Shown here: positions 1 through 64,000 of the stretch, piece after piece
Numbering within the stretch: the first letter of the stretch is position 1
Layout of the letters: every line of letters starts with the position of its first letter
From: Oscillospiraceae bacterium
GTDB lineage: Bacteria; Bacillota; Clostridia; Oscillospirales; Ruminococcaceae
Assembly (NCBI GenBank): GCA_009781425.1
Contig: WQYC01000002.1
Location: 1-64,000 of the forward strand
Reading direction: 5' to 3'
DNA: 64,000 nucleotides
The notes under the pieces: generated by a model
What the model was told of the DNA's origin: nothing
The model's input: only the letters and a program-made list of their open reading frames with translations
Databases searched by the model: none
Made by a program: the position numbers and the translations under genes

Positions 1-1770
1 CGGAGCCTGCGTTTGGTCGTATCCTCCGTATGCGTGGCTGATTGTGTCGATGGGTTGCGTGATTTCGTAATCACAGCGCGAGCACTTCTTAGATTCCTCG
101 CCTGCTACGACGCAAGTCGGTGCAGTTTTGACTGACCATTCTGCGGGTAAATTGTGGTCGCAAAGCTTGCATGGGCAAGAATCATCGCAGCTATTACAAT
201 ACTCACAACAATCACCGGAATCATCACAATGCGAGCAATCGGGGCATAAGCATTTACTGCAAACAACACATTCGCCGCAGCCGTCATTGCAAATATCGTG
301 TGTGCCGCTCGGAATTATATTTGTTCTATAATAATTACAATCAGAATAAGTACAATCGCTTCTTTCGAGTCCCGTTTCTGCGCAAGTGGCAGGAGTGATT
401 ACCTTCCAATCATCTAAGACATGAGAGCGTATATAGCCGATATATTCTTTTTGAGTTTTAACTTCGCAATTGCATCCCGGTCGTTTACAGGAACGCCCCA
501 AGGTAGCGGGTTTAAGACAATTCGCCGGCTCTATAATTTCCCAATCATTGTCATCTAAAAGAGGTCCTAATGCCGGAAGTGTAACCGTTACAGCGTTAGC
601 TCCGCCGCAATACCAGCATATTCCCGTCGCACTACCCTGAGAATTGCAATTTGCAGGTGAATTTATTGTAGGGTTTCCAATGAAAATATGCCCTTTAGCA
701 GGTAAATTATAAGCTTGTTGTTCATCACAACCCGAATTCAAGCATCTTTGAACTCTTTCGCCGGTTCTCAAACAGGGATGCTGGTTTTGTGCATAACCTA
801 TGCCGGAATTCCATTCTCTCCAAGTATCTTCCCAATTACTCATAAAATGCCCTAAAGCATCAATCGTTTCAACACCAAATGTTGCATTGCATCCGTCACG
901 TATGCAAAACCCGCCCGCTACAGAGCCATCATCAGTACAAGTAGGAAGCTTTACATCGCCGTCTATATCATGTCCCAATGGTGCAAAGAAGACTCTGTCT
1001 ATTTCAGTTGCATCGCATACGCGGGATTTACACGTCCTTGTTGTCGTATGTTCACCCGGTAGTGTACAGGTTGGCTTAATATCCAATACACTTTCATTCC
1101 ATTCACAGCTTCTGCAAATAAAGGTAGGAAGCTCCGGGGGGGTTCCGTCAGAGCTTGGCTCGCCCCAAGTAAAATGGATTCTTAAAAATTTTTCATACGC
1201 ATCTACGCTTGTGTTATTTTGGCTTAAATTCGCTGTAAAATCAACTACTCCATCTGCAGTTGGTGACGATATTGTGATTGCACGGTTCTCTAAAGACCCT
1301 CGCGGTCCTCCGGAGTTACTTCGCGTCCTTATGTATGAACCATATGCAACGATAGGATTTTGATTTTGAACTATAGGGGGTGAAGGAAGTATTGTGACAC
1401 CTTCAATTGCAAATCGAAACACAAATCTAAGTGTACCTGATACATTTGTGCTCATTCCAAATCCCATATCGTAAGGTATAAGTAATTGCCATAAAAGCTT
1501 CCCGCCAACCAGAACCTGATTACTCCCTGACATAACGGGGGTCAAGGTTGCGTTTCCGGTGCGCATTGTATCAGCGCGTCCCGGAAGATTATTGGGGTTA
1601 GCTGTGTGGATAACACCAACCAAATTCCCCAAGTCCGGTACAACATTCGCCGAAGCCATCAAAGCAGGCGGCAAAATCGGCAGCATCGGCATATCCGCTA
1701 TCATTGACACCAGCATTGCTAAAACGAGAAAAAGTGTGGTAATATTTTTCATTATATTTTTACTGTTCAT
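1..1770 (-). CDS. Cys-rich secreted/surface protein, N-terminal ~590 aa, partial (continues past left edge)
   Basis: Manual reverse-strand translation is open from ATG at 1770 to position 1: MNSKNIMKNITTLFLVLAMLVSMIAD... signal peptide, then repeats such as PTCTLPGEHTTTRTCKSRVC and PTCVVAGEESKKCSRCDYEITQPIDTISH. RBS-like aaggagaaac upstream. Not in ORF track because no stop is inside the window. Confidence 0.85.
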   Translation of the reverse strand, partial: MNSKNIMKNITTLFLVLAMLVSMIADMPMLPILPPALMASANVVPDLGNLVGVIHTANPNNLPGRADTMRTGNATLTPVMSGSNQVLVGGKLLWQLLIPYDMGFGMSTNVSGTLRFVFRFAIEGVTILPSPPIVQNQNPIVAYGSYIRTRSNSGGPRGSLENRAITISSPTADGVVDFTANLSQNNTSVDAYEKFLRIHFTWGEPSSDGTPPELPTFICRSCEWNESVLDIKPTCTLPGEHTTTRTCKSRVCDATEIDRVFFAPLGHDIDGDVKLPTCTDDGSVAGGFCIRDGCNATFGVETIDALGHFMSNWEDTWREWNSGIGYAQNQHPCLRTGERVQRCLNSGCDEQQAYNLPAKGHIFIGNPTINSPANCNSQGSATGICWYCGGANAVTVTLPALGPLLDDNDWEIIEPANCLKPATLGRSCKRPGCNCEVKTQKEYIGYIRSHVLDDWKVITPATCAETGLERSDCTYSDCNYYRTNIIPSGTHDICNDGCGECVVCSKCLCPDCSHCDDSGDCCEYCNSCDDSCPCKLCDHNLPAEWSVKTAPTCVVAGEESKKCSRCDYEITQPIDTISHAYGGYDQTQAP

Positions 1771-2004
1771 TTTGTTTCTCCTTCATATATTTTTGACTTT
1801 ATATGAAATCTTGTAATTTTTTATTATAGTACGCATTAGTATGAACATTTTACCAAATAAAAAATTAAATGTCAATACTTTTTTGTTATAAAATGTTATA
1901 AAATATTTTAATTATGCGTCTGCTGTTATCAACATACTAAATGTAGTGTTTATCACATATAATAGGCTTTACGTCCTGCCAATGCTGCGGAGATAAAAAA
2001 TAAT

Positions 2005-2037
2005 CGGAGCGGGAATTTAATCCCGCTCCGCCTTTTT
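2005..2037. terminator. Rho-independent terminator (bidirectional-looking)
   Basis: cggagcgggaatttaatcccgctccg followed by ccttttt. Confidence 0.8.
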
Positions 2038-2056
2038 GTTTATGATAATTTTAAAA

Positions 2057-3916
2057 CTAATTCTCCGGAATCCACACCCGCATTTGATTTAATCCGCGAT
2101 TCCCCCACGTATAATATGGCACAAGCTTTATTGTACACGGCTCGGCTTCGGGGCTATTGAACGAGTATAAATCGCCGTTGTTTTTAAGGCGAAAGCCCTC
2201 GGCTTTTAAGTTATTATCCTCTATTGAAACCGCTCCGTTTTTCTTCACCGCAAGATTTAAAATTTCACCGCCGTTATCAACACCCTCTGCGCAGTAAATC
2301 AGCGCGCCTCTTGAAAAAGCGACCTTCCCGTTATTCGCGCTGACGTTGGAATCGGCGTAAATCCGCTTAACACTCATATCAAAATCAACAGTAATAACAT
2401 CGCCCTCCGCGAACGCGCCTTTAATGTAAGCGTAGCCGTCCTTAGCTTCGTATTCGCAGCTAATCTGCGTGTTTTCGCTCCAAAACGGCAGACGAATTGC
2501 AAGCATTTGATTAACCGCTTGCTTGAATTTATAAGTTACCTTTCCGTCAAAGGGGAAGTTCGTTTCGACTGCGATTTTCCCGTCAAGCTCGCCGTTTATA
2601 AATAAATGCGAGTAAATTACATCCTCTTTTTCCTCAAGGCTCCACGCATACTCGCCGATTGAGGTTAGAAGCCGTGCGACATTCGGCGGACAGCAAGCGC
2701 AGACGAACCACGACGGACGCTCGGGCTTTGCGTGCCAATGCGTCTTAGTCATACCCGAAATACCGGGAAGCACTTCAAGCGGATTTACATAGAAAAACTT
2801 CGTGCCGTCGAGTTCCATTCCCGCAAGCACGCAGTTATATAACGCCCGCTCCATAATATCAGCGTATTCGCCGCGCTTTTGCAGGTCAAGCATCTTCCGC
2901 GCAAAGAAAATGAGCCCGATAGAAGCGCAGGTTTCTGCATAAGCTGTATCATTCGGCAGGTGATAATCGGCGGTGAACGCTTCGCCCTCGTAAGCCGAGC
3001 CGATTGCGCCCGTGACGTACATTCGTTTTTGCACGATATTGCACCATAAGGTCTCGCAGGCTTTAACCAACGATTCGTCACCCGTAACAGCGGCGTAGTC
3101 CGCCATTCCCGCGTATAAATAAACCGCGCGGACAGAGTGCCCCGTTGCTTTTTCGAGCTCGCGGACAGGTGCGTTATTCTGCGCGTATTCTGTGTCGCCG
3201 CAGTCCAAACCCCAAACCTGCCAGTCCCGCTTTTTACATTCCTCACCGAAATAATGCGGATTTACGCCTCTTACATTGATAAAATGCCCCGCAAGCTCAA
3301 GATGTTTTTTGTCGCCTGTGCATTTGTACATACGCATTAAAGCGAGTTCGATTTCGGGGTGTCCGGGATAGCCCTCCGCGCCATCGGTGACAAAACGCTT
3401 GTAAATATGCGCTGTCATGCGTTCCATTATGTCAAGCAGCTTTGTTTTTCCTGTACACTGCGCGTAAGCAACCGCCGCTTCCATCATATGTCCCGCGCAA
3501 TAAAGCTCATGCGCCTCGGCAAGGTTCGTCCAGCGTTTTTCGGGAGCCTTAACTGTGAAATATGTATTCAAATAGCCGTCGTCATGCTGTGCTTCTGCGA
3601 TTAAATCAATCACCTCGTCACAGCGTTTTTCAAGCTCGGAATCGGGAAAAAGCGCAAGTGAATATGCCGCCGCTTCAAGCCATTTCGCGACGTCGCTGTC
3701 TTGAAACACCATGCCGTAAAACTCGCCGCTGCACTTCCCTGTTTTGATTACCTCGGCGGCGTGCCTGAAGTTCTCGACTGCGTGGCTTTTTTCCGCACCT
3801 GCGAGCTCGTCCTTGATTGCCTTTTCCTGATGCGGAATGATTGTGTCTTTTGCGAGCTGTTGATACCGCCCGAAAAAGCCGCCGTTAACCGTGAATCTTT
3901 TTAAAGTATTTTCCAT
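2057..3916 (-). CDS. GH127 (DUF1680) beta-L-arabinofuranosidase-like glycoside hydrolase
   Basis: 619 aa; family-typical segments GGFFGRYQQLAKDTIIPHQ, DDGYLNTYF, HWHAKPERPSWFVCACCPPNVARLL. Confidence 0.85.
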   Translation of the reverse strand: MENTLKRFTVNGGFFGRYQQLAKDTIIPHQEKAIKDELAGAEKSHAVENFRHAAEVIKTGKCSGEFYGMVFQDSDVAKWLEAAAYSLALFPDSELEKRCDEVIDLIAEAQHDDGYLNTYFTVKAPEKRWTNLAEAHELYCAGHMMEAAVAYAQCTGKTKLLDIMERMTAHIYKRFVTDGAEGYPGHPEIELALMRMYKCTGDKKHLELAGHFINVRGVNPHYFGEECKKRDWQVWGLDCGDTEYAQNNAPVRELEKATGHSVRAVYLYAGMADYAAVTGDESLVKACETLWCNIVQKRMYVTGAIGSAYEGEAFTADYHLPNDTAYAETCASIGLIFFARKMLDLQKRGEYADIMERALYNCVLAGMELDGTKFFYVNPLEVLPGISGMTKTHWHAKPERPSWFVCACCPPNVARLLTSIGEYAWSLEEKEDVIYSHLFINGELDGKIAVETNFPFDGKVTYKFKQAVNQMLAIRLPFWSENTQISCEYEAKDGYAYIKGAFAEGDVITVDFDMSVKRIYADSNVSANNGKVAFSRGALIYCAEGVDNGGEILNLAVKKNGAVSIEDNNLKAEGFRLKNNGDLYSFNSPEAEPCTIKLVPYYTWGNRGLNQMRVWIPEN

Positions 3917-3938
3917 ACTGCCTCCCCTTGCTTATAGC

Positions 3939-4310
3939 TTATAAATAATTTTCTTTTGTTAGTTCATAATCCGCTACGTTGCTTTCTTCCTTTATTCCCG
4001 TGACTTTGAAGCCGAGCTTTTCATAAATGTGCCGGGCGCGATGATTGTCCAAATCAACATCTAAAATAATTCTCTCATATCCCAAGTTCATGAATAACTC
4101 TTCAATCAGCATAGACAAAAACCGCGTACCATAGCCTTTATCGCGCAATGCTGGGTCATGAATTTCAATACTGATTTGCGCTGTTTTGCAGCCCATGTTG
4201 TGGCAGTTCATCTCGCCGATAGCCTTGTCGCCGACTTCAATTACTAACTGCATATAATTTTCGTCAGGCGTCAAACTGCGGATTGTCAGTTCTTCTTTTT
4301 GAATAAGCAT
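3939..4310 (-). CDS. GNAT family N-acetyltransferase
   Basis: RDKGYGTRFLSMLIEELF...LDVDLDNHRARHIYEKLGFKVTG. Confidence 0.85.
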   Translation of the reverse strand: MLIQKEELTIRSLTPDENYMQLVIEVGDKAIGEMNCHNMGCKTAQISIEIHDPALRDKGYGTRFLSMLIEELFMNLGYERIILDVDLDNHRARHIYEKLGFKVTGIKEESNVADYELTKENYL

Positions 4311-4373
4311 TGACTTTTTCCTTTAAACTTGTTATAATTAAGAAAACACAAAATTTTCCAAAGGAGCAGTTAT

Positions 4374-4946
4374 ATGAAAAACACATTAGTATTGCACAAA
4401 TCTGCACTTAAAACAAAATCGCTTGTAGCCTTAGCGGCGATTGCCGCCGCGGTTGCGCTTCCGCAAGTTTTCCACTTTCTCGGCGTGCTTTCGGGAATCG
4501 CAAGCCCCTCAGGTATCGGCGCGACCTTCCTGCCTATGCACATTCCTGTTTTCATCGCCGCTTTTATGGCAGGGCCTGCCGTCGGTTTAATCGCGGGTGT
4601 AATGAGTCCGCTCGTCAGCTACGGCTTCACAATGCTCGCTTTCGGTACGGCAATGCCCGCTTTGGCATTACTGCCGTTCATGATGCTTGAGCTCGCAGGC
4701 TACGGATTCGCGGCAGGTCTGCTCAGCAAAGCCAAAACACCGATGCTTCTGAACCTCGTGATTGCACAGGCTGCAGGGCGCGCGCTTCGCACTGCTGCAG
4801 TTTTAGTCGCTGTTTTTATTCTCGGAATAAATAATCCGCCGTCAGCCGTCAGCACAATCTGGACGACGATTACAATCGGACTGCCGGGAATCATGCTGCA
4901 ATGGGCGTTAATCCCGCTGTTCATTCACCGCTTTAAAAAGTCATGA
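4374..4946 (+). CDS. ECF transporter S component-like membrane protein
   Basis: 190 aa, hydrophobic; GIGATFLPMHIPVFIAAFMAGPAVGLIAGVMSPLVSYGFT typical of ECF S components. Confidence 0.7.
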   Translation: MKNTLVLHKSALKTKSLVALAAIAAAVALPQVFHFLGVLSGIASPSGIGATFLPMHIPVFIAAFMAGPAVGLIAGVMSPLVSYGFTMLAFGTAMPALALLPFMMLELAGYGFAAGLLSKAKTPMLLNLVIAQAAGRALRTAAVLVAVFILGINNPPSAVSTIWTTITIGLPGIMLQWALIPLFIHRFKKS

Positions 4947-5377
4947 CCGACCTTGAAAAAGCAAGAGCCTTGTTAGCAGACGGCAGCTTCGGCAATTGTA
5001 TACTTTACAGGAACGGTACGATTCACGCTTCTCACGGCAAGGGAATCGCTCCCATGCTTGAGTTTTTGGAAGCAGGAATCGACATGACGGACTTCTCCGC
5101 CGCAGATACAGTTGTTGGGAAAGCATTAGCTTTTCTGTTTGTTCATGCAGGTGTTAAAGAGGTTTATGCCGATGTTATGAGCGAGAGCGCAGTTAAAATT
5201 TTATCGCTTTACAGAGTCCGCCATGTTCACGGCGAGCTCGTCGAGCAAATTAAAAACCGCGCCGGCAACGGAATCTGCCCGATGGAGAGCGCGGTTGAAA
5301 ATATAGAAGGTCACGACGAGGCTTACGAAATTTTGAAGGCTAAATACACTGCCTTGACTCGCAATACTCGCAGGTAG
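4943..5377 (+). CDS. DUF1893 domain protein
   Basis: LYRNGTIHASHGKGIAPMLEFL...ADTVVGKALAFLFVHAGVKEVYADVMSESA; ATGA overlap with upstream gene. Confidence 0.7.
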   Translation: MTDLEKARALLADGSFGNCILYRNGTIHASHGKGIAPMLEFLEAGIDMTDFSAADTVVGKALAFLFVHAGVKEVYADVMSESAVKILSLYRVRHVHGELVEQIKNRAGNGICPMESAVENIEGHDEAYEILKAKYTALTRNTRR

Positions 5378-6413
5378 CCACGCCGCCTTTTATAATAAAG
5401 CTGTGCGGTAAATGCGGTTCTTTCTGTAATATGCAGTTCTCATTTTTGCACTTTATGCCACCATCGCCGTCTTGCGCTTCGCCTTTAAGAAGCACGGGCG
5501 GCGTTATGTTGTAGTTCAGAATAATCAGGATTAACGCCATTCTGACGTACATTCCGTAGTGCGCCTGCTTGAAATAAAGCGCGCGCGGGTCGCTGTCAAC
5601 AGCGACATCAATTTCATTGAGTCTCGGGAGCGGGTGCATGACTATCAAGTCATCGCCTGCTTTTTTCATTTTCTCCGCGTCTAAAATATAACGCGAAGCC
5701 TGCTTCTCATATTCCGCCTCGCTCGCGAACCGTTCCTTTTGAATCCGCGTCATGTAAAGCACGTCCAGCCCGCCAATTACCTCATCTATAGAATCAGACT
5801 TGCTCCATTTTTCAAGCGGCGCGGTTATGTATTCGGGCATTTGCAATTCCTCAGTCGAAATAAAAACAAAGCTGTTCCCCTCGTAGCAGGACAAAGCCTT
5901 GACGAGCGAATGCACAGTTCTGCCGTATTTCAAGTCGCCGCAAATCCCGATTTTCAGCCCCGTGAGTCTCCCCTTTTCCTTATGCAGGGTCAGCATATCG
6001 GTGAGCGTTTGCGTGGGGTGCAGGTGCCCGCCGTCGCCCGCGTTTATAATCGGGCAGTCCGCGGTTAGCGCGGCGGCTTTCACCGAGCCCGCGACAGGGT
6101 GCCGCATTACCATTATGTCGGAATAGCCCGAAACAGTTTTCGTGGTGTCCTTGAGGCTCTCACCCTTCATAACGCTCGAAGCCGTAGGATTATCAAAGCC
6201 GATAATCCCGCCGCCGAGCCGAAGCATCGCACTCTGGAAGCTCATCTGCGTCCTCGTGCTCGGCTCATAAAACAGCGTTCCCATAATTTTTCCGCGGCAA
6301 GAAGCCTCATAAATATGCGGGTTGTCCATAATTTTTTCGCCGAGGTTAATAATTTCGTCCCACTGCGATTTCCCGAAGTCGTTGAGGTCGATTAGGTGGT
6401 TGAGGTTTTTCAT
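5340..6413 (-). CDS. pyrB: Aspartate carbamoyltransferase catalytic chain with C-terminal PyrI-like zinc-binding extension
   Basis: FYEPSTRTQMSFQSAMLRLGG, MRHPVAGSVKAAA, DGGHLHPTQTLTDMLTL; C-terminal C-x4-C-x20-C-x2-C. Confidence 0.9.
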   Translation of the reverse strand: MKNLNHLIDLNDFGKSQWDEIINLGEKIMDNPHIYEASCRGKIMGTLFYEPSTRTQMSFQSAMLRLGGGIIGFDNPTASSVMKGESLKDTTKTVSGYSDIMVMRHPVAGSVKAAALTADCPIINAGDGGHLHPTQTLTDMLTLHKEKGRLTGLKIGICGDLKYGRTVHSLVKALSCYEGNSFVFISTEELQMPEYITAPLEKWSKSDSIDEVIGGLDVLYMTRIQKERFASEAEYEKQASRYILDAEKMKKAGDDLIVMHPLPRLNEIDVAVDSDPRALYFKQAHYGMYVRMALILIILNYNITPPVLLKGEAQDGDGGIKCKNENCILQKEPHLPHSFIIKGGVATCEYCESRQCI

Positions 6414-6453
6414 AAATTTTTCCTTTTCTTTTTATGTAGATAATGCTTATTTT

Positions 6454-7548
6454 CTATGAACATCCAAGCTCCAATTCAATCCATTTTCGGATTATTCTTC
6501 GGTTTTCAGAGTCATTTAATGAAATGTTAAATCCGGCAAGTTTATGAGGCGGATTATTACAACTTAAATATTCCTCGCCGTTGTGATAAATTCTATAAGG
6601 TCCTTTTTTGCAATTTCTGCCGCAAGTACAACCATCTTCCTTTAACGCATTTACAAATTCCTCGGAAAGCACCGGAGTTATTTCATCAAGGTGTCTTGCA
6701 TTTTTTGTATTTGGAGTTACTTTACATCCCGATATTATCATATCAATTCTGCAAATCATTTGTTTGGTTTTTCGTGATGTGTATGTTATGATTGCGTAAT
6801 CCCAAATTTCGGCGTTAATATGACAATTATTATCTACCAGCAATTTATCTAAATCGATTAGCCAATCCTTTATTTCCGGGGGTTGCGTATCAACGAAATT
6901 TACCATTTTCATATCATGCCATATTGACGTTTCGCTTGCAAGAGGGTAAAAATCGCAACGCATAAAACCGTTTCGCAAATAATCCCAATCATTTGGAATA
7001 TTCTCTTGAGCTTTTGCGAGCAATTTTAATCCGATAATTAAATCCGAATTATTTTCATTAGATACATAAAAAATTTCGGTTTCCGACAGTTTCACTGAAT
7101 TTGAATAATTAATATCTTTAAAATGGAATCCCATTTCGGATAAAAATACAAAGATTTCAGCTACACGTTTACCTGACATTTTTTTCATTGTTTGATGAGG
7201 ATAGCTTCTTCTCTTTGTTTTGACAAGTAAATCACTGCCGCGAACATTTAATTCACGTTTCGGTACTGTTTCAAGTTTGCCTTGAACTCCCATAAAATAT
7301 AAAATCGCAGAGAGTTCATCTATAGCGATTTTAGACTTATCGGTAGCTATTTTGTCATATAATTCATACAAAAATGTGCGAAACGCATTTATTCCTGCGT
7401 TTATTTCCGTATTTGTCAATCCATAACGGAATTGTTCCACAACAATAAAATCATTTGGCGTGTATTTGATAATAACATTTTTTAAATAATTGCAAACATC
7501 GGTTAAATTAAATTTCATTTTTTCCTCCGTAAATATAAATTCTATCAA
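6454..7548 (-). CDS. Hypothetical protein (364 aa)
   Basis: Long ORF between pyrB and mreB-like gene; no family recognised. Confidence 0.6.
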   Translation of the reverse strand: MIEFIFTEEKMKFNLTDVCNYLKNVIIKYTPNDFIVVEQFRYGLTNTEINAGINAFRTFLYELYDKIATDKSKIAIDELSAILYFMGVQGKLETVPKRELNVRGSDLLVKTKRRSYPHQTMKKMSGKRVAEIFVFLSEMGFHFKDINYSNSVKLSETEIFYVSNENNSDLIIGLKLLAKAQENIPNDWDYLRNGFMRCDFYPLASETSIWHDMKMVNFVDTQPPEIKDWLIDLDKLLVDNNCHINAEIWDYAIITYTSRKTKQMICRIDMIISGCKVTPNTKNARHLDEITPVLSEEFVNALKEDGCTCGRNCKKGPYRIYHNGEEYLSCNNPPHKLAGFNISLNDSENRRIIRKWIELELGCS

Positions 7549-7551
7549 GTT

Positions 7552-8571
7552 CTACTTATACTTATAAAGCGAAATCCGTTCAAATCCGTCTAACAGCTCC
7601 CCCGTATGCCTAAAAGCTAATCCCACGCCTCTCGCCACGCACTCTGACGGCTTATCCGCCGCTATGCAGGGTGCGCCTACGAATGAGGTTATAAGCCTGT
7701 CGAGTCCGCCGAGCAACGCCCCGCCGCCTGTCAGCACCACGCCGTTTGTATGTATATCGCCGACAAGCTCCGGCGGCGTTTGTTCAAGCACGCTGCGAAT
7801 CGCCGCGATGATTTCGTCAACACAGCTCGAAAGTGCTTCCTGTATATCCAAGTCGTTTATATCCACGCTCACAGGCAGTCCTTTTAAAATTCCGCGCCCC
7901 TTGACAGCCATGACTGCCGTTCCGTCGGGGTCGTAGACGTTGGCGATTGCTTTTTTTGCGGCTTCGGCTGTCTTTTCACCGATGATTAGCTTGTATTTGG
8001 AATTCAAGTGCTTGATTATCGCCGCGTCCATTTTGTTTCCGCCGACTTTAACAGAAGCCGAGCTTACAATGCCGTTGAAGGAAGCGACAGCTATATCGGT
8101 AGTTCCGCCGCCGATGTCAACCACCATTACGCCGTTTGGCTTGGTAATGTCGATTCCCGCACCGAGTAGCGCGGCTATCGGCTCGTCGATTAAATAAACC
8201 TTCCGCGCGCCTGCCACCATAGCAGTTTCTACAAGTGCGCGCCGCTCAACATCGGTAACAAAAGACGGCACGCAGAGTGCTATTCGCGGCTTGACTAACA
8301 TATTTCCGCTGACCTTGCGGATAAATTCACGAACCATAATTTCAGTCATGTAGTTATCAGAAACCACACCCTCACGAAGCGGGTGCGCGGCGATAATATA
8401 CTCGGGCGTTCTCCCAATCATTCTGTACGCTTCCTCGCCAACAGCGATGACCTGCCGCTTTTTCTTGTCATAAGCGACAACGCTCGGCTCGTGAAGGACA
8501 ACGCCCTTACCGCCGATAGTTATGATTACATTAGCTGTTCCGAGGTCAATTCCAATATCCACCGATGACAT
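7552..8571 (-). CDS. MreB/Mbl family actin-like protein
   Basis: IGIDLGTANVIITIGGKGVVLHEPSVVA; VVDIGGGTTDIAV; LTGGGALLGGLDRLI. Confidence 0.9.
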   Translation of the reverse strand: MSSVDIGIDLGTANVIITIGGKGVVLHEPSVVAYDKKKRQVIAVGEEAYRMIGRTPEYIIAAHPLREGVVSDNYMTEIMVREFIRKVSGNMLVKPRIALCVPSFVTDVERRALVETAMVAGARKVYLIDEPIAALLGAGIDITKPNGVMVVDIGGGTTDIAVASFNGIVSSASVKVGGNKMDAAIIKHLNSKYKLIIGEKTAEAAKKAIANVYDPDGTAVMAVKGRGILKGLPVSVDINDLDIQEALSSCVDEIIAAIRSVLEQTPPELVGDIHTNGVVLTGGGALLGGLDRLITSFVGAPCIAADKPSECVARGVGLAFRHTGELLDGFERISLYKYK

Positions 8572-8585
8572 ATCACTTACGTCCT

Positions 8586-9905
8586 TTATTGCATTTTAAT
8601 TAGTTCTAGTAACGCTTCTCTTGTGTTTCCCGCCTGCCCTGTGATTACTTTATCGAGTAAATCGCGCAGCTTTGCACCAATTTCCTCGCCTTTATAACCA
8701 AGCTCTGTTAAATCATCGCCGTTCAGTGCAAGGCTTCCGAGCGTGAAACATTCGCCGCTCCGGGCTATTTCACGCGCTTTTTCAATTACATCGCGGTGCT
8801 TTTTTATTTCCGCTTTTACGAAGTCTGCCTTCGCGCTGTCGTCTGCGATTTGCACCTCGCAAAGCTTCAATAATGTGTCAAGCCCGAATCTGTTCAGCAG
8901 TTTTTTTACGCTGATATTATCGGCTTCTAAATCATCATTATGGCTCGCAACGAGCAGCTTTATTTTATTAATCGCCGCAGTGTCATAACGCAGGCGGCGC
9001 ATTGCACGTTCGGCAATCTCCGCGCTTTTCGCAGCGTGACCCTTGAAGCTTCCGTAATTATTAACAAGCTTGAAACACTCGGGCTTCGCAATATCATGAA
9101 AGAACATCGCAAGCCGCAGAACCCGTTCTCTCGGAACAGCCGAAACAGTCTTCGCGATATGCGTCAAAACGTCGTAAGTATGATATTTATTTCGCTGGTC
9201 AAAGCCCGCACAAGCTATAATTTCCGGGAAGCTAACGCCTAAAACGTCGTAGTACTCGCAAATAATTTTCTCTGCGTGCTCCCCGAGCAAAAGCCTGTCG
9301 AACTCAACGCGGACTCGCTCGGGTGCAATTTTATGCAGATTTTCTTTTAAAGCGCGAATAGCTTTTTCGGTTTCCTCTTCGCAGACAAGCCCGCGCTCCG
9401 ACATAAACCGCAACGCGCGCATTATGCGTAAAGCGTCTTCATTAAAGCGTTTTTCGGGTTCGCCGACACAGCGCAGTATTTTATCCTTTAAGTCCTGCTC
9501 GCCGCCGAAAACGTCAATCAAGCCTGTCTTTTCGGAATACGCCATCGCGTTGACCGTGAAGTCCCGCCGTGATAAATCCGCTTCCAAGTCCCGCGTAAAC
9601 GTAACATTATCGGGGCGACGGCTGTCGGTGTAAACGCCGTCAGTTCTAAAGGTAGTTATTTCGATTTTGCTCTTGTCAGACTCGGTAATAACCGCAATTG
9701 TCCCGTGTTTTTCGCCTATATCAACGATTCTGCAGTCATGAAAAACTTCTTTGATTTCTTCGGGGACCGCGCTTGTCGCAATGTCGTAGTCGGGCGGCGT
9801 TAAGCCGCACAAGCTGTCACGTACACAGCCGCCAACAACGTAAGCCTCACGACCTGCAGCTTCAAGGCGCGCAATTATTTTTTTTACATTATCGGGTAGG
9901 TTCAT
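8586..9905 (-). CDS. cca: CCA tRNA nucleotidyltransferase
   Basis: AYVVGGCVRDSLCGLTPPDYDIATSA; RRDFTVNAMAY; RFNEDALRIMRALRF. Confidence 0.92.
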   Translation of the reverse strand: MNLPDNVKKIIARLEAAGREAYVVGGCVRDSLCGLTPPDYDIATSAVPEEIKEVFHDCRIVDIGEKHGTIAVITESDKSKIEITTFRTDGVYTDSRRPDNVTFTRDLEADLSRRDFTVNAMAYSEKTGLIDVFGGEQDLKDKILRCVGEPEKRFNEDALRIMRALRFMSERGLVCEEETEKAIRALKENLHKIAPERVRVEFDRLLLGEHAEKIICEYYDVLGVSFPEIIACAGFDQRNKYHTYDVLTHIAKTVSAVPRERVLRLAMFFHDIAKPECFKLVNNYGSFKGHAAKSAEIAERAMRRLRYDTAAINKIKLLVASHNDDLEADNISVKKLLNRFGLDTLLKLCEVQIADDSAKADFVKAEIKKHRDVIEKAREIARSGECFTLGSLALNGDDLTELGYKGEEIGAKLRDLLDKVITGQAGNTREALLELIKMQ

Positions 9906-10951
9906 CGTTTTTTCCTTATAATTGCTCTCAGCGAATCTTCGAAAGGCGGCTTTATAATGCCGTTTTCGGTTACAATCGCGGTGATTAATTCCGCAGGTGT
10001 GACGTCGAACGACGGGTTGTAAATTTTGAAGCTTTCGTTATCGGGCGCGAGTCGTTCGCGGAAATAGCCCGTGTGGATTTCCTCTCCGCCGCGCTCTTCA
10101 ATTACAATATCCTTACCGCTTTTGCAGTTTATGTCAAGCGTCGAGGTCGGGCAGAAAACATAAAAAGGAATCTTGTAGTGCTTCGCCAAAACCGCAACCA
10201 TACTTGTGCCGATTTTGTTCGCTGTGTCGCCGTTCGCCGCAACGCGGTCACAGCCGACAAAGCAAGCTTGAATCTTCCCCTCGCTCATAACTCTGCTTGC
10301 CATATTGTCGCAAATAAGCGTAGTATTTATACCCTCTTCCGAAAGCTCATACGCGGTGAGCCGCGCCCCCTGCATAAGCGGGCGGGTTTCACAGCAGTAG
10401 ACATTGAATCTATAGCCGCGCTCATTACCTAAAAAAATCCCGCCGAGCGCGGTTCCGTAGCGCGAGGTCGCAAGCGGACCCGCGTTACAGTAGGTCATGA
10501 TTCCCCAGTTATCTTTAACTAACTTCAGCGCGTATTCGGAAATGCTTCTGCAAACCACGACATCTTCATGCTGAAGCTGCCGACATTCATCACCGAGAGC
10601 TTTTAAAATATTTTCGCGCTTCTTCCCTGCTTTTTTGGCGCAGTTCATCATGCGCTCAAGCGCGTAGCTTAAATTCACCGCTGTCGGGCGGGTTGAATTA
10701 AGGTAGCTCTTGAGTTCTTTCAGCGTCCTTGAAAAGTCCGCATTCGCGGGGATACTTCGCGCCAGCACGTAAAGCGCGTAAGCCGCGAAAATCCCGATAG
10801 CAGGCGCGCCGCGAACCTGAAGCGTCATAATCGCTTCACGCATTTCCGCCGCTGTTGTGAGGCGCAAAACCTTAGCTTCACCGGGAAGCTTGGTTTGGTC
10901 AATGATTATGACCGCATTTTCATCGGGCGAAAGCTTAATATTGTCAAGCAC
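9902..10951 (-). CDS. mtnA: S-methyl-5-thioribose-1-phosphate isomerase
   Basis: IIDQTKLPGE, RGAPAIGIFAAY, TYCNAGPLATSRYGTALG, VGCDRVAANGDTANKIGT. Confidence 0.92.
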   Translation of the reverse strand: MLDNIKLSPDENAVIIIDQTKLPGEAKVLRLTTAAEMREAIMTLQVRGAPAIGIFAAYALYVLARSIPANADFSRTLKELKSYLNSTRPTAVNLSYALERMMNCAKKAGKKRENILKALGDECRQLQHEDVVVCRSISEYALKLVKDNWGIMTYCNAGPLATSRYGTALGGIFLGNERGYRFNVYCCETRPLMQGARLTAYELSEEGINTTLICDNMASRVMSEGKIQACFVGCDRVAANGDTANKIGTSMVAVLAKHYKIPFYVFCPTSTLDINCKSGKDIVIEERGGEEIHTGYFRERLAPDNESFKIYNPSFDVTPAELITAIVTENGIIKPPFEDSLRAIIRKKR

Positions 10952-11148
10952 TATAACGCTTCCTCGTTTTCAATTACAAGCCCGTGCGCTTCATAAGTCA
11001 CCATGACTGAATACGCCATGTGAACGCTTGAGGTCACTGCCGTTGAAAACTGCATTTGAACTATGTCTATGTCTCTTTGCGCGATGAATCTGTTCACGTC
11101 TTTTTCAAGCTCGGCTGCCGCCGCTGATGTAAAAATTCTGATTTTCAT
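10951..11148 (-). CDS. Small protein, possibly Cse60-like
   Basis: 65 aa, translationally coupled to mtnA; MKIRIFTSAAAAELEKDVNRFIAQRDIDIVQMQFS resembles Cse60-type proteins. Confidence 0.45.
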   Translation of the reverse strand: MKIRIFTSAAAAELEKDVNRFIAQRDIDIVQMQFSTAVTSSVHMAYSVMVTYEAHGLVIENEEAL

Positions 11149-11168
11149 GTTTTCCCCCTGTTTTTTAT

Positions 11169-11993
11169 TTAAAATTTTTCAACTGCCGCTTTTACTAACT
11201 TCTTGAACAGCGGCGCGCTGTTGTCCGCCGCTTCCATGACTTCTGCGTGAGTCAGCGGATTGTCGGTCATTCCGCAGGCTAAGTTCGCGATAAATGAAAT
11301 CCCGCAGATTTTCATTCCCGCGTGATTTGCGACAATAGCCTCACACGCGGTGCTCATTCCTACTGCGTTTGCGCCGAGCGCGCGGAACATCTTTATTTCC
11401 GCCGGGCTTTCAAAGCTCGGGCCTGTCGCCTGAACATAAACGCCCTCGTGAAGCCCGATTCCGAGCTCTTTTGCAGTGTTTTGCACAACCGAGCGAAGCT
11501 CCTTGTCATAAATCTCGCTCATATCAGGGAAGCGGGTGCCGAGCTCCGCGAAATTCTCGCCAATCAGCGGATTCGGCGTAAAGTTTGAAATTTGGTCGGT
11601 TATAAGCATGAAATCGCCGGCTTTCATAGCGGAATCAATTCCGCCCGCCGCATTCGTAAGAAGCAGAAGCTCCGCTCCCATCAGCTTCATCAGCCGCACA
11701 GGAAGCACAACATCGCTCATGCAGTAGCCCTCGTAAAAATGCACGCGCCCCTGCATGACGACAACAGGGTTTTCGCCAATCCGCCCGAAAACGAAGCGCC
11801 CTTTGTGCCCGATGACCGTAGACTGCGGAAAACCGTCGATTTCGCTGTAGTCAATCGTTGCGGCGGCATCGATTTCATCGGCGAGCGCACCGAGCCCCGA
11901 ACCGAGGATAATAGCAACCTTAGGCTTGAAAGGTATTTTGAATTTAATGCTGTCATAGCACTTATTGAGTTTTTCGATTGGGGTCATGCTCAT
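11169..11993 (-). CDS. punA: Purine-nucleoside phosphorylase
   Basis: VAIILGSGLGALAD, VVMQGRVHFYEGY, LLLTNAAGGI, GPSFESPAEIKMFRALGANAVGMST. Confidence 0.92.
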   Translation of the reverse strand: MSMTPIEKLNKCYDSIKFKIPFKPKVAIILGSGLGALADEIDAAATIDYSEIDGFPQSTVIGHKGRFVFGRIGENPVVVMQGRVHFYEGYCMSDVVLPVRLMKLMGAELLLLTNAAGGIDSAMKAGDFMLITDQISNFTPNPLIGENFAELGTRFPDMSEIYDKELRSVVQNTAKELGIGLHEGVYVQATGPSFESPAEIKMFRALGANAVGMSTACEAIVANHAGMKICGISFIANLACGMTDNPLTHAEVMEAADNSAPLFKKLVKAAVEKF

Positions 11994-12005
11994 AATTAAT
12001 CTCCT

Positions 12006-12713
12006 TTATTTAAAAATTTGAATGTTTTTAATCATTTCATCAAACATCGCGCTTTCATCTTCTCTGCTCATTTCGGGCTCAGCTTCAAGCCTAAAGGGTT
12101 CAAAACTGATTTTCAAAATATTCTCACCATCAACAATGAAATAGTCATAGCTGCGCTGAATCAAAAGCTCTTCAAGGTACGGAGCAAACGATTCGTTACT
12201 CTCCAATTGTTCTTCCATGAAATCATTCATAACAACATTAAATTTATAAATATCGTAGCCGCGCACAGACTCTAATATTTCAAAGCCTCTGCCTATGCCT
12301 GAACCTGTAAATCCAAAAAACATCACATGAGAAACATCTAAAACATTATCGGCAGTAATTTCCCCATGATAAAATTTTTCTTCTACATTTTCGTTATACC
12401 AGCGCGCTAAAGGCTGAAAAATATCCTCGCCGACAACCAATTCAATTGGGTAGCTTTCGTCCGCCGGCAGCGGCATTACTGCCGTCAGATAGCCGTCGTA
12501 AGGCATTTCGGGTGTTATATACGCGCTTGGGTATTCATAAAGCGGTATTTCAATGCGAATGTTGTTAGATGCAGATTCTGTTTCCGGTGCAGTTTCACTG
12601 CACGCCGAAAAAAGAAAAACCACAAATATCAATAAAACAATATATTTTTTCATGGTGTCTCCTTTCGTTTCAAAGCTAACTTTAATTATACTATTTTTTG
12701 CGGCTTTTGTCAA
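12006..12713 (-). CDS. Putative lipoprotein, hypothetical
   Basis: Lipobox-like LLIFVVFLFSAC near the MKKYIV start. Confidence 0.6.
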   Translation of the reverse strand: MTKAAKNSIIKVSFETKGDTMKKYIVLLIFVVFLFSACSETAPETESASNNIRIEIPLYEYPSAYITPEMPYDGYLTAVMPLPADESYPIELVVGEDIFQPLARWYNENVEEKFYHGEITADNVLDVSHVMFFGFTGSGIGRGFEILESVRGYDIYKFNVVMNDFMEEQLESNESFAPYLEELLIQRSYDYFIVDGENILKISFEPFRLEAEPEMSREDESAMFDEMIKNIQIFK

Positions 12714-12733
12714 TAAAACATTTCAAACATTAA

Positions 12734-12766
12734 AAAACCGCCCGAACTTAATGTTCAAGCGGTTTT
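12734..12766. terminator. Rho-independent terminator downstream of TIR gene
   Basis: aaaaccgcccgaacttaatgttcaagcggtttt. Confidence 0.75.
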
Positions 12767-12791
12767 CATCACAAATGATTATTTATGTGCG

Positions 12792-14444
12792 CTAATCTAC
12801 GCGCGTTTCAGTTCCGTGAAAATATACCGTAAAGGTTATGTTAGATGTTATTACTGTGTATTCGTTAACCGGTGTATTGCCCGCTAACCATTCGGTTCTA
12901 TAGGTTGTTATGTATAATATTTCATAAAACGGGGGTAAATGGAAGGTATCTATCCTCTCCTCATCATCCCGCCATGCATTCGGCAACATCCCCACCTGCT
13001 CACCGTGCCTGACTATTCTGCTGTTTTCTCCGGGCCAGTTAATTACGCCGCCGAAGGTTCCCAAAACGAATGAAACGGTATATTCTTTAAGAGAAAACCG
13101 TGCCTCCAAAGCGGTATTTGCCGTTGCCGCAAAAGTATAGCTCAAGCTGTCGCTTACTTTTGCGCCGCCGCTGTACCAGCCGTCAAAATTATGGCTTGCT
13201 TCGGCGTTTGCAATCACCGTAACCGATGAACCGTTATTAAATGCTCCGCCGCCGGAGGCTGAACCTCCTGTTCCCGCCGATACAGAAATATTGTGAGTTA
13301 CAGGCGGTGCTGTCGTTGTAACAGGCGGTGCGGTTGTCGTTGTTGTAACCGGTGATGCTGTTGTCGTTGTGACAGGCGACGATGCGGTTGTTGTTGTAAC
13401 GGGGCGCGTTGTTGTCGTTGTAACAGGGCGCGTTGTCGTTGTAACAGGGCGCGTCGTCGTTGTAACGGGGCGCGTTGTCGTCGTAACGGGGCGCGTTGTC
13501 GTCGTAACAGGCGGCACTGTCGTCGTTGTAATGGGGCGCGTTGTTGTAACAGGCGGTGCTGTCGTCGTTGTAACAGTCGGCGTCGTTGTTGTGACTGCGC
13601 GCTGTGTAGTAGTTGTTGTATTTGGGCGGGTGGTCGTAGTCGCGGCAGGTGCGGAATCCGCTTGAACTGCAGCGGCTGTAGTGGTTACGGGCGGGGCGGA
13701 TTCTTCTTGACTCTGCTCTGTGACTGTAACGAGCAGACTTTCTGTATCTTCGGGAATAAAATCATGCTCGGTTGAAGCTTGCTGTTCGTCGTATGCTTCG
13801 TTCGGTTCTCCCGCTGAAGAAGGCAGTTCTTTGCTTGCCGGTTTATCATCTCTCACATATAAAATCTGAGTAATATTATCGCCCTGTCCTAAAAGCGTAA
13901 CGATACCGACTGCCAAAACAACGGTAAGAGCAAGCACGCCAATGACAGCTGAAACCACCTTTGCTATTTTAAATATCAGTTTTTTCATTCTTTTAGGGGA
14001 GCTTTGAAGAAATTTATCTGCCAAGCGGTCTATAACAGCTTCAAAAAACTCGCTGTTGCTGGCAGAAACACCGTTTTGCATTCGCAATATTTCTATGTCC
14101 TCCGGCAAAGCCTCAGGCCATTCAAAGCCCCTCAGCATAACCGGAACAACATTTTTACCCGCTTTATAAGCGTGAGATATTTCTTTATGTACCCAGTCGC
14201 CCTCATTGATACAGCGGTCAAGACAGCCTGCCGAGCATACAAGCACAAAATCCGTACACCCGTCAATAATTTCCAACAGTTTATCATTGAAGGTGCCGGC
14301 GTTTAAATTCTCCACATCTAAAAAAACACGGTATCCTTTTTCAGCGAGCCTGTCGCGCAGAAGGATAGCCATCGCTTCTCCGCCGTCTCGTCTGTATGAA
14401 AGAAAAACATTATACTTCTTTGAATAATCAAGCTTACCCTGCAT
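12792..14444 (-). CDS. TIR domain - single TM - Thr-rich linker - InlB/Flg_new-like repeat protein
   Basis: NVFLSYRRDGGEAMAILLRDRLAEKGYRVFLDVENL, DWVHKEISHA (WxxxE), TM VVSAVIGVLALTVVLAVGIVTLL, VTTTTRP repeats, VTVIANAEASHNFDGWYSGG. Start revised to ATG at 14444 (RBS ggagg); track start at 14525 lies inside attL. Confidence 0.85.
   Translation of the reverse strand: MQGKLDYSKKYNVFLSYRRDGGEAMAILLRDRLAEKGYRVFLDVENLNAGTFNDKLLEIIDGCTDFVLVCSAGCLDRCINEGDWVHKEISHAYKAGKNVVPVMLRGFEWPEALPEDIEILRMQNGVSASNSEFFEAVIDRLADKFLQSSPKRMKKLIFKIAKVVSAVIGVLALTVVLAVGIVTLLGQGDNITQILYVRDDKPASKELPSSAGEPNEAYDEQQASTEHDFIPEDTESLLVTVTEQSQEESAPPVTTTAAAVQADSAPAATTTTRPNTTTTTQRAVTTTTPTVTTTTAPPVTTTRPITTTTVPPVTTTTRPVTTTTRPVTTTTRPVTTTTRPVTTTTTRPVTTTTASSPVTTTTASPVTTTTTAPPVTTTAPPVTHNISVSAGTGGSASGGGAFNNGSSVTVIANAEASHNFDGWYSGGAKVSDSLSYTFAATANTALEARFSLKEYTVSFVLGTFGGVINWPGENSRIVRHGEQVGMLPNAWRDDEERIDTFHLPPFYEILYITTYRTEWLAGNTPVNEYTVITSNITFTVYFHGTETRVD
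13309..13660 (-). repeat. 21-nt tandem repeats encoding VTTTTRP/VTTTTAPP Thr-rich linker
   Basis: gttgtcgttgtaacagggcgc-type units repeated in frame. Confidence 0.85.
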
Positions 14445-14465
14445 AAATAATTCCTCCACACTAAT

Positions 14466-14500
14466 AAAAAAGCGGTGGCGTGAAATTCCCACACCACTAC
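14466..14500 (-). terminator. Probable original host terminator of tRNA-Lys
   Basis: Minus strand gtggtgtgggaatttcacgccaccgctttttt just beyond the displaced tRNA 3' fragment. Confidence 0.55.
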
Positions 14501-14516
14501 CCTGTTTGAATTTAAC

Positions 14517-14563
14517 ATGACCCACCCGCGACTCGAACGCGGGACACCCTGCTTAAAAGGCAG
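14517..14563. repeat. attL (displaced 3' part of tRNA-Lys)
   Basis: atgacccacccgcgactcgaacgcgggacaccctgcttaaaaggcag, identical to 55001-55047. Confidence 0.95.
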
Positions 14564-14612
14564 AGCTAAAACAACGCTTTAGCCGCATTGTTATTAGGTT
14601 TTGTGGTATATG

Positions 14613-14631
14613 TGACTACTATTTTGACTAC
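14613..14631. promoter_or_regulatory. Candidate integrase arm-type sites, left
   Basis: TGACTACtatttTGACTAC, 12-nt period; same pattern at 54886-54904. Confidence 0.5.
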
Positions 14632-14636
14632 TACAA

Positions 14637-15755
14637 TTAAACAATTGCAAGTTTATTTTTCATTAAAAAATCATCTAATTTGCTCATAGAATTTTTCTTA
14701 AACTGCTTATCAAGATGTGTATAAATTGCCATCGTAGTTTTTATGTCAGCGTGACCCGCCTGCTCTTTGGCGGTTAAAATATCAACGCCGGCAAAATACA
14801 TCATCGTTATAAACGTATGTCGTAACCAGTGAGCGGTAAACCTCGGAACTGCATCTGAACCATATTTTAATTTTAAATCGCTTAAATACTTTTCCCACAT
14901 CTTACGCCATGCCGACCTCGTCATTATTACTCCTCCGGCACTCGGGCATACTAAAAGCGACGTTCTTTTTTGAACCTTTAAAAATTCAACTAATAGTTGA
15001 GGAATAAAAACAACTCTCATGCCCGCTTTTGATTTTGTCATATACTTTAAGACCGGTTTTCCGTCTATCATTTCAACGGATTTATTTACATTAATCGTTT
15101 TATTCTTTAAATCTATATCAGACCACGTCAGAGGAATCAACTCACCTCGTCGCAGACCCGAAAACATCATAATCATAGCGGCAAGCTGTGCGCGGTGAGG
15201 CGTATCTGTTATAAAATTACGTTCATCTTCATTTAATGCTCGCTTTGTAACAGTCTCTGCCGCTTTAGGAATTTTTACGGAAGATGCAGGGTTATAATCT
15301 ATAACTCTGTTATCAATTGCGATTTTAAATACTGACTGAGCGACAATTTTTAAATCATTCAGAGTTTTTTTAGAATAAGGCTTACCCGTCTGTTCACAGG
15401 GTTCAGTTGCATAATGATTTATTAGATATTGTATATCTGAAGATTTTATTTTTGATATTTGCATATTATACAAAGGTTCAAGATTATCAATACGGTTAAA
15501 AATAGACAAAAACCAATTATGAGAGACTTCGAGTTTTTTAAAAGTAAGCCAACGTTCCGCCCAATCCTTAAAAGTATCATCTTGCGAGCCTACATCAATA
15601 CCCTTTTTCAATGATAATTTAAGCGCAAAAACCTTTTCGTCTACTTCTTTTTGAGATTTTCCGTAGACAAATTTATATTTAGAAACTCCATCATAAACAC
15701 CAAGATAAACTTTAGATTGAAAACGCCCGTCAGCTCGCTTTTTAAGTTTTGACAT
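14637..15755 (-). CDS. Tyrosine recombinase / phage integrase
   Basis: MFSGLRRGELIPLTWSDID, HWLRHTFITMMYFAGVDILTAKEQAGHADIKTTMAIYTHL. Confidence 0.95.
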   Translation of the reverse strand: MSKLKKRADGRFQSKVYLGVYDGVSKYKFVYGKSQKEVDEKVFALKLSLKKGIDVGSQDDTFKDWAERWLTFKKLEVSHNWFLSIFNRIDNLEPLYNMQISKIKSSDIQYLINHYATEPCEQTGKPYSKKTLNDLKIVAQSVFKIAIDNRVIDYNPASSVKIPKAAETVTKRALNEDERNFITDTPHRAQLAAMIMMFSGLRRGELIPLTWSDIDLKNKTINVNKSVEMIDGKPVLKYMTKSKAGMRVVFIPQLLVEFLKVQKRTSLLVCPSAGGVIMTRSAWRKMWEKYLSDLKLKYGSDAVPRFTAHWLRHTFITMMYFAGVDILTAKEQAGHADIKTTMAIYTHLDKQFKKNSMSKLDDFLMKNKLAIV

Positions 15756-15759
15756 ATTT

Positions 15760-15930
15760 TCACCCGCCTTTACATTCTTTCGCCTTTAATAAGCACACAT
15801 CTATCCGCGCCCGCGGACATTCTTCTCTATAATAACAATTCGAGTTGTCAGAATCCGCGTTATACCACTTTTCTAAGTACGAGCAGTATACTTTAGGCGT
15901 TCGGGGTTGATGAAATTCTGTTTTAATCAT
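15760..15930 (-). CDS. Small Cys-containing phage protein (56 aa), absent from ORF track
   Basis: MIKTEFHQPRTPKVYCSYLEKWYNADSDNSNCYYREECPRARIDVCLLKAKECKGG*; overlaps stop of upstream gene. Confidence 0.55.
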   Translation of the reverse strand: MIKTEFHQPRTPKVYCSYLEKWYNADSDNSNCYYREECPRARIDVCLLKAKECKGG

Positions 15931-16564
15931 TTAATTTAAAGTAAACCCTCGAACCTTCTTTATATTTTTTTACTTCGTTTAATTGAGAAAGCTCATTCAA
16001 AATTTTTAAAATATCATTTTTCATATTTTCATCATATAACTTCAATAAATCAACTTGAGAAATACTCTTATATTCTATTACTCGCTGTTTAACTTCTTTT
16101 CTTAACTTATTAATCTGTTTTCGTTTTTCAGTAAATTCTTTATAAGCAATCATTAAATCTTCGTATTCATTTTCCATAAATTCTTCATATCCCTCTAATA
16201 AATCATCATATCTACTTTGGATTTCTTCTTCAAAATATGAATCTCCACCTATATTTGAATCGCAAAAATATTTAAACTCCTCATAAAGGTCAATAGCTTT
16301 TTGATATTGCTTTTCTATAGTTTCAGGGTTAGTTATACCTTCACCATAAGAAATATTAGATTCAGCTTTCCATAATTTATTATCCCATTTTTGAAGCTCC
16401 TTCTTATGTTCATCCTCAAAATTAAAAAGGTCAATAGTTTCTCTCGATAACGAATAATTGTGAGGGGTTTTATTATTTCGATTCATATATTTATTGTTAT
16501 CATTTATAATTCCCACAATCAAACAAACAACAAAGATAACACCTATAATTATTAACCATTCCAT
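15923..16564 (-). CDS. Hypothetical protein with N-terminal TM helix
   Basis: MEWLIIIGVIFVVCLIVGIIND then charged helical region. Confidence 0.6.
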   Translation of the reverse strand: MEWLIIIGVIFVVCLIVGIINDNNKYMNRNNKTPHNYSLSRETIDLFNFEDEHKKELQKWDNKLWKAESNISYGEGITNPETIEKQYQKAIDLYEEFKYFCDSNIGGDSYFEEEIQSRYDDLLEGYEEFMENEYEDLMIAYKEFTEKRKQINKLRKEVKQRVIEYKSISQVDLLKLYDENMKNDILKILNELSQLNEVKKYKEGSRVYFKLND

Positions 16565-16606
16565 TACAATATACCTCTACCGCCCGTCATTCGGGCGGTT
16601 ATTTTT

Positions 16607-17029
16607 TTATTCCATAAACTCCATTTGAAAATGTATGTTCATTATCCTCTTCATATACTCAACCGTCACACCGAAATGCTCCGCAAACTCCCATATCTCG
16701 GTTAAGCCCTCACGCTTATTCGCCTTAACTATATCATACTTAGTGATTTTATTCTCGGTAACATACCTATCAGCCCTGCGCTCAAGCTTCCCGCGCATAA
16801 GCGGAGAAGTACTCGCATTATAAAAAGTATGAGTTTCACAATGCCCCTGCTCGTGAAGCAATACAGATTTTAACTCGGCAGAGGTTTCAAACTGTCTTTT
16901 ATCAAGCCCGATTGAACGCGCGCCGTCTTCTTGGCATATTGAAACGGCTCTTATATCCTCAAATTGAAAATCATCTATATCTATTCCGCTCTCGTCTAAT
17001 TCGTTGATAATTACTTCGATGTCATTCAT
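16607..17029 (-). CDS. ImmA/IrrE family metallopeptidase
   Basis: SVLLHEQGHCETHTFYN (HExxH), adjacent to repressor. Confidence 0.85.
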   Translation of the reverse strand: MNDIEVIINELDESGIDIDDFQFEDIRAVSICQEDGARSIGLDKRQFETSAELKSVLLHEQGHCETHTFYNASTSPLMRGKLERRADRYVTENKITKYDIVKANKREGLTEIWEFAEHFGVTVEYMKRIMNIHFQMEFME

Positions 17030-17544
17030 TTTATGCCCTTTTCCCTCTGTTCTTTCTTAAATTTAGCATAAGCTAATACGTCATTAAGAGCCTCGTCGCT
17101 CATGTCCGGGTCTTCAAGCGCGAATTTTAATTGTAGTTTTGAAGGTTGGATTGAGATTTTACCAGAACCTTGACGTTCAATTCTATTTTCAACTGATTTA
17201 ACTATTTCTTCAAGTCTTAAATCTGAAATATTGTTAGTTTTTAATTCTTCATATTCATTCATCATATTATAAATTTTTGCTAAATTAAGATATTTTTCAA
17301 TAGTTTTTTTACGCTCTTTAGGTTGAAGCGAAGAAATCATTATAATATTAGTACGACCAAAGAGATAATCCGTAGTTACATTAAAATAATCAGCAATTTC
17401 TGTAATATATTCTGTATAGGAAGTTGTTTTTCCGCGTTTCCATTCGCTAAATTTATCTTTTCCTATTTTTAAATCTTCATAAAACGTTGATGTTTTTATG
17501 CCTCTTTCGTTTATTAAGTTCAAAATAATATCGATTGGTTTCAT
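17026..17544 (-). CDS. HTH (XRE) repressor, CI-like
   Basis: KTSTFYEDLKIGKDKFSEWKRGKTTSYTEYITEIADYFNVTTDYLFGRT. Confidence 0.85.
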   Translation of the reverse strand: MKPIDIILNLINERGIKTSTFYEDLKIGKDKFSEWKRGKTTSYTEYITEIADYFNVTTDYLFGRTNIIMISSLQPKERKKTIEKYLNLAKIYNMMNEYEELKTNNISDLRLEEIVKSVENRIERQGSGKISIQPSKLQLKFALEDPDMSDEALNDVLAYAKFKKEQREKGIK

Positions 17545-17563
17545 ACTTTTTATCCTTTCTCTA

Positions 17564-17592
17564 TTGACAAGTCGGAAATATTACGATATAAT
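17564..17592 (+). promoter_or_regulatory. Sigma70 promoter with repressor operator in spacer
   Basis: TTGACA-17-TATAAT; spacer holds TCGGAAATATTACGA. Confidence 0.7.
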
Positions 17593-17625
17593 ATAAATAT
17601 AATACTTTTATGGGAGGACATGGGC

Positions 17626-17781
17626 ATGAAGCAAAAAGCATTAAACACCATTTCAGAGCAAATAAAATTGTTAAATGAACTGGATTTAACTGATTGCGAT
17701 ATTAATACAGTTATAAAAAAAGCAGAAGTAACAGCTTATTTGGCTGAAAGACTTATTAATCTGTTAAATAATCAAGAATAG
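17626..17781 (+). CDS. Small phage protein, 51 aa (not in ORF track)
   Basis: ATG after gggagg; MKQKALNTISEQIKLLNELDLTDCDINTVIKKAEVTAYLAERLINLLNNQE*. Confidence 0.55.
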   Translation: MKQKALNTISEQIKLLNELDLTDCDINTVIKKAEVTAYLAERLINLLNNQE

Positions 17782-17956
17782 CCACCTTAAAAGCTTCCAA
17801 CGCCTTTGCGGTCTCGCTTTGCAATTCTTCTAAATTGCGCTTATCTATAGGCGCATTATAGGAAGCGTTTGAAGATACTCTTGAATTTTTAAAGCGTGCT
17901 ATTGATTTATTCAGTTTGGATTCTAAATCAGCAGTACATTTCACAAAATTCACCAC
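17756..17956 (-). CDS. Small hypothetical protein, 66 aa
   Basis: ORF track; ggtgg upstream of start. Confidence 0.4.
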   Translation of the reverse strand: MVNFVKCTADLESKLNKSIARFKNSRVSSNASYNAPIDKRNLEELQSETAKALEAFKVAILDYLTD

Positions 17957-17991
17957 CTTGTTAAGTATAATAATTTATGGGAGGTTAGAAT

Positions 17992-18162
17992 ATGAAGTTT
18001 GAGGATTCATTTGTATTATCGACTTGTTGTGATTTAGATGAAAGCAGATACTCTATTTGGTTAAATCCCAAACACAAAAAAATGATTTTAAAAAGTAAAA
18101 AGTGGCAAAAATTTATCATTAAAGATTTTATTAAAGATTTTAATCGTCTAATCCGAGAATAG
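17992..18162 (+). CDS. Small phage protein, 56 aa (not in ORF track)
   Basis: gggaggttagaat ATG; MKFEDSFVLSTCCDLDESRYSIWLNPKHKKMILKSKKWQKFIIKDFIKDFNRLIRE*. Confidence 0.5.
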   Translation: MKFEDSFVLSTCCDLDESRYSIWLNPKHKKMILKSKKWQKFIIKDFIKDFNRLIRE

Positions 18163-18340
18163 TCCTACGCTTTCCAAATCCAGTTTTAGGTACTTTTATA
18201 AGTTTATAATCTTGTAGCCATAGTCGGAGTGCATACTTAAATTCGGAATCCGTTACTTTTCTATATGCATATACATGAAATATAAAATTAGTGCCTTTTA
18301 TTCTGCGCGTCGTTACAATACTCGGAAACAATTTATCCAT
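18140..18340 (-). CDS. Small hypothetical protein
   Basis: Start revised to MDKLFPSIVTTRRIKGTNFIFHVYAYRKV after aagagg. Confidence 0.45.
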   Translation of the reverse strand: MDKLFPSIVTTRRIKGTNFIFHVYAYRKVTDSEFKYALRLWLQDYKLIKVPKTGFGKRRTILGLDD

Positions 18341-18437
18341 AATAAAACCTCTTATACACCTTGCACAAAAAGCAGGGTGTATTTTTATGCAAGTAAACAA
18401 ATTCGGAATATTTGCGATACAAATTTTAAATTACGTA

Positions 18438-18466
18438 TTGACAAGTCGTAATAATTCCGATATTAT
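18438..18466 (+). promoter_or_regulatory. Sigma70 promoter with second copy of operator in spacer
   Basis: TTGACA-17-TATTAT; spacer TCGTAATAATTCCGA is the near-exact inverse of the 17572 site. Confidence 0.7.
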
Positions 18467-18569
18467 ATATCTAAGCAATACCCGCAGGCGCAAAAATCCC
18501 TCGGATTTATTAATTAAGTTACATTATACCCTAAAAATTACAAAATGTCAACAAAAAGAGGTGAAACCA

Positions 18570-18773
18570 ATGACAGCATTAGCAAGAAATCTAAAAAGAA
18601 GCCGCGAAAACGCAAACATCTACCAAGCCGAGCTCGGCAACCGCGTCGGCGTATCGCAGACACAAATAGCGCATTACGAAAGCGGCAAGAAAATCCCGAG
18701 CGTGGTAACGCTCGAAAGAATCGCAACAGAGCTTGAAGTTTCTGTAGATTACTTATTAGGCAGAAGCGCATAG
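18570..18773 (+). CDS. HTH XRE transcriptional regulator, Cro-like
   Basis: Start revised to MTALARNLKRSRENANIYQAELGNRVGVSQTQIAHYESGKKIPSVVTLERIATELEVSVDYLLGRSA. Confidence 0.85.
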   Translation: MTALARNLKRSRENANIYQAELGNRVGVSQTQIAHYESGKKIPSVVTLERIATELEVSVDYLLGRSA

Positions 18774-18784
18774 CGGCAATAAAT

Positions 18785-19021
18785 TTGATTATTTTAAAAG
18801 AGGTATCAACTTTGGTAAATTCAAATATGTTAAAGGGTAAGATTATTGAACGCGGTAGCAGTATAAATGAAATTTCTAAAATTATAGGAGTTAACAAGGC
18901 TACATTTTACAGAAAACTAAAATGCGGTGAAAAATTATTTTCTGTAGGAGAAGCAGAAATAATTTCAAAACATTTGATTTTATCTGACGAAGAAAAAAAC
19001 AACATTTTTTTTGCTTCGTAA
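18785..19021 (+). CDS. Phage HTH regulator
   Basis: SINEISKIIGVNKATFYRKLKCGEKLFSVGEAEIISKHL. Confidence 0.7.
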   Translation: MIILKEVSTLVNSNMLKGKIIERGSSINEISKIIGVNKATFYRKLKCGEKLFSVGEAEIISKHLILSDEEKNNIFFAS

Positions 19022-19064
19022 GCCGCATATATGCGATTATAAAAAATGAAAGTAGGGTAAAGAT

Positions 19065-19310
19065 ATGCAAGAAAGTTATGAAAAAACCATCGAGTATGAA
19101 TCAACAAAAGACAAAACAGAACATGGTAAATCTGTTAGGTATTCATTTGGTCATACGAGCGAAGAAAAAGAATTTCTTCACTTTAAAGTTGAATTGTCAA
19201 TGTTCAAATTTAAAAAAGAAAAGTCGACAGAAAAATTAGAAGTTCTTTTAGAAGAAATTTTTAATAGAACAGAAAAAGAGATTATGGATTGCTTTAGAAG
19301 TATAGAATAA
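19065..19310 (+). CDS. Hypothetical phage protein
   Basis: 81 aa ORF in early operon. Confidence 0.5.
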   Translation: MQESYEKTIEYESTKDKTEHGKSVRYSFGHTSEEKEFLHFKVELSMFKFKKEKSTEKLEVLLEEIFNRTEKEIMDCFRSIE

Positions 19311-19318
19311 AAAACACA

Positions 19319-19510
19319 TTATATCCCAACTACTATACATCCACAATTTTGACATGGTTTAACTCTGTGCATCAATTCGCCATCATTATTATGACACAAA
19401 ACATATTTAATCTGTTTTCTGCACTCATAACAAGTATATCTCCCCGGCGGTAATACTTTATATGGGAAACCTTTGTCATCTTTATCAGTAAGCCAGTATG
19501 TTTTGTCCAT
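19319..19510 (-). CDS. Small zinc-ribbon-like protein, antisense to early operon
   Basis: TCYECRKQIKYVLCHNNDGELMHRVKPCQNCGC. Confidence 0.5.
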   Translation of the reverse strand: MDKTYWLTDKDDKGFPYKVLPPGRYTCYECRKQIKYVLCHNNDGELMHRVKPCQNCGCIVVGI

Positions 19511-19767
19511 TTTTGAGACTCCTTATATTATGTACAACCATTATAACACAAACATTTGCAAAAAGCAATATAAAATTTGCATAAATAATAAAATCCGCAT
19601 AGCGGTAAGAACACCTTTGCAATCGCTTGCAAAAAAATCAACGGTATAACCGCGAGAGTGTTTATATACCAACGGGCAAGCACATTGTCCGACCGGGGGA
19701 ATCATCGTCTGCCAAGATATGCTGTGACCTCGCAAACAAAAAGTGATGACAGCCGGAAAGACGGCAG

Positions 19768-19830
19768 TGGGGCGGTGCAATGGTAGCACAGGTGAAAAAA
19801 CCTTTGGTGGTTCGAGTCCGTCCGTCCCCA
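19768..19830 (+). other. tRNA-like / degenerate tRNA structure (63 nt)
   Basis: D-arm GTGC-AATGGTA-GCAC, T-arm GGTGG-TTCGAGT-CCGTC, acceptor TGGGGCG/CG(T)CCCCA; anticodon arm short and non-canonical. Confidence 0.35.
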
Positions 19831-20019
19831 TCGAAGCGCAACTTGCAGACGTGCAAATTCTTAAAAAAGCGCGTTTAAGATTCCGGTGATAAGTGAGATG
19901 TGGTTGCGGCGTTTCACGTTCGGGTATAAATAACCGAAAACACCCCCGCGGCGGTGGGTTTTCAAGAAATTCCCGCCGCCAAACAAGCGGGGTATAAAAA
20001 AGAAAGGCAGGTGTTATTC

Positions 20020-20214
20020 ATGGCTCGATATAAGACGTGCTCAGACTGCGGCTCAAATATAGACTTCAGTGAATCCTGTGACTGTGGCGGAAAAATTACC
20101 GTACATCCGAGGACATTTTCTCCGCAAAAACCATACAAGAGAAAAATTATACCTGCTACGCCCGATGAGGTGGCAGCGATAATAACGCCACTATTCAAAA
20201 AACACGAATTATAA
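20020..20214 (+). CDS. Small zinc-ribbon-like phage protein
   Basis: MARYKTCSDCGSNIDFSESCDCGGK; start revised. Confidence 0.5.
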   Translation: MARYKTCSDCGSNIDFSESCDCGGKITVHPRTFSPQKPYKRKIIPATPDEVAAIITPLFKKHEL

Positions 20215-20249
20215 GCGGCAAGGAAAGCTTTAAACGAAAGGATATAAAT

Positions 20250-20558
20250 ATGAAAGAAAAAGGATTAATAGACAGCAGAGAAAATAAGCCCACTCGCCTG
20301 TCGGCTGAACTCATTAATTTCAGAAAATACAATAAACCAAAACAAGAAACACCGAAAGAGTGGGACGAGCTGCCTTTATATATAAAAACCCGCGACATTG
20401 TTAAAATAACCGGAATCAGCTCTCCTACGATTACAAAGTTAATCACAGACGGAGAATTAAAAGCAAGTAAAATAGCCGGAAAGTGGTTTATTTTTAAAGA
20501 TGATTTCAAGGAATTTATGGTTTCAAAGCAATATATTGCGGGGGTAAATGCGTCATGA
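20250..20558 (+). CDS. Helix-turn-helix (excisionase-type) DNA-binding protein
   Basis: KTRDIVKITGISSPTITKLITDGELKASKIAGKWFIFKDDFKEFM. Confidence 0.7.
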   Translation: MKEKGLIDSRENKPTRLSAELINFRKYNKPKQETPKEWDELPLYIKTRDIVKITGISSPTITKLITDGELKASKIAGKWFIFKDDFKEFMVSKQYIAGVNAS

Positions 20559-20755
20559 AGACATATGAAAAATTATTACCCTGCCGTATTTGTGGCGGAA
20601 TTGCATCAGAATCAAATTCAAAATATATTGAAGGTAACTACGTAAAATGCACGGGTTGCTACCTTCGAGTCGAGCGTGTTAATGCCTCGCAGTGCGAGCT
20701 GCGCAAACTTTGGAATAATCTTATGAGAAAAGAAGAAAGCGTAGAGATATTATGA
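20555..20755 (+). CDS. Lar-like (restriction alleviation family) zinc-ribbon protein
   Basis: LLPCRICGGIASESN...YVKCTGCYLRVERV...LRKLWNNLM. Confidence 0.55.
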   Translation: MKTYEKLLPCRICGGIASESNSKYIEGNYVKCTGCYLRVERVNASQCELRKLWNNLMRKEESVEIL

Positions 20756-21672
20756 AAAAAATAATATTTGCAGTTTTTATATGGATTTTAATAATGTCCG
20801 CCGGAATCGTAGGTTACATAGCGGCAGAAAAAACAGAGATGGAACTTTTAGAGACTTTAAAATTAATAGGAATCTGCGGTGGAGTTTTGCTGTGGGCGTT
20901 GTTTGAGATTATGCTTCACAAAAAACCGAAAGAGATTATCCCTGTCAATCACTTTGGGGTTGTGACCCCGACGCTCATTCAATATCACGACGAACAGGGT
21001 AAGAATGAGGTGCGCGGTCAGTCATTAGTAAAACCCCTGCTAACAGCAGACGCGGCGAACCGTTATGCACTCGCCGCCGCGACACTTATTCAGACAGGGT
21101 ACGGCGAAGCCCCCGGGCAACAGCCGAGAGCGCCGGGCATAGATAAACCGCTCGGCACTGTGGTAAGCACTTCAAAGCACGCAGTTATAACCTCACATTT
21201 GGATATATTCCGCAACAACGAGGACGGACAGAGCAATTCCGAACCACTCAAAACCATAATGACAAATCAGCATTTCGGGGAAGTACGGTGCTTTCTGACA
21301 AAAGCAAAGTGTATTAATGATATTCACAAATGGGGTAAAGTCAAAGAGTTTCTAAATTCGTATTGCGGGTACAGCATAGCCGACGACGAGATACTATTGT
21401 TTGAAATAAGCGGTGTTTATTATTTCATATCAGATATCGGACTTCGTATGCTGACACCGCGGGAGCTGTTCAACGCGCAGGGCTTCCCTTCCGATTACAT
21501 AATCGACATCGACCATAAAGGCAACGTAATGTCAAAATCCGCGCAGGTTGCGCGGTGTGGCAACGCAGTTCCGCCGCCGTTCGCGGAAGCGCTCGTCAGA
21601 GCGAACTTGCCGGAGCTGTGCGGGAAGAAAATTAAAACCATGAAAGAATTAGAGGAGGTTTTGGCGGTATGA
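20752..21672 (+). CDS. N-terminally truncated phage C5-cytosine methyltransferase fused to two TM helices
   Basis: TM segments FAVFIWILIMSAGIVGYIA and IGICGGVLLWALFEIML, then HFGVVTPTLIQYHDEQGKNEVRGQSL...LTPRELFNAQGFPSDYII...QVARCGNAVPPPFAEALVRANLPEL (motifs IX-X side); no PCQ/ENV catalytic motifs. Confidence 0.7.
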   Translation: MKKIIFAVFIWILIMSAGIVGYIAAEKTEMELLETLKLIGICGGVLLWALFEIMLHKKPKEIIPVNHFGVVTPTLIQYHDEQGKNEVRGQSLVKPLLTADAANRYALAAATLIQTGYGEAPGQQPRAPGIDKPLGTVVSTSKHAVITSHLDIFRNNEDGQSNSEPLKTIMTNQHFGEVRCFLTKAKCINDIHKWGKVKEFLNSYCGYSIADDEILLFEISGVYYFISDIGLRMLTPRELFNAQGFPSDYIIDIDHKGNVMSKSAQVARCGNAVPPPFAEALVRANLPELCGKKIKTMKELEEVLAV

Positions 21673-22094
21673 GTGATAGGCATTTATTTCGCGGGAAAGA
21701 CACAACTAACGAAAAATGGGTTTACGGTGCATATTTAAAAAATTATCATTCTTCAAGGTTTGGACGAATAAACGCTATATTTTACAGCGATGAATATAGC
21801 ACTAAACGTATTCCGATAGATATATCGTCGCTCGGACAATGCACGGGCGTAAAAACAAACGAAGTAGACGATAACTTTGATTATATTTATCTTTACGAGG
21901 GGGATATTGTAAAATTCGGTTGTTTAGAGGTGCCCGCAATCGTAGAATGGCGTGAAAAACATGCTCATTTTATATTCAAATTCATAAACGGTTGGGAAAA
22001 GATGTTTTATGATATGAATATAGAAAGAGATTGTAAAATAATCGGTAATATCCACGATAATCCCGAGTTGTGGGATAGGAATAAGTATGCCTGA
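21669..22094 (+). CDS. YopX family phage protein
   Basis: LFRGKDTTNEKWVYGAYL...TGVKTNEVDDNFDYIYLYEGDIVKFG...IGNIHDNPEL. Confidence 0.85.
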   Translation: MSDRHLFRGKDTTNEKWVYGAYLKNYHSSRFGRINAIFYSDEYSTKRIPIDISSLGQCTGVKTNEVDDNFDYIYLYEGDIVKFGCLEVPAIVEWREKHAHFIFKFINGWEKMFYDMNIERDCKIIGNIHDNPELWDRNKYA

Positions 22095-22245
22095 ATTATG
22101 CCTGCACAGCAATCCAAATTATAAAAACGGCATTATGGAATATCGCTGTATGCTGACTTGTAATCGTGATAATTCGATATGCTGTGACCTTAGAGCAAAA
22201 ACATGTGAGAATTATAAACATTATAAAGACGGAGGGAAAGCATGA
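22087..22245 (+). CDS. Small Cys-rich phage protein, 52 aa (not in ORF track)
   Basis: MPELCLHSNPNYKNGIMEYRCMLTCNRDNSICCDLRAKTCENYKHYKDGGKA*; overlaps both neighbours. Confidence 0.55.
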   Translation: MPELCLHSNPNYKNGIMEYRCMLTCNRDNSICCDLRAKTCENYKHYKDGGKA

Positions 22246-22736
22246 GTCATAAAACAGAAAAACTTGAATCCTACATAGAATGGATTGAAATCAAAGGAGC
22301 AAAAGGGTTTGACAAAGATGAATGTTTAAGTTATTTGCGCGATGCATTATTAACAGAAAGATGTTTTGAGGAATTAGAAAATAGACTTGAAAAAGCTGTT
22401 GAACTTCCCTTTAAAATCGGAACAACTATCTACTTAATTCGTCCCGCCGATTGTCAAAACAACTGCCCACATATTGACAGCGATATTTGCAAGTATAGCC
22501 GGTACAGTATGCCAACAGAGGAAATTATTGCTTGTCAAGAAGCTCACGCTGTTGTGGAAGAAATCGTAGTTGACATGATTGAGGTTTGCGAGGCTGATGA
22601 AGCGGTGTACGATACCGGAAACCGTGTGACGGTTAATGATTTCTACGAAATCGCGTCAAGCGAAAGTGTTTATTTTACTCGTGAGGAAGCGGAAAAGGCA
22701 TTAAAGGAGCGTAACGATGAACATAACCAAGATTGA
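22242..22736 (+). CDS. Hypothetical phage protein
   Basis: 164 aa; FKIGTTIYLIRPADCQNNCPHI. Confidence 0.55.
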   Translation: MSHKTEKLESYIEWIEIKGAKGFDKDECLSYLRDALLTERCFEELENRLEKAVELPFKIGTTIYLIRPADCQNNCPHIDSDICKYSRYSMPTEEIIACQEAHAVVEEIVVDMIEVCEADEAVYDTGNRVTVNDFYEIASSESVYFTREEAEKALKERNDEHNQD

Positions 22737-23529
22737 ATGGAGCGACCGAACTTATAATCCCGTCACCGGTTGCCGTTATAATTGCGGATACTGCTATGCC
22801 GTCGATATATGTAAGAGGTTCGGCGGATATTCACACGAAGCGTCGCTGAGCGTTTATGGTGAAGAAGTTTATTTTCTGCATAAATCCGTCAACGGCTGCC
22901 ATGAATTAGATGTTCTGCTCTACAAATACACTAAGAAAGGTAAAGTCGTAAAAGCTCCTTATCCTTTCGGATTCGAGCCTACCCTCCACCGTTACCGCCT
23001 TGACAAACCGTCACAAATCGCAAAACCTCAGAATATTTTTGTGTGCAGTATGGCTGACCTTTTCGGCGAGTGGGTGCCGGACGAGTGGATTGAGGAAGTT
23101 TTCAAATCCTGCGCCGCCGCTCCGCAACATCGGTATCTGTTTTTAACGAAAAATCCGAAACGGTACCATGATTTAAAGCTAAAAGGATTTTTACCGAAAG
23201 GCGATAATTATTGGTTTGGTTTCTCTGCAGTGACTTATAAAGACCTTATAACAAAGCAGAATCAATGTTCATGGTTAGATTATCATACGTTCATTTCATT
23301 CGAGCCGCTTCAAAGCAACATTGAATTACCACGAAATAATTACATTAGGTGGGCTATAATTGGAGCAGAAAGCGGAACAAGCAAAGTTAAGGTTATCCCG
23401 GAACGTAGGTGGATTGAGAACATTGTAAGACAATGCAGAGAAAAGAATGTTCCGGTATTTATGAAAGACAACCTAATTCCAATTATCGGCGAAGAAAATA
23501 TGCTTCGTGAATTTCCGTGGGAGGTGTAG
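22717..23529 (+). CDS. Phage Gp37/Gp68-type DUF5131 protein (radical-SAM-like three-Cys motif)
   Basis: IEWSDRTYNPVTGCRYNCGYCYA...NIFVCSMADLFGEWVPDEWIEEVF. Confidence 0.85.
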   Translation: MNITKIEWSDRTYNPVTGCRYNCGYCYAVDICKRFGGYSHEASLSVYGEEVYFLHKSVNGCHELDVLLYKYTKKGKVVKAPYPFGFEPTLHRYRLDKPSQIAKPQNIFVCSMADLFGEWVPDEWIEEVFKSCAAAPQHRYLFLTKNPKRYHDLKLKGFLPKGDNYWFGFSAVTYKDLITKQNQCSWLDYHTFISFEPLQSNIELPRNNYIRWAIIGAESGTSKVKVIPERRWIENIVRQCREKNVPVFMKDNLIPIIGEENMLREFPWEV

Positions 23530-23531
23530 AA

Positions 23532-24002
23532 ATGAAAGCAATAACCATATGGCAGCCGTTTGCTTCGCTTGTTGCTATCGGAGCCAAAAAATTTGAAACA
23601 AGAAGTTGGAAAACCTCGTATCGCGGAAAAATTGCAATTCACGCAGCAAAGAAACCCTTCACAAGAGGCTTATTTTCCGACACAGAACTTTACCGTTTCG
23701 TGGACTCTTTAGGATTGCCCGACATTTATAGTTTCGATGAATTGCCATATAGTGTGATTGTCGCCACGGCAGAACTTGTCGAAATTCATAAAATACTTGT
23801 CGACCCTAAAACACACCGTATAGGTTTGATAAGTTCAAATGGGTATCAAGGCGGTATATCATTATGCTCTAAAGAGATTGTTTTCGGTGATTATTCTTAT
23901 GGGCGTTATGCGTGGGAACTGGATAATGTAAAAATATTTAACGAGCCAATACCGGCTTCCGGAAAGCAAAGACTTTGGGAATGGAATGGAGGTTATAGTT
24001 AA
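23532..24002 (+). CDS. ASCH domain protein
   Basis: MKAITIWQPFASLVAIGAKKFETRSWKTSYRGKIAIHAAKK; start revised. Confidence 0.85.
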   Translation: MKAITIWQPFASLVAIGAKKFETRSWKTSYRGKIAIHAAKKPFTRGLFSDTELYRFVDSLGLPDIYSFDELPYSVIVATAELVEIHKILVDPKTHRIGLISSNGYQGGISLCSKEIVFGDYSYGRYAWELDNVKIFNEPIPASGKQRLWEWNGGYS

Positions 24003-24658
24003 TGAAACTAAAAGCAATCGCATCACTTTTCAACGCAAATAAAATACTTATAATTTATACTGACAAAGACGGAGAGCAGTGGCTGAGCAACGGAGCGGCG
24101 GCATACTCCATGCGCGGTATGCCTCACATGACGCCCGAAATAGTCCTGCGCATTTTCGATGTACCGCCGGACAAGCAATCAAAATGGCACACGCGCGAGG
24201 AAGCCCTGCCGGAAGCTCTTGATTTTTCCGACATATCAGAAGCAGAACAGGAAATAGGCGAGCCTTTAAAGGTGGGTATTATGTGGCGAGGAAACAGTTA
24301 TCATTTTTACAAAGACGGCTCAAAGATTTATAGTTTTAACGTCAGTTATTTTAAGCCGCTTTGTGACGAAGACGCTGAATATTTAACTTTTCACAAACGC
24401 GAAACAAAAAACGGAGGTTTTGCGCTTGCAGTAAAAGTCGCGCTTGAACTTAAAGCTGTAATCATGCCGTCGTTTATGCACAGCGATGATGTTTTCACAG
24501 ATGAAATAAAGCATATATCGCAGTATTTTCAAAAAATGAAAACTTTGAAGAATCTCGCGAACGCAGCTGAGGAGGTTTTCGGAAGCGATTGCAATATAAA
24601 CGCAGACACAGGAGAAGTCACGGAAAACGAGCAGGGCGAGTTAACGCATGAAGAATAA
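24002..24658 (+). CDS. Hypothetical phage protein
   Basis: 218 aa ORF, coupled to neighbours. Confidence 0.55.
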   Translation: MKLKAIASLFNANKILIIYTDKDGEQWLSNGAAAYSMRGMPHMTPEIVLRIFDVPPDKQSKWHTREEALPEALDFSDISEAEQEIGEPLKVGIMWRGNSYHFYKDGSKIYSFNVSYFKPLCDEDAEYLTFHKRETKNGGFALAVKVALELKAVIMPSFMHSDDVFTDEIKHISQYFQKMKTLKNLANAAEEVFGSDCNINADTGEVTENEQGELTHEE

Positions 24659-24674
24659 AAAAGGAAATACCACC

Positions 24675-25814
24675 ATGATTCAAAACATTGACATTAGCAG
24701 GCTTATACCGCACCCAAACAACCCGCGCAAAAATTTAGGCGATTTAACTGAGCTCGCCGATAGCATCAAAGAAAACGGAATATTTCAGAACCTCACTGTC
24801 GTTCCGGTAGACGCTTCTGATTATGAAAAGAAAATCGCTATGAGAAAGAAATACACAGGCGACTATACAATCATAATCGGACACCGCCGGCACTCTGCCG
24901 CGAAGCACGCAGGACTTTCAGAAGTTCCCTGTGCGGTTACGCTCATTGACGAAAAGACGCAGCTGTCAACTATGCTATGCGAGAATATACAGCGCAGCGA
25001 TTTGACAATCATCGAGCAGGCTCAAGGATTTCAAATGATGCTTGACTTAGGAGAAACAACAAAGACTATATCCGAGAAAACAGGGTTTTCCGAAACGACT
25101 GTCCGTAAAAGGTTGTTTGTTGCTTCTCTCGACAAAAAGAAAGCGAATAGTGCATATGAGCGCGGTGCAACCCTCGATGATTATATAAAGCTGCAACAGA
25201 TTGACAACGCAAAAAAGCGCAACGAAGTATTAGAGTCAATCGGAACAAACAATTTTAACAACTCTTTTGCAAATGCTGTAGCAGAAGAAAAGCGTGAAAA
25301 AATTGCACCGCAAATCGTTGAGCAAATCAAAGAATTTGCAAAGCCGACAGAAAAGCTATTATGGGAGTTAAAAGGATATTCTTCTCGATATGAAATGAGA
25401 ATTTCATATACAGAATACGAAAAATCCGGGAAACTCGGTTTCAAGATTCCGACAAAATTTAAGCCCGATGAATACTTATATCACTTAGGAAAAAACTACA
25501 TTGATATTTACAAAAAAGATAAAAATATCAAAGTCGAAAAGAAAATGACAGAATTATCTCCGCAAGAACAAGAGGAAAAGCGTGAGTTTAGACGGAATTA
25601 TAAAGCATTAAAAGAAATGAGCGAAACTGCATATCAGCTTAGACTTGATTTTATAAAATCATTTTCAAAAAATCCAAAACTATTGCATGAACATTATGAA
25701 GCATTGTCATACTTTTCGTTTGCGGCAGTATGCTTGGGTAATAAACTCGAATTTAGTAATTATGCTTCATTAGAAGAAATATCTTTCAATGAATCATACT
25801 GGCAATTGTCATAG
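24675..25814 (+). CDS. ParB/Spo0J-like nuclease-domain protein, interrupted by in-frame TAG
   Basis: IDISRLIPHPNNPRKNLGDLTELADSIKENGIFQNLTVVP, TIIIGHRRHSAAKHAGLSEVPC, EQAQGFQMMLDLG. Confidence 0.85.
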   Translation: MIQNIDISRLIPHPNNPRKNLGDLTELADSIKENGIFQNLTVVPVDASDYEKKIAMRKKYTGDYTIIIGHRRHSAAKHAGLSEVPCAVTLIDEKTQLSTMLCENIQRSDLTIIEQAQGFQMMLDLGETTKTISEKTGFSETTVRKRLFVASLDKKKANSAYERGATLDDYIKLQQIDNAKKRNEVLESIGTNNFNNSFANAVAEEKREKIAPQIVEQIKEFAKPTEKLLWELKGYSSRYEMRISYTEYEKSGKLGFKIPTKFKPDEYLYHLGKNYIDIYKKDKNIKVEKKMTELSPQEQEEKREFRRNYKALKEMSETAYQLRLDFIKSFSKNPKLLHEHYEALSYFSFAAVCLGNKLEFSNYASLEEISFNESYWQLS

Positions 25815-25871
25815 ACTCGAAAAAAAGAGCTTTTAAAAGAAACTAAGGCTTCAGCGTTAAAGATTCTTTTA

Positions 25872-26078
25872 GTGTCGCTCTATTCAACAATGCAGGATAG
25901 CGGCGAGAACACATACTATTGCGGAAACGAAACCTCTGCGGAAAAACGAGGGTTTCATAAGGAAAATTCAAAACTTGACGCAATATATGATTGTTTTTGC
26001 GCACTCGGCTATCAGATGTCGGACGATGAGCGCGCGCTCAAGGACGGGACGCATGAGTTGTATACTAAAAATAAATAA
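25872..26078 (+). pseudogene. Probable C-terminal remainder of the ParB-like gene, same reading frame after TAG
   Basis: Frame identical to 24675 ORF and open between the TAG and this ORF (TRKKELLKETKASALKILLVSLYSTMQDSG...). Confidence 0.55.
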
Positions 26079-26094
26079 AAATCAGAGGTAAAAT

Positions 26095-26964
26095 ATGGGG
26101 CGCAGAAGTAAAAATTATAATATCGAGGGTCAGCTGACGTTGTTTGATTTAGACATTTACAACAAGCAACATCAGTCGCCCGACGATTTCCTTGAGCTTC
26201 TGCGCCACGAAAACGTAAAGCTATACCGAACTAAAACGATTAAAGCGGGGAATCAACTTGAATGTGAAATTTTCCCGCTTTTCAATCCGCAAGAAAAAAT
26301 CAGAGCCAAAGAGCACGAAAAGAGCCGCGAAGCACAGAAAAACCTCAATCACAAGAATACTAAAAAGAATATTACCCGTCTGTCAAATGCGAATTTTACA
26401 TCGAGCGATTATTGGGGGACGTTCGGGTACGATGATAATAATTTACCTGCAACGCCGGAGGAAGCTTTAAAAGATGTCAAGAATTTTCTTCGCCGGCTTG
26501 CAAGATTACATAAAAAACAAGGTTTAGAATTCAAATATATTTACGTCACTGAGTTCAAGCATGATGGTGATGTCGTCAGAGCGCATCATCATATAATGAT
26601 GTCGGGAGGAATCAGCCGCGATGAAATCGAAAGCAAGTGGAACGGAGGCGCGTATCCGCAAACTCGACGCCTGCGTGTTAAGCACGACTGTGGGCTGAAC
26701 GGGATTGCGAATTATCTCGCTAAAGGAAAAAGCTACGAAAGATTTTGGGGGCACTCGAAGGGATTGAAGCAACCCAAAATTGATATTGCGGATAAAAAAA
26801 TCACGAAACGCCGCGCAGAAAAAATCGCATGGGACGAAAACTGCGTGCCCGAAATCTTTGAAAAACTGTATAAGGATTACGCTTTCAGAAGCGTAGAGGT
26901 GAAGCGGAGCGATTTTGTTTCGGGGGTTTATATATATGTGCAGATGTATAAAAGGAAGGAGTAA
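26095..26964 (+). CDS. Rolling-circle (HUH-type) replication initiator-like protein
   Basis: KYIYVTEFKHDGDVVRAHHHIMMSGG (HxH) and GIANYLAKGKSYERFWGHSKGL (tyrosine motif). Confidence 0.65.
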   Translation: MGRRSKNYNIEGQLTLFDLDIYNKQHQSPDDFLELLRHENVKLYRTKTIKAGNQLECEIFPLFNPQEKIRAKEHEKSREAQKNLNHKNTKKNITRLSNANFTSSDYWGTFGYDDNNLPATPEEALKDVKNFLRRLARLHKKQGLEFKYIYVTEFKHDGDVVRAHHHIMMSGGISRDEIESKWNGGAYPQTRRLRVKHDCGLNGIANYLAKGKSYERFWGHSKGLKQPKIDIADKKITKRRAEKIAWDENCVPEIFEKLYKDYAFRSVEVKRSDFVSGVYIYVQMYKRKE

Positions 26965-26969
26965 TCAGA

Positions 26970-27428
26970 GTGAATTATTTTAAAGAAGCAGAATATATTT
27001 TGCAAAATTACCCTAAATTAAAAACAGCGTTACAGAATTTAAAACGAAGGCAAGGGCAGTTGATTGCCATTTCAACCCCGTCGTATAAAATGTCAGCGGA
27101 AACATCGCGAATAGGCGCAGGTTCAGCATATGTCAGCAACACAATTAATGATTTAGAGGAATTATCATATATAGCAAAAGAAATAAATGCAATCACATGG
27201 AAAATTCAAGAGATAGAAAATATACTTTCAGATATTGAAGACGACAAAAGAAAAATTATTGAAATGATATATTTTCAAAACCTAACACACGAAAAAGCGA
27301 TGAAAGATATTTATCTTAGCGGTAAAGCCTCATTTTACAGAAAAAAGAAAAAAGCAATTGAAGAATTTTCAATTCTTTATTTTGGCATATCAGCTCTTGA
27401 TTATATAATTAAAACGAGAAAAAAATGA
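26970..27428 (+). CDS. Phage sigma-like/ArpU-like late regulator
   Basis: IEDDKRKIIEMIYFQNLTHEKAMKDIYLSGKASFYRKKKKAIEEF. Confidence 0.55.
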   Translation: MNYFKEAEYILQNYPKLKTALQNLKRRQGQLIAISTPSYKMSAETSRIGAGSAYVSNTINDLEELSYIAKEINAITWKIQEIENILSDIEDDKRKIIEMIYFQNLTHEKAMKDIYLSGKASFYRKKKKAIEEFSILYFGISALDYIIKTRKK

Positions 27429-27498
27429 GACGATTTGCGAGAAAAAATGAGACTTTACATAACGCAAAATCTATGCTATTATATATAAAGAAAGTTAT

Positions 27499-27521
27499 GG
27501 ACGGGAAAAATCCCGTCCTTT
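27499..27521 (+). terminator. Rho-independent terminator
   Basis: ggacgggaaaaatcccgtccttt. Confidence 0.75.
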
Positions 27522-27765
27522 ATTATATGCTTTCGAGTTTATCGGGCTCGTAATGGGTATTAAAATATCAACCACCTATATAAAACAATCTTTAATTTAT
27601 CATTATTATAAATCCATGAGGGCGGGGGTTGCCCGTCCGGCAGGGGGAGGGTTTCCCTCACCCATGAGGACGCGTTGACGGAGCTTTACTTTTTAAGAAG
27701 AGCACTTCCTCATTTTTTTCATACCCGAGAATAATAAAACAAACAAACGAATCGGAGGGATTCAA

Positions 27766-28350
27766 ATGCCGAAAAGAAAACGCGGAGGACAACCCGGTAA
27801 CAGGAACGCGAAAGGCAAAGGCGCACCGCCCAAAAATAGGAACGCTAAAGGTCACGGCGCGCCGAAAAAAAACAAGAACGCCGAAACTCACGGAGCGTAT
27901 AGCAAAGTTCATCTTGAAAATCTTTCCGCCGATGAAAGAGCGTACATAGAAAGCATTACTTTGGACGTGGAAGAAAATATGCTGAGGGAATTGCAAATTC
28001 TCAATGCAAAAGAGCGGGACTTAGCGGCAAAAATCAATAAATACGAGGACGACGAAATAGCTCTGCACGTTGAAAAAGAAATCGTGACGGAAACAGACAA
28101 AGGCGAAGTTACGCAGACTTTCAAATCAAGCTCACTTGAAATCGTAATGAAACTTAATGCGGAGTACAGCAAGACGCACGGAAGGATTTTAAAGCTGATT
28201 GATTCCATGCGAGCTTATGCAATCGACTGCAAGCGTCTTGATTTTGATAAGCGTAAGCACGAATTTAACAAGCAGCGTGCTAAAGGCGCATTTAATATAA
28301 ACCCAGATACTGATGAAATCGAAGACAGCTACGAAGATGAAACAGAATAG
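27766..28350 (+). CDS. Terminase small subunit-like (YqaS/PBSX-type N-terminus)
   Basis: GGQPGNRNAKGKGAPPKNRNAKGHGAPKKNKNAETHGAY. Confidence 0.6.
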   Translation: MPKRKRGGQPGNRNAKGKGAPPKNRNAKGHGAPKKNKNAETHGAYSKVHLENLSADERAYIESITLDVEENMLRELQILNAKERDLAAKINKYEDDEIALHVEKEIVTETDKGEVTQTFKSSSLEIVMKLNAEYSKTHGRILKLIDSMRAYAIDCKRLDFDKRKHEFNKQRAKGAFNINPDTDEIEDSYEDETE

Positions 28351-28495
28351 AGCCCCGAAGCGTTTTAGGTACTTTGGGTCGTTTTAATGTTGTTGAGGGT
28401 TCGTCGACCCCAAGGGTAGCTCAGATACGAAAAAATTTAAACTACTTCCGTGGGGATTGCGGGGGAAATGCAATAGGGGGGATTTATGAAACGGT

Positions 28496-29029
28496 GTGGG
28501 GGACAAGGGGGTATGTATTTTGACTTTATATAGTGTGAAATCGGTTGCGCTGGTTTTGAATTTGAGCAAAAGGCGCGTGCGGCAGTTGAAAGACGAGGGA
28601 ATCATTGAGGAGTATAAAAGCGCTTCGGGATTGTATGACCTTATTCCGACTGTGCAGAAATATATTAATTTTATTAGAAGCGGCAAGCCTGACGGTGAGG
28701 GTGGTGTAAACTATCACACTGAGCGGGCTTTATTTATGAAGGCAAAGCGGCAAGATATTGAGTTTGATTTGGGGCTGAAAGAAGGAAATTTACATACTTC
28801 TGAGGACGTAGAAGCGGTTATCGTGGGTATGCTGATAAATTTTAAGAGCAGGCTTTCGGCTATGCCTGCGAAGCTGTCGCCTGTGCTTTCAAAGAAGAGC
28901 GATAAAGCGGAGATTAGCAGAATTATTAAAGAAGCTTGCGACGAGGCGTTAAACGAGTTGTCGGACTTTGAAAGTCTGTTTATAAATGAGGTTATAGAAG
29001 ATGAAAAAAGCGACGCTGAAGTTATTTAA
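28496..29029 (+). CDS. Nu1-like terminase small subunit
   Basis: SVKSVALVLNLSKRRVRQLKDEGIIEEYKSASGLYDLIPTVQKYINFIR; immediately upstream of GpA TerL. Confidence 0.65.
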   Translation: MGDKGVCILTLYSVKSVALVLNLSKRRVRQLKDEGIIEEYKSASGLYDLIPTVQKYINFIRSGKPDGEGGVNYHTERALFMKAKRQDIEFDLGLKEGNLHTSEDVEAVIVGMLINFKSRLSAMPAKLSPVLSKKSDKAEISRIIKEACDEALNELSDFESLFINEVIEDEKSDAEVI

Positions 29030-30830
29030 AAAAATATTTCTTACATTAAAGCCGCCGCCGGATATGACGCTTGCTGAGTGGGCGGATGAATATCGCGTGT
29101 TGTCACAAAAGACTTCTGCCGCGCCGGGTAAGTGGAAAACGTCAAAAGCACCTTATCAAAAGGAAATAATGAACGCGATTTCGGACATAGGAGTTCACAA
29201 AGTCGTAGTTATGTCGGCGGCACAAATAGGGAAAACTGACGGATTTATACTTAATCCGATTGGTTATTTCATGGATTATGACCCTTGCCCCATTATGGTT
29301 ATGCACCCCGATTTGCAAAGAGCAGAGGAATTCAGCAAAACTCGGCTGACGTCAATGCTTCGTGATACTCCTGTGCTTCGTGATAAAGTAAACGACAAGA
29401 CACGCAATAGCGGAAACACGATTTTGCACAAGGAATTCCCCGGCGGTTATGTTGCTATTGTCGGTGCGAACTCGGCGGCAGGGCTAAGCAGTCGCCCTGT
29501 GCGAATATTGCTTGCTGATGAAGTTGACAGATACCCTACTTCAGCCGGATTAGAAGGCGACCCGCTTTTACTTGCGTCAAAGCGTTTAACCACGTTTTGG
29601 AATAGAAAAGAAGTATTTATTTCAACACCTACAATTAAAGGTATATCACTTATTGAAATTGAATTTGAGAACAGCACACAGGAAACATGGAACGTTCCCT
29701 GCCCCGACTGCGGCGAGTTTCAGCCGCTTGAATGGGCACAAGTAAGCTTCGATAAAGAGAACCTTGACGAAATTAATTATATTTGCGCTTATTGCGGTTC
29801 GGTTAATTCCGAAATTGCATGGAAAGAAAAGTTCACAAGCGGCAAGTTTATTGCGAAGTTCCCCGAACGAAAAACGCGCGGTTTTTACCTTAATAGCTTC
29901 GCTTCGCTTTTTGTAGAGTGGAAAGAAATAGTTGAAAAGTTTCTTATAGCGAATAAGGAAGCTAAAAAAAGAAATTTTGAAAAGATGAAAGCATGGACTA
30001 ATACCGAAATGGGGCAGGTTTGGGAAGAGGAAGGCGATAAGCTTGAACCTGATGAGTTGTACAACCGCCGCGAGAAATATAACGCGGAAGTACCCGAAGA
30101 TGTTTTATGTCTTACCGCCGGAATTGATACACAGGACGACCGTTTCGTTGTTGAAGTCGTCGGGTGGGGTGAGGAAAAGGAATCGTGGGGAATTATTTAT
30201 AAAAAAATTTACGGTGATTTAAAACAGCATAAAGTATGGAACGACTTAGACACTTTTTTAAATCAGACGTTCACCCGCGCTGACGGAGCGAAGCTAAAAA
30301 TTATCTGCGCTTGCATGGACACGGGCGGACACTTTACAAACGAGGTTTATAAATTCTGTAAACCGCGATACACACGCGGAATACGTGCAATTAAAGGCGG
30401 TAACACCGGATATGGAAAGCCATTTATTCCTAAACCGTCTAAAAGCAATAATGTAGGAGTTCTTCTTTGGACGCTCGGAGTTGATACCGGAAAGGCATTT
30501 ATATATTCGCAGCTTGCTATTACTGAAGAGGGAGCTAACTACTGCCACTTCCCTAAAGGTAATAAAAACGAAGACACCGCAGGATATGACGAAGAATATT
30601 TCAAAGGCTTAACATCTGAACACAGGGTTACGAGATATAAACGAGGCAGAGCACAGTATGTTTGGGAACTTAAAAATAAAAGCTACAGGCGCAATGAGCC
30701 TCTCGATTGCCGAAACTACAACTTGGCGGCGTTAGAGATTTCGGGTATTGTATTAAAGAAAGAAGAAGCAAATAACAAAACACCACAAACAAAAAAGAAA
30801 GGCAGAAGTATCCGAGGCGGAATAAAATAA
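29001..30830 (+). CDS. Terminase large subunit (lambda GpA family)
   Basis: MTLAEWADEYRVLSQKTSAAPGKWKTSKAPYQKEIMNAISD, VVVMSAAQIGKTDGFILNPIGYFMDYDPCPIMVMHPDLQRAEEFSKTRL. Confidence 0.93.
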   Translation: MKKATLKLFKKIFLTLKPPPDMTLAEWADEYRVLSQKTSAAPGKWKTSKAPYQKEIMNAISDIGVHKVVVMSAAQIGKTDGFILNPIGYFMDYDPCPIMVMHPDLQRAEEFSKTRLTSMLRDTPVLRDKVNDKTRNSGNTILHKEFPGGYVAIVGANSAAGLSSRPVRILLADEVDRYPTSAGLEGDPLLLASKRLTTFWNRKEVFISTPTIKGISLIEIEFENSTQETWNVPCPDCGEFQPLEWAQVSFDKENLDEINYICAYCGSVNSEIAWKEKFTSGKFIAKFPERKTRGFYLNSFASLFVEWKEIVEKFLIANKEAKKRNFEKMKAWTNTEMGQVWEEEGDKLEPDELYNRREKYNAEVPEDVLCLTAGIDTQDDRFVVEVVGWGEEKESWGIIYKKIYGDLKQHKVWNDLDTFLNQTFTRADGAKLKIICACMDTGGHFTNEVYKFCKPRYTRGIRAIKGGNTGYGKPFIPKPSKSNNVGVLLWTLGVDTGKAFIYSQLAITEEGANYCHFPKGNKNEDTAGYDEEYFKGLTSEHRVTRYKRGRAQYVWELKNKSYRRNEPLDCRNYNLAALEISGIVLKKEEANNKTPQTKKKGRSIRGGIK

Positions 30831-30835
30831 AATAT

Positions 30836-30905
30836 TTCACACAACTTTCACACAAAACCTCTTGACATTATGTCTTGCATGAAATATAATATATGTAAGA
30901 CATAA
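30836..30905 (+). promoter_or_regulatory. Moron cassette 1 promoter plus palindromic operator
   Basis: TTGACA(30862)-17-TATAAT(30885); 13-bp arms TTATGTCTTGCAT/ATGTAAGACATAA flank the -10. Confidence 0.75.
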
Positions 30906-30919
30906 AGTGAGGTGATGAA

Positions 30920-31093
30920 TTGAGTCCAAGAACAGGTCGACCAAAGGGCGAAAATCCTATATTCAAAAGTCTTACAATTCGGCTCGATACAAAAACCGAA
31001 AAAATACTTAATAAGTATTGTGAGGAAAATCAAGTTAGCCGTGCAGAAGCTATAAGGCGAGGGATTCACCTAATCGGTCAGCAAAAGAAATAA
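30920..31093 (+). CDS. Ribbon-helix-helix (CopG-like) regulator, TTG start (not in ORF track)
   Basis: (M)SPRTGRPKGENPIFKSLTIRLDTKTEKILNKYCEENQVSRAEAIRRGIHLIGQQKK*. Confidence 0.75.
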   Translation: MSPRTGRPKGENPIFKSLTIRLDTKTEKILNKYCEENQVSRAEAIRRGIHLIGQQKK

Positions 31094-31226
31094 GAGCAAC
31101 GCTCCACCTTGGACAGTTTAGCGTTACTCTTATCAACCCGACAGAGTTTCCTCTATCTGAAATCCATTATATCAGATAGAGAAGCTCCTGTCAAGTATTA
31201 AAATTTGAAAAGGAGTTTTTATTATG
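31091..31226 (+). repeat. Cassette structured spacer, copy 1
   Basis: Gap-free alignment to 46557-46692; last 103 nt 101/103 identical; two stem-loops. Confidence 0.9.
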
Positions 31227-31679
31227 GAAAAAAGAACCGTAAATAAAAAGACAAATCGCAAAACACAATCTTGTGATAAAATTATAAATTTTAACAGAAC
31301 CACACGCGAAAATAGCCCCCAATTATTTATTGAAAAAGGCGGTATTTTAAAAACATTGAATTCATTAGGCGTTACTGTATATTTTACACAACCCAATAGT
31401 GTACATTTAAAAATGGACGGTGAACAAAAATATGCTATATTGACCAGAAGACACGATACTGGATTTTATTCAATATATATAAGTAATAAGTTATCTTTTA
31501 AAAAAACACAAACCGCATTATGTCACGAACTTGGACACATAGTATTAGGACATTTAAGCAATGAAAAATACTATAAAATGACAACAGAGCAAAGAGAAGA
31601 TGAAGCCGATAAATTTACATCATTTATGATGCCGTATATTTTCGAGCCGAAATATCGATATAGAGGTGAAAATGTCTAA
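31224..31679 (+). CDS. ImmA/IrrE family metallopeptidase (cassette 1 cargo)
   Basis: TALCHELGHIVLGHLSNEKYYKMTTEQREDEADKFTSFMMP. Confidence 0.8.
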   Translation: MEKRTVNKKTNRKTQSCDKIINFNRTTRENSPQLFIEKGGILKTLNSLGVTVYFTQPNSVHLKMDGEQKYAILTRRHDTGFYSIYISNKLSFKKTQTALCHELGHIVLGHLSNEKYYKMTTEQREDEADKFTSFMMPYIFEPKYRYRGENV

Positions 31680-32316
31680 ATTAATTGATTTAACAGGTCA
31701 GCGGTTCGGGCGGCTTACAGTTGTAAGCCGCGCCGAAAATGCTAAATGCAGGGTAGCAAGATGGAAATGTTTATGCGTTTGCGGAAATACTACATTTACC
31801 AGAAACGACTATCTTATAAAAGGCAAAACTAAAAGTTGCGGGTGTTTAGGCAGCGAACTCGCAAGTAAACGAATGAAACAAAATCCTATTAACAAGAGCC
31901 ATAATAAATCAAAATCACGAATATATAATATTTGGAGTACAATAAAACAACGGACAACAGACCCAAACCATAAAGAATATCATAATTATGGCGAACGCGG
32001 AATTATAATGCATAAAGAATGGTTCAATAGCTTTCAATCGTTTTATGATTGGTCTATACAGAACGGTTATAAAGAAAACTTATGTAATGACCGTAAACAA
32101 AACAACGGTAATTATTCACCGGACAATTGCAGGTGGATAACCAATAAAGAAAACTGTAATAATAAAAGAAATAACCGATACATAACAATTAGGGAAGAAA
32201 CAAAAACACTTTCACAATGGGCAGAAATTTATAAAATTAATTACTTTACTGTATATTCACGAATAAAACGCGGTTGGAACGAAATTGAAGCCCTAACGAC
32301 ACCAGTTAGAAAATAA
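31672..32316 (+). CDS. Phage HNH/AP2-type homing-endonuclease-like protein
   Basis: LTGQRFGRLTVVSRAE...WKCLCVCGNTTFTRNDYLIKGKTKSCGCL...IYNIWSTIKQRTTDPNHKEYHNYGERGI. Confidence 0.65.
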   Translation: MSKLIDLTGQRFGRLTVVSRAENAKCRVARWKCLCVCGNTTFTRNDYLIKGKTKSCGCLGSELASKRMKQNPINKSHNKSKSRIYNIWSTIKQRTTDPNHKEYHNYGERGIIMHKEWFNSFQSFYDWSIQNGYKENLCNDRKQNNGNYSPDNCRWITNKENCNNKRNNRYITIREETKTLSQWAEIYKINYFTVYSRIKRGWNEIEALTTPVRK

Positions 32317-32318
32317 AT

Positions 32319-32343
32319 AAAAAGCACTCGCAAGGGTGCTTTT
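32319..32343 (+). terminator. Stem-loop terminator
   Basis: aaaagcactcgcaagggtgctttt. Confidence 0.6.
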
Positions 32344-32364
32344 ATAATGCAAAAGGAGCATTAT

Positions 32365-32589
32365 ATGCAGGGAATAACATTAGATATAGCAATTGAAAAT
32401 TTAAACATTTGGCTTGAAGCCTCACGAGAGGTAGCTATAAGCCAAAGCTACCGAATAGGCAGCCGCTCGTTAACCCGCGCTGACCTCGGAGAAATCAGAA
32501 AGCAGATTCAATATTGGAACGCGCAGATAAGTCAGCTTAGCCGCAGGGGTCGGAATCGGGTTTATAGAGTTGTGGTTAAGGACGGATAA
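32365..32589 (+). CDS. gpW/DUF6148-like head-tail joining protein
   Basis: LEASREVAISQSYRIGSRSLTRADLGEIRKQIQYWNAQISQLSRRGR. Confidence 0.7.
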   Translation: MQGITLDIAIENLNIWLEASREVAISQSYRIGSRSLTRADLGEIRKQIQYWNAQISQLSRRGRNRVYRVVVKDG

Positions 32590-32747
32590 ATATGACACCA
32601 AATGTCAACGTCCAAATATATATGTCATTTTGATATAAACGACAAATATTAGTAGTTGTTGTTTGTAAAAAATCGTCAATATTACCAAACAGAAAGTCTT
32701 TCAACTATGCAAAAAAGAGAAAACTTTAGAATGTCTACCATTAATGA

Positions 32748-32776
32748 TTGACAGTATTTTAAATTTGTGTTATTAT
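32748..32776 (+). promoter_or_regulatory. Consensus sigma70 promoter for membrane moron
   Basis: TTGACA-17 nt-TATTAT in AT-rich intergenic DNA. Confidence 0.65.
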
Positions 32777-32907
32777 TATACACAAGTTTTAATACTCATT
32801 TTTATTTATTATTCGACAACATACAACATACAGCATAATAACTTATTTAATAGCATTTAATATATAATATAAGCGTTACACAGACAGAAAGAGAGTTAAG
32901 TTTTTTA

Positions 32908-33333
32908 ATGGGTAACACAAATCAACCAAAAAAAATGATAGCTTTAACACAGACAGACAATCTTTTCCTTACAATTACCGGTGCTTGGCTTAGTGTATTT
33001 GCCAGCACTGTTATTAGAGAAGAAGGCATATTTACAATATTTATAAATGTATTTATACCTGCTTTAAGTGCTCTTTTTTACTGTGTTGCACGCACAAAGG
33101 GGAGAACAAACTTTAATTCACAAGTATTTGGTTCTCTTTTGGGAACTAATAGAATAATTAAAAAAATACGTTCTATCATATTCGATTATTCAAGAAGCAT
33201 ATTTATATTCTCTGCAATCTTCTCATGTATTATTTTTATACGGATAGAAATAACATACTCTTTAGTGTGGTTATTTATTCTGGTTATATGGTTAATATCT
33301 GATTTTGTATTTATTGAAGAGACAAATTTATAA
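32908..33333 (+). CDS. Multi-TM moron protein, hypothetical
   Basis: About four hydrophobic segments; AT-rich. Confidence 0.65.
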   Translation: MGNTNQPKKMIALTQTDNLFLTITGAWLSVFASTVIREEGIFTIFINVFIPALSALFYCVARTKGRTNFNSQVFGSLLGTNRIIKKIRSIIFDYSRSIFIFSAIFSCIIFIRIEITYSLVWLFILVIWLISDFVFIEETNL

Positions 33334-33339
33334 TAAGAG

Positions 33340-33873
33340 GTGAGCACATTGCCTATATGGCTTGAACAAATATTTGAGCTATCTAAAACAAATATAGGAA
33401 ACGCTATAATTTTAGCAGTGTTTCTTACGCCGATTATTATTTTAACTATAAAGAAATGCCGTGAAGATAAACCTGTATGTGTAGAAAAAAATATAAAAGA
33501 AATAGGTAAAGCGGCAACAAAAAAAAGCAATCAAAATGTCGTATTAAGTAGTTTACACTCACATCCTTGTGGCTCTTATTTTAACGAACATTGTATACGT
33601 ATGTTAATGAATCGTAGCGATATTTATCCAGTCATTGCTACTTTTAATGAATCTGCAAGTGACTATTATAATCAAGACTTAAATGAAGCATTAATGCGAT
33701 GTATAAAAATTTGTGGTAATAGCTATGAAACAGAATTTGCTCGCGCGTTATTAGTAAAGGAAATTTGTGATGTAAATAGAAAACGTATAAGTAAATTTAA
33801 AGAAATTAAAAGCAGTAGAATTATTACAAATTGTCTTATTCAATTATTGATTGATTTAAACAAATCAAAATAA
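33340..33873 (+). CDS. N-terminal TM-anchored moron protein, hypothetical
   Basis: NIGNAIILAVFLTPIIILTI then soluble domain VVLSSLHSHPCGSYFNEHCIRMLMNRSDIYPVIATFNE; start GTG 33340 or TTG 33352. Confidence 0.6.
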   Translation: MSTLPIWLEQIFELSKTNIGNAIILAVFLTPIIILTIKKCREDKPVCVEKNIKEIGKAATKKSNQNVVLSSLHSHPCGSYFNEHCIRMLMNRSDIYPVIATFNESASDYYNQDLNEALMRCIKICGNSYETEFARALLVKEICDVNRKRISKFKEIKSSRIITNCLIQLLIDLNKSK

Positions 33874-33905
33874 AAGCACATTGCCAAGCGGCAAGGTGCT
33901 TTTTT
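33872..33905 (+). terminator. Rho-independent terminator closing membrane moron
   Basis: aaaagcacattgccaagcggcaaggtgctttttt. Confidence 0.8.
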
Positions 33906-33916
33906 GATACAAAGAG

Positions 33917-35500
33917 GTGAAAAACTTGAATTTATTAGAAAAAGCTATCGCCGCCGTTTCCCCCATCACAGGCATGAAACGCGCCGCCGCCCGCCGTTCA
34001 TTAGAAATTATGAACAGCGGTTACGGAAACTACGGAGCTTCACGCTCAAAAAACTCAATGCAGGGTTGGAACTACAGCGGTGGAAACTCAAAACGCGACA
34101 TAGAAGACCACCTGCCGACGCTTCGTATGCGTTCGCGCGATATTTATTACGGTGTGCCGATTGCTACAGGCGCAGTCAAAACAATGCGTACTAATGTTGT
34201 AGGCGCAGGGCTTTTCCTCAAAAGTCAGATTGACAGCGAGTTTTTAGGGCTTTCGGAAGAAAACGCGCAGAAAATACAAAACGACATTGAACGCGAATTT
34301 GCGCTGTGGGCGGAATCAGAAATGTGCGACGCTGAGCGGCAAGATAACTTCTACGAGTTGCAACAGCTCGCATTTTTAAACTGGCTCTTGTCGGGTGACG
34401 TGATTGTGCTTCTGCCGTCAAATAAACGCGTAAACGCGCCGTATAACTTGCGGATTCGTCTTGTTGAAGCCGACAGAGTCTGCACACCGCCGGATAAGCT
34501 TTTCGACTTTTCAGAAGAGTCGAAAATTATTGACGGCGTCGAAATAAACAAGGACGGCGAGGTCACGGCTTATCACATAAAAAATACACACCCGCTGTCT
34601 AACAGCGGGTTACTTAGTGGTAAATGGGCAAAAGTTGAAGCGTTTGGGAAAACAACAGGACGGAAGAACATAATTCATCTAATGAACCGTGAGCGAATCG
34701 GACAGCGGCGCGGGGTTCCGTACCTTGCGCCGATTATTGAATCATTAAAACAACTTGGACGTTATCAGCAAGCCGAGATTGACGCAGCGGTTATAAATGC
34801 TCTTTGGGCGGTTATAATCGAAAAAGGAGCAGATAACAATGACGATGAGCCTTTCGGTTCGGTTGTTAATGAAATCAGTTCGGTTGTTGACAAAAACAAT
34901 CAGACAAATACCACTGCCTCCGAGCCGCAAGCATTAGAATTCAGCAGCGGTTCTTTTATTGATTTGGCGCATGGCGAGAAGCCGCACATGATAACGCCTG
35001 GCAGACCAAATCCGAACTTTGACAGTTTTGTTACTGCATATACACGGCATATAGGCACATCGCTTGAAATGCCTTATGAAGTGCTGATTAAGCATTTTGC
35101 CAGCTCGTACAGCGCGTCACGTGCCGCGCTGCTTGAACTATGGAAATCCGTGCGAATGTACCGTAGTTGGTTCGCCTCTGACTTTTGCCAGTCGATTTAT
35201 GAAGAATGGCTCGCCGAGGCTGTGGCAATCGGAAGAATCAGCGCGCAGGGATTCTTCTCTGACCCTGCAATCCGTAAAGCGTACAGCGGTTCGGAGTGGA
35301 ACGGGCCCGCGCAGGGGCTTTTAAATCCTGTGCATGAAGTCAAGGCGGCGATTTTAAGAATCGAAAACGGATTATCTACCCGAGACCGTGAGGCGCAAGA
35401 GATGAACGGAAGCGATTTCTACAAGAACGTACAGTCGCGCAGGCGTGAGGAAGAGCTTATGCGGGAGGTTGACGAGATTAAAAATCCAGTTGAACCATGA
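33917..35500 (+). CDS. Portal protein (lambda gpB family)
   Basis: HLPTLRMRSRDIYYGVPIATGAVKTMRTNVVGAGL; PGRPNPNFDSFVTAYTRHIGTSLEMPYEVLIKHFASSYSASRAALLE. Confidence 0.93.
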   Translation: MKNLNLLEKAIAAVSPITGMKRAAARRSLEIMNSGYGNYGASRSKNSMQGWNYSGGNSKRDIEDHLPTLRMRSRDIYYGVPIATGAVKTMRTNVVGAGLFLKSQIDSEFLGLSEENAQKIQNDIEREFALWAESEMCDAERQDNFYELQQLAFLNWLLSGDVIVLLPSNKRVNAPYNLRIRLVEADRVCTPPDKLFDFSEESKIIDGVEINKDGEVTAYHIKNTHPLSNSGLLSGKWAKVEAFGKTTGRKNIIHLMNRERIGQRRGVPYLAPIIESLKQLGRYQQAEIDAAVINALWAVIIEKGADNNDDEPFGSVVNEISSVVDKNNQTNTTASEPQALEFSSGSFIDLAHGEKPHMITPGRPNPNFDSFVTAYTRHIGTSLEMPYEVLIKHFASSYSASRAALLELWKSVRMYRSWFASDFCQSIYEEWLAEAVAIGRISAQGFFSDPAIRKAYSGSEWNGPAQGLLNPVHEVKAAILRIENGLSTRDREAQEMNGSDFYKNVQSRRREEELMREVDEIKNPVEP

Positions 35501-35525
35501 TAAAATAAAAAAGGAGTTAAAAACT

Positions 35526-36683
35526 ATGCCTAAAGCGATTCACAAGTTTTGGAATTTTATCGCCGCCGCGGGGGAAAAGCCTGCGGAGTTAATTCTTTAC
35601 GGTGATATTTCAAACTATTCATGGTGGGGTGATGAGGTCACGCCTGCCGAGTTTAACAAGGAGCTCGCCGCGCTGGGAGATGTTTCGGAAATCATTGTGC
35701 GGATTAATTCGGGAGGCGGTGACGTTTTCGCCGCAAATGCGATTTACACACGCCTAAAAGACCACAAGGCGAAAATTACCGTTAAGATTGACGGCTGGGC
35801 GGCATCAGCGGCGACGATTATCGCTATGGCAGGCGATACTATTATGATTCCTGCAAACGGAGTGTTCATGATTCATAATCCTGCTTTTGTCATGTATGAT
35901 TATCTTGACGAGGAGCGGTTAACAAAATTATCGGAAATAATCGCAGTCATAAAAAACAGCATGATTAACGCTTACGCACTCAAAACAGAAAAAGACAAGG
36001 ACGAAATTTCTACGCTTTTAAGTGCAGAAACTTGGTTTACAGGCGAAGAGGCTGTAGCCGCAGGATTCTGCGACGAGGTTATGTTCGGTGAAGCGCAGGC
36101 ATTAGCAAATGTTGCGGCATTTTCTACATACAAAAACGTACCGAAAGCGTTGTTAAATCTGCCTGCGGGCGGAGTTGCAAATAAACAAACAACCGCACCG
36201 CAGAGCGGAAACCACCCCGCCCCTGCGGGGCACCCCTCCACGGAGGGGAATTTAAAAAATTCAAAAGGAGAAGAAAGCATGGAATTAAAAACATTAGACG
36301 AGTTAAAAGCGGCATATCCTACACTTGTCGCGCAGGCAGAGTCCGCCGCCGCGGAAGCGGCAACCAAAGCAGAGCGGGAACGCATAAAGACAATTGAGAG
36401 CGTCGCGCTCGGAGGGTTCGATGAGCTTATTACAAAGGCGAAGTTCGACGCGCCTGTTTCTGCCGAAGCCGTAGCAATGCAGATGATTGCGGCGCAGAAA
36501 GCACAGGGCGGGCAGTATCTGAAAGACCGTGAGGCTGATATAGCGGCAAGCGGTATGGAGGGTGTAGAGACCGAAAGCGGAAGTATTTCCGCAGGGAAAG
36601 CAGATACACCAAAAGAAAAACAAGTGCAGGCTAAAACAGAAGTAGCGGCTTTACTCGGAAAAACCGGAAAGGAGAAAAAGTAA
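35526..36683 (+). CDS. ClpP-like head maturation protease with scaffold C-terminus
   Basis: IIVRINSGGGDVFAANAIYTRLKDHKAKITVKIDGWAASAATIIAMAGD. Confidence 0.9.
   Translation: MPKAIHKFWNFIAAAGEKPAELILYGDISNYSWWGDEVTPAEFNKELAALGDVSEIIVRINSGGGDVFAANAIYTRLKDHKAKITVKIDGWAASAATIIAMAGDTIMIPANGVFMIHNPAFVMYDYLDEERLTKLSEIIAVIKNSMINAYALKTEKDKDEISTLLSAETWFTGEEAVAAGFCDEVMFGEAQALANVAAFSTYKNVPKALLNLPAGGVANKQTTAPQSGNHPAPAGHPSTEGNLKNSKGEESMELKTLDELKAAYPTLVAQAESAAAEAATKAERERIKTIESVALGGFDELITKAKFDAPVSAEAVAMQMIAAQKAQGGQYLKDREADIAASGMEGVETESGSISAGKADTPKEKQVQAKTEVAALLGKTGKEKK
36210..36253 (+). repeat. REP-like double-hairpin element, copy 1 (in frame inside protease/scaffold ORF)
   Basis: aaccaccccgcccctgcggggcacccctccacggaggggaattt. 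Confidence 0.85.
36279..36683 (+). CDS. Nested in-frame scaffold protein (lambda Nu3-like arrangement)
   Basis: Internal aaaggagaagaaagc-ATG; 134 aa MELKTLDELKAAYPTLVAQAESAAAEA... Confidence 0.6.
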   Translation: MELKTLDELKAAYPTLVAQAESAAAEAATKAERERIKTIESVALGGFDELITKAKFDAPVSAEAVAMQMIAAQKAQGGQYLKDREADIAASGMEGVETESGSISAGKADTPKEKQVQAKTEVAALLGKTGKEKK

Positions 36684-37060
36684 TGACTATAGGAAAAATG
36701 GAATATGACGGTTTAATTACTGATTTGGCCCCTGCGGTTGAAGTACGCGGGCGGGTGATTGCGCATTTTTCGTCTTCGATAAATTATCCGCGCGGGACAA
36801 TTTTCGCACGTTCTGCTTTGAATAATAAGCTTTACCCGCTCGGAAGTGTAGCAGGTACAGATGATACTCTTACACCTGATTGCGTGCTATGCGACGATAC
36901 CTTCGTTGATACTGTCAATGATGTTACCGTTGCGGTATATACTGCGGGTTGCTTCAACCCCGATAAATGCACCACTAAAGACAGCTATCAAATGACAGAA
37001 GCGGACAAGGACGCATTACGCACGCGTAATATAGTCTTTAAAGCCGCACAACAAAACTAA
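36683..37060 (+). CDS. Head decoration protein (lambda gpD-like)
   Basis: VRGRVIAHFSSSINYPRGTIFARSALNNKLYPLG. Confidence 0.8.
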   Translation: MTIGKMEYDGLITDLAPAVEVRGRVIAHFSSSINYPRGTIFARSALNNKLYPLGSVAGTDDTLTPDCVLCDDTFVDTVNDVTVAVYTAGCFNPDKCTTKDSYQMTEADKDALRTRNIVFKAAQQN

Positions 37061-37075
37061 GGAGGAAAAAAATTC

Positions 37076-38137
37076 ATGGATTTATTCACAATTTTTTATT
37101 TAATTGCACTCGCGGAAGAAATCGTTCCTAATCCCTCGTTTTTTAAGGACAGATACTTCCCGACAACTGATGAGGATATTTTCGCAGCTGATGAAGTACT
37201 AACAGAATACCGAAAAGGCGACAGGAAAATGGCGGCGTTTGTTGCTGAGCGTGCGGGAGATATTCCCGTTGACCGCAGAGGCTACGAAATCCGAAAATAT
37301 CAGCCCGCATACATTGCGCCGTCACGTATGCTCACGCTTGACGACTTGAAAAAGCGCGGGTTTGGTGAAGCCCTGCACGCAAACAACTCTGCGGCTGAAA
37401 GAGCGGCAAGGATTTTATTGCAAGACATGACTGACCTTGACAATCGCATTTTACGCCGGGAGGAGTGGATGTGTGCGCAAACAATGCTTAACAACGCCTG
37501 CGAAATTCAAGAATACATCGACGCTGAAACTGTAGGAAACAGCAGAAACATTCTATTCTACGACGGCACAAGCGAACACGTTTACACAGTCGGCGCGACT
37601 TGGAACGCTAACAACGGCGATTTCTTCGGTGATGTTACAGCGATGTGCAGAATGTTATCGAAGCGCGGACTTATGGCTGCTGACTTGATTCTTGGCAGTC
37701 AGGCGGCAGACGCAGTTCTGAACATCGACAAAGTTCAAAAGCTTCTCGACAATAACCGTATTCATATCGGTAATATCGCACCCGAGCTGACTGCTTATCC
37801 CGGTGTTGCGTTTATGGGAACGCTCAACTTCGGAGGATTCAACTTGAATCTGTTTAACGTCAATCACAGCTACGTTAACGACAGCGGAGTAGATACGCCT
37901 TACTTCCCGACTGACGGCGCAATGGTAACTGCACCGGATTGCGGTCGCTTGATGTACGGACAGATTTCTCAAATCGACCACGGAAACACAGAATATTCAA
38001 CGCATACAGGCATACGTATTCCAAAACTCGTAATAGACCAAGACAAGGACACACGCAAGCTTCGCCTCGGCACAAGACCGCTCGCCGCACCGAAAAATTA
38101 CTGCCCGTACATTTACGCCGCAAGCGTAGTGACATAG
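37076..38137 (+). CDS. Major capsid protein (lambda gpE family)
   Basis: FFKDRYFPTTDEDIFAADEVLTEYRKGDRKMAAFV...RGYEIRKYQPAYIAPSRMLTLDDL. Confidence 0.9.
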   Translation: MDLFTIFYLIALAEEIVPNPSFFKDRYFPTTDEDIFAADEVLTEYRKGDRKMAAFVAERAGDIPVDRRGYEIRKYQPAYIAPSRMLTLDDLKKRGFGEALHANNSAAERAARILLQDMTDLDNRILRREEWMCAQTMLNNACEIQEYIDAETVGNSRNILFYDGTSEHVYTVGATWNANNGDFFGDVTAMCRMLSKRGLMAADLILGSQAADAVLNIDKVQKLLDNNRIHIGNIAPELTAYPGVAFMGTLNFGGFNLNLFNVNHSYVNDSGVDTPYFPTDGAMVTAPDCGRLMYGQISQIDHGNTEYSTHTGIRIPKLVIDQDKDTRKLRLGTRPLAAPKNYCPYIYAASVVT

Positions 38138-38150
38138 GAAGGGGTTTATT

Positions 38151-38348
38151 ATGAAGTTTAAACTTATCAAAATAATCAACGGCACTTACGGCTATAAAAA
38201 AGACGGCACAGGCTCGGTATTACCAAAAACACCGAGCGACCCGCCGTTCGAGGTTTCCGAAGCCGAAGCAAAACGCCTTATTGCTCTTAAAGTCGCAGAA
38301 TACGCAGACAAGGAAAAACAAGAAAAAAATCCATCTCCGGAGGACTAA
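38151..38348 (+). CDS. Small head-region protein
   Basis: 65 aa ORF with RBS, in structural operon. Confidence 0.55.
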   Translation: MKFKLIKIINGTYGYKKDGTGSVLPKTPSDPPFEVSEAEAKRLIALKVAEYADKEKQEKNPSPED

Positions 38349-38351
38349 GAC

Positions 38352-38687
38352 GTGGGATTTAAAGTGCAGATTAAACGCGATTTAAAAGAAGTTTTTCACA
38401 ATGCGGACGAACACGCGGACATGGTAGATGTTAAATACAACGGGAAGAAATACAATATTCCCGTTGTAATTGACAGCGAGGGCGCGAAAGACCGTAAGCG
38501 CGGTTCAAAAGACAACGCTGACGGTATTTTCATCGCCGATTTAACCGTGTACATAAATTATGCCGATTTAAAAACCATGCCGCGCAAGGAGCAGAAAATC
38601 AAGATTAGCGGCAAGCAGTACAATATAATTAAATCGGGATTTAACGCGGGAAGCATTACGCTTGACTTGGAGGATTTAGAGGAATGA
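38352..38687 (+). CDS. Head-tail connector-region protein
   Basis: Position and size; VKYNGKKYNIPVVID. Confidence 0.55.
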   Translation: MGFKVQIKRDLKEVFHNADEHADMVDVKYNGKKYNIPVVIDSEGAKDRKRGSKDNADGIFIADLTVYINYADLKTMPRKEQKIKISGKQYNIIKSGFNAGSITLDLEDLEE

Positions 38688-39313
38688 GTAATTTAAATAA
38701 GAGCTGGTTTAATGTTGATATTGAAAGCAATGTATTCGACAGGCTTCAATTGTTTGCAATGGGCATGAAAGAGGGAGAATCATTTAGACAATGGAATATA
38801 AGCCTCGGCAGTATTATAAAAAGAGCATCTCAAGCAGCACGAACAGAGGCATGGAGAGGCGTAAAAGAAAAATACAACATAAAACAAGAGCATTTTTATA
38901 ATTACACTAAAATTAAAACCTATGAATCAGGCATTATTAACTGTGGAAATAGCGCAAATGCAGACGTTACGTTTATTGGCAAAAAAATCCCTTTATATTA
39001 TTTTGGAACCCACAAAGGAAAAGAAAAATCAAAAAAGCCTATAAAATCTCAAATAATAAAGGGAGGTAATACTTTTACATATAAACGCGCTTTTTATATG
39101 TTTAAAAATTATCGCTATGGAATTTATGAACGCACAACACCTAAAAGATTACCAATTCGCGAAATAACAGCGTTAGCAGGGGCTCAGATGATAGGAGATG
39201 ATGAAATATCAGAAAGAGTCGCAGAAAAAATCATAAAAACCATTGATGAACGTGCGGAGCACGAGATAACACGGCTCTTAAATAAATGGGGTACTAACTG
39301 GAGGGTAAAGTAA
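38684..39313 (+). CDS. Minor tail protein, gpZ-like
   Basis: Position; KRASQAARTEAWRGVKEKYNI...YERTTPKRLPIREITALAGAQMIG. Confidence 0.55.
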   Translation: MSNLNKSWFNVDIESNVFDRLQLFAMGMKEGESFRQWNISLGSIIKRASQAARTEAWRGVKEKYNIKQEHFYNYTKIKTYESGIINCGNSANADVTFIGKKIPLYYFGTHKGKEKSKKPIKSQIIKGGNTFTYKRAFYMFKNYRYGIYERTTPKRLPIREITALAGAQMIGDDEISERVAEKIIKTIDERAEHEITRLLNKWGTNWRVK

Positions 39314-39852
39314 TGACTGATATAGTTTTGCTCAACGAACTTAAAAAATATATCGAGGCTAAAACACAAAACATTATCCTTGATGTACGACCTTTAGAAA
39401 ATGAACACCCTATAGGGTATGAACCGAGCGAAGAGGAAAAACAACAAAACAATAAAACTATGCTTAGACGTGCATTAGAGGTTCATTTAATGGGATTACC
39501 GAATAAGGAAAAAGAAAAAAATTATGTGCCATATATACTGGCTCAATTTCTTGAAGGTGATGACACGCAAACCGCAGGGGAAGAACCCGACAGCACATCT
39601 AAAATACGACTCATAGTATGTACCTATTCGGATAATGACAGTAAAGGTGCATATGATGTTTTAAATATCTTGTCTACTCTTCGCATTGCACTACTGAAAG
39701 AGCGGTGGGTAGGTGAGCAGTTCGCACTTAAAATGCCGCTTGAGTATATGGTTTACCCGAACGATTGGGTAACGCCTCCATATTTCGCAGGCGAAATGAT
39801 TCTTACGTTTGAAAAACCAATAATAACACAGGAGGTAGATTATGGCTACTAA
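39313..39852 (+). CDS. Tail completion-region protein
   Basis: Position before sheath; 179 aa. Confidence 0.5.
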   Translation: MTDIVLLNELKKYIEAKTQNIILDVRPLENEHPIGYEPSEEEKQQNNKTMLRRALEVHLMGLPNKEKEKNYVPYILAQFLEGDDTQTAGEEPDSTSKIRLIVCTYSDNDSKGAYDVLNILSTLRIALLKERWVGEQFALKMPLEYMVYPNDWVTPPYFAGEMILTFEKPIITQEVDYGY

Positions 39853-40210
39853 AGACAATAAAAATCCAAACCCCGCAACACAACCCGCACCGACTGAACC
39901 GACAGCACCGACTGAACCGACAGCACCGGAGGAAAACAAAAAGCCCGCATCGGCAATCGGTCAGTATATGTATATCGGGCCCGCGATTCCAAACAGCGGA
40001 CTGCGGTGCAGCTGCGTACTTTGCGGCGATATTGACGACATCAAGAAAATATTCGCTGACGAAATCGGGAAATATAAAGGGTTATTAACCCTTATAGTTC
40101 CGATTAAAAAGTTAGTTTCTTCACGCAGAGACGTAAAAACAAGCGGTACTCACTTAAATGCTGTTTATAATGAAGTCGCCGCCGAAATCATGAAAGGAGA
40201 GCAAACATAA
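39842..40210 (+). CDS. Hypothetical tail-region protein with PTEPTAPTEPTAPEE repeat
   Basis: 122 aa ORF directly before sheath. Confidence 0.55.
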   Translation: MATKDNKNPNPATQPAPTEPTAPTEPTAPEENKKPASAIGQYMYIGPAIPNSGLRCSCVLCGDIDDIKKIFADEIGKYKGLLTLIVPIKKLVSSRRDVKTSGTHLNAVYNEVAAEIMKGEQT

Positions 40211-41652
40211 TGGCAGATTTTTTTCACGGTGCAAGGACACAGGAAAACCCGACTTCTGTTTCTACTCCTGTAGTAGCGGCAAGCGGGATTACGTTTGCAA
40301 TCGGAACTGCACCTGTTCATACAACAGACAGCAACAACGTAAACCGCGTAATCAGAGCGGGAAGCTATAGCGAAGCAGTTTCTGCGCTCGGATATATGGA
40401 CAGCACAGACGGCTGGAAGAATTACGAATTATGCGAAGTCATTTTCAATCATTTCAGATTGTATCAGACTGCGCCTGTATTTTTCGTAAACGTTCTTGAC
40501 CCCGCAGTTCACAAGGAAGCAATTGCGTCCAAAGCATACCCTATTATAAACAACCGCGCGACACTACCTTTTGAAGCAATTAAAAAGAGCGTTACCGTGC
40601 AGAGCTATGAAGCAGGGACAGACTACGCCTTATTCTACACCGACACTGCGCTTATTCTTGAAATCATTGACGACGGAAGTATTCCCGCAAGCACTACGGA
40701 GCTAACTATAGGGTACAATGCAGTCAAGCCGTCTATGGTAACAAAAGCCGATATAATCGGCGGATTCAATCTTTCCACTAAAAAGACTACCGGGCTTGAA
40801 TTAATCGACACGGTGCTTCCCGCGTTTGGAACAGTGCCCGATTTAATTATCGCCCCGGGTTTCTCGCATGACCCCGAGGTCGCGGCGGTGATGAGCGCGA
40901 AGGCTGACGGCATTAACGGATTATTCAAGGCGAAGGCTCTGATTGATATTGATGTTTCTGCAAACGGAATAAAGCATTACAGCGAGTCTGTCGCATGGAA
41001 GAAAAAGCAGAATATTTTCGACAGCTCGCAAATATTATTCTGCTTCAAGTGCGGACTTGGTGACAGGGTTTTCCATATGTCAACGCAGGCGGCGGCTCTG
41101 ATGGCTGTCGTAGACACAAGAAACGGCGGAATACCGTCTGAAAGCCCGTCAAATAAAAGCTTGCAAATCGACAGGCTTTTACTTGACAACGGCACTGAAG
41201 TTCTGCTTGATATACAGGCGGCGAATTTCCTCAATGCAAACGGAATCGTCACCGCGCTTAATTTCTCGAACGGATTTACGTTGTGGGGGAATTATACAGC
41301 GTGCTATCCGGGCAATACAGACGTTAAGGATTATTTCATTTCAGTTTCACGTATGTTCGCATGGCGCGGAAGAACGGCGATATTTACGTTTTGGAGCAGA
41401 GTTGACGAGAGAATGACTAACCGATTTGCTACAAGCATAATTGATTCGCTCAATATCCACACCAACGGGCTTGTAGCGGAGGGTCATTTACTCGGCGGAC
41501 GAATTGAGTTACCTGCGGAGCTTAATAACGATTTATCACTTGCAAGCGGAAAAATCACGCTCAAAATCATTCAGACACCGCCGACACCCGCGCAGGAAAT
41601 ACTATTCCTGCTTGAATTTGATATGTCGTACTTATCGACGATATTCGGGTGA
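40210..41652 (+). CDS. Contractile tail sheath protein
   Basis: FHGARTQENPTSVSTPVVAASGITFAIGTAPVH...WGNYTACYPGNTDVKDYFISVSRMFAW. Confidence 0.92.
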   Translation: MADFFHGARTQENPTSVSTPVVAASGITFAIGTAPVHTTDSNNVNRVIRAGSYSEAVSALGYMDSTDGWKNYELCEVIFNHFRLYQTAPVFFVNVLDPAVHKEAIASKAYPIINNRATLPFEAIKKSVTVQSYEAGTDYALFYTDTALILEIIDDGSIPASTTELTIGYNAVKPSMVTKADIIGGFNLSTKKTTGLELIDTVLPAFGTVPDLIIAPGFSHDPEVAAVMSAKADGINGLFKAKALIDIDVSANGIKHYSESVAWKKKQNIFDSSQILFCFKCGLGDRVFHMSTQAAALMAVVDTRNGGIPSESPSNKSLQIDRLLLDNGTEVLLDIQAANFLNANGIVTALNFSNGFTLWGNYTACYPGNTDVKDYFISVSRMFAWRGRTAIFTFWSRVDERMTNRFATSIIDSLNIHTNGLVAEGHLLGGRIELPAELNNDLSLASGKITLKIIQTPPTPAQEILFLLEFDMSYLSTIFG

Positions 41653-41658
41653 CGGTAA

Positions 41659-41714
41659 AACCACCCCGTCAACCAGTCTGAGGACTGGTTGCCACCCCTC
41701 CACGGAGGGGAATT
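41659..41714 (+). repeat. REP-like double-hairpin element, copy 2
   Basis: aaccaccccgtcaaccagtctgaggactggttgccacccctccacggaggggaatt. Confidence 0.85.
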
Positions 41715-41740
41715 AATAAGTATTAAAAGAGGAGGAAAAA

Positions 41741-42259
41741 ATGTCAAAAATAAGTGAAGCAATTGCTAATTTCAACATATTTGAAGGCGACCATGTTTAC
41801 TACGGCATGGCGAGCGCAACAATGCCTACAATTCAAAATGTAACAGAGCAAATCAGCGGTGCAGGCATTGCCGGAAGTTATGAAACTGCAATCATGGGTC
41901 ACATTAACGCTATGACGCTGACTCTGAATTTCAGAAACATGACGACAGACTCATTAAGACTCATGGAGCAACGCAATCATCAAATCGAACTGCGAGTTCC
42001 TGTTCAAGAGTTAAATAGACTCCAAGCACAGAAAATCATTACAGCATACAAGCACGTAATGATTATTCAGCCGAAATCGCTCAACGCGGGGCAGGTTGCA
42101 CCTGCTACCGTCGGTAACGTGAGCGGTGAGTACTCAGTACAGTACTGGGCGACATATATCAATGGCGAAAAAGTACTTGAAATTGATATGCTCAATTTCA
42201 TATACGAAGTTAACGGTACTAATTACCTCGCGGATATGAAAAGAGCAATGGGAATGTAA
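41741..42259 (+). CDS. Tail tube protein (P2 FII-like)
   Basis: EAIANFNIFEGDHVYYGMASATMPTIQNVTEQISGAGIAGSYETAIMGH. Confidence 0.85.
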   Translation: MSKISEAIANFNIFEGDHVYYGMASATMPTIQNVTEQISGAGIAGSYETAIMGHINAMTLTLNFRNMTTDSLRLMEQRNHQIELRVPVQELNRLQAQKIITAYKHVMIIQPKSLNAGQVAPATVGNVSGEYSVQYWATYINGEKVLEIDMLNFIYEVNGTNYLADMKRAMGM

Positions 42260-42279
42260 ACTGAAAAGGAGAAAGCATA

Positions 42280-42591
42280 ATGGCAGAAATTAAAAATAAT
42301 ACGGGTGTATATGAACATACGCTCAAAACACCGCTCACCTACGAAAACAAAACACACGAGAAGTTCACGTTCAATTTCGATAAGCTCACCGGCAAGGACT
42401 ATATCGACGTTGAAAACGAAATGGCAAACAACAACGAATATATGATTATCGCAGAAGCTTCACGCGGATTCCAGTACAGAATCGCGGCAAAAGCGGCAGA
42501 AATCGGGAGTGATATTTTGATTGCTTTGCCTGCTTCTGATTTTAGCAAAATCGTGAACGCCGCGCGTCGTTTTCTGAACAGCACGGAATAA
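42280..42591 (+). CDS. Tail assembly chaperone, N-terminal frame (gpG-like)
   Basis: Position between tube and tape measure; phage TAC-like sequence. Confidence 0.75.
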   Translation: MAEIKNNTGVYEHTLKTPLTYENKTHEKFTFNFDKLTGKDYIDVENEMANNNEYMIIAEASRGFQYRIAAKAAEIGSDILIALPASDFSKIVNAARRFLNSTE

Positions 42592-42737
42592 GCGAAAACC
42601 CGTGCGATTGGATTAGAAAACAAAGTTTTCGCTTGTCAAGGGCAACACATACGTCAATACCTCACTGGCTCTCGCTGAATATGCGGGAGCTTGTTAAATG
42701 GATTGATTTTTTAAACAGCGCGGAGCGCAGCACCTAA
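42546..42737 (+). CDS. Tail assembly chaperone -1 frame extension (gpT-like), no own ATG start
   Basis: Open in -1 frame: ...FSEQHGISENPCDWIRKQSFRLSRATHTSIPHWLSLNMRELVKWIDFLNSAERST*. Confidence 0.65.
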   Translation, partial: QNRERRASFSEQHGISENPCDWIRKQSFRLSRATHTSIPHWLSLNMRELVKWIDFLNSAERST

Positions 42738-42779
42738 AGGTGCGAATAAGGGGGAACACGGGGGCTTTGCCCCCGTCTA

Positions 42780-42824
42780 AACCACCCCGCCCCTACGGGG
42801 CACCCCTCCTCAGAGGGGAATTTT
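42780..42824 (+). repeat. REP-like double-hairpin element, copy 3
   Basis: aaccaccccgcccctacggggcacccctcctcagaggggaatttt. Confidence 0.85.
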
Positions 42825-42844
42825 CACGATAGGAGGTAGTTTTA

Positions 42845-45800
42845 ATGAGTAACCGAAAGAATTATGAGCTGATAATGCAAATCAAAGGTGAGCTCGGCGG
42901 AAATTTCCGAGGGACATTTAACACCGCCTCCGAATCTGTAAGAGGACTTCAAAAAAATCTTACTGACATACAGAAAACACAGAAAGATATTTCATCGTAT
43001 CAGGCTACGCAAAAGGCAATAGACGAGCTTAAAACTAAAAAACAAGAGCTTATTAATACCGACGGCGTTAAGGCATCTGAAATAGAAAAAGTAAACAGAG
43101 AGCTTGATAAGCAAACGCAGAAGCTTGGTGGATTGAGCGACAATCTCAAAACCGCAGGCGTAGACACTAATAATTTAACTAACGAAAATAATCGTCTTAG
43201 TGACGAATACGATAAATTAAAAGAAAAACAAGAAAAATTAGCGACGCTCGAAAACTGGCAGCAGAAGAATTCCGAAGCGTTGTCAAGGGCGCGTGCTGAC
43301 TTTTTGGCGACAAGTGCTGTCGTTGCGGCGGCGGGAGCTACATTCTATAAAGCATTTATTTCCCCTGCGGCGGATTTTGAATCCGAAATGAGCAATATTG
43401 CAGCTCTTACCGGGTATAATGCAGAGCAGATGAAGCGGCTCGGCGACGAAGTGCGTGCTACAGCGCAGGCGACAGGTACGCCCATTGGTGAGCTCGCGGC
43501 AAAAGCTAATCAGCTCGTTGAAGTCGGCGGAGACTTAGATTTAGTTGTAGCGCAAATGCGTTATGGTACTAACTTAGCAAATGCGACACGCACCGAAATA
43601 GGGCTTGTTTATGACTTCACCAGCGCGGCAATGAAGACTTTCCATATGGAAGCGGAGGAGAGCCGTTCTGTTATGGACAGCATGGCATATACGACTTCGC
43701 TCACGAACCTTACGCTTTCGCAGATTTCGGAATCGTATGTAAACGTGGGAGGCTCGGCGAAAACTGCGGGCTTCGGGATTAATGACGTAAATGCACAGTT
43801 AATAGTAATGTCAGAGGCAGGGCTGAAAGGCGGCGCGGCGGGAACGTCGTTGAACGCGATTTTGCGGAATCTATCAACGCCCACAGCGAAAGCCTCCGGT
43901 GCGCTTAAAGAACTCGGTGTTGACTTATATGACGCTGAGGGCGCAAGCCGCAATATGTTTGATATTATGGGCGATTTACAAAATCGCCTTTCAGATTTTT
44001 CAGACGAGGAAAGAAATAACACGCTTTCTGATATTTTCGACACAGTCGCGCTCAAAGGCTGGAATATGATTGCTGACGAGGGTATTGAAAATATTCGAGA
44101 GCTTAGCGAGAATATTGAGGGCGCAAGCGAGAAGTATGGCGGACTTGGACAGTCGGCAGGCATGGCAGGCGTTCAGATTAATAATTTAAAAGGCGATTTG
44201 GCTCTAAATAAAGTCGCTATTTCAGAGCTCGGAATGTCTGTCGGTGAAATATTTCTGCCGAATATGCGCGCAGGAGCTCAGGGCATGACAGAAATGATAA
44301 ACAATGCATCTGCTTGGGTTAGAGAAAATCCCGAAACAGTGCGGCAGGTGGTCGAGCTTGCGGGGAAAATCGCGGTGCTGACGGTCGGGGTTAAGGGGTT
44401 TACGCTCGCTAAGGCGGCGGCAACAAAGCAAATCATAGGCTTTAAGATGATGGCAAACGGAGCGGCGGCGGGTTCGGGGACATTAGCGCGGTCGTTACAG
44501 ACAATGAATCCAATAGTTGCGGCAGTAGGATTGACAGCGGCAGGGCTTGCAGTTGCAATTGAGCTTAATAAAAAGAAAATGCGTGAGCTTCGTGAGGAGT
44601 ACGCTGACCCGATACTTTTTGATAATGGAGGTAGAAAATTAAGTGAAATTACAGACGAGTTTATTAAAAACACTCGTTATGTATACGAAAACGCACAAGC
44701 AACAATTGCTGTAAATGAACGCGTCAATGAATTACGTTATGACTTTCAAGGTGCAAGTCGGGACATTGACATTTATGGTAATAATTTAAGACGTAACGGC
44801 ACATTATCGGCAGATGAAGCTAATGCTTTACGCGAACCAATTGCAGATTTAGCAGAATTATTAAATCAAATTACAAATGTTAGATTTGAAGGTATTATTA
44901 ACGGTTTTAAGAGTGCTGCGGGAATAGCTTCTGAACTTGGGGTTGACGTCGCAAAAGTTGTCGGCGGACTTGAAGAGCTTAATCGTCGTCATAATGATAA
45001 CATAACAAATTCACAAGCCATAATTGACGATTATTTAAAAGCTGTTTATTTAGGCGAAGGAACGACTAAGGAAGAACGTTTAGAATTCCAAAGAGAAATG
45101 GAATATCAACGCGCTCTTGAAACTCGCGAGGAACGCCGCGCATTGGAAATAGAAACTGAAAGATTTTCACAAATTAATTTCGGCTCTGATTATAAAACAA
45201 TGCAAGAAAATGTTGAAAGTTTTATTGAGTACAGAGATGATTTAATACGTTCCATCTACGAAGCGAATAAAGCAGACATGGAATTATATAATGATTCAAT
45301 TTGGCAAGTAAAAGACGATTACGAATTCGGAAAAATATCACACCATGAATTCGAGAACGCTATTAAATTATTAGAATTTACACATAGTGCTACACAAGAA
45401 TCAGCATACAAAGCTATTGAAGCGATAATTGAAGAAACTAATGGTGTTTTAGAAAGAGCATTAACACAGGCGCAAATAGCAGAATTAAGCATATATAACA
45501 ACATGAATAATGCAGAACGTATATTATCGGGGTTTGTAGGTAAATGGCATACATCGGGTGACTATGACTCTATTATCGCAGGTTCAAACAAGGCATTATT
45601 TGACACAAGGAATTATATCGCAGACAGCATTTTAGGCACATATAACAATCCAATATTTATAGATGCCGGATTACAGCACAGGGTCAGAGAAAATATAAGC
45701 GGATTCCTCACACCCGAAGCGTCAGTAGAATATTACACTCAAAAAGGCAATACATTTGACGCTGTTATGCGCGCATTTAACTCCGGTGAACTTGACGATT

Positions 45801-46042
45801 ATAGAATCAATAGCAGAAGCAAAAATAATTTACAACCGATTAACGTGACTATTGACGACAATAGCGGCAAGGAAATAAAAGTTGAGGTGAATTATGCGCC
45901 TGTAGTTAATAATTACGGAAATTCTGACGAATTAGAGGAAATGTTAGACAGGCAGAGAATCAAGCTAATGCAGGACGTTGACGATAAACTACGCGAAAAC
46001 GCAGCGTTTGAGAAGAGAACAAGTTTTAAAATTAGGGGTTAA
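42845..46042 (+). CDS. Tail tape measure protein
   Basis: 1065 aa; coiled-coil start, MSNIAALTGYNAEQMKRLGDEVRATAQATGTPIGELAAKANQLVEVG. Confidence 0.93.
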   Translation: MSNRKNYELIMQIKGELGGNFRGTFNTASESVRGLQKNLTDIQKTQKDISSYQATQKAIDELKTKKQELINTDGVKASEIEKVNRELDKQTQKLGGLSDNLKTAGVDTNNLTNENNRLSDEYDKLKEKQEKLATLENWQQKNSEALSRARADFLATSAVVAAAGATFYKAFISPAADFESEMSNIAALTGYNAEQMKRLGDEVRATAQATGTPIGELAAKANQLVEVGGDLDLVVAQMRYGTNLANATRTEIGLVYDFTSAAMKTFHMEAEESRSVMDSMAYTTSLTNLTLSQISESYVNVGGSAKTAGFGINDVNAQLIVMSEAGLKGGAAGTSLNAILRNLSTPTAKASGALKELGVDLYDAEGASRNMFDIMGDLQNRLSDFSDEERNNTLSDIFDTVALKGWNMIADEGIENIRELSENIEGASEKYGGLGQSAGMAGVQINNLKGDLALNKVAISELGMSVGEIFLPNMRAGAQGMTEMINNASAWVRENPETVRQVVELAGKIAVLTVGVKGFTLAKAAATKQIIGFKMMANGAAAGSGTLARSLQTMNPIVAAVGLTAAGLAVAIELNKKKMRELREEYADPILFDNGGRKLSEITDEFIKNTRYVYENAQATIAVNERVNELRYDFQGASRDIDIYGNNLRRNGTLSADEANALREPIADLAELLNQITNVRFEGIINGFKSAAGIASELGVDVAKVVGGLEELNRRHNDNITNSQAIIDDYLKAVYLGEGTTKEERLEFQREMEYQRALETREERRALEIETERFSQINFGSDYKTMQENVESFIEYRDDLIRSIYEANKADMELYNDSIWQVKDDYEFGKISHHEFENAIKLLEFTHSATQESAYKAIEAIIEETNGVLERALTQAQIAELSIYNNMNNAERILSGFVGKWHTSGDYDSIIAGSNKALFDTRNYIADSILGTYNNPIFIDAGLQHRVRENISGFLTPEASVEYYTQKGNTFDAVMRAFNSGELDDYRINSRSKNNLQPINVTIDDNSGKEIKVEVNYAPVVNNYGNSDELEEMLDRQRIKLMQDVDDKLRENAAFEKRTSFKIRG

Positions 46043-46050
46043 GTAAAACT

Positions 46051-46106
46051 TTCACACAACTTTCACATAAAACCTCTTGACATTATGTGGATACATATGT
46101 TATAAT
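46051..46106 (+). promoter_or_regulatory. Moron cassette 2 promoter
   Basis: ttcacacaactttcacataaaacctcttgacattatgt 37/38 identical to cassette 1; TTGACA(46077)-18-TATAAT(46101). Confidence 0.75.
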
Positions 46107-46156
46107 GATAACAAACAAGGGAAGCTTGTAAATATCATTTAACAGGAGGTGAAAAA

Positions 46157-46321
46157 ATGACTACTAAAGAATTTGAAAGTTTAACCGGTGGAATGGCATT
46201 AAACACGATTAAACTAAAACGCGGTGAAATGTCTATAGAAGATTTTGAAAAGTATATGAAAATGACATTAGGCACAGAAATGTTTCAAAAAGCTATAGAA
46301 ATCTTAGACGGAAAAGAATAA
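46157..46321 (+). CDS. Small cassette protein, 54 aa (not in ORF track)
   Basis: caggaggtgaaaaa-ATG; MTTKEFESLTGGMALNTIKLKRGEMSIEDFEKYMKMTLGTEMFQKAIEILDGKE*. Confidence 0.6.
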   Translation: MTTKEFESLTGGMALNTIKLKRGEMSIEDFEKYMKMTLGTEMFQKAIEILDGKE

Positions 46322-46325
46322 CAGC

Positions 46326-46360
46326 AAGGGGCGGGGAGCCGCCCTCCCTGCCCCTTTATT
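46326..46360 (+). terminator. GC-rich stem-loop terminator inside cassette 2
   Basis: aaggggcggggagccgccctccctgcccctttatt. Confidence 0.65.
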
Positions 46361-46397
46361 GAATAACAGGGGGTGAATCGCAACGGAAAAGAAAGCA

Positions 46398-46559
46398 ATG
46401 GGCAGACCGACAGACGACCCTAAAAATTTAAGCACAAGAATTAGACTGTCGGATAAAGACATCGAAATGATTGATTTTTGCTGTGATTTTTATAGCATCA
46501 CAAAGGCAGAGGCAATAAGGCGCGGTGTCAAAGAATTATATGAAAAAGCAAAGAAATAA
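46398..46559 (+). CDS. Ribbon-helix-helix (CopG-like) regulator 2 (not in ORF track)
   Basis: MGRPTDDPKNLSTRIRLSDKDIEMIDFCCDFYSITKAEAIRRGVKELYEKAKK*. Confidence 0.7.
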   Translation: MGRPTDDPKNLSTRIRLSDKDIEMIDFCCDFYSITKAEAIRRGVKELYEKAKK

Positions 46560-46692
46560 GAGCAACACTCTACTTTCGACGGTTAAATGTTACTCTTATC
46601 AACCCGACAGAGTTTCCTCTATCTGAAATCTATTATATCAGATAGAGAAGCTCCTGTCAAGTATTAAAATTTGAAAAGGAGTTTTTATAATG
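46557..46692 (+). repeat. Cassette structured spacer, copy 2
   Basis: Gap-free alignment to 31091-31226. Confidence 0.9.
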
Positions 46693-46959
46693 CAAAAAAT
46701 CACACAGCAAGAAGTAAAAAACATCAAAAACTATTTATATGAAAATAAAGTCCACAGCTATCCATGCAACTGCGGAAGCTTACCCAGAATCATAGTCGAG
46801 CGCACAACATGGGGTACTCCGGTAATAATTATGAAATGCCAAAACTGTAAAAACACAAGCTCAGCAATCGGCACAACTCACATTGATGCATTAAATAAAG
46901 CGTTAAACCACTGGAATCATAAACAAGAACGTATTACACTAATGGGGGTATCGGCATAA
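46690..46959 (+). CDS. Lar-like (restriction alleviation family) zinc-ribbon protein (cassette 2 cargo)
   Basis: SYPCNCGSLPRIIVERTTWGTPVIIMKCQNCKNTSSAIGTTHIDALNKALNHWNHK. Confidence 0.6.
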   Translation: MQKITQQEVKNIKNYLYENKVHSYPCNCGSLPRIIVERTTWGTPVIIMKCQNCKNTSSAIGTTHIDALNKALNHWNHKQERITLMGVSA

Positions 46960-48729
46960 ATGGGTGAAATTGTAACAGTTAAAAATCAAGCCACGATTGA
47001 GAATTATTTAAAGGTAGATGAACACAACACGGTTTCATCTATTAAACTGTATGAGTTTTTAAAACTGCCGCCGGATAATTACAATCAATGGTGCAAAAAG
47101 AACATTGAGGATAATCCGTTTGCCTTTATCGGTGAGGATTATGCAAATTACTTCACCTACGAAGAGCGTGGAAAGAAGAAAATAACAATTTACAGGCTCT
47201 CTGTAGAATTTGCAAGAAAGCTTAGTGTTTTATCCGATTCTAACTATAGATATGCGGCTTTTCATTACTTTAACCGCATTTTAGACGAGCTTGAGCCGAG
47301 CGAGTTAAGCACGGTAAATCATTACGAAACAATCGACAGCCGAGAAGTTGCGGAGATGATTGGTAAGCGACACGACCATTTAATCAGAGATATTCAAAAA
47401 TATTGCGAGGTTTTAGGAGCCCCCAATTTTGGGGACTCCGAAGGAAACTTCAAAATTGAGGACTCCGCAGGAGAAACCAAAAATGGATTATCCGATTTCT
47501 TCATTGAAAGCAATTATATCAGCGAACAGAATAAAAAACTCCCCTGCTACCTCCTCACCCGCAAAGGCTGTGAATTCGTAGCTAATAAAATGACAGGCGA
47601 AAAAGGCATAAAATTTACAGCGGCATATATCAACAAGTTTCATGAAATGGAAAAGACTTTGCAATCGCCTACAAAATTCAAACAGATTGAATCTAATTTT
47701 GATATTAAAACAACAGAAATTAAAATTAGACTATCAAACCAATATTTAAAGCTGTCTAAATTATCCGCGCTATCGCAGGAAGAAAGAGACGCTAACCAAG
47801 TAACAATTAACAATGAACAATTAACAGTAGGGGCGAACAGTGTTAGCCCGAATAACAGCGGCGCGAACGGATTAAAAGGCATGACGATTTCTGCTGTTAT
47901 AATTCAGCGCAATTGGAATGGAGACGGGAAAGACCGCGTTATGGACTGCGGAAGCTTTGAAATTGACGACTTGGGAAGTAACGGCGGTGCTGACAGGGGT
48001 TCTACGGTGACCTTGAAATGCACTTCGCTTCCAAATTCATCTACCGTGCGAACGCAGGAGAAGTCACGGGCGTGGGAAAATATTAAGCTTTCGTCGATTG
48101 CGGCTCAGATTGCTAAAACAAACGGCATGGACATTATGTTTATATCTGATTTTGACCCTGTTTACGAGAGGCGTGAGCAGGTGCTTGAATCGGATATTTC
48201 GTTTTTAAGCGGACTTTGTTATAACGCAGGGATTTCGCTAAAAGTTACGAGCGGAATAATTGTGCTTTTTGACGCGACGGAATTTGAGAAAAAGCCTGCT
48301 GTGCGGAAAATTGAACGAGGAAAAGCTGACATTAAATCGTGGCGGTTTAATGCGTCTACCAATGATGCGAATTATTCGCGCTGCCGTGTTAGCTATACGA
48401 ATCCTGTTACGGGGATTACGATTGAGTATACATACACGCCGCGCGACGCTGACCCGGACGGGATTACGCTTGAAATTAACGAGAAGGTAAGCTCGAGGAA
48501 TGAGGCGCGGAATCTTGCAATGCGAAGATTACGGCAGAAAAACAAAGAAGCGTTTTCGGCGGCGTTTACACTTGTCGGGGACGTTAGTTTATTTGCGGGG
48601 GTTTGCGTAGAGGTCGTAAGGTGGGGATATTTTGACGGCAAGTATATTATTTCACGAAACACAAGCAGTATAACCGGAAGCGGATATACTGCACAGTTAA
48701 TGTTGAGGCGGGCGGAGGACGAAGAATGA
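46960..48729 (+). CDS. AntA-Rha antirepressor fused to N-terminally truncated gpD (late control/baseplate hub)
   Basis: AntA: YLKVDEHNTVSSIKLYEFLKLPPDNYNQWCKKNI; Rha: ETIDSREVAEMIGKRHDHLIRDIQ...YLLTRKGCEFVANKMTGEKGIKFTAAYINKFHEME; gpD: TISAVIIQRNWNGDGKDRVMDCGSFEIDDL...ESDISFLSGLCYNAGISLKVTSGIIVLFD. Confidence 0.85.
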   Translation: MGEIVTVKNQATIENYLKVDEHNTVSSIKLYEFLKLPPDNYNQWCKKNIEDNPFAFIGEDYANYFTYEERGKKKITIYRLSVEFARKLSVLSDSNYRYAAFHYFNRILDELEPSELSTVNHYETIDSREVAEMIGKRHDHLIRDIQKYCEVLGAPNFGDSEGNFKIEDSAGETKNGLSDFFIESNYISEQNKKLPCYLLTRKGCEFVANKMTGEKGIKFTAAYINKFHEMEKTLQSPTKFKQIESNFDIKTTEIKIRLSNQYLKLSKLSALSQEERDANQVTINNEQLTVGANSVSPNNSGANGLKGMTISAVIIQRNWNGDGKDRVMDCGSFEIDDLGSNGGADRGSTVTLKCTSLPNSSTVRTQEKSRAWENIKLSSIAAQIAKTNGMDIMFISDFDPVYERREQVLESDISFLSGLCYNAGISLKVTSGIIVLFDATEFEKKPAVRKIERGKADIKSWRFNASTNDANYSRCRVSYTNPVTGITIEYTYTPRDADPDGITLEINEKVSSRNEARNLAMRRLRQKNKEAFSAAFTLVGDVSLFAGVCVEVVRWGYFDGKYIISRNTSSITGSGYTAQLMLRRAEDEE

Positions 48730-48971
48730 ACGTAAGAATCGGGGCTGTGAGTTCGGTTGATACCATAAATAGGACAGCGAGGGTAAGCTTCGCTGATAAG
48801 CCGAGCGAAAACGGAAGACCGCTTGTTTCTGCGCCGCTTGCTATTATGCAAAATCCGCCTGTAATTTCATCAATCAGCGTTCAGCCGTGGTTGCCAAAAG
48901 TCGGTCAGACAGTACTTTGCATTTTTTTGCCGAATGGCGAGGGCGACGGCGTTATTATCGGAGGGTTGTAA
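48726..48971 (+). CDS. Short baseplate assembly protein V-like
   Basis: IGAVSSVDTINRTARVSFADK...WLPKVGQTVLCIFLPNGEGDGVIIGGL. Confidence 0.7.
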   Translation: MNVRIGAVSSVDTINRTARVSFADKPSENGRPLVSAPLAIMQNPPVISSISVQPWLPKVGQTVLCIFLPNGEGDGVIIGGL

Positions 48972-48973
48972 AT

Positions 48974-49375
48974 ATGGCACGGATTGGAGCTTTGGGTGAT
49001 ATACCCTTTTTTGTTTCTAATAAACAAATACGCACTTTCAATAATATGCGCTGGGATAGCTCGGCGAGATTCGCCACGCACAATAGGCATAACAGAGACG
49101 CGCTTTTAGAATTTACGGGAATAAACATAGACACAATTAGCTTTACTATGAATTTTTCAGTAAATTTAGGTACTAATCCTATGGCGGAGCTTGATAAGCT
49201 TTGGAAAGCGGAGCGACGCGGTGACGCGATGGTGCTTATTTTAGGCATAAAAATTATAGGTAGCAGACAGTGGGTTATAACAAGGCTTTCAAGGACGCTC
49301 GACAGATTCGATAATCAAGGTAATTTGCTCGCGGCAAGGGTAACTGTGACACTCAATTCATATTCAAGGCGGTAA
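48974..49375 (+). CDS. Phage tail protein gpU-like
   Basis: Start revised to MARIGALGDIPFFVSNKQIRTFNNMRWDSSARFATH...GSRQWVITRLSRTLDRFDNQGN. Confidence 0.75.
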   Translation: MARIGALGDIPFFVSNKQIRTFNNMRWDSSARFATHNRHNRDALLEFTGINIDTISFTMNFSVNLGTNPMAELDKLWKAERRGDAMVLILGIKIIGSRQWVITRLSRTLDRFDNQGNLLAARVTVTLNSYSRR

Positions 49376-49379
49376 TGAC

Positions 49380-49667
49380 ATGAACATAAATATTATGCCC
49401 GCCTCGCGTGAGGAGGAAATAAAGCAAAATGTCGCTATGATTTTAGCGACGCCGACATTTTCGGTGCCGCTTGACCGTGAGTTCGGAGTAAGCACGGATA
49501 TTACCGACAGACCTATTCAAGTCGCGCAGTCGCTGATTACCTCTGAAATATACGAAAAAATAGGCAGATACGAGCTGAGGGCAGAAATAGTCAGCATTAC
49601 ATTTGAGCGTGACGATAAAAACGGAAAGCTGATTCCGAAAGTGGAGGTGACGGACAATGGACAATGA
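49380..49667 (+). CDS. Baseplate gpW/gp25-like
   Basis: EEIKQNVAMILATPTFSVPLDREFGVSTDITDRP. Confidence 0.75.
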   Translation: MNINIMPASREEEIKQNVAMILATPTFSVPLDREFGVSTDITDRPIQVAQSLITSEIYEKIGRYELRAEIVSITFERDDKNGKLIPKVEVTDNGQ

Positions 49668-50802
49668 ACAATTGACAATTGACAATTTACGAAGTTTACC
49701 CGACGTTAATTTTGTTGATATAAACACGGAAACACTTCTGAACGCTGTTATTTCAGCGGCAGAGGTGTTTTTAGACAGGACGTTATTCCCTGCTGACCCG
49801 GTACGGCAGTTGTTAACATGGCTCGTGGATATAATAGTTCATGAGCGGGTGCTGATTGATACAGCCGCTAAACAAAATTTAGCACGGTATGCTGAGGGTG
49901 ATTATTTAGATTCGCTTGCAGATATGTTCAGAGATGTGCAGAGATTGCAACCGCAAGCGGCAAGGACTACACTGCGCTTTTTTATTTCAGCACAGCAAAA
50001 TTCTGCGGTGACTATTGAAGCGGGCACGCGAGTAAGCGTTAACGGTGAGATTACTTTTGCTACTACCGAAACGGCGACAATACCTATTAATGAAATGAGC
50101 GTCGAAGTGCCTGCGGTGTGTTTAACTACGGGAATAATCGGAAACGGATTCACAGCGGGGCAGATTTCGCAGATTGTGGATTTATTTCCGATGTTTGAGC
50201 GTGTTGAGAATATCACTACCAGCGAGGGGGGAGCGGAGTTAGAGTCTGACGACTCGCTTTACGACAGATACAGGCTGAGCTTAAAAACATTTTCAACTGC
50301 GGGGCCCGAGGCAGCTTATGAGTATCATACGAAGTCGGCGTCTGCGAGAATTGCCGACGCTAAAGCATATACCCCTTCGCCGGGGCGCGTTGATATTCGG
50401 TTTATACTTTCGGACGGAGAGTTTCCCGATGAAGAAATGAAGCAGTTAGTATTAAAAACTGTTTCAGCTGCTGATACTCGGCCGCTGACAGACTTTGTAA
50501 CTGTGAACGCGCCCGACGTTATAAATTTCGACATTGACCTTACATATTTTATTCCTCGGACACGGGAAAACAGCGCGGCGGTTATTCAGAGGGACGTTGA
50601 AGCGGCAATCGAGCAGTATAAATCATGGCAGACGCAAACTATGGGGCGGGATATAAACCCCGATGAGCTTACGGCTTTAATTCGGGGAGCGGGTGCGAAA
50701 AGAGCCGAAATAAGAAGCCCTGCTTTTACTGTTGTTGATAGACGCGCAGTTGCGGTTCTGCAAGTTGAAAACGTAATTTACGGGGGAATCGAAGATGATT
50801 AA
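49657..50802 (+). CDS. Baseplate J-like protein
   Basis: LARYAEGDYLDSLADMF...GTRVSVNGEITFATTETATIP...TSEGGAELESDDSLYDRYRLSL. Confidence 0.88.
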   Translation: MDNEQLTIDNLRSLPDVNFVDINTETLLNAVISAAEVFLDRTLFPADPVRQLLTWLVDIIVHERVLIDTAAKQNLARYAEGDYLDSLADMFRDVQRLQPQAARTTLRFFISAQQNSAVTIEAGTRVSVNGEITFATTETATIPINEMSVEVPAVCLTTGIIGNGFTAGQISQIVDLFPMFERVENITTSEGGAELESDDSLYDRYRLSLKTFSTAGPEAAYEYHTKSASARIADAKAYTPSPGRVDIRFILSDGEFPDEEMKQLVLKTVSAADTRPLTDFVTVNAPDVINFDIDLTYFIPRTRENSAAVIQRDVEAAIEQYKSWQTQTMGRDINPDELTALIRGAGAKRAEIRSPAFTVVDRRAVAVLQVENVIYGGIEDD

Positions 50803-51382
50803 TGACATTTATAATTTCGATTTTACTCGCACTTTACCGCCTGCGCTTAAAGAAAACCCCGAAATGCTTGCAATCGGAAAAGTAATTTCCGAGGCTATGC
50901 GGGAAAATATGAACCTTACGAGAAACGCTGTTATTTATGCGAGGATTGACGAGCTTCCCGAGGATATTCTTGATATAATTGCGCACGATTTGAGCGTGGA
51001 CTGGTACGACGACAGCCATGATATTGAAATAAAACGGCAAGTAATTAAAGACAGCGTGAGAGTGCATAAGCGTCTTGGGACGAAATTTGCGGTTGAGACT
51101 GCGCTGAGTGCTGTTTACCCCGATACGTTTGTGCAGGAGTGGTTTGAATACGGCGGTGAACCGTATATGTTCAGAGTAATAATCACAGCAGACCCGAGCA
51201 ACCCCGAAAAGCAACGGGAGGCGTTAGATAAGATTCATTTTTTTAAGAATCTGCGTTCGCATTTAGAAGAGGTAGTTTACAGGACGCCGATTAACGGTGA
51301 GGCGACAGCGTATGTCGGGGTGAAGCCTGTATCTACATACATGAGAATAAACACGGAGGTGAAATTATATGGCATGGACTGA
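50795..51382 (+). CDS. Phage tail protein I
   Basis: LPEDILDIIAHDLSVDWYDDSHDIEIKRQVIKDSVRVHKRLGTKFAVETAL. Confidence 0.85.
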   Translation: MINDIYNFDFTRTLPPALKENPEMLAIGKVISEAMRENMNLTRNAVIYARIDELPEDILDIIAHDLSVDWYDDSHDIEIKRQVIKDSVRVHKRLGTKFAVETALSAVYPDTFVQEWFEYGGEPYMFRVIITADPSNPEKQREALDKIHFFKNLRSHLEEVVYRTPINGEATAYVGVKPVSTYMRINTEVKLYGMD

Positions 51383-52787
51383 GACGGTTATAACTAATTC
51401 GGGAATTAGTTTATATAATGAGGCTCTTCACGGGAACGGGCTTGATATTGTAAGAGCGACAGGGGGATTTTCTACATATCCCACAGCGTCATTAATGACG
51501 CAAACGAGAGTTACTGCGCCCGAAATGAATTTGCCTATTGCGGGAATCAGAAATACAGCAAAAGGCAGAGAAGTTATAATCAGAGTTAATAACATAGGGC
51601 TTGAAAGCTCGTATATTTTAAAGCAGGTCGGGCTTTATGCGAGAAAAACAGGAGAGACGGGAAACGACACTTTTATTGCGATTATACAGGATAGTAGAGG
51701 TATTGAAATCCCCGCCGAAGCCACGAACCCCGAGTTTATACTTGAATTTGGGTTCTTACTTCCTCTATCTAACGAGTGCGTGATTCATGTTGAGATTGAC
51801 CCGAGTGTTTTAGCGACGCTTAAAGACTTAGAAGATGCTGTTGAGGGCAGAGAACCCGCCCGCGAAGTAGTACCCCAAGCAGAAGCCGAAACAGGCACAG
51901 CGACAACAGTGCGCGGGTGGACGGCACAGAGGGTGAATCAGGCGGTTCTTGCGGTTACGACGGCGATTAGTAACACATTAAATTCAATCAGTAACACGCT
52001 TTCATCGCACACAGGAAACACGAATAACCCGCACAGTGTAACCGCGTCGCAAGCGGGGGCAGAACCCGCACGCACTATTGCCTCCGACGCAAATATGCGA
52101 ATAGGCACAGGAGCAACAATACACACAATGACGCCTGCATTAGTTAGGGCGGGCGCGGCGGGGGCTGCTTTACTCGGAGCAACAGCATCAACAACAACGC
52201 CGCTTTCGGTGACAGGATTGCCGAGCGTGACAGAAACGCACTTAACAGGCAGAATAATTACAATACGCTGCACAAACGCAATCAACATGACAGCGGCGAC
52301 AAATATTCAGCCGAGCGGAGGGACTTCAAGAGCGTTACAAATAAACGGCGCGGCTGTTAGCGCGAGTAACCCGCTAACAGTACCTGCAAGCGCAGAAATG
52401 CAGGTTAGACTTGATGGGACGGTATACAGGTTGATTTCTGTTACACCTTTAGTAGCTATAGATACCGGTTGGATAGATTTAGTATTGCAAAATGGAGCTG
52501 TTGCATTCGGAGGAACAACTCCAAGATACCGAAGAATAGGGAGTCGTATTGAATTAGCGGGTGCTATTATGTTTCCAACATTAAGTGCGGGCATAAGTTT
52601 AACATTTGCAATGTTGCCGGATGGATTTAGACCCTCACAAACCTTCAGAGATTGGGCAGTAGATTTTTCAAATGATGTAACTCGCGGTAGCATTTTTAGC
52701 GTATTTATTGACGGAAATTTGCAAGTTACTACTCCGGTTACAGGTGGAAATCTTTGGATTAATAAATCATTCAGTATAAATCTTTAA
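51369..52787 (+). CDS. Tail fiber protein
   Basis: WTETVITNSGISLYNEAL...VGLYARKTGETGNDTFIAIIQD...VRGWTAQRVNQAV. Confidence 0.8.
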   Translation: MAWTETVITNSGISLYNEALHGNGLDIVRATGGFSTYPTASLMTQTRVTAPEMNLPIAGIRNTAKGREVIIRVNNIGLESSYILKQVGLYARKTGETGNDTFIAIIQDSRGIEIPAEATNPEFILEFGFLLPLSNECVIHVEIDPSVLATLKDLEDAVEGREPAREVVPQAEAETGTATTVRGWTAQRVNQAVLAVTTAISNTLNSISNTLSSHTGNTNNPHSVTASQAGAEPARTIASDANMRIGTGATIHTMTPALVRAGAAGAALLGATASTTTPLSVTGLPSVTETHLTGRIITIRCTNAINMTAATNIQPSGGTSRALQINGAAVSASNPLTVPASAEMQVRLDGTVYRLISVTPLVAIDTGWIDLVLQNGAVAFGGTTPRYRRIGSRIELAGAIMFPTLSAGISLTFAMLPDGFRPSQTFRDWAVDFSNDVTRGSIFSVFIDGNLQVTTPVTGGNLWINKSFSINL

Positions 52788-52797
52788 GGAGAAGTAC

Positions 52798-53184
52798 ATG
52801 GAACAATATTACAAATACGACAAAAACAACAATAATCTTTACATTGAGCCTGTAATTGACGATTATAACAAAGATAATCCTATGCCTGATGATGTAACTG
52901 ACGTCAGACCCGATGACGGACTTTACGAAGCGAGGTATATCGTAGAAGAGCGTAGGTGGATTGAAACAGGCGCGCCGCCGGAGGTTGTTTTTGAACCGCT
53001 TGAGCCCACTATTTTGGAGCGGCTTGAAGCGTGCGAAGCGACTCTTCGCGCGCTGGAGGTTGAAAAGCCTATAGAGTTTTATGCCGTGCAGACGCGGCTC
53101 GGAAATATCGAAATAGGCGACGTTCCCGTAAAAATGAAAGAATCCGTTTCGGCGGAAATTGAAAGGGTGGGTGAAAACTCATGA
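52798..53184 (+). CDS. Hypothetical tail-end protein
   Basis: Position between fiber and holin. Confidence 0.5.
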   Translation: MEQYYKYDKNNNNLYIEPVIDDYNKDNPMPDDVTDVRPDDGLYEARYIVEERRWIETGAPPEVVFEPLEPTILERLEACEATLRALEVEKPIEFYAVQTRLGNIEIGDVPVKMKESVSAEIERVGENS

Positions 53185-53606
53185 ACTTAGGTAAATTTAT
53201 CGACGGCATAATCGTCATTATCGGCGCGTGTATTGGCTATATGTTCGGTGAGCTTGACGAGCTACTGACGGTTTTAATCGCCGTCACAGTTCTCGATTAC
53301 ATAACAGGGGTTTTAGTTGCAATCGTGAAAAAACAATTTTCAAGCGAAATCGGATTCCGCGGGATTTGCAAAAAAATCATGATGTTTATGGTGGTCGCGC
53401 TCGCGCATATCATCGACGAGCATATTATTCAAAGCGGCTCGGGACTGCGAACGGCGGCAATTTTTCTATTCATTGCAAACGAAGGCGTTTCGCTGTTAGA
53501 GAACGCGGGCGCGATGGGCGTGCCGATTCCCGAAAAATTATTGAAAATATTGCAACAGCTAAAGCTGAGCAGTAAGAATGAAGAAAATAAGGAGGAAAAA
53601 TCATGA
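53181..53606 (+). CDS. Phage holin family protein
   Basis: LITVLIAVTVLDYITGVLVAIVKKQFSSEIGFRGICKKIMMFMVVALAHIID-type pattern. Confidence 0.85.
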   Translation: MNLGKFIDGIIVIIGACIGYMFGELDELLTVLIAVTVLDYITGVLVAIVKKQFSSEIGFRGICKKIMMFMVVALAHIIDEHIIQSGSGLRTAAIFLFIANEGVSLLENAGAMGVPIPEKLLKILQQLKLSSKNEENKEEKS

Positions 53607-54622
53607 GTAAAAAAATTAAAATCACACTCGACCCGGGGCACGGTGAGTTCGGAAATCCATATCCGTATACTAAAGGTTATTTCGAGGGTACGCAGATGTG
53701 GAAGCTTGCGGGATTCTTGAAAACAGAGCTTGAAAAGCGGGGCTTTGAAGTCGTGACTACCCGACCGCGTATCATCGATAATCCCACGGTTGATAATCGA
53801 GGGAGATTAGCGGGTCAAAACGATTCAGTGCTCATGCTATCGCTACATAGCAACGCCACCGCTGACATAACGCAAACAAGCGTGACAGGTTCAGAGGTAT
53901 TTTTGAGCGTAAGAGGACGCGAGCATAAATCGCTTGCCGAAAAGCTTCTTGCTTCTGTCTGCCGTGTGATGAATCATAACTCGCGGGGCGTCAAGGAGCG
54001 CACTCTTGACGGCAACCCGAATAACGACTTTTTCGGAGTAATACGCAACGCCGCGAACAACGGCTGTACTTGTGCTATGCTCATGGAGCACGGCTTTCAT
54101 ACAAATCCGAATGACGCGCAATTTTTAACAGTAGATTCTAATCTACGCAGACTTGCGGAAGCCGAGGCAGACGTGATTGCGAAGCATTTCGGTGTTATTA
54201 TTGAAACGCCGCCGTATAAATTAACCACCGCCGACGCGAGAAATATTTTACGTCACGTCGCGGGAATAGAAACACTTACGCTCGAACAGGTCAAGTTGTA
54301 CGATTTCAACAAAGACAGAACAATTACGACCGCACACGCTTTAAGGATTCTGCGGATTGTAGCGGGGCTTGACCCCGACGCGCCGAGTTCTGCGCCCACG
54401 CTGAAAGTCGGCGACCGTGTGATGATTAAAGAGGCGTATGCGGGCAGTGCGTTTGACGCCGTGGCGAGAAGTACCGCGATGATAGGTGCAGAGCGATTTA
54501 TAACTGAGATTCGCACTGAAAAGGGTGTGAACTTTGCGTTACGGCTCGGGATGAAGCAGGGGGATAAGTCCACGGCGAATACTACGGGGTTTGCTAAGGC
54601 GAGAGGGGTAGAAAAAATTTAA
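53603..54622 (+). CDS. Endolysin: N-acetylmuramoyl-L-alanine amidase (Amidase_3) with dockerin-like domain
   Basis: ITLDPGHGEFGNP...LMLSLHSNA...CAMLMEHGFHTNPNDA; LTTADARNILRHVAGIETLTLEQVKLYDFNKDRTITTAHALRILRIVAGL. Confidence 0.85.
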   Translation: MSKKIKITLDPGHGEFGNPYPYTKGYFEGTQMWKLAGFLKTELEKRGFEVVTTRPRIIDNPTVDNRGRLAGQNDSVLMLSLHSNATADITQTSVTGSEVFLSVRGREHKSLAEKLLASVCRVMNHNSRGVKERTLDGNPNNDFFGVIRNAANNGCTCAMLMEHGFHTNPNDAQFLTVDSNLRRLAEAEADVIAKHFGVIIETPPYKLTTADARNILRHVAGIETLTLEQVKLYDFNKDRTITTAHALRILRIVAGLDPDAPSSAPTLKVGDRVMIKEAYAGSAFDAVARSTAMIGAERFITEIRTEKGVNFALRLGMKQGDKSTANTTGFAKARGVEKI

Positions 54623-54885
54623 ACAGAGAGAAAGGCAGTCGTGAGACTGCCTTTTTTGTTTTAGTTATCTCTTATAACTGTTTGTTACTATCTTGTTACT
54701 AATTGCGCGGATTTTAGCTGTTTTTCTGTTATCTTTATTACCGTTAAACTTTGAATTTATGCGGTTTTAGGGGGCTTGACTAAGTAGGTATTTTATGGTA
54801 CACTTAAAGATAGCATTTTAGTAGGCAAAACTCCCTTGATGAATAAGGGTAGAGAAAGGAATCAATATGAAACTTAAAAAGATTT

Positions 54886-54904
54886 TGACTACCTATTTGA
54901 CTAC
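54886..54904. promoter_or_regulatory. Candidate integrase arm-type sites, right
   Basis: TGACTACctattTGACTAC, 12-nt period as at left end. Confidence 0.5.
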
Positions 54905-54970
54905 CACGTATGCGCAAATATGACATAAAACATATATAATTTAAAAATTTGAAAACATTAATGAATTTAT

Positions 54971-54995
54971 AAAACCGCGCTATCAGCGCGGTTTT
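54971..54995 (-). terminator. Phage-supplied terminator for reconstituted tRNA-Lys
   Basis: aaaaccgcgctatcagcgcggtttt. Confidence 0.7.
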
Positions 54996-55000
54996 ATCTT

Positions 55001-55047
55001 ATGACCCACCCGCGACTCGAACGCGGGACACCCTGCTTAAAAGGCAG
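55001..55047. repeat. attR
   Basis: Identical to 14517-14563. Confidence 0.95.
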
Positions 55048-55074
55048 GTGCTCTGCCGGCTGAGCTAGTGGGTC
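55002..55074 (-). tRNA. tRNA-Lys (UUU)
   Basis: GACCCAC-TA-GCTC-AGCCGGCA-GAGC-A-CCTGC-CTTTTAA-GCAGG-GTGTC-CCGCG-TTCGAGT-CGCGG-GTGGGTC-A, full cloverleaf. Confidence 0.95.
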
Positions 55075-55220
55075 ACATGGCTTTATCAGCCACAACAAGA
55101 ATCATTATATCAGATTTGAAACAGCTTGTCAACTATATTTTAAAAAAATATTGACAAAAGACGCAATTTCGGTTAAAATATTAATTGAAAAAGATATAAC
55201 TACAATAAAGGAGAACATAT

Positions 55221-56555
55221 ATGCAACAACGCAAAATCATTATTATCGGCGCAGCAGGACGGGATTTTCACAACTTCAATACTTTTTACAGGGGTAATCC
55301 CGCTTATAAAGTTGTCGCCTTCACCGCCGCTCAAATTCCCGACATCGCCGACCGCAAATACCCCGCTTCCCTCGCGGGCGAGCTCTACCCCGATGGGATT
55401 CCGATTTACGCGCAGGACGAATTAGAAAGGCTTATAAAGGAGCTCGGCGCCGACGAATGTGTGTTTTCGTACAGCGATGTGCCTTATGCGAGCGTCATGA
55501 ATATCAGCGCGATGGTTAACGCCGCGGGCGCAGATTTCACATTATTGGGACATAGGAACACTATGCTGAAAAGCACAAAGCCTGTAATCGCCGTCGGTGC
55601 GATTCGCACAGGCTGCGGCAAGAGCCAGACCTCCCGCCGCATTATCGAAATTCTAATGGAAAAAGGCTTAAAAGTAATCGCAATCCGCCACCCCATGCCC
55701 TACGGCGACTTAGAAGCGCAAAAGGTACAGCGTTTTGCAACTGTTGAGGACTTAGCGAAGCATAAATGCACTATAGAAGAAATGGAAGAATACGAGCCGC
55801 ACGTAGTTCGCGGAAACGTGATTTACGCAGGCGTTGACTACGAGGCGATTCTCCGCGCCGCCGAGAACGACCCGGACGGCTGTGACGTTATTCTTTGGGA
55901 CGGCGGAAACAACGACTTCCCGTTCTACAAGCCCGATTTAATGGTGACGGTCGTTGACCCGCACAGACCCGGGCATGAGCTTTCCTACTATCCGGGTGAG
56001 GTCACGCTACGAATTGCCGATGTCGTCTGCATAAATAAAATCGACAGCGCGGACTTCGAGAAAATTCAAGAGGTCAGAAAAAATATTGAGCTTGTTAATC
56101 CGAACGCAATTGTGGTTGACGCGGCTTCTACCATAAGCGTCGAAAAGCCCGAATTAATCAAGGGCAAGCGGGTTCTCGTGGTTGAGGACGGTCCGACTTT
56201 AACGCACGGCGAAATGAAAATAGGTGCAGGAATCGTCGCGGCGCGGCGTTTCGGCGCGGCTGAAATTATCGACCCCCGTCCCTTCGCAGTCGGAAAGCTT
56301 GCGGAAACCTTCAGAATCTACCCTGATGTCGGCTGTGTTCTGCCTGCAATGGGCTACGGCGAGGAGCAAATGCGCGACTTGCAGGCTACGATTGAAGCTG
56401 TTGACTGCGATTCTGTCATTATCGCTACGCCGATTGACTTAGCGCGGGTAATCAAGGTTAGTAAACCCAACACGCGCGTTGAATACAGCCTGCAGGAAAT
56501 CGGAAGACCCGACATGGAAGATGTTCTTAAAGATTTTATTAACAAAGTTAAATAA
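55221..56555 (+). CDS. Cyclic 2,3-diphosphoglycerate synthase-like GTPase family protein
   Basis: IIIIGAAGRDFHNFNTFYRGNPAYKVVAFTAAQIP...AIRTGCGKSQTSRRI. Confidence 0.8.
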   Translation: MQQRKIIIIGAAGRDFHNFNTFYRGNPAYKVVAFTAAQIPDIADRKYPASLAGELYPDGIPIYAQDELERLIKELGADECVFSYSDVPYASVMNISAMVNAAGADFTLLGHRNTMLKSTKPVIAVGAIRTGCGKSQTSRRIIEILMEKGLKVIAIRHPMPYGDLEAQKVQRFATVEDLAKHKCTIEEMEEYEPHVVRGNVIYAGVDYEAILRAAENDPDGCDVILWDGGNNDFPFYKPDLMVTVVDPHRPGHELSYYPGEVTLRIADVVCINKIDSADFEKIQEVRKNIELVNPNAIVVDAASTISVEKPELIKGKRVLVVEDGPTLTHGEMKIGAGIVAARRFGAAEIIDPRPFAVGKLAETFRIYPDVGCVLPAMGYGEEQMRDLQATIEAVDCDSVIIATPIDLARVIKVSKPNTRVEYSLQEIGRPDMEDVLKDFINKVK

Positions 56556-56559
56556 GTTC

Positions 56560-56586
56560 AAAACCCCGCTTAGAGCGGGGTTTTTT
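56560..56586 (+). terminator. Rho-independent terminator
   Basis: aaaaccccgcttagagcggggtttttt. Confidence 0.85.
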
Positions 56587-56688
56587 GTGCATATTATCCA
56601 AAAAAAAAATGTGCTATTTATGTATACAAAACAAATAGAATTTCCTGTCAAAAAATGTTAGAATTAATAGGATATAAAAATCATTTTA

Positions 56689-57675
56689 TTGGAGGAAAAT
56701 ATGTGTTGCAAAGACAAAATAACATCTAACGGCAGAACTGTCGGTTATTGCCTCGAACGAGCAATAGAACTTGTCATCGAGAATCCGTGTGACCCTGATA
56801 TAGGAGATTTTCTTAAAGCTGCTGAGCAAGCTGTAAACGGCTGTCCGTCGTGTTCTCCGGGATTACAAGATGTAATTAATACTTGTGCAAAAGAATTTGT
56901 AAATACCATGAACAGTGTTAATAATAGCGAAGCTACCCCCAATATTATGTTTTGCTCGAGGTGTGGAAAACAAATTGACGCGGAAGCTTTAATCTGTGTG
57001 CATTGCGGGGTCGGGACGGAAAAATACAGGCAGGAGCAAGCAATGCGTGAAGCTTCCACTCCTGTCTTTCAACAGCCAAACAATGATACCGCAAACAATA
57101 CTTATCAGCAAGAACCCCTCGCACCCGGAAGAAAACTTATATTAATACCCTGTTTAATATGGCTTGCAAGCGATATTTTTAATTTTTTCAATTCTGCAGA
57201 CGGTTCTATAATTCAACTATTTGGTGATTTATATTTTATTGAAGGAATTGGCAGTCCGTTTATTCAGATGTTATTTCTGTTAGCCGGTTTATTTTTAAGT
57301 TTAGTTTTTATCTTAGGTATAATATTTCATAAAAACATTAGCAAAGGCGAGCTATTGCGGAAGCTCGGCACAGCCGCAATTGTTATCTGTGTTATTAATG
57401 GTACCGCGGAACTTATAGCAAATGAATTTAACGGCTTTGGTTGGGTTATGTTTTTCGGGGAGGGACTTAATATATCTTTATGTGCTCTCTATCGAAAAGG
57501 CGCAAAAAAGAATTACGAAGCATATGAATACGGCTATAGCAGTTACGACGACTCAGATTTTGTTGAAATCCCTGAAGATAAAATTATAGACACTACAAAT
57601 TGGGGTTGTATAAAATGCGGGTGTTCTAATTCAAATTCTACGTTCTGCCAGGATTGCGGAGCTACCAAATATTAA
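56689..57675 (+). CDS. Zinc-ribbon membrane protein
   Basis: MFCSRCGKQIDAEALICVHCG, several TM helices, C-terminal CIKCGCSNSNSTFCQDCG. Confidence 0.75.
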   Translation: MEENMCCKDKITSNGRTVGYCLERAIELVIENPCDPDIGDFLKAAEQAVNGCPSCSPGLQDVINTCAKEFVNTMNSVNNSEATPNIMFCSRCGKQIDAEALICVHCGVGTEKYRQEQAMREASTPVFQQPNNDTANNTYQQEPLAPGRKLILIPCLIWLASDIFNFFNSADGSIIQLFGDLYFIEGIGSPFIQMLFLLAGLFLSLVFILGIIFHKNISKGELLRKLGTAAIVICVINGTAELIANEFNGFGWVMFFGEGLNISLCALYRKGAKKNYEAYEYGYSSYDDSDFVEIPEDKIIDTTNWGCIKCGCSNSNSTFCQDCGATKY

Positions 57676-57760
57676 ATTCTGTATATTCCAATCATTTTCA
57701 ACAATTATAAATTCGGGAAGAAAATTCCCGAATTTTTTTGTAAAATTTTTCAAAAAAGAC

Positions 57761-57789
57761 TTGCATTCGGATACAAGATATGGTATAAT
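57761..57789 (+). promoter_or_regulatory. Sigma70 promoter
   Basis: TTGCAT-17-TATAAT. Confidence 0.55.
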
Positions 57790-57881
57790 AATTTTCACGG
57801 AGGCTCAAGTTTTGGAAATCGCTGTCGTCGGGGGAGATGGATTTCCAAGGTTTGTCAGCTTCAGGAAGGAATATTTAAAGA

Positions 57882-58088
57882 ATGGAAGAATACAAAATAA
57901 AATCGAGCATAATTGACTCGGTTAGCTATTACGGCAAAATCATGTTCGTAAAGCTGAAAAATGAAAAATTACTCTCGTACAACAGTGTACCGCAAAATCT
58001 TTTTGAAGAATTCGTTAAAACAGAAGCTCACGACGACTTCTACACAAAGAAAATTATCTCGGCTTTTCCCTCGCGCAGAATGGCGTAA
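57882..58088 (+). CDS. KTSC domain-like small protein
   Basis: IDSVSYYGKIMFVKLKNEKLLSYNSVPQNLFEEFVKTEAHDDFYTKKI. Confidence 0.65.
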   Translation: MEEYKIKSSIIDSVSYYGKIMFVKLKNEKLLSYNSVPQNLFEEFVKTEAHDDFYTKKIISAFPSRRMA

Positions 58089-58106
58089 TACATAGAACAC
58101 TTTACA

Positions 58107-58181
58107 TTAAAGGTGCTATCGCGGGTTATTTCTATCCCGTCACTTTACGTTGCAGTAAAGAGGCGGGGTATTTATTTTTAG
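58107..58181 (+). promoter_or_regulatory. Attenuator-like leader of leuA (alternative hairpins, terminator form)
   Basis: gcggg...cccg competes with cccgtcactttac-gttgca-gtaaagaggcgggg + U-rich tail. Confidence 0.45.
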
Positions 58182-58191
58182 GAGCAAAATC

Positions 58192-59859
58192 ATGAAAAAC
58201 GCAAACAAGTACAAAAAAGCTTATTTTTTGCCGCCGACTCAAAGCCTTAACTGGGCGAGCCGAGATTATATCGACGCGCCGCCGATTTGGTGCAGTGTTG
58301 ACCTGCGCGACGGTAATCAGGCGTTAATCGTGCCGATGAGCCTTGAAGAAAAATTAGATTTTTTCAAGCTCTTGGTTAAAATCGGCTTCAAGGAAATCGA
58401 AATCGGCTTCCCTGCCGCGAGCCAAACGGAATTCGACTTCTGCCGCGCGCTGATTGAGCGGAGTCTCATTCCCGACGACGTCACCGTGCAGGTGCTGACG
58501 CAGTCGCGCGAGCATATTATCGAGAGGACTTTCGAGGCATTAAAAGGCGTGAAAAATGCAATCGTGCACCTTTATAACTCTACGTCAGCGGCGCAGAGGG
58601 AGCAGGTTTTCAAGAAAAGTAAGCAGGAAATCATAGATATAGCCGTGACCGGCGCGGAGCTTGCGAAGAAATTCGCAGGTGCTTACGATGGTAATTTCCG
58701 CTTTCAGTATTCTCCCGAGAGCTTCACGGAGACAGAGCCGGACTTCGCGCTTGACATTTGCAACGCGGTAATCGATGTGCTTCAGCCGACGCCCGGCAAT
58801 AAAGTTATAATTAATTTACCGGGAACTGTCGAGGTGTCCATGCCGCACGTTTACGCTTCGCAAATTGAATATATGTGCAATAATCTGCATAACCGCGAAA
58901 ATGTAGTAGTCTCACTTCACCCGCATAACGACAGGGGCTGCGCTGTAGCGGACGCAGAGCTCGGTTTGCTTGCGGGGGCTGACCGCGTGGAGGGTACGCT
59001 TTTCGGCAACGGCGAGCGCACTGGAAACGCTGATATAATCACGCTCGCCTTAAATATGTATTCGCACGGCGTTGACCCTAAGCTTGACTTCTCCGATATA
59101 CCCAAAACCGTGCAAGCTTATGAACAGCTCACCGAAATGAACGTCGGACAGCGGCACCCTTACTGCGGCGAATTGGTTTTTGCGGCGTTTTCGGGCTCTC
59201 ACCAGGACGCAATCGCGAAGGGTATGGCGTGGCGCGAGGATAGAAGCTTAACGGAATGGACTGTGCCTTATCTGCCCATTGACCCTAAGGACTTAGGGCG
59301 GCAGTATGACGGCGACATTATCCGAATCAACAGCCAGAGCGGGAAAGGCGGCATAGGCTTCCTCCTAAAAACTAAGTACGGCATGGATTTACCGCCGAAA
59401 TTCCGCGAGCAGGTGGGTTATGCGGTCAAGGATTATTCCGACAAACAGCAGAAGGAGCTGCAGCCCGACGAGGTTTACGCTGTCTTCTGCGACAGCTTCG
59501 TGAATTTTTCAAGCCCTGTTAAGTTCATCACGGTTCATTACGAACAACACAGCGACAGCATTACCGCGACATTAACTGTCAGCGTAAATAAAAAAGAACG
59601 CGTGCTGACAGGCTCAGGGAACGGGCGGCTTGACGCAGTCAGCAACGCGCTTGGTAAGAATTTAAGCTTGAAATATAATCTGATAAACTATTCACAGCAC
59701 GCGTTAGACACGGGCTCAAGGTCGCAGGCGGTTTCTTACATCGAAATCAAAACTGCAGACGGGCAGGCGTTTTGGGGCGCGGGGCTTCACACCGACGTCA
59801 CAACCTCGGCTGTGCTTGCACTTATTAGCGCAGTGAACAGACAGGAAGGAACGCATTAA
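58192..59859 (+). CDS. leuA: 2-isopropylmalate synthase
   Basis: WCSVDLRDGNQALIVPMSLEEKLDFFKLLVKIGFKEIEIGFPAASQTEFDF; SLHPHNDRGCAVADAELGLLAGADRVEGTLFGNGERTGN. Confidence 0.93.
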   Translation: MKNANKYKKAYFLPPTQSLNWASRDYIDAPPIWCSVDLRDGNQALIVPMSLEEKLDFFKLLVKIGFKEIEIGFPAASQTEFDFCRALIERSLIPDDVTVQVLTQSREHIIERTFEALKGVKNAIVHLYNSTSAAQREQVFKKSKQEIIDIAVTGAELAKKFAGAYDGNFRFQYSPESFTETEPDFALDICNAVIDVLQPTPGNKVIINLPGTVEVSMPHVYASQIEYMCNNLHNRENVVVSLHPHNDRGCAVADAELGLLAGADRVEGTLFGNGERTGNADIITLALNMYSHGVDPKLDFSDIPKTVQAYEQLTEMNVGQRHPYCGELVFAAFSGSHQDAIAKGMAWREDRSLTEWTVPYLPIDPKDLGRQYDGDIIRINSQSGKGGIGFLLKTKYGMDLPPKFREQVGYAVKDYSDKQQKELQPDEVYAVFCDSFVNFSSPVKFITVHYEQHSDSITATLTVSVNKKERVLTGSGNGRLDAVSNALGKNLSLKYNLINYSQHALDTGSRSQAVSYIEIKTADGQAFWGAGLHTDVTTSAVLALISAVNRQEGTH

Positions 59860-59934
59860 TGCGTTCCCTACAAAAGAAACTTTTTCTTTTTTTTAATCGT
59901 TTTAAATACAGATGAGGAAAGCGAGGTCGACCGC

Positions 59935-60411
59935 ATGACTCTCACCTCCCCGTGCGGGAATGAATACAGCGTTGAGTTCATAGTTGAAAACTACGGAAAT
60001 ATGCTGTACAAATTAGCCGCGGCGCAAATTAGTAACAAAACAGACGCGTATGACGCGCTGCAGGATGTTATGCTTAAAATCCATGCCATTAAGCCAAGTT
60101 GGAACGATGAGGAGCACCTCAAGGCATGGCTTATTCGTGCTGTAATTAACAAATGCCGCGACTACAACAAAAGCACCTGGAACAGGCGGACTACCGCGCT
60201 TGACGAAGCGTTTCACATTTCCAAGAGCGACCCCGACTTTGAACTGCAGAACGCAGTCGCCTGTCTTCCCGAGAAGTATAAAACCACCCTTTACTTACAT
60301 TATTACGAAGGCTATAAAATACATGAAATAGCGAAAATCTTGAACGTCGGCGAGAGCGGCATTAAAAAAAGGCTTGTAAAAGGGCGCGAAATGCTCAAAG
60401 CCTATTTATAA
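59935..60411 (+). CDS. RNA polymerase sigma-70 family (ECF-like) factor
   Basis: DALQDVMLKIHAIKPSWNDEEHLKAWLIRAVINKCRDYNKS...HEIAKILNVGESGIKKRLVKGREMLKAYL. Confidence 0.88.
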   Translation: MTLTSPCGNEYSVEFIVENYGNMLYKLAAAQISNKTDAYDALQDVMLKIHAIKPSWNDEEHLKAWLIRAVINKCRDYNKSTWNRRTTALDEAFHISKSDPDFELQNAVACLPEKYKTTLYLHYYEGYKIHEIAKILNVGESGIKKRLVKGREMLKAYL

Positions 60412-60429
60412 TTACAGAAAGGAGACATC

Positions 60430-61920
60430 ATGAAAGAAAGCAGATTATTCAGTTACGTTGACAACGTCGAGCTATCCGTAAGCATGAAAAACAACCTCAT
60501 AAAAGGCGATGTCCCCTTTCGCGCTGAGAAATCCTCGCACAGGCGGGGCTTCGCGGTTCTCGGCGGTATGGCGGCAGCGCTTTGCGGTGTTGTTATCGGC
60601 GGCTATATGTTCATGAGGAGCAACGATATGCTTCAGCCGCCTCGAATTAATGATGGCGGCGGCGAGCTTGCAGGAGAAAGCGGCATAATCGTAGCAGACA
60701 GCTACAGCTACGGCATTTCTCCGGACAATCCAACATTCGCAACAGTTTTTAACACGCAAGATGAATCTATAGGCAGGATTATAATTACCCCTCCTGCTGC
60801 CCCTGCCCCCATAACCTCGCGCGCCGAGCGTGAATTTTGGTACAACGAGACACGCGGCGAGGATTATATTTTAAATATTCATAACTCGCTTATATATCAC
60901 GCGGAATTTGAAGATTTTTCACGGCGGTACGTTCCGCCCGAGCCGATTACAGAACGTACTATTTACACTACCGAGCAGTTCACCTTCGACTTTCTGGAAT
61001 ACGTCGCAATGCCCTTAGTGCTGATTCCCGAGCCTGCGCCGTATTACGACGGTGAAATTATATCTAAAGAAGCAATTCGTCAAACAGAAATCAACTCTAC
61101 GATAGTCGCGCTTCGGATTGCACGGGCTTTCGCCGAGGGCGACACGAACGAATTAGCTCAGCTGTTTTACTCTAACACGCCCGGGCTTTTCGATTTTGTG
61201 AAGAATACGCAGTTTCATGAACTCTCATTAATCGGCTCTGAATTTGACCCTGTTACTCGCGAGCATTTGCACTATTTCGTAATTTCGACAGACGAGGACG
61301 ACGGCATTTTCGCGCAAAGTAATGAATGGGTCATGCGTGTGGAAACCGGTTATCAGGTATCTATGTTCGCACCCTACGGCAAAGAAATTGACCGCATAAG
61401 ACCTTATTCCCCTGAAGAGCATCATGATGAATTAGTTAATTTCTGTTACTGGTATTCCAGAAGCTATCTGCTCAGACCGGAAATGAATTTGCGCGGACTC
61501 TTTTCTTTTACGCACCTTGGCTACGAGTATACGAATTATAACGGTATGGGTATTGGATATTTTCCTGCTGACGAATTTATCGAGCTTGTTGATTATGTTT
61601 ACGGGATTGAAATTGACCTCGAAGCTATTATTGAGGAGCAGATGTTCTGGGAGGGCGCGGACGGCGAAATACAGGTTTTAAATTATCAGAACACCTTCTA
61701 CCCCGATGGACCGCTCGTAAGAGCCGAGCTCATCGAAAGCAACAGACGCAGAGACGGCACAGCGGGCGTTACAATGAGCTTCTACGGTGACGCGGGTTAT
61801 ATGTTCTTAGCCGAGACCTTGCAATTTGAGTTCACAGCGGGTCAGTTAGGCTGGCGATTAGTTTCAACAGAAACGATTTACGATAACCCCGAGGTTAACG
61901 TGGCATTTATACATGATTAA
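60430..61920 (+). CDS. Single-TM protein, probable sigma-factor partner
   Basis: Coupled to sigma factor; TM GFAVLGGMAAALCGVVIGGYMFM near N-terminus. Confidence 0.55.
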   Translation: MKESRLFSYVDNVELSVSMKNNLIKGDVPFRAEKSSHRRGFAVLGGMAAALCGVVIGGYMFMRSNDMLQPPRINDGGGELAGESGIIVADSYSYGISPDNPTFATVFNTQDESIGRIIITPPAAPAPITSRAEREFWYNETRGEDYILNIHNSLIYHAEFEDFSRRYVPPEPITERTIYTTEQFTFDFLEYVAMPLVLIPEPAPYYDGEIISKEAIRQTEINSTIVALRIARAFAEGDTNELAQLFYSNTPGLFDFVKNTQFHELSLIGSEFDPVTREHLHYFVISTDEDDGIFAQSNEWVMRVETGYQVSMFAPYGKEIDRIRPYSPEEHHDELVNFCYWYSRSYLLRPEMNLRGLFSFTHLGYEYTNYNGMGIGYFPADEFIELVDYVYGIEIDLEAIIEEQMFWEGADGEIQVLNYQNTFYPDGPLVRAELIESNRRRDGTAGVTMSFYGDAGYMFLAETLQFEFTAGQLGWRLVSTETIYDNPEVNVAFIHD

Positions 61921-61929
61921 CAGTATCAG

Positions 61930-61955
61930 AAAACCCCGCTTGAAGCGGGGTTTTA
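61930..61955 (+). terminator. Rho-independent terminator
   Basis: aaaaccccgcttgaagcggggtttt. Confidence 0.8.
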
Positions 61956-61958
61956 ATT

Positions 61959-62432
61959 TTAATACGAGTTTATAATTTCTCTGGTTTTTGCATTGTCCTC
62001 GGTTACAAAATAGAACAGCCAATTGGAATTCACGATTACTGCCGCGCTGTCTAATTTATACATTTCGGCGGGCGCGTAATCACGGAAGTCAACGCGTCTG
62101 CTTTCAAGGCGGCTTTCAACTGCCGATTTGGCGATACTGGCTTCCTCTGCGGTGTTGAATCTGATTATCAGCAATTCATCGGGAAAAGCCCCCGAAGCGC
62201 AGATATAAAACGAGAGTTCCGCAATGCCTGCAGTGTCTAAATCGCTGAAAAACGTCGGTATATCCTCAACTTTCTTCTCTACTGACGACGGTATTTCGAT
62301 TTCGGCGAGTACAGCATTTGCAATTGTCTGCACCTGAACACCGTCAAGTGAGCTAATGCTTTCCTCCGCCGAGCCGCAACCGCCAAGCAAAACTACTGCC
62401 AAAATTAAAACTGCTGAAAATACTTTTTTCAT
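61959..62432 (-). CDS. DUF4358-like lipoprotein
   Basis: LILAVVLLGGCGSAEES lipobox. Confidence 0.65.
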   Translation of the reverse strand: MKKVFSAVLILAVVLLGGCGSAEESISSLDGVQVQTIANAVLAEIEIPSSVEKKVEDIPTFFSDLDTAGIAELSFYICASGAFPDELLIIRFNTAEEASIAKSAVESRLESRRVDFRDYAPAEMYKLDSAAVIVNSNWLFYFVTEDNAKTREIINSY

Positions 62433-62455
62433 TATTCCTTATTCCCTATTCCTTA

Positions 62456-64000
62456 TTAATTGAGAACGCCTGCGACGATTCTGAGAATTATAAGCGCGTC
62501 AGCCGTAGTAACCGCGCCGTCGCCGTTGAGGTCATATCTTAATCTTTGTTCAACTGTGAGCGTGTTCAAGCCTGCTCCATAACGAAGAACCACTAACGCG
62601 TCGGCAGTCGTGAACGTATTGGATTGCGGAGAATCAGCGAGCGCAACGCTTACAGTAAATAAATTATCGCTTGCGTTGGGTTCTGTTTTGACCGAGTAGG
62701 TGATTTTTTCTTCATGCATCGTCATTCCGAAGATGAAGCGGTTCCCTGTACCGCCGAGGTTCGCAGGAACGTGAACAGTTTCAACCGCTCCTGTCACAGG
62801 GTCGAACGAAAGAATCTCTTTAGCAGTGCTGAAATATAACAAGCCGTTGTAAGCAGCGAGCCCCGAGCGTGAAACAGGCCAAGCAGTGTAAGGGTTATTA
62901 TTTTCTGTGCCGCCCGCGTACCAAATCGCTTCAAAACTATGTACGGTTTCTGTGCGCCCTGTGCTCATATTATAGCTTTTAATAAGGTTATTATCTACGC
63001 CGCGCTCGATTTTATCGCCGTAATCATATTCAAGCCAGTAAAAATAGTCATCAAGAATCACAACCGCGCTCTTTGCACTGCGGAAAAATGCATTGCTGAA
63101 CGTAGTAGAGTTCGTCGTTCTTCCGTCGGCAGTCGCCCATTCCCAGTTGAAGTGAGTTTTGCCGATTTCATTGCCGTTAACTAAATAATAATCATAAATA
63201 ATAGAACCGTGAGAATTACCGGTAGGGTCGGGGTCGTTCCAGGTCGGGTCAATATGATACCAGCTTCCGTCAAGATAAATAATAATCCACGCGTGCGAAA
63301 TACCGCCGTCTACGTTGCCGGAAGCTATTCTGCTCTCGATTCCCGCTAATTTTAACAGATGCATATACGCTTTTGCGTAGCCGTCACAAACAGCTAACTT
63401 GTTAATAAGCGAGCCGTAAGCCGTGTGAGAAAGCGGGCGCGGCGGTCTTGCCTGAAAGCCGTTTATTTCATAGAACGAAAGTAAATCGTTGTCATAGGTT
63501 GTATTTAAAACTACATAATTATGCAGAATCAAGGCTTTTTCAAAGTCATTGCGCGCATCACGCACAAGATTAAGCACCTGCATAGCCGCAACGTTAAACG
63601 TCTTTAAGTCAGCGGCGTATTGCGCGGGCGTCATTATATATTCGGGCGAAATAGTAAATGTCGAAAAGTCGGGGAAAACCCAGTTCGCCGAAAAAGCTGT
63701 ACGAACATTAAAAAGCTGCGGGTTATTATCAATAATATACGGAATCAGCCCGCTGATGAGCCAGTTTGCCAGCTCGTGTCCGCCTTCTGCCTGTCCGCGG
63801 TTGAGCCATTCACTGTTATTTCGTATGTAATACCCGATTTCAATGCGCTCCGTGAAGCTTTCAAGGCTTGCCACTATGTATTCCTCAAATGTCATTCGTT
63901 CGGGGTTCAAGCTCGCCGCCGCCGTAATCGGCGTGATAATCATAACGCTGATTATAACTGCAAAGGTAAGCAAAATGCTCGTGGTTTTCTTAATAGTTTT
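62456..64000 (-). CDS. Secreted transglutaminase-like protein with C-terminal dockerin-like domain, 5' end probably outside window
   Basis: NKLAVCDGYAKAYMHLLKLAGIESRIASGNVDGGISHAWIIIYLDGSWYHIDPTWND; FTTADALVVLRYGAGLNTLTVEQRLRYDLNGDGAVTTADALIILRIVAGV; frame open to window end. Confidence 0.85.
   Translation of the reverse strand, partial: KTIKKTTSILLTFAVIISVMIITPITAAASLNPERMTFEEYIVASLESFTERIEIGYYIRNNSEWLNRGQAEGGHELANWLISGLIPYIIDNNPQLFNVRTAFSANWVFPDFSTFTISPEYIMTPAQYAADLKTFNVAAMQVLNLVRDARNDFEKALILHNYVVLNTTYDNDLLSFYEINGFQARPPRPLSHTAYGSLINKLAVCDGYAKAYMHLLKLAGIESRIASGNVDGGISHAWIIIYLDGSWYHIDPTWNDPDPTGNSHGSIIYDYYLVNGNEIGKTHFNWEWATADGRTTNSTTFSNAFFRSAKSAVVILDDYFYWLEYDYGDKIERGVDNNLIKSYNMSTGRTETVHSFEAIWYAGGTENNNPYTAWPVSRSGLAAYNGLLYFSTAKEILSFDPVTGAVETVHVPANLGGTGNRFIFGMTMHEEKITYSVKTEPNASDNLFTVSVALADSPQSNTFTTADALVVLRYGAGLNTLTVEQRLRYDLNGDGAVTTADALIILRIVAGVLN

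Follow-up and report, generated by a model that had tools for sequence, protein, structure and literature searches.

What kind of genetic unit separates the tape measure gene from gpD in a prophage of this Oscillospiraceae gut bacterium, and how would the genes that it carries be controlled? The window, that is, the whole stretch of 64,000 nucleotides analysed here, contains a prophage of ~40 kb between two copies of a 47-bp direct repeat, at 14517 and at 55001, of which the latter is the end of a tRNA-Lys gene. A host ORF (12792-14525) starts within this attachment repeat; its N-terminal stretch reads like a TIR domain, and it includes a long Thr-Thr-Val/Pro repeat. Two cassettes, one behind the terminase gene (cassette 1, from 30830 on) and one behind the tape measure gene (cassette 2, from 46045 on), share a leader of 44 bp (30830-30873 and 46045-46088) and a spacer of 150 bp (31084-31233 and 46550-46699), each 93% identical between the copies, and a search across the assembly found no third copy. 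Both cassettes have a plus-strand sigma-70 promoter matching the consensus at 12/12 positions (46077 in cassette 2, 30862 in cassette 1), and in both a gene for an RHH protein of PHROG 876 comes first in the operon (E=1.5e-13 each). These features bear out the original prediction that cassette 2 is an inserted unit with its own promoter and an RHH gene, forming one system with cassette 1 through the same leader and spacer; the 54-aa ORF and the 89-aa CxC...CxxC ORF that it listed are likewise present. It missed the minus-strand promoter, the antisense RNA, and the palindrome and anti-Shine-Dalgarno (anti-SD) sequence of the spacer, as well as the antirepressor-gpD ORF. The leaders and genes of the two cassettes are as follows.

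46045-46106, plus strand: left end of cassette 2 with the leader promoter (TTGACA 46077-46082, 18 bp, TATAAT 46101-46106; 12/12), a 93% repeat of the cassette 1 leader
46157-46321, plus strand: 54-aa ORF, the conserved front ORF of this cassette version, with homologues in the relative phage loci L067 (61% identity) and L155
46326-46356, plus strand: GC hairpin between the front ORF and the RHH gene, recurring with compensating changes and having no U-tract
46398-46559, plus strand: RHH (Arc/CopG-like) repressor gene of cassette 2, PHROG 876, frame open from 46377
46690-46959, plus strand: 89-aa zinc-ribbon ORF, weakly Lar-like (phrog_599, E=0.003), filling the small-ORF slot
46960-48729, plus strand: AntA (47032-47235)-Rha (47332-47655) antirepressor, joined in frame to C-terminal gpD sequence (from ~47857)
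30830-30890, plus strand: cassette 1 leader, with the inverted repeat TTATGTCTT...AAGACATAA around the -10
30920-31093, plus strand: cassette 1 RHH gene
31224-31679, plus strand: cassette 1 ImmA/IrrE-type peptidase ORF (Peptidase_M78)
31666-32316, plus strand: cassette 1 HNH endonuclease (phrog_374, E=1.6e-72); the same kind of ORF lies 3' of the spacer in L065

Both spacers contain, on the minus strand, TTGACA-17 bp-TATAAT with an extended -10, 12/12 in each. The RNA predicted 3' of this promoter, with a start site placed by the consensus, opens with a short tetraloop hairpin at its 5' end, followed by a long hairpin and a tail rich in U. At the sequence level, it is convergent with the mRNA, lies between the RHH gene and the downstream gene and ends at the RHH stop codon. 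Its U-tract is complementary to the 3' end of the RHH gene, namely to the final lysine codons and the stop codon, and the RHH alignment shows an invariant lysine close to the C-terminus. Of 34 terminator hairpins, 20 have a U-turn (YUUGG) loop on one of the strands, which is suggestive only. Neither the spacers of the window nor those of relatives matched any Rfam family at the gathering score, and weak sub-threshold matches (DUF2815, HrrF, Clostridiales-2) were judged to be chance because none recurred in relatives. The spacer elements are as follows.

46632-46660, minus strand: antisense RNA promoter of cassette 2, TTGACA-17-TATAAT with TG extension, 12/12
46550-46625, minus strand: predicted antisense RNA of cassette 2, ~72-76 nt, with a 5' tetraloop hairpin and a terminator overlapping the RHH stop codon; fold z -5.3
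31084-31159, minus strand: predicted antisense RNA of cassette 1, from a minus-strand promoter at 31194 to 31166 (12/12); fold z -5.9
46606-46626, plus strand: left arm of the mRNA palindrome (GACAGAGTTTCCTCTATCTGA), covered by the antisense RNA and compared below in own and swapped pairings
46638-46658, plus strand: right arm (TCAGATAGAGAAGCTCCTGTC) with the anti-SD sequence AAGCTCCT at 46648-46655, pairing with the left arm and with the Shine-Dalgarno (SD) sequence
46674-46681, plus strand: cargo SD sequence (AAAAGGAG)

The same spacer was found in unrelated phages through independent search routes: exact DNA patterns in IMG/VR, a covariance model run over whole genomes, tblastn of the consensus RHH protein in INPHARED, a protein search of IMG/VR, and a DNA pattern on the -10 core in GTDB genomes, the last replacing a protein scan of genome contigs because the RHH alignments were too divergent. 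Most loci from a first DNA-similarity search were dropped after their sequences were read, as only the generic SD stretch AAAAGGAGTTTTT matched. The carriers are phages and prophages of Clostridia, Streptococcus, C. difficile and Fusobacterium, among them Streptococcus phages, C. difficile phage phiCDIF1296T and Fusobacterium phage Funu2, together with contigs of Ruminococcus, Oscillospiraceae and others, and Clostridium methylpentosum DSM 5476 (L159 and, judged by its identical RHH protein, L018); the recurrent order is RHH gene, antisense RNA, an optional small ORF, and then an antirepressor (AntA, Rha, Bro-N, ORF6N, KilAC) or an HNH endonuclease. Among 26 non-redundant loci selected by the RHH protein alone, the minus-strand promoter scored ≥10 in 21 (1.4 expected from dinucleotide shuffles) and ≥12 in 12 (0.0 expected). 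The -10-core scan returned 27 loci. TTGACA stands at exactly 17 bp in 22 of them, and in 21 a short RHH-type ORF ends ~70-90 nt upstream, neither property having been selected for by the pattern. Five of the 27 matches, two from Cyclobacterium and one each from Chloroflexi, Gammaproteobacteria and Clostridiales, lack the -35 and the RHH gene and were set aside as chance. Of 28 leaders, 17 have inverted repeats spanning the -10, where 1.3 would be expected; the repeat is clear in cassette 1, and cassette 2 has no clear second operator half-site. In L060, a skipping-rope RNA (966-1045; RF02924, 60 bits) lies just upstream of the leader of an RHH cassette.

The terminator hairpin and the palindrome keep their pairing through 408 two-sided changes among 50 distinct rows, with 84.9% of cells paired against 36-45% in slid controls, a result that leans towards structure because the underlying alignment (A5) was fitted to it. 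This bias is avoided by an alignment-free test, in which each arm was paired either with its own partner or with the partners of other loci. Across 34 loci below 80% identity, own pairings were stronger than swapped ones for the terminator arms (-14.4 versus -4.6 kcal/mol), for the left and right arms (-19.8 versus -10.6 kcal/mol) and for the right arm with the cargo SD (-12.3 versus -8.7 kcal/mol), with 0/20000 permutations in each case, whereas the control pairing of the left arm with the SD did not differ between own and swapped in these loci. A second set of 17 loci gave 5/20000 permutations for the left-right and 50/20000 for the right arm-SD pairing. Since its own left arm and its own SD both pair specifically with it, the right arm is complementary to two mutually exclusive partners; comparison of the sequences demonstrates, besides the gene order and the convergent promoter, an RNA structure conserved by covariation and two competing pairings.

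Alternatively, the palindrome could act at the DNA level as an operator, bound by a regulator that controls the antisense RNA, with the pairing of right arm and SD in RNA being incidental. In both cassettes the DNA palindrome is indeed centred on the -10 of the minus-strand promoter, and complementarity between left and right arms cannot by itself separate DNA from RNA. An operator, however, leaves unexplained why the right arm coevolves with its own SD (0/20000 and 50/20000 permutations in the two sets), and the palindrome sequence is unrelated to the leader inverted repeats, which makes this explanation an unlikely one.

We therefore favour, with a probability of roughly 70%, the reading of cassette 2 as a phage control module arranged like P22 immI, in which the RHH protein, the antisense RNA and the anti-SD arm would place a double lock on the cargo. 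An autorepressed promoter would drive the small RHH gene, followed by the antisense RNA, the small ORF (here the zinc ribbon) and the antirepressor (here AntA-Rha). As a first lock, the RHH protein would shut its own promoter at the candidate inverted-repeat operator. Residual mRNA, or read-through from the tail operon, could then fold in two ways: without the antisense RNA, the left arm would pair with the right arm and leave the cargo SD free, whereas antisense RNA bound to the left arm would release the right arm to pair with the SD and block translation, so that the cargo would be made only if mRNA outnumbered antisense RNA. We infer the production of this RNA, the sign of the regulation and the function of the antirepressor from the comparisons above.

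Several properties of the spacer are consistent with such a switch. The predicted antisense RNA spans the left arm, not the right arm, and when the region under the antisense RNA is blocked in silico, the mean probability that the SD is unpaired drops from 0.34 to 0.10. Of 39 loci, 35 have a left-right pairing stronger than the right arm-SD pairing, and the former is also transcribed first. On the other side, the left-right pairing is not the stronger one in the divergent members L055, L061, L065 and L090, and the switch suits some divergent members badly. Several loci have an SD predicted to be sequestered even without the antisense RNA, and there the ON state would depend on co-transcriptional folding. 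The incomplete operator in the leader of cassette 2 and the shortened C-terminus of its antirepressor also count against the control-module reading.

The genes behind the spacer change far more than the spacer does: the ORF in the first slot differs wholly between the cassettes, while the RNA device and the RHH gene persist. In most loci examined, the spacer is followed by a small ORF of variable sequence and then by an antirepressor (Bro-N with KilAC, Bro-N, ORF6N, Rha or AntA-Rha). A minority (cassette 1, L065, L074 and L003) carry HNH endonucleases of at least two types. HNH-carrying cassettes adjoin the terminase gene in two different phages, lying after it in L003 and between terminase and portal in cassette 1, which suggests homing into that neighbourhood. 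The frequent presence of small ORFs of unknown function, together with the commonness of RHH and antisense antitoxins, could be taken to mean that the small ORF is a toxin held in check by the RHH protein, the antisense RNA or both. Such a toxin-antitoxin arrangement is improbable, as the antirepressor lies directly 3' of the spacer, with no small ORF, in L035, L047, L055, L059 and L069, and the small ORFs do not form one family.

The original prediction had instead suggested a role in lysogenic conversion for cassette 2, as a moron whose Lar-like cargo would be expressed in the lysogen and protect DNA from restriction; on such a reading, the spacer would be only a leader or terminator region. 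The proposed cargo, the CxC...CxxC ORF, is real; its membership in the Lar family was not confirmed. The 89-aa ORF resembles Lar proteins (phrog_599, Pfam Lar_restr_allev) in size and in the spacing of its two Cys pairs, and carries the C-x-C...C-x2-C...WN motif of Lar proteins. It is unlike them in that its one PHROG match is weak (phrog_599, E=0.003) and no Lar family of Pfam or NCBIfam matches at E≤1. The structural comparison with Lar suggested at the time was negative, an AlphaFold model (pLDDT 74) giving no Foldseek match with E<0.05. Homologues were absent from INPHARED, and 247 genomes of the family gave only marginal matches. Taken together, these comparisons point weakly to Lar membership.

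A moron would fit the consensus promoter of cassette 2 and its standing as a separate unit within a late operon, as well as the weak Lar match and the Lar-like Cys motif. Against it stand the complete exchange of the first-slot ORF around a constant RNA device and RHH gene, the usual cargo of antirepressor or HNH enzyme, and the lack of a family or fold match. The conserved double lock, which combines an RHH gene behind a candidate inverted-repeat operator with a convergent antisense RNA, speaks in the same direction, since the cassette anatomy predicts tight repression in the lysogen rather than lysogen-expressed anti-restriction. We accordingly regard a moron as unlikely, and return to the control module for the remainder of the cassette.

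Cassette 2 extends past 46959, because the next ORF is the AntA-Rha antirepressor, in the same operon as the RHH gene, fused to a truncated gpD. Most related phages lack the cassette and have, between the tape measure gene and a gpD with its N-terminal domain, only gpX (~70 aa). Contrary to the condition set beforehand for refuting the original prediction, the region does not belong to a constant, ancestral tail operon. In the window, gpX and the N-terminal domain of gpD are missing, and the antirepressor has lost ~13 C-terminal residues. In L109, whose gpD is 92% identical, the N-terminal domain is retained; the homologous stretch of the window and L109 picks up again next to an ACAATTAACAATG(A/G)ACAATT repeat carried by both. 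The repeat ACAATTAACAATGAACAATT, read as NNEQLT in the coding sequence, occurs at 47800-47835 and 49655-49693 of the window and at 388-426 of L109, one copy being at the deletion junction.

In phage record G1146, whose tape measure is 63% identical, cassettes occupy precisely this site, and gpX is intact next to them. The order there is promoter, 62-aa ORF, hairpin, RHH gene and antisense spacer, then another full leader-RHH-spacer unit inserted at the cargo start codon of the first, and finally small ORFs, a complete 274-aa AntA-Rha antirepressor (73% identical), a terminator and gpX. The proposal that cassette 2 occupies the place of gpX is therefore right in that gpX is absent, though not through simple displacement: as G1146 has cassette and gpX side by side, gpX would have been lost by deletion. 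The simplest history that these comparisons allow is insertion between the tape measure gene and gpX, followed by a deletion that fused antirepressor and gpD. Because that deletion also truncated gpD and removed gpX, this copy of the cassette is probably damaged, and the prophage tail is probably defective, unless the assembly was joined wrongly at 46960-48729.

The hairpin at 46326-46356, which had been proposed as the terminator of the 54-aa ORF, recurs in two relative loci; it lacks a U-tract, as does its counterpart in the relative, and was not called as a plus-strand terminator, so that the hairpin stands and the terminator does not. In the window (46322-46400), L155 and L156, a hairpin with an invariant GGCGGGGAGCCGCC core is followed by GGGGTGAATC..AACGGAAAAGAAA and then by the RHH gene. 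In the RHH frame, no usual start codon lies close to the strong SD; a short GTG ORF that overlaps is conserved. An unusual start, or coupling, is possible for the RHH gene.

A broader proposal is that the RHH gene, together with an antisense RNA that releases an anti-SD arm, constitutes a cargo-independent mobile chassis of Gram-positive phages, locking antirepressors and homing-type endonucleases and able to nest and stack; on the sequences at hand, we consider the chances of this to be even. Cassettes do occur at the start codon of another's cargo and as tandem arrays in some genomes. Tandem or nested RHH-antisense stacks were seen in L136 (G972:C25), L137 (G1086:C46), L138, L140, L183 and L155; genome G972 has eight matches to the RNA model, and in L155 the second unit begins at the start codon of the first unit's cargo.

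Among known systems, the cassette is closest in layout to P22 immI (arc-sar-ant), which likewise has an RHH gene, a downstream antirepressor and a convergent antisense RNA of ~70 nt with its terminator over the RHH stop (predicted here). The P22 operator at the RHH gene's own promoter has a candidate counterpart in the leader inverted repeats, clear in cassette 1 and incomplete in cassette 2; P22 sar occupies 15021-15090 (70 nt), with the terminator over the arc stop codon. In P22, however, sar abuts the ATG of ant and covers the ribosome site, Psar lying inside ant, whereas in cassette 2 the RNA would start near 46625 and leave the SD (46674-46681) uncovered, with the promoter and the right arm between RNA and start codon and an anti-SD switch predicted. 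The cassette also differs in its variable cargo, and no counterpart of mnt was seen. With the ribosome site uncovered and an anti-SD arm in reserve, we file it as a variant of the P22 immI type, not a strict member.

Phage lambda OOP, a ~77-nt antisense RNA that overlaps the end of a regulator gene and acts on the stability of the cII message, is similar in length and position, but has neither an anti-SD switch nor swappable cargo. Plasmid antisense attenuators of the pIP501/pT181 type share the principle of an antisense RNA that flips its target between two exclusive folds; theirs controls transcription termination of rep genes, whereas the predicted target here is the SD of phage cargo. The literature searched, which included few subscription papers, contained no description of a Gram-positive RHH/antisense/antirepressor module, a weak sign that it is new.

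Antirepressors under antisense control have been described chiefly in phages of enteric bacteria. The module described here, if it is real, would give Clostridia, Streptococcus and Fusobacterium phages a widespread equivalent that Rfam lacks, and its compact RNA switch would be testable by simple reporter swaps. Many unannotated ORFs would be named at once, and it would become clear how phage genes of a selfish or dangerous kind, such as antirepressors and endonucleases, can reside silently almost anywhere in a prophage, the late operon included.

Follow-up and report, generated by a model that had tools for sequence, protein, structure and literature searches.

A probable deletion scar joins an antirepressor to a truncated baseplate hub in a prophage of a termite-gut Oscillospiraceae bacterium

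An antirepressor and a clipped hub share one open frame in a prophage tail operon

The window analysed here is a 64,000-nucleotide stretch of the genome of an Oscillospiraceae bacterium (2.55 Mb in 67 contigs, 97.66% complete). It carries a prophage whose limits are set by 47-bp perfect att repeats, from attL at 14517-14563 to attR at 55001-55047 in tRNA-Lys(TTT), and which encodes an integrase, terminase, portal, capsid, tail tube, tape measure, baseplate proteins and an amidase. The integrase, the att sites and most of the remaining structural genes appear intact. The best relative of the hub was found in the MAG Oscillospiraceae bacterium Lab288P3bin172, whose Lab288 code stands for Labiotermes labralis in a study of higher-termite MAGs (PMC7024585), and the prophage that bears the fusion belongs to a termite-gut bacterium. 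The features of the locus are listed below by position in the window, with the relatives L071, G012 and G026 named where a feature was defined or supported by comparison with them.

14517-14563, attL, 47-bp perfect direct repeat
42845-46042, plus strand, tape measure protein (same protein in G012, 73%, and in L071; the cassette lies directly 3' in all three)
46077-46106, plus strand, cassette promoter-like site TTGACA-18-TATAAT with a dyad over the -10 (Pant-like), a consensus match only; similar site in L071 and G012
46157-46321, plus strand, small ORF of the cassette (54 aa), with homologues in L071 and G012
46398-46559, plus strand, small RHH-like ORF, 53 aa, MGRP...IRLSD; Arc/CopG type by eye, weak family matches
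46540-46660, minus strand, consensus promoter TTGACA-17-TATAAT (46660-46632) with an operator-like dyad and a possible hairpin RNA of ~85 nt
46690-46959, plus strand, Lar-like zinc-ribbon protein (weak match)
46960-47790, plus strand, antirepressor part of the fusion, residues 1-277 (AntA, Rha and most of the C-terminal helix), from its domains and the L071 homologue
47788-47790, plus strand, putative deletion junction, shared GAC codon (D277); antirepressor side from L071 and G012, gpD side from G026 and G012
47788-47880, plus strand, gpD's own linker DANQVTINNEQLTVGANSVSPNNSGANGLKG, containing the AACAATTAACAATGAACAATTAAC repeat, from comparison with relatives
47881-48729, plus strand, gpD hub body, 282 aa and stop, without the N-terminal strands and the SH3-like insert
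48726-48971, plus strand, baseplate assembly protein (gpV-like), present
48887-49375, plus strand, gpU-like tail protein, full length against G026
49380-51382, plus strand, gpW, gpJ and gpI, full length against G026
55001-55047, attR, within tRNA-Lys(TTT)

The ORF at 46960-48729 (plus strand) is a single frame of 589 aa with an ATG start, and it had been described from the sequence as an antirepressor joined to a beheaded gpD, a description that the Pfam and PHROG matches bear out. AntA (residues 25-92, E 1.1e-6) and Rha (residues 125-232, E 1.7e-26) both score above their Pfam family cut-offs. Phage_GPD covers residues 352-551 and corresponds to profile positions 64-278 (E 6.4e-7); its score was 29.3 bits for the fusion, below the cut-off of 30.1, and 31.3 bits, above it, in the scan of the bacterium's own genome. 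PHROG 52, a 'tail protein', extends over residues 322-587 (E 9e-55), and the hub body matches the R2 pyocin hub (6u5h, E 4.8e-17). In the predicted fold of the fusion the pLDDT is below 50 over most of the antirepressor half, and the hub half still matches hubs. Compared with AntA and Rha phage antirepressors, of which it has both Pfam domains, the protein is clipped at the C-terminus of its antirepressor (the natural ending ...YARKAAEVLNN is absent, a loss of the last ~12 residues) and has gained 312 residues from the linker and body of the hub.

gpX and the N-terminal strands of gpD are missing

The preliminary description had also placed the start of gpD some 60 aa into a normal protein and had noted that gpX was missing upstream, and both points hold. 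By alignment, the loss amounts to ~66-80 residues relative to hubs that have no insert, and to ~148 relative to the gpD of the prophage's own lineage, which has an SH3-like insert after residue ~70. At least 66 residues precede the retained body in 26/26 of the aligned hub homologues with intact starts, and the window's hub body aligns to the R2 pyocin hub from its residue 69. The missing N-terminus found no match anywhere else in the genome, where the retained hub body is the sole GPD match, so that there is no second hub. Nor does the tail operon contain gpX: neither the Pfam Phage_tail_X model (for which the gpX of a sister prophage scores just below the cut-off) nor that sister gpX, used as a query that detects gpX in G012, G032 and G056, found a match in the genome.

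To place the lost residues structurally, we used the AlphaFold model of the gpD of G056, a genome that served solely as a source of hub sequence and whose gpX is also poorly preserved. The model, of moderate confidence (pLDDT 72.8), has three strands and one helix within its first 51 residues, and contractile-tail hubs and VgrG are its top matches in the PDB; strands 10-16, 29-35 and 44-51 all fall in the part lost from the window. The trimer of T4 gp27 is matched to the sixfold tail by a ring, and one of that ring's two barrels comprises residues 2-111 (PMC3004832). The body resembles the P2 gpD, T4 gp27 and R2 pyocin hub family; the N-terminal strands of the first barrel have here been replaced by the antirepressor.

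Among the gpD homologues L008-L053, the domains between residue ~70 and the body differ but share one insertion site, after the N-terminal strands; they look wall-binding (SH3b, LysM and peptidoglycan-binding types, assigned by eye except for one SH3 match).

Sister prophages keep gpX and the gpD start downstream of the cassette

In L071, the tape measure gene is followed by two small-gene cassettes in tandem, the antirepressor, a terminator (hairpin of -14.7 kcal, 3' of the antirepressor), gpX and the first gpD codons. The antirepressor is here a free gene of 274 aa, 73% identical to the window's and ending QEEKDSYARKAAEVLNN before its stop. G012 has the same succession of tape measure (73%), cassette, antirepressor remnant (ending QEERDKYARKAAEVLNN and a stop), terminator (-15.3), gpX and the first ~48 gpD codons. 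On this G012 contig (L076, C88) the antirepressor has been cut down to its last ~30 codons, so that this locus has decayed a second time, independently.

G026 supplies the other side of the junction: its hub body is 92% identical, and upstream of the body come the repeat-bearing linker, an SH3-like insert that ends in YGWV and the greater part of the gpD N-terminus. The gpD side reads ...YGWV-HEEQLTINNGQLTIN...GLKG in G026 and ...YGWV-DGQLIIDNFQLTIN...GLKG in G012, and the window reads QEER-DANQVTINNEQLTV...GLKG; it therefore follows the antirepressor through QEER and then gpD from DANQV, i.e. from the residue just after YGWV (other SH3-like inserts terminate GWFxxxQV). The low-complexity joint that had been seen between the two halves is thus present, but it is not a new joint, being gpD's own linker, found in the intact relatives.

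Within this linker, the AACAATTAACAATGAACAATTAAC repeat (47802-47825) recurs in related form on contigs C10 and C46, and a repeat of similar kind occurs in the same gpD linker of G026 and G012.

A single in-frame deletion would account for the fusion

We consider it probable, at roughly 80%, that the fusion ORF is the scar of a deletion, its frame open by chance, and that it lies in a P2-type prophage that is otherwise well preserved but tail-defective. An antirepressor moron would first have stood in the tail operon, 3' of the tape measure gene and 5' of gpX. Later, a single in-frame deletion of ~0.75-0.83 kb would have begun at codon 277 of the antirepressor and reached the end of gpD's SH3-like insert, taking the last ~12 antirepressor codons and their stop, the terminator, gpX and the first ~148 gpD residues; the deletion ends would have had ~3 bp of homology in common, and one open frame would have been left by chance. 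The gene orders, the absence of gpX and of the gpD head and, by alignment, the missing segment are direct observations (751-825 nt, the sum of 148 codons and the distance that separates the antirepressor D codon from the start of gpD, 307 nt in G012 or 381 nt in L071); the deletion as an event, and its breakpoints, we infer from L071, G012 and G026. Insertion of the cassette, to which the loss of gpX and of the gpD N-terminus had initially been attributed, was not the cause, because L071 and G012 keep both gpX and the gpD start downstream of it.

A deletion through the NEQLTINNEQLT repeat was ruled out: the window keeps the gpD residues DANQV upstream of the repeat and is without the antirepressor's YARKAAEVLNN.

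Genes fused by deletion are known from decaying prophages, in which a structural gene is lost and illegitimate recombination happens to join what remains in frame. The present case is like these in both respects and unlike them in that the prophage is otherwise well kept, for which reason the event looks recent. The perfect att repeats, the full-length gpU, gpW, gpJ and gpI genes and the purifying selection on the hub body all suggest the same. Between the window and G026 the pairwise dN/dS of the hub body is 0.09, and when changes were polarised with G012 the window branch had 12 nonsynonymous and 24 synonymous changes (4.5 and 25.5 for G026). Judged from these counts, the hub body is under purifying selection for most of the branch since the G026 split, with what appears to be a slight nonsynonymous excess on the window side. 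Such selection fits a recent deletion, but it also fits a hub that is still used.

We regard it as unlikely that the fusion is an assembly artefact, with a normal antirepressor-gpX-gpD region in the strain and a contig that merges two alleles or strains. The genome is fragmented and probably a metagenome bin (its nearest relatives are MAGs), the exact junction occurs in one assembly only (IMG/VR holds one record, of the same sequence), and a multi-copy short repeat adjoins the junction. Moreover, the N-terminal region of gpD assembles badly, since the contigs of the nearest relatives break in or near it (G026 begins at about residue 23, G012 C88 stops near 48 and L071 near 10). However, the two sides of the junction have only ~3 bp in common, too little for a k-mer misjoin; the putative junction lies upstream of the repeat, which disfavours chimerism through that repeat; no leftover gpX or gpD head was found on any contig of a genome that is 97.66% complete; and the reading frame is preserved across the junction.

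A functional fusion, in which a working hub carries the antirepressor or the regulator has taken in the hub body, seems to us very unlikely. The frame is open over 589 codons, the hub body is conserved, and hubs of the family accommodate sizeable SH3b, LysM or peptidoglycan-binding inserts at that position. Yet those inserts follow the N-terminal strands and precede the body; the strands, kept in all 26 intact homologues, are gone from the window together with gpX; no other hub fused to an antirepressor was seen among the hub homologues examined, and one in three random deletions is expected to be in frame. Also very unlikely is an internal start at ATG 47881, which would give a separate 282-aa hub body and leave antirepressor and hub untied as products: a Met codon stands at the first residue of the body in G026 and G012 too, but this residue is internal in the relatives and may be M, L, V or another amino acid, the ribosome-binding site upstream of the ATG is weak by eye, and the product would likewise be without the N-terminal strands.

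Probable consequences for the tail and for the antirepressor

The preliminary description had allowed that the tail may be defective, and it probably is: gpX is gone, and 26/26 intact hubs keep the residues that the window's gpD lacks. The prophage is thus most likely tail-defective, and assembly of a baseplate is unlikely, because gpX is lost and the first barrel of the hub has no N-terminal strands; by analogy with gp27, the window's hub should not form a ring of that type. Expression from the cassette promoter may still yield the antirepressor half, perhaps impaired.

A literature search for antirepressor-tail fusions found nothing relevant. Were the fusion made and used, a hub-tethered antirepressor entering the particle or coupling tail assembly to release from repression, a regulatory protein would have turned virion component, an outcome to which we assign very little probability. 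As a scar, the fusion is a tidy case of prophage decay and not a new kind of protein, and it would have little weight for protein biology unless functional; the probable origin of an odd fusion is here traced through sister genomes that preserve the order before the deletion.

The antirepressor cassette resembles the P22 immI region and carries a duplicated control module

The cassette lies inside the late structural operon and has its own promoter (a consensus match). By its anatomy, it resembles the 'ant moron' (immI) of P22-like phages, which the epsilon34 genome paper describes in the late operon as holding mnt, arc, sar and ant (PMC2629481), the ant genes being apparently degraded in some of these phages (PMC2629481). 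In P22, the late-operon moron upstream of a tail gene combines small repressor genes (Arc/Mnt), an antisense RNA (sar) and an antirepressor; the window's cassette has a small RHH-like gene with weak family matches, a predicted minus-strand RNA and an antirepressor, and may thus be of the same type. In contrast to P22, the window phage is contractile-tailed and of Clostridia lineage, its cassette stands between the tape measure and gpX, its antirepressor is of AntA-Rha type, and its small genes are only distantly alike. Antirepressor morons like that of P22 immI thus occur in contractile-tailed prophages of gut Clostridia, at a spot where deletions harm either the neighbouring tail genes (window) or the antirepressor itself (G012).

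A minus-strand consensus promoter and a strong hairpin are predicted in both the window prophage and L071, and the RNA from 46540-46660 is possibly antisense to the cassette leader; Rfam had no match for this candidate antisense RNA. None of 148 other related genomes contains the exact minus-strand motif, and its IMG/VR matches are confined to the window prophage and L071. The control module (a plus-strand promoter with a dyad, a small RHH-like gene, a minus-strand promoter with a dyad and then the hairpin RNA) is duplicated in the window prophage, at 46045-46690 and, with different cargo, at 30830-31225, and L071 has two copies in tandem (4440-5460). It is possible, by comparison with P22 sar, that the module is a portable regulator for morons. 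In G032, the tail gene cluster of another prophage (L065, contig C54, 827-3225) includes an RHH-like gene and an ORF6N antirepressor, an example by which antirepressor morons among tail genes recur in the genus.
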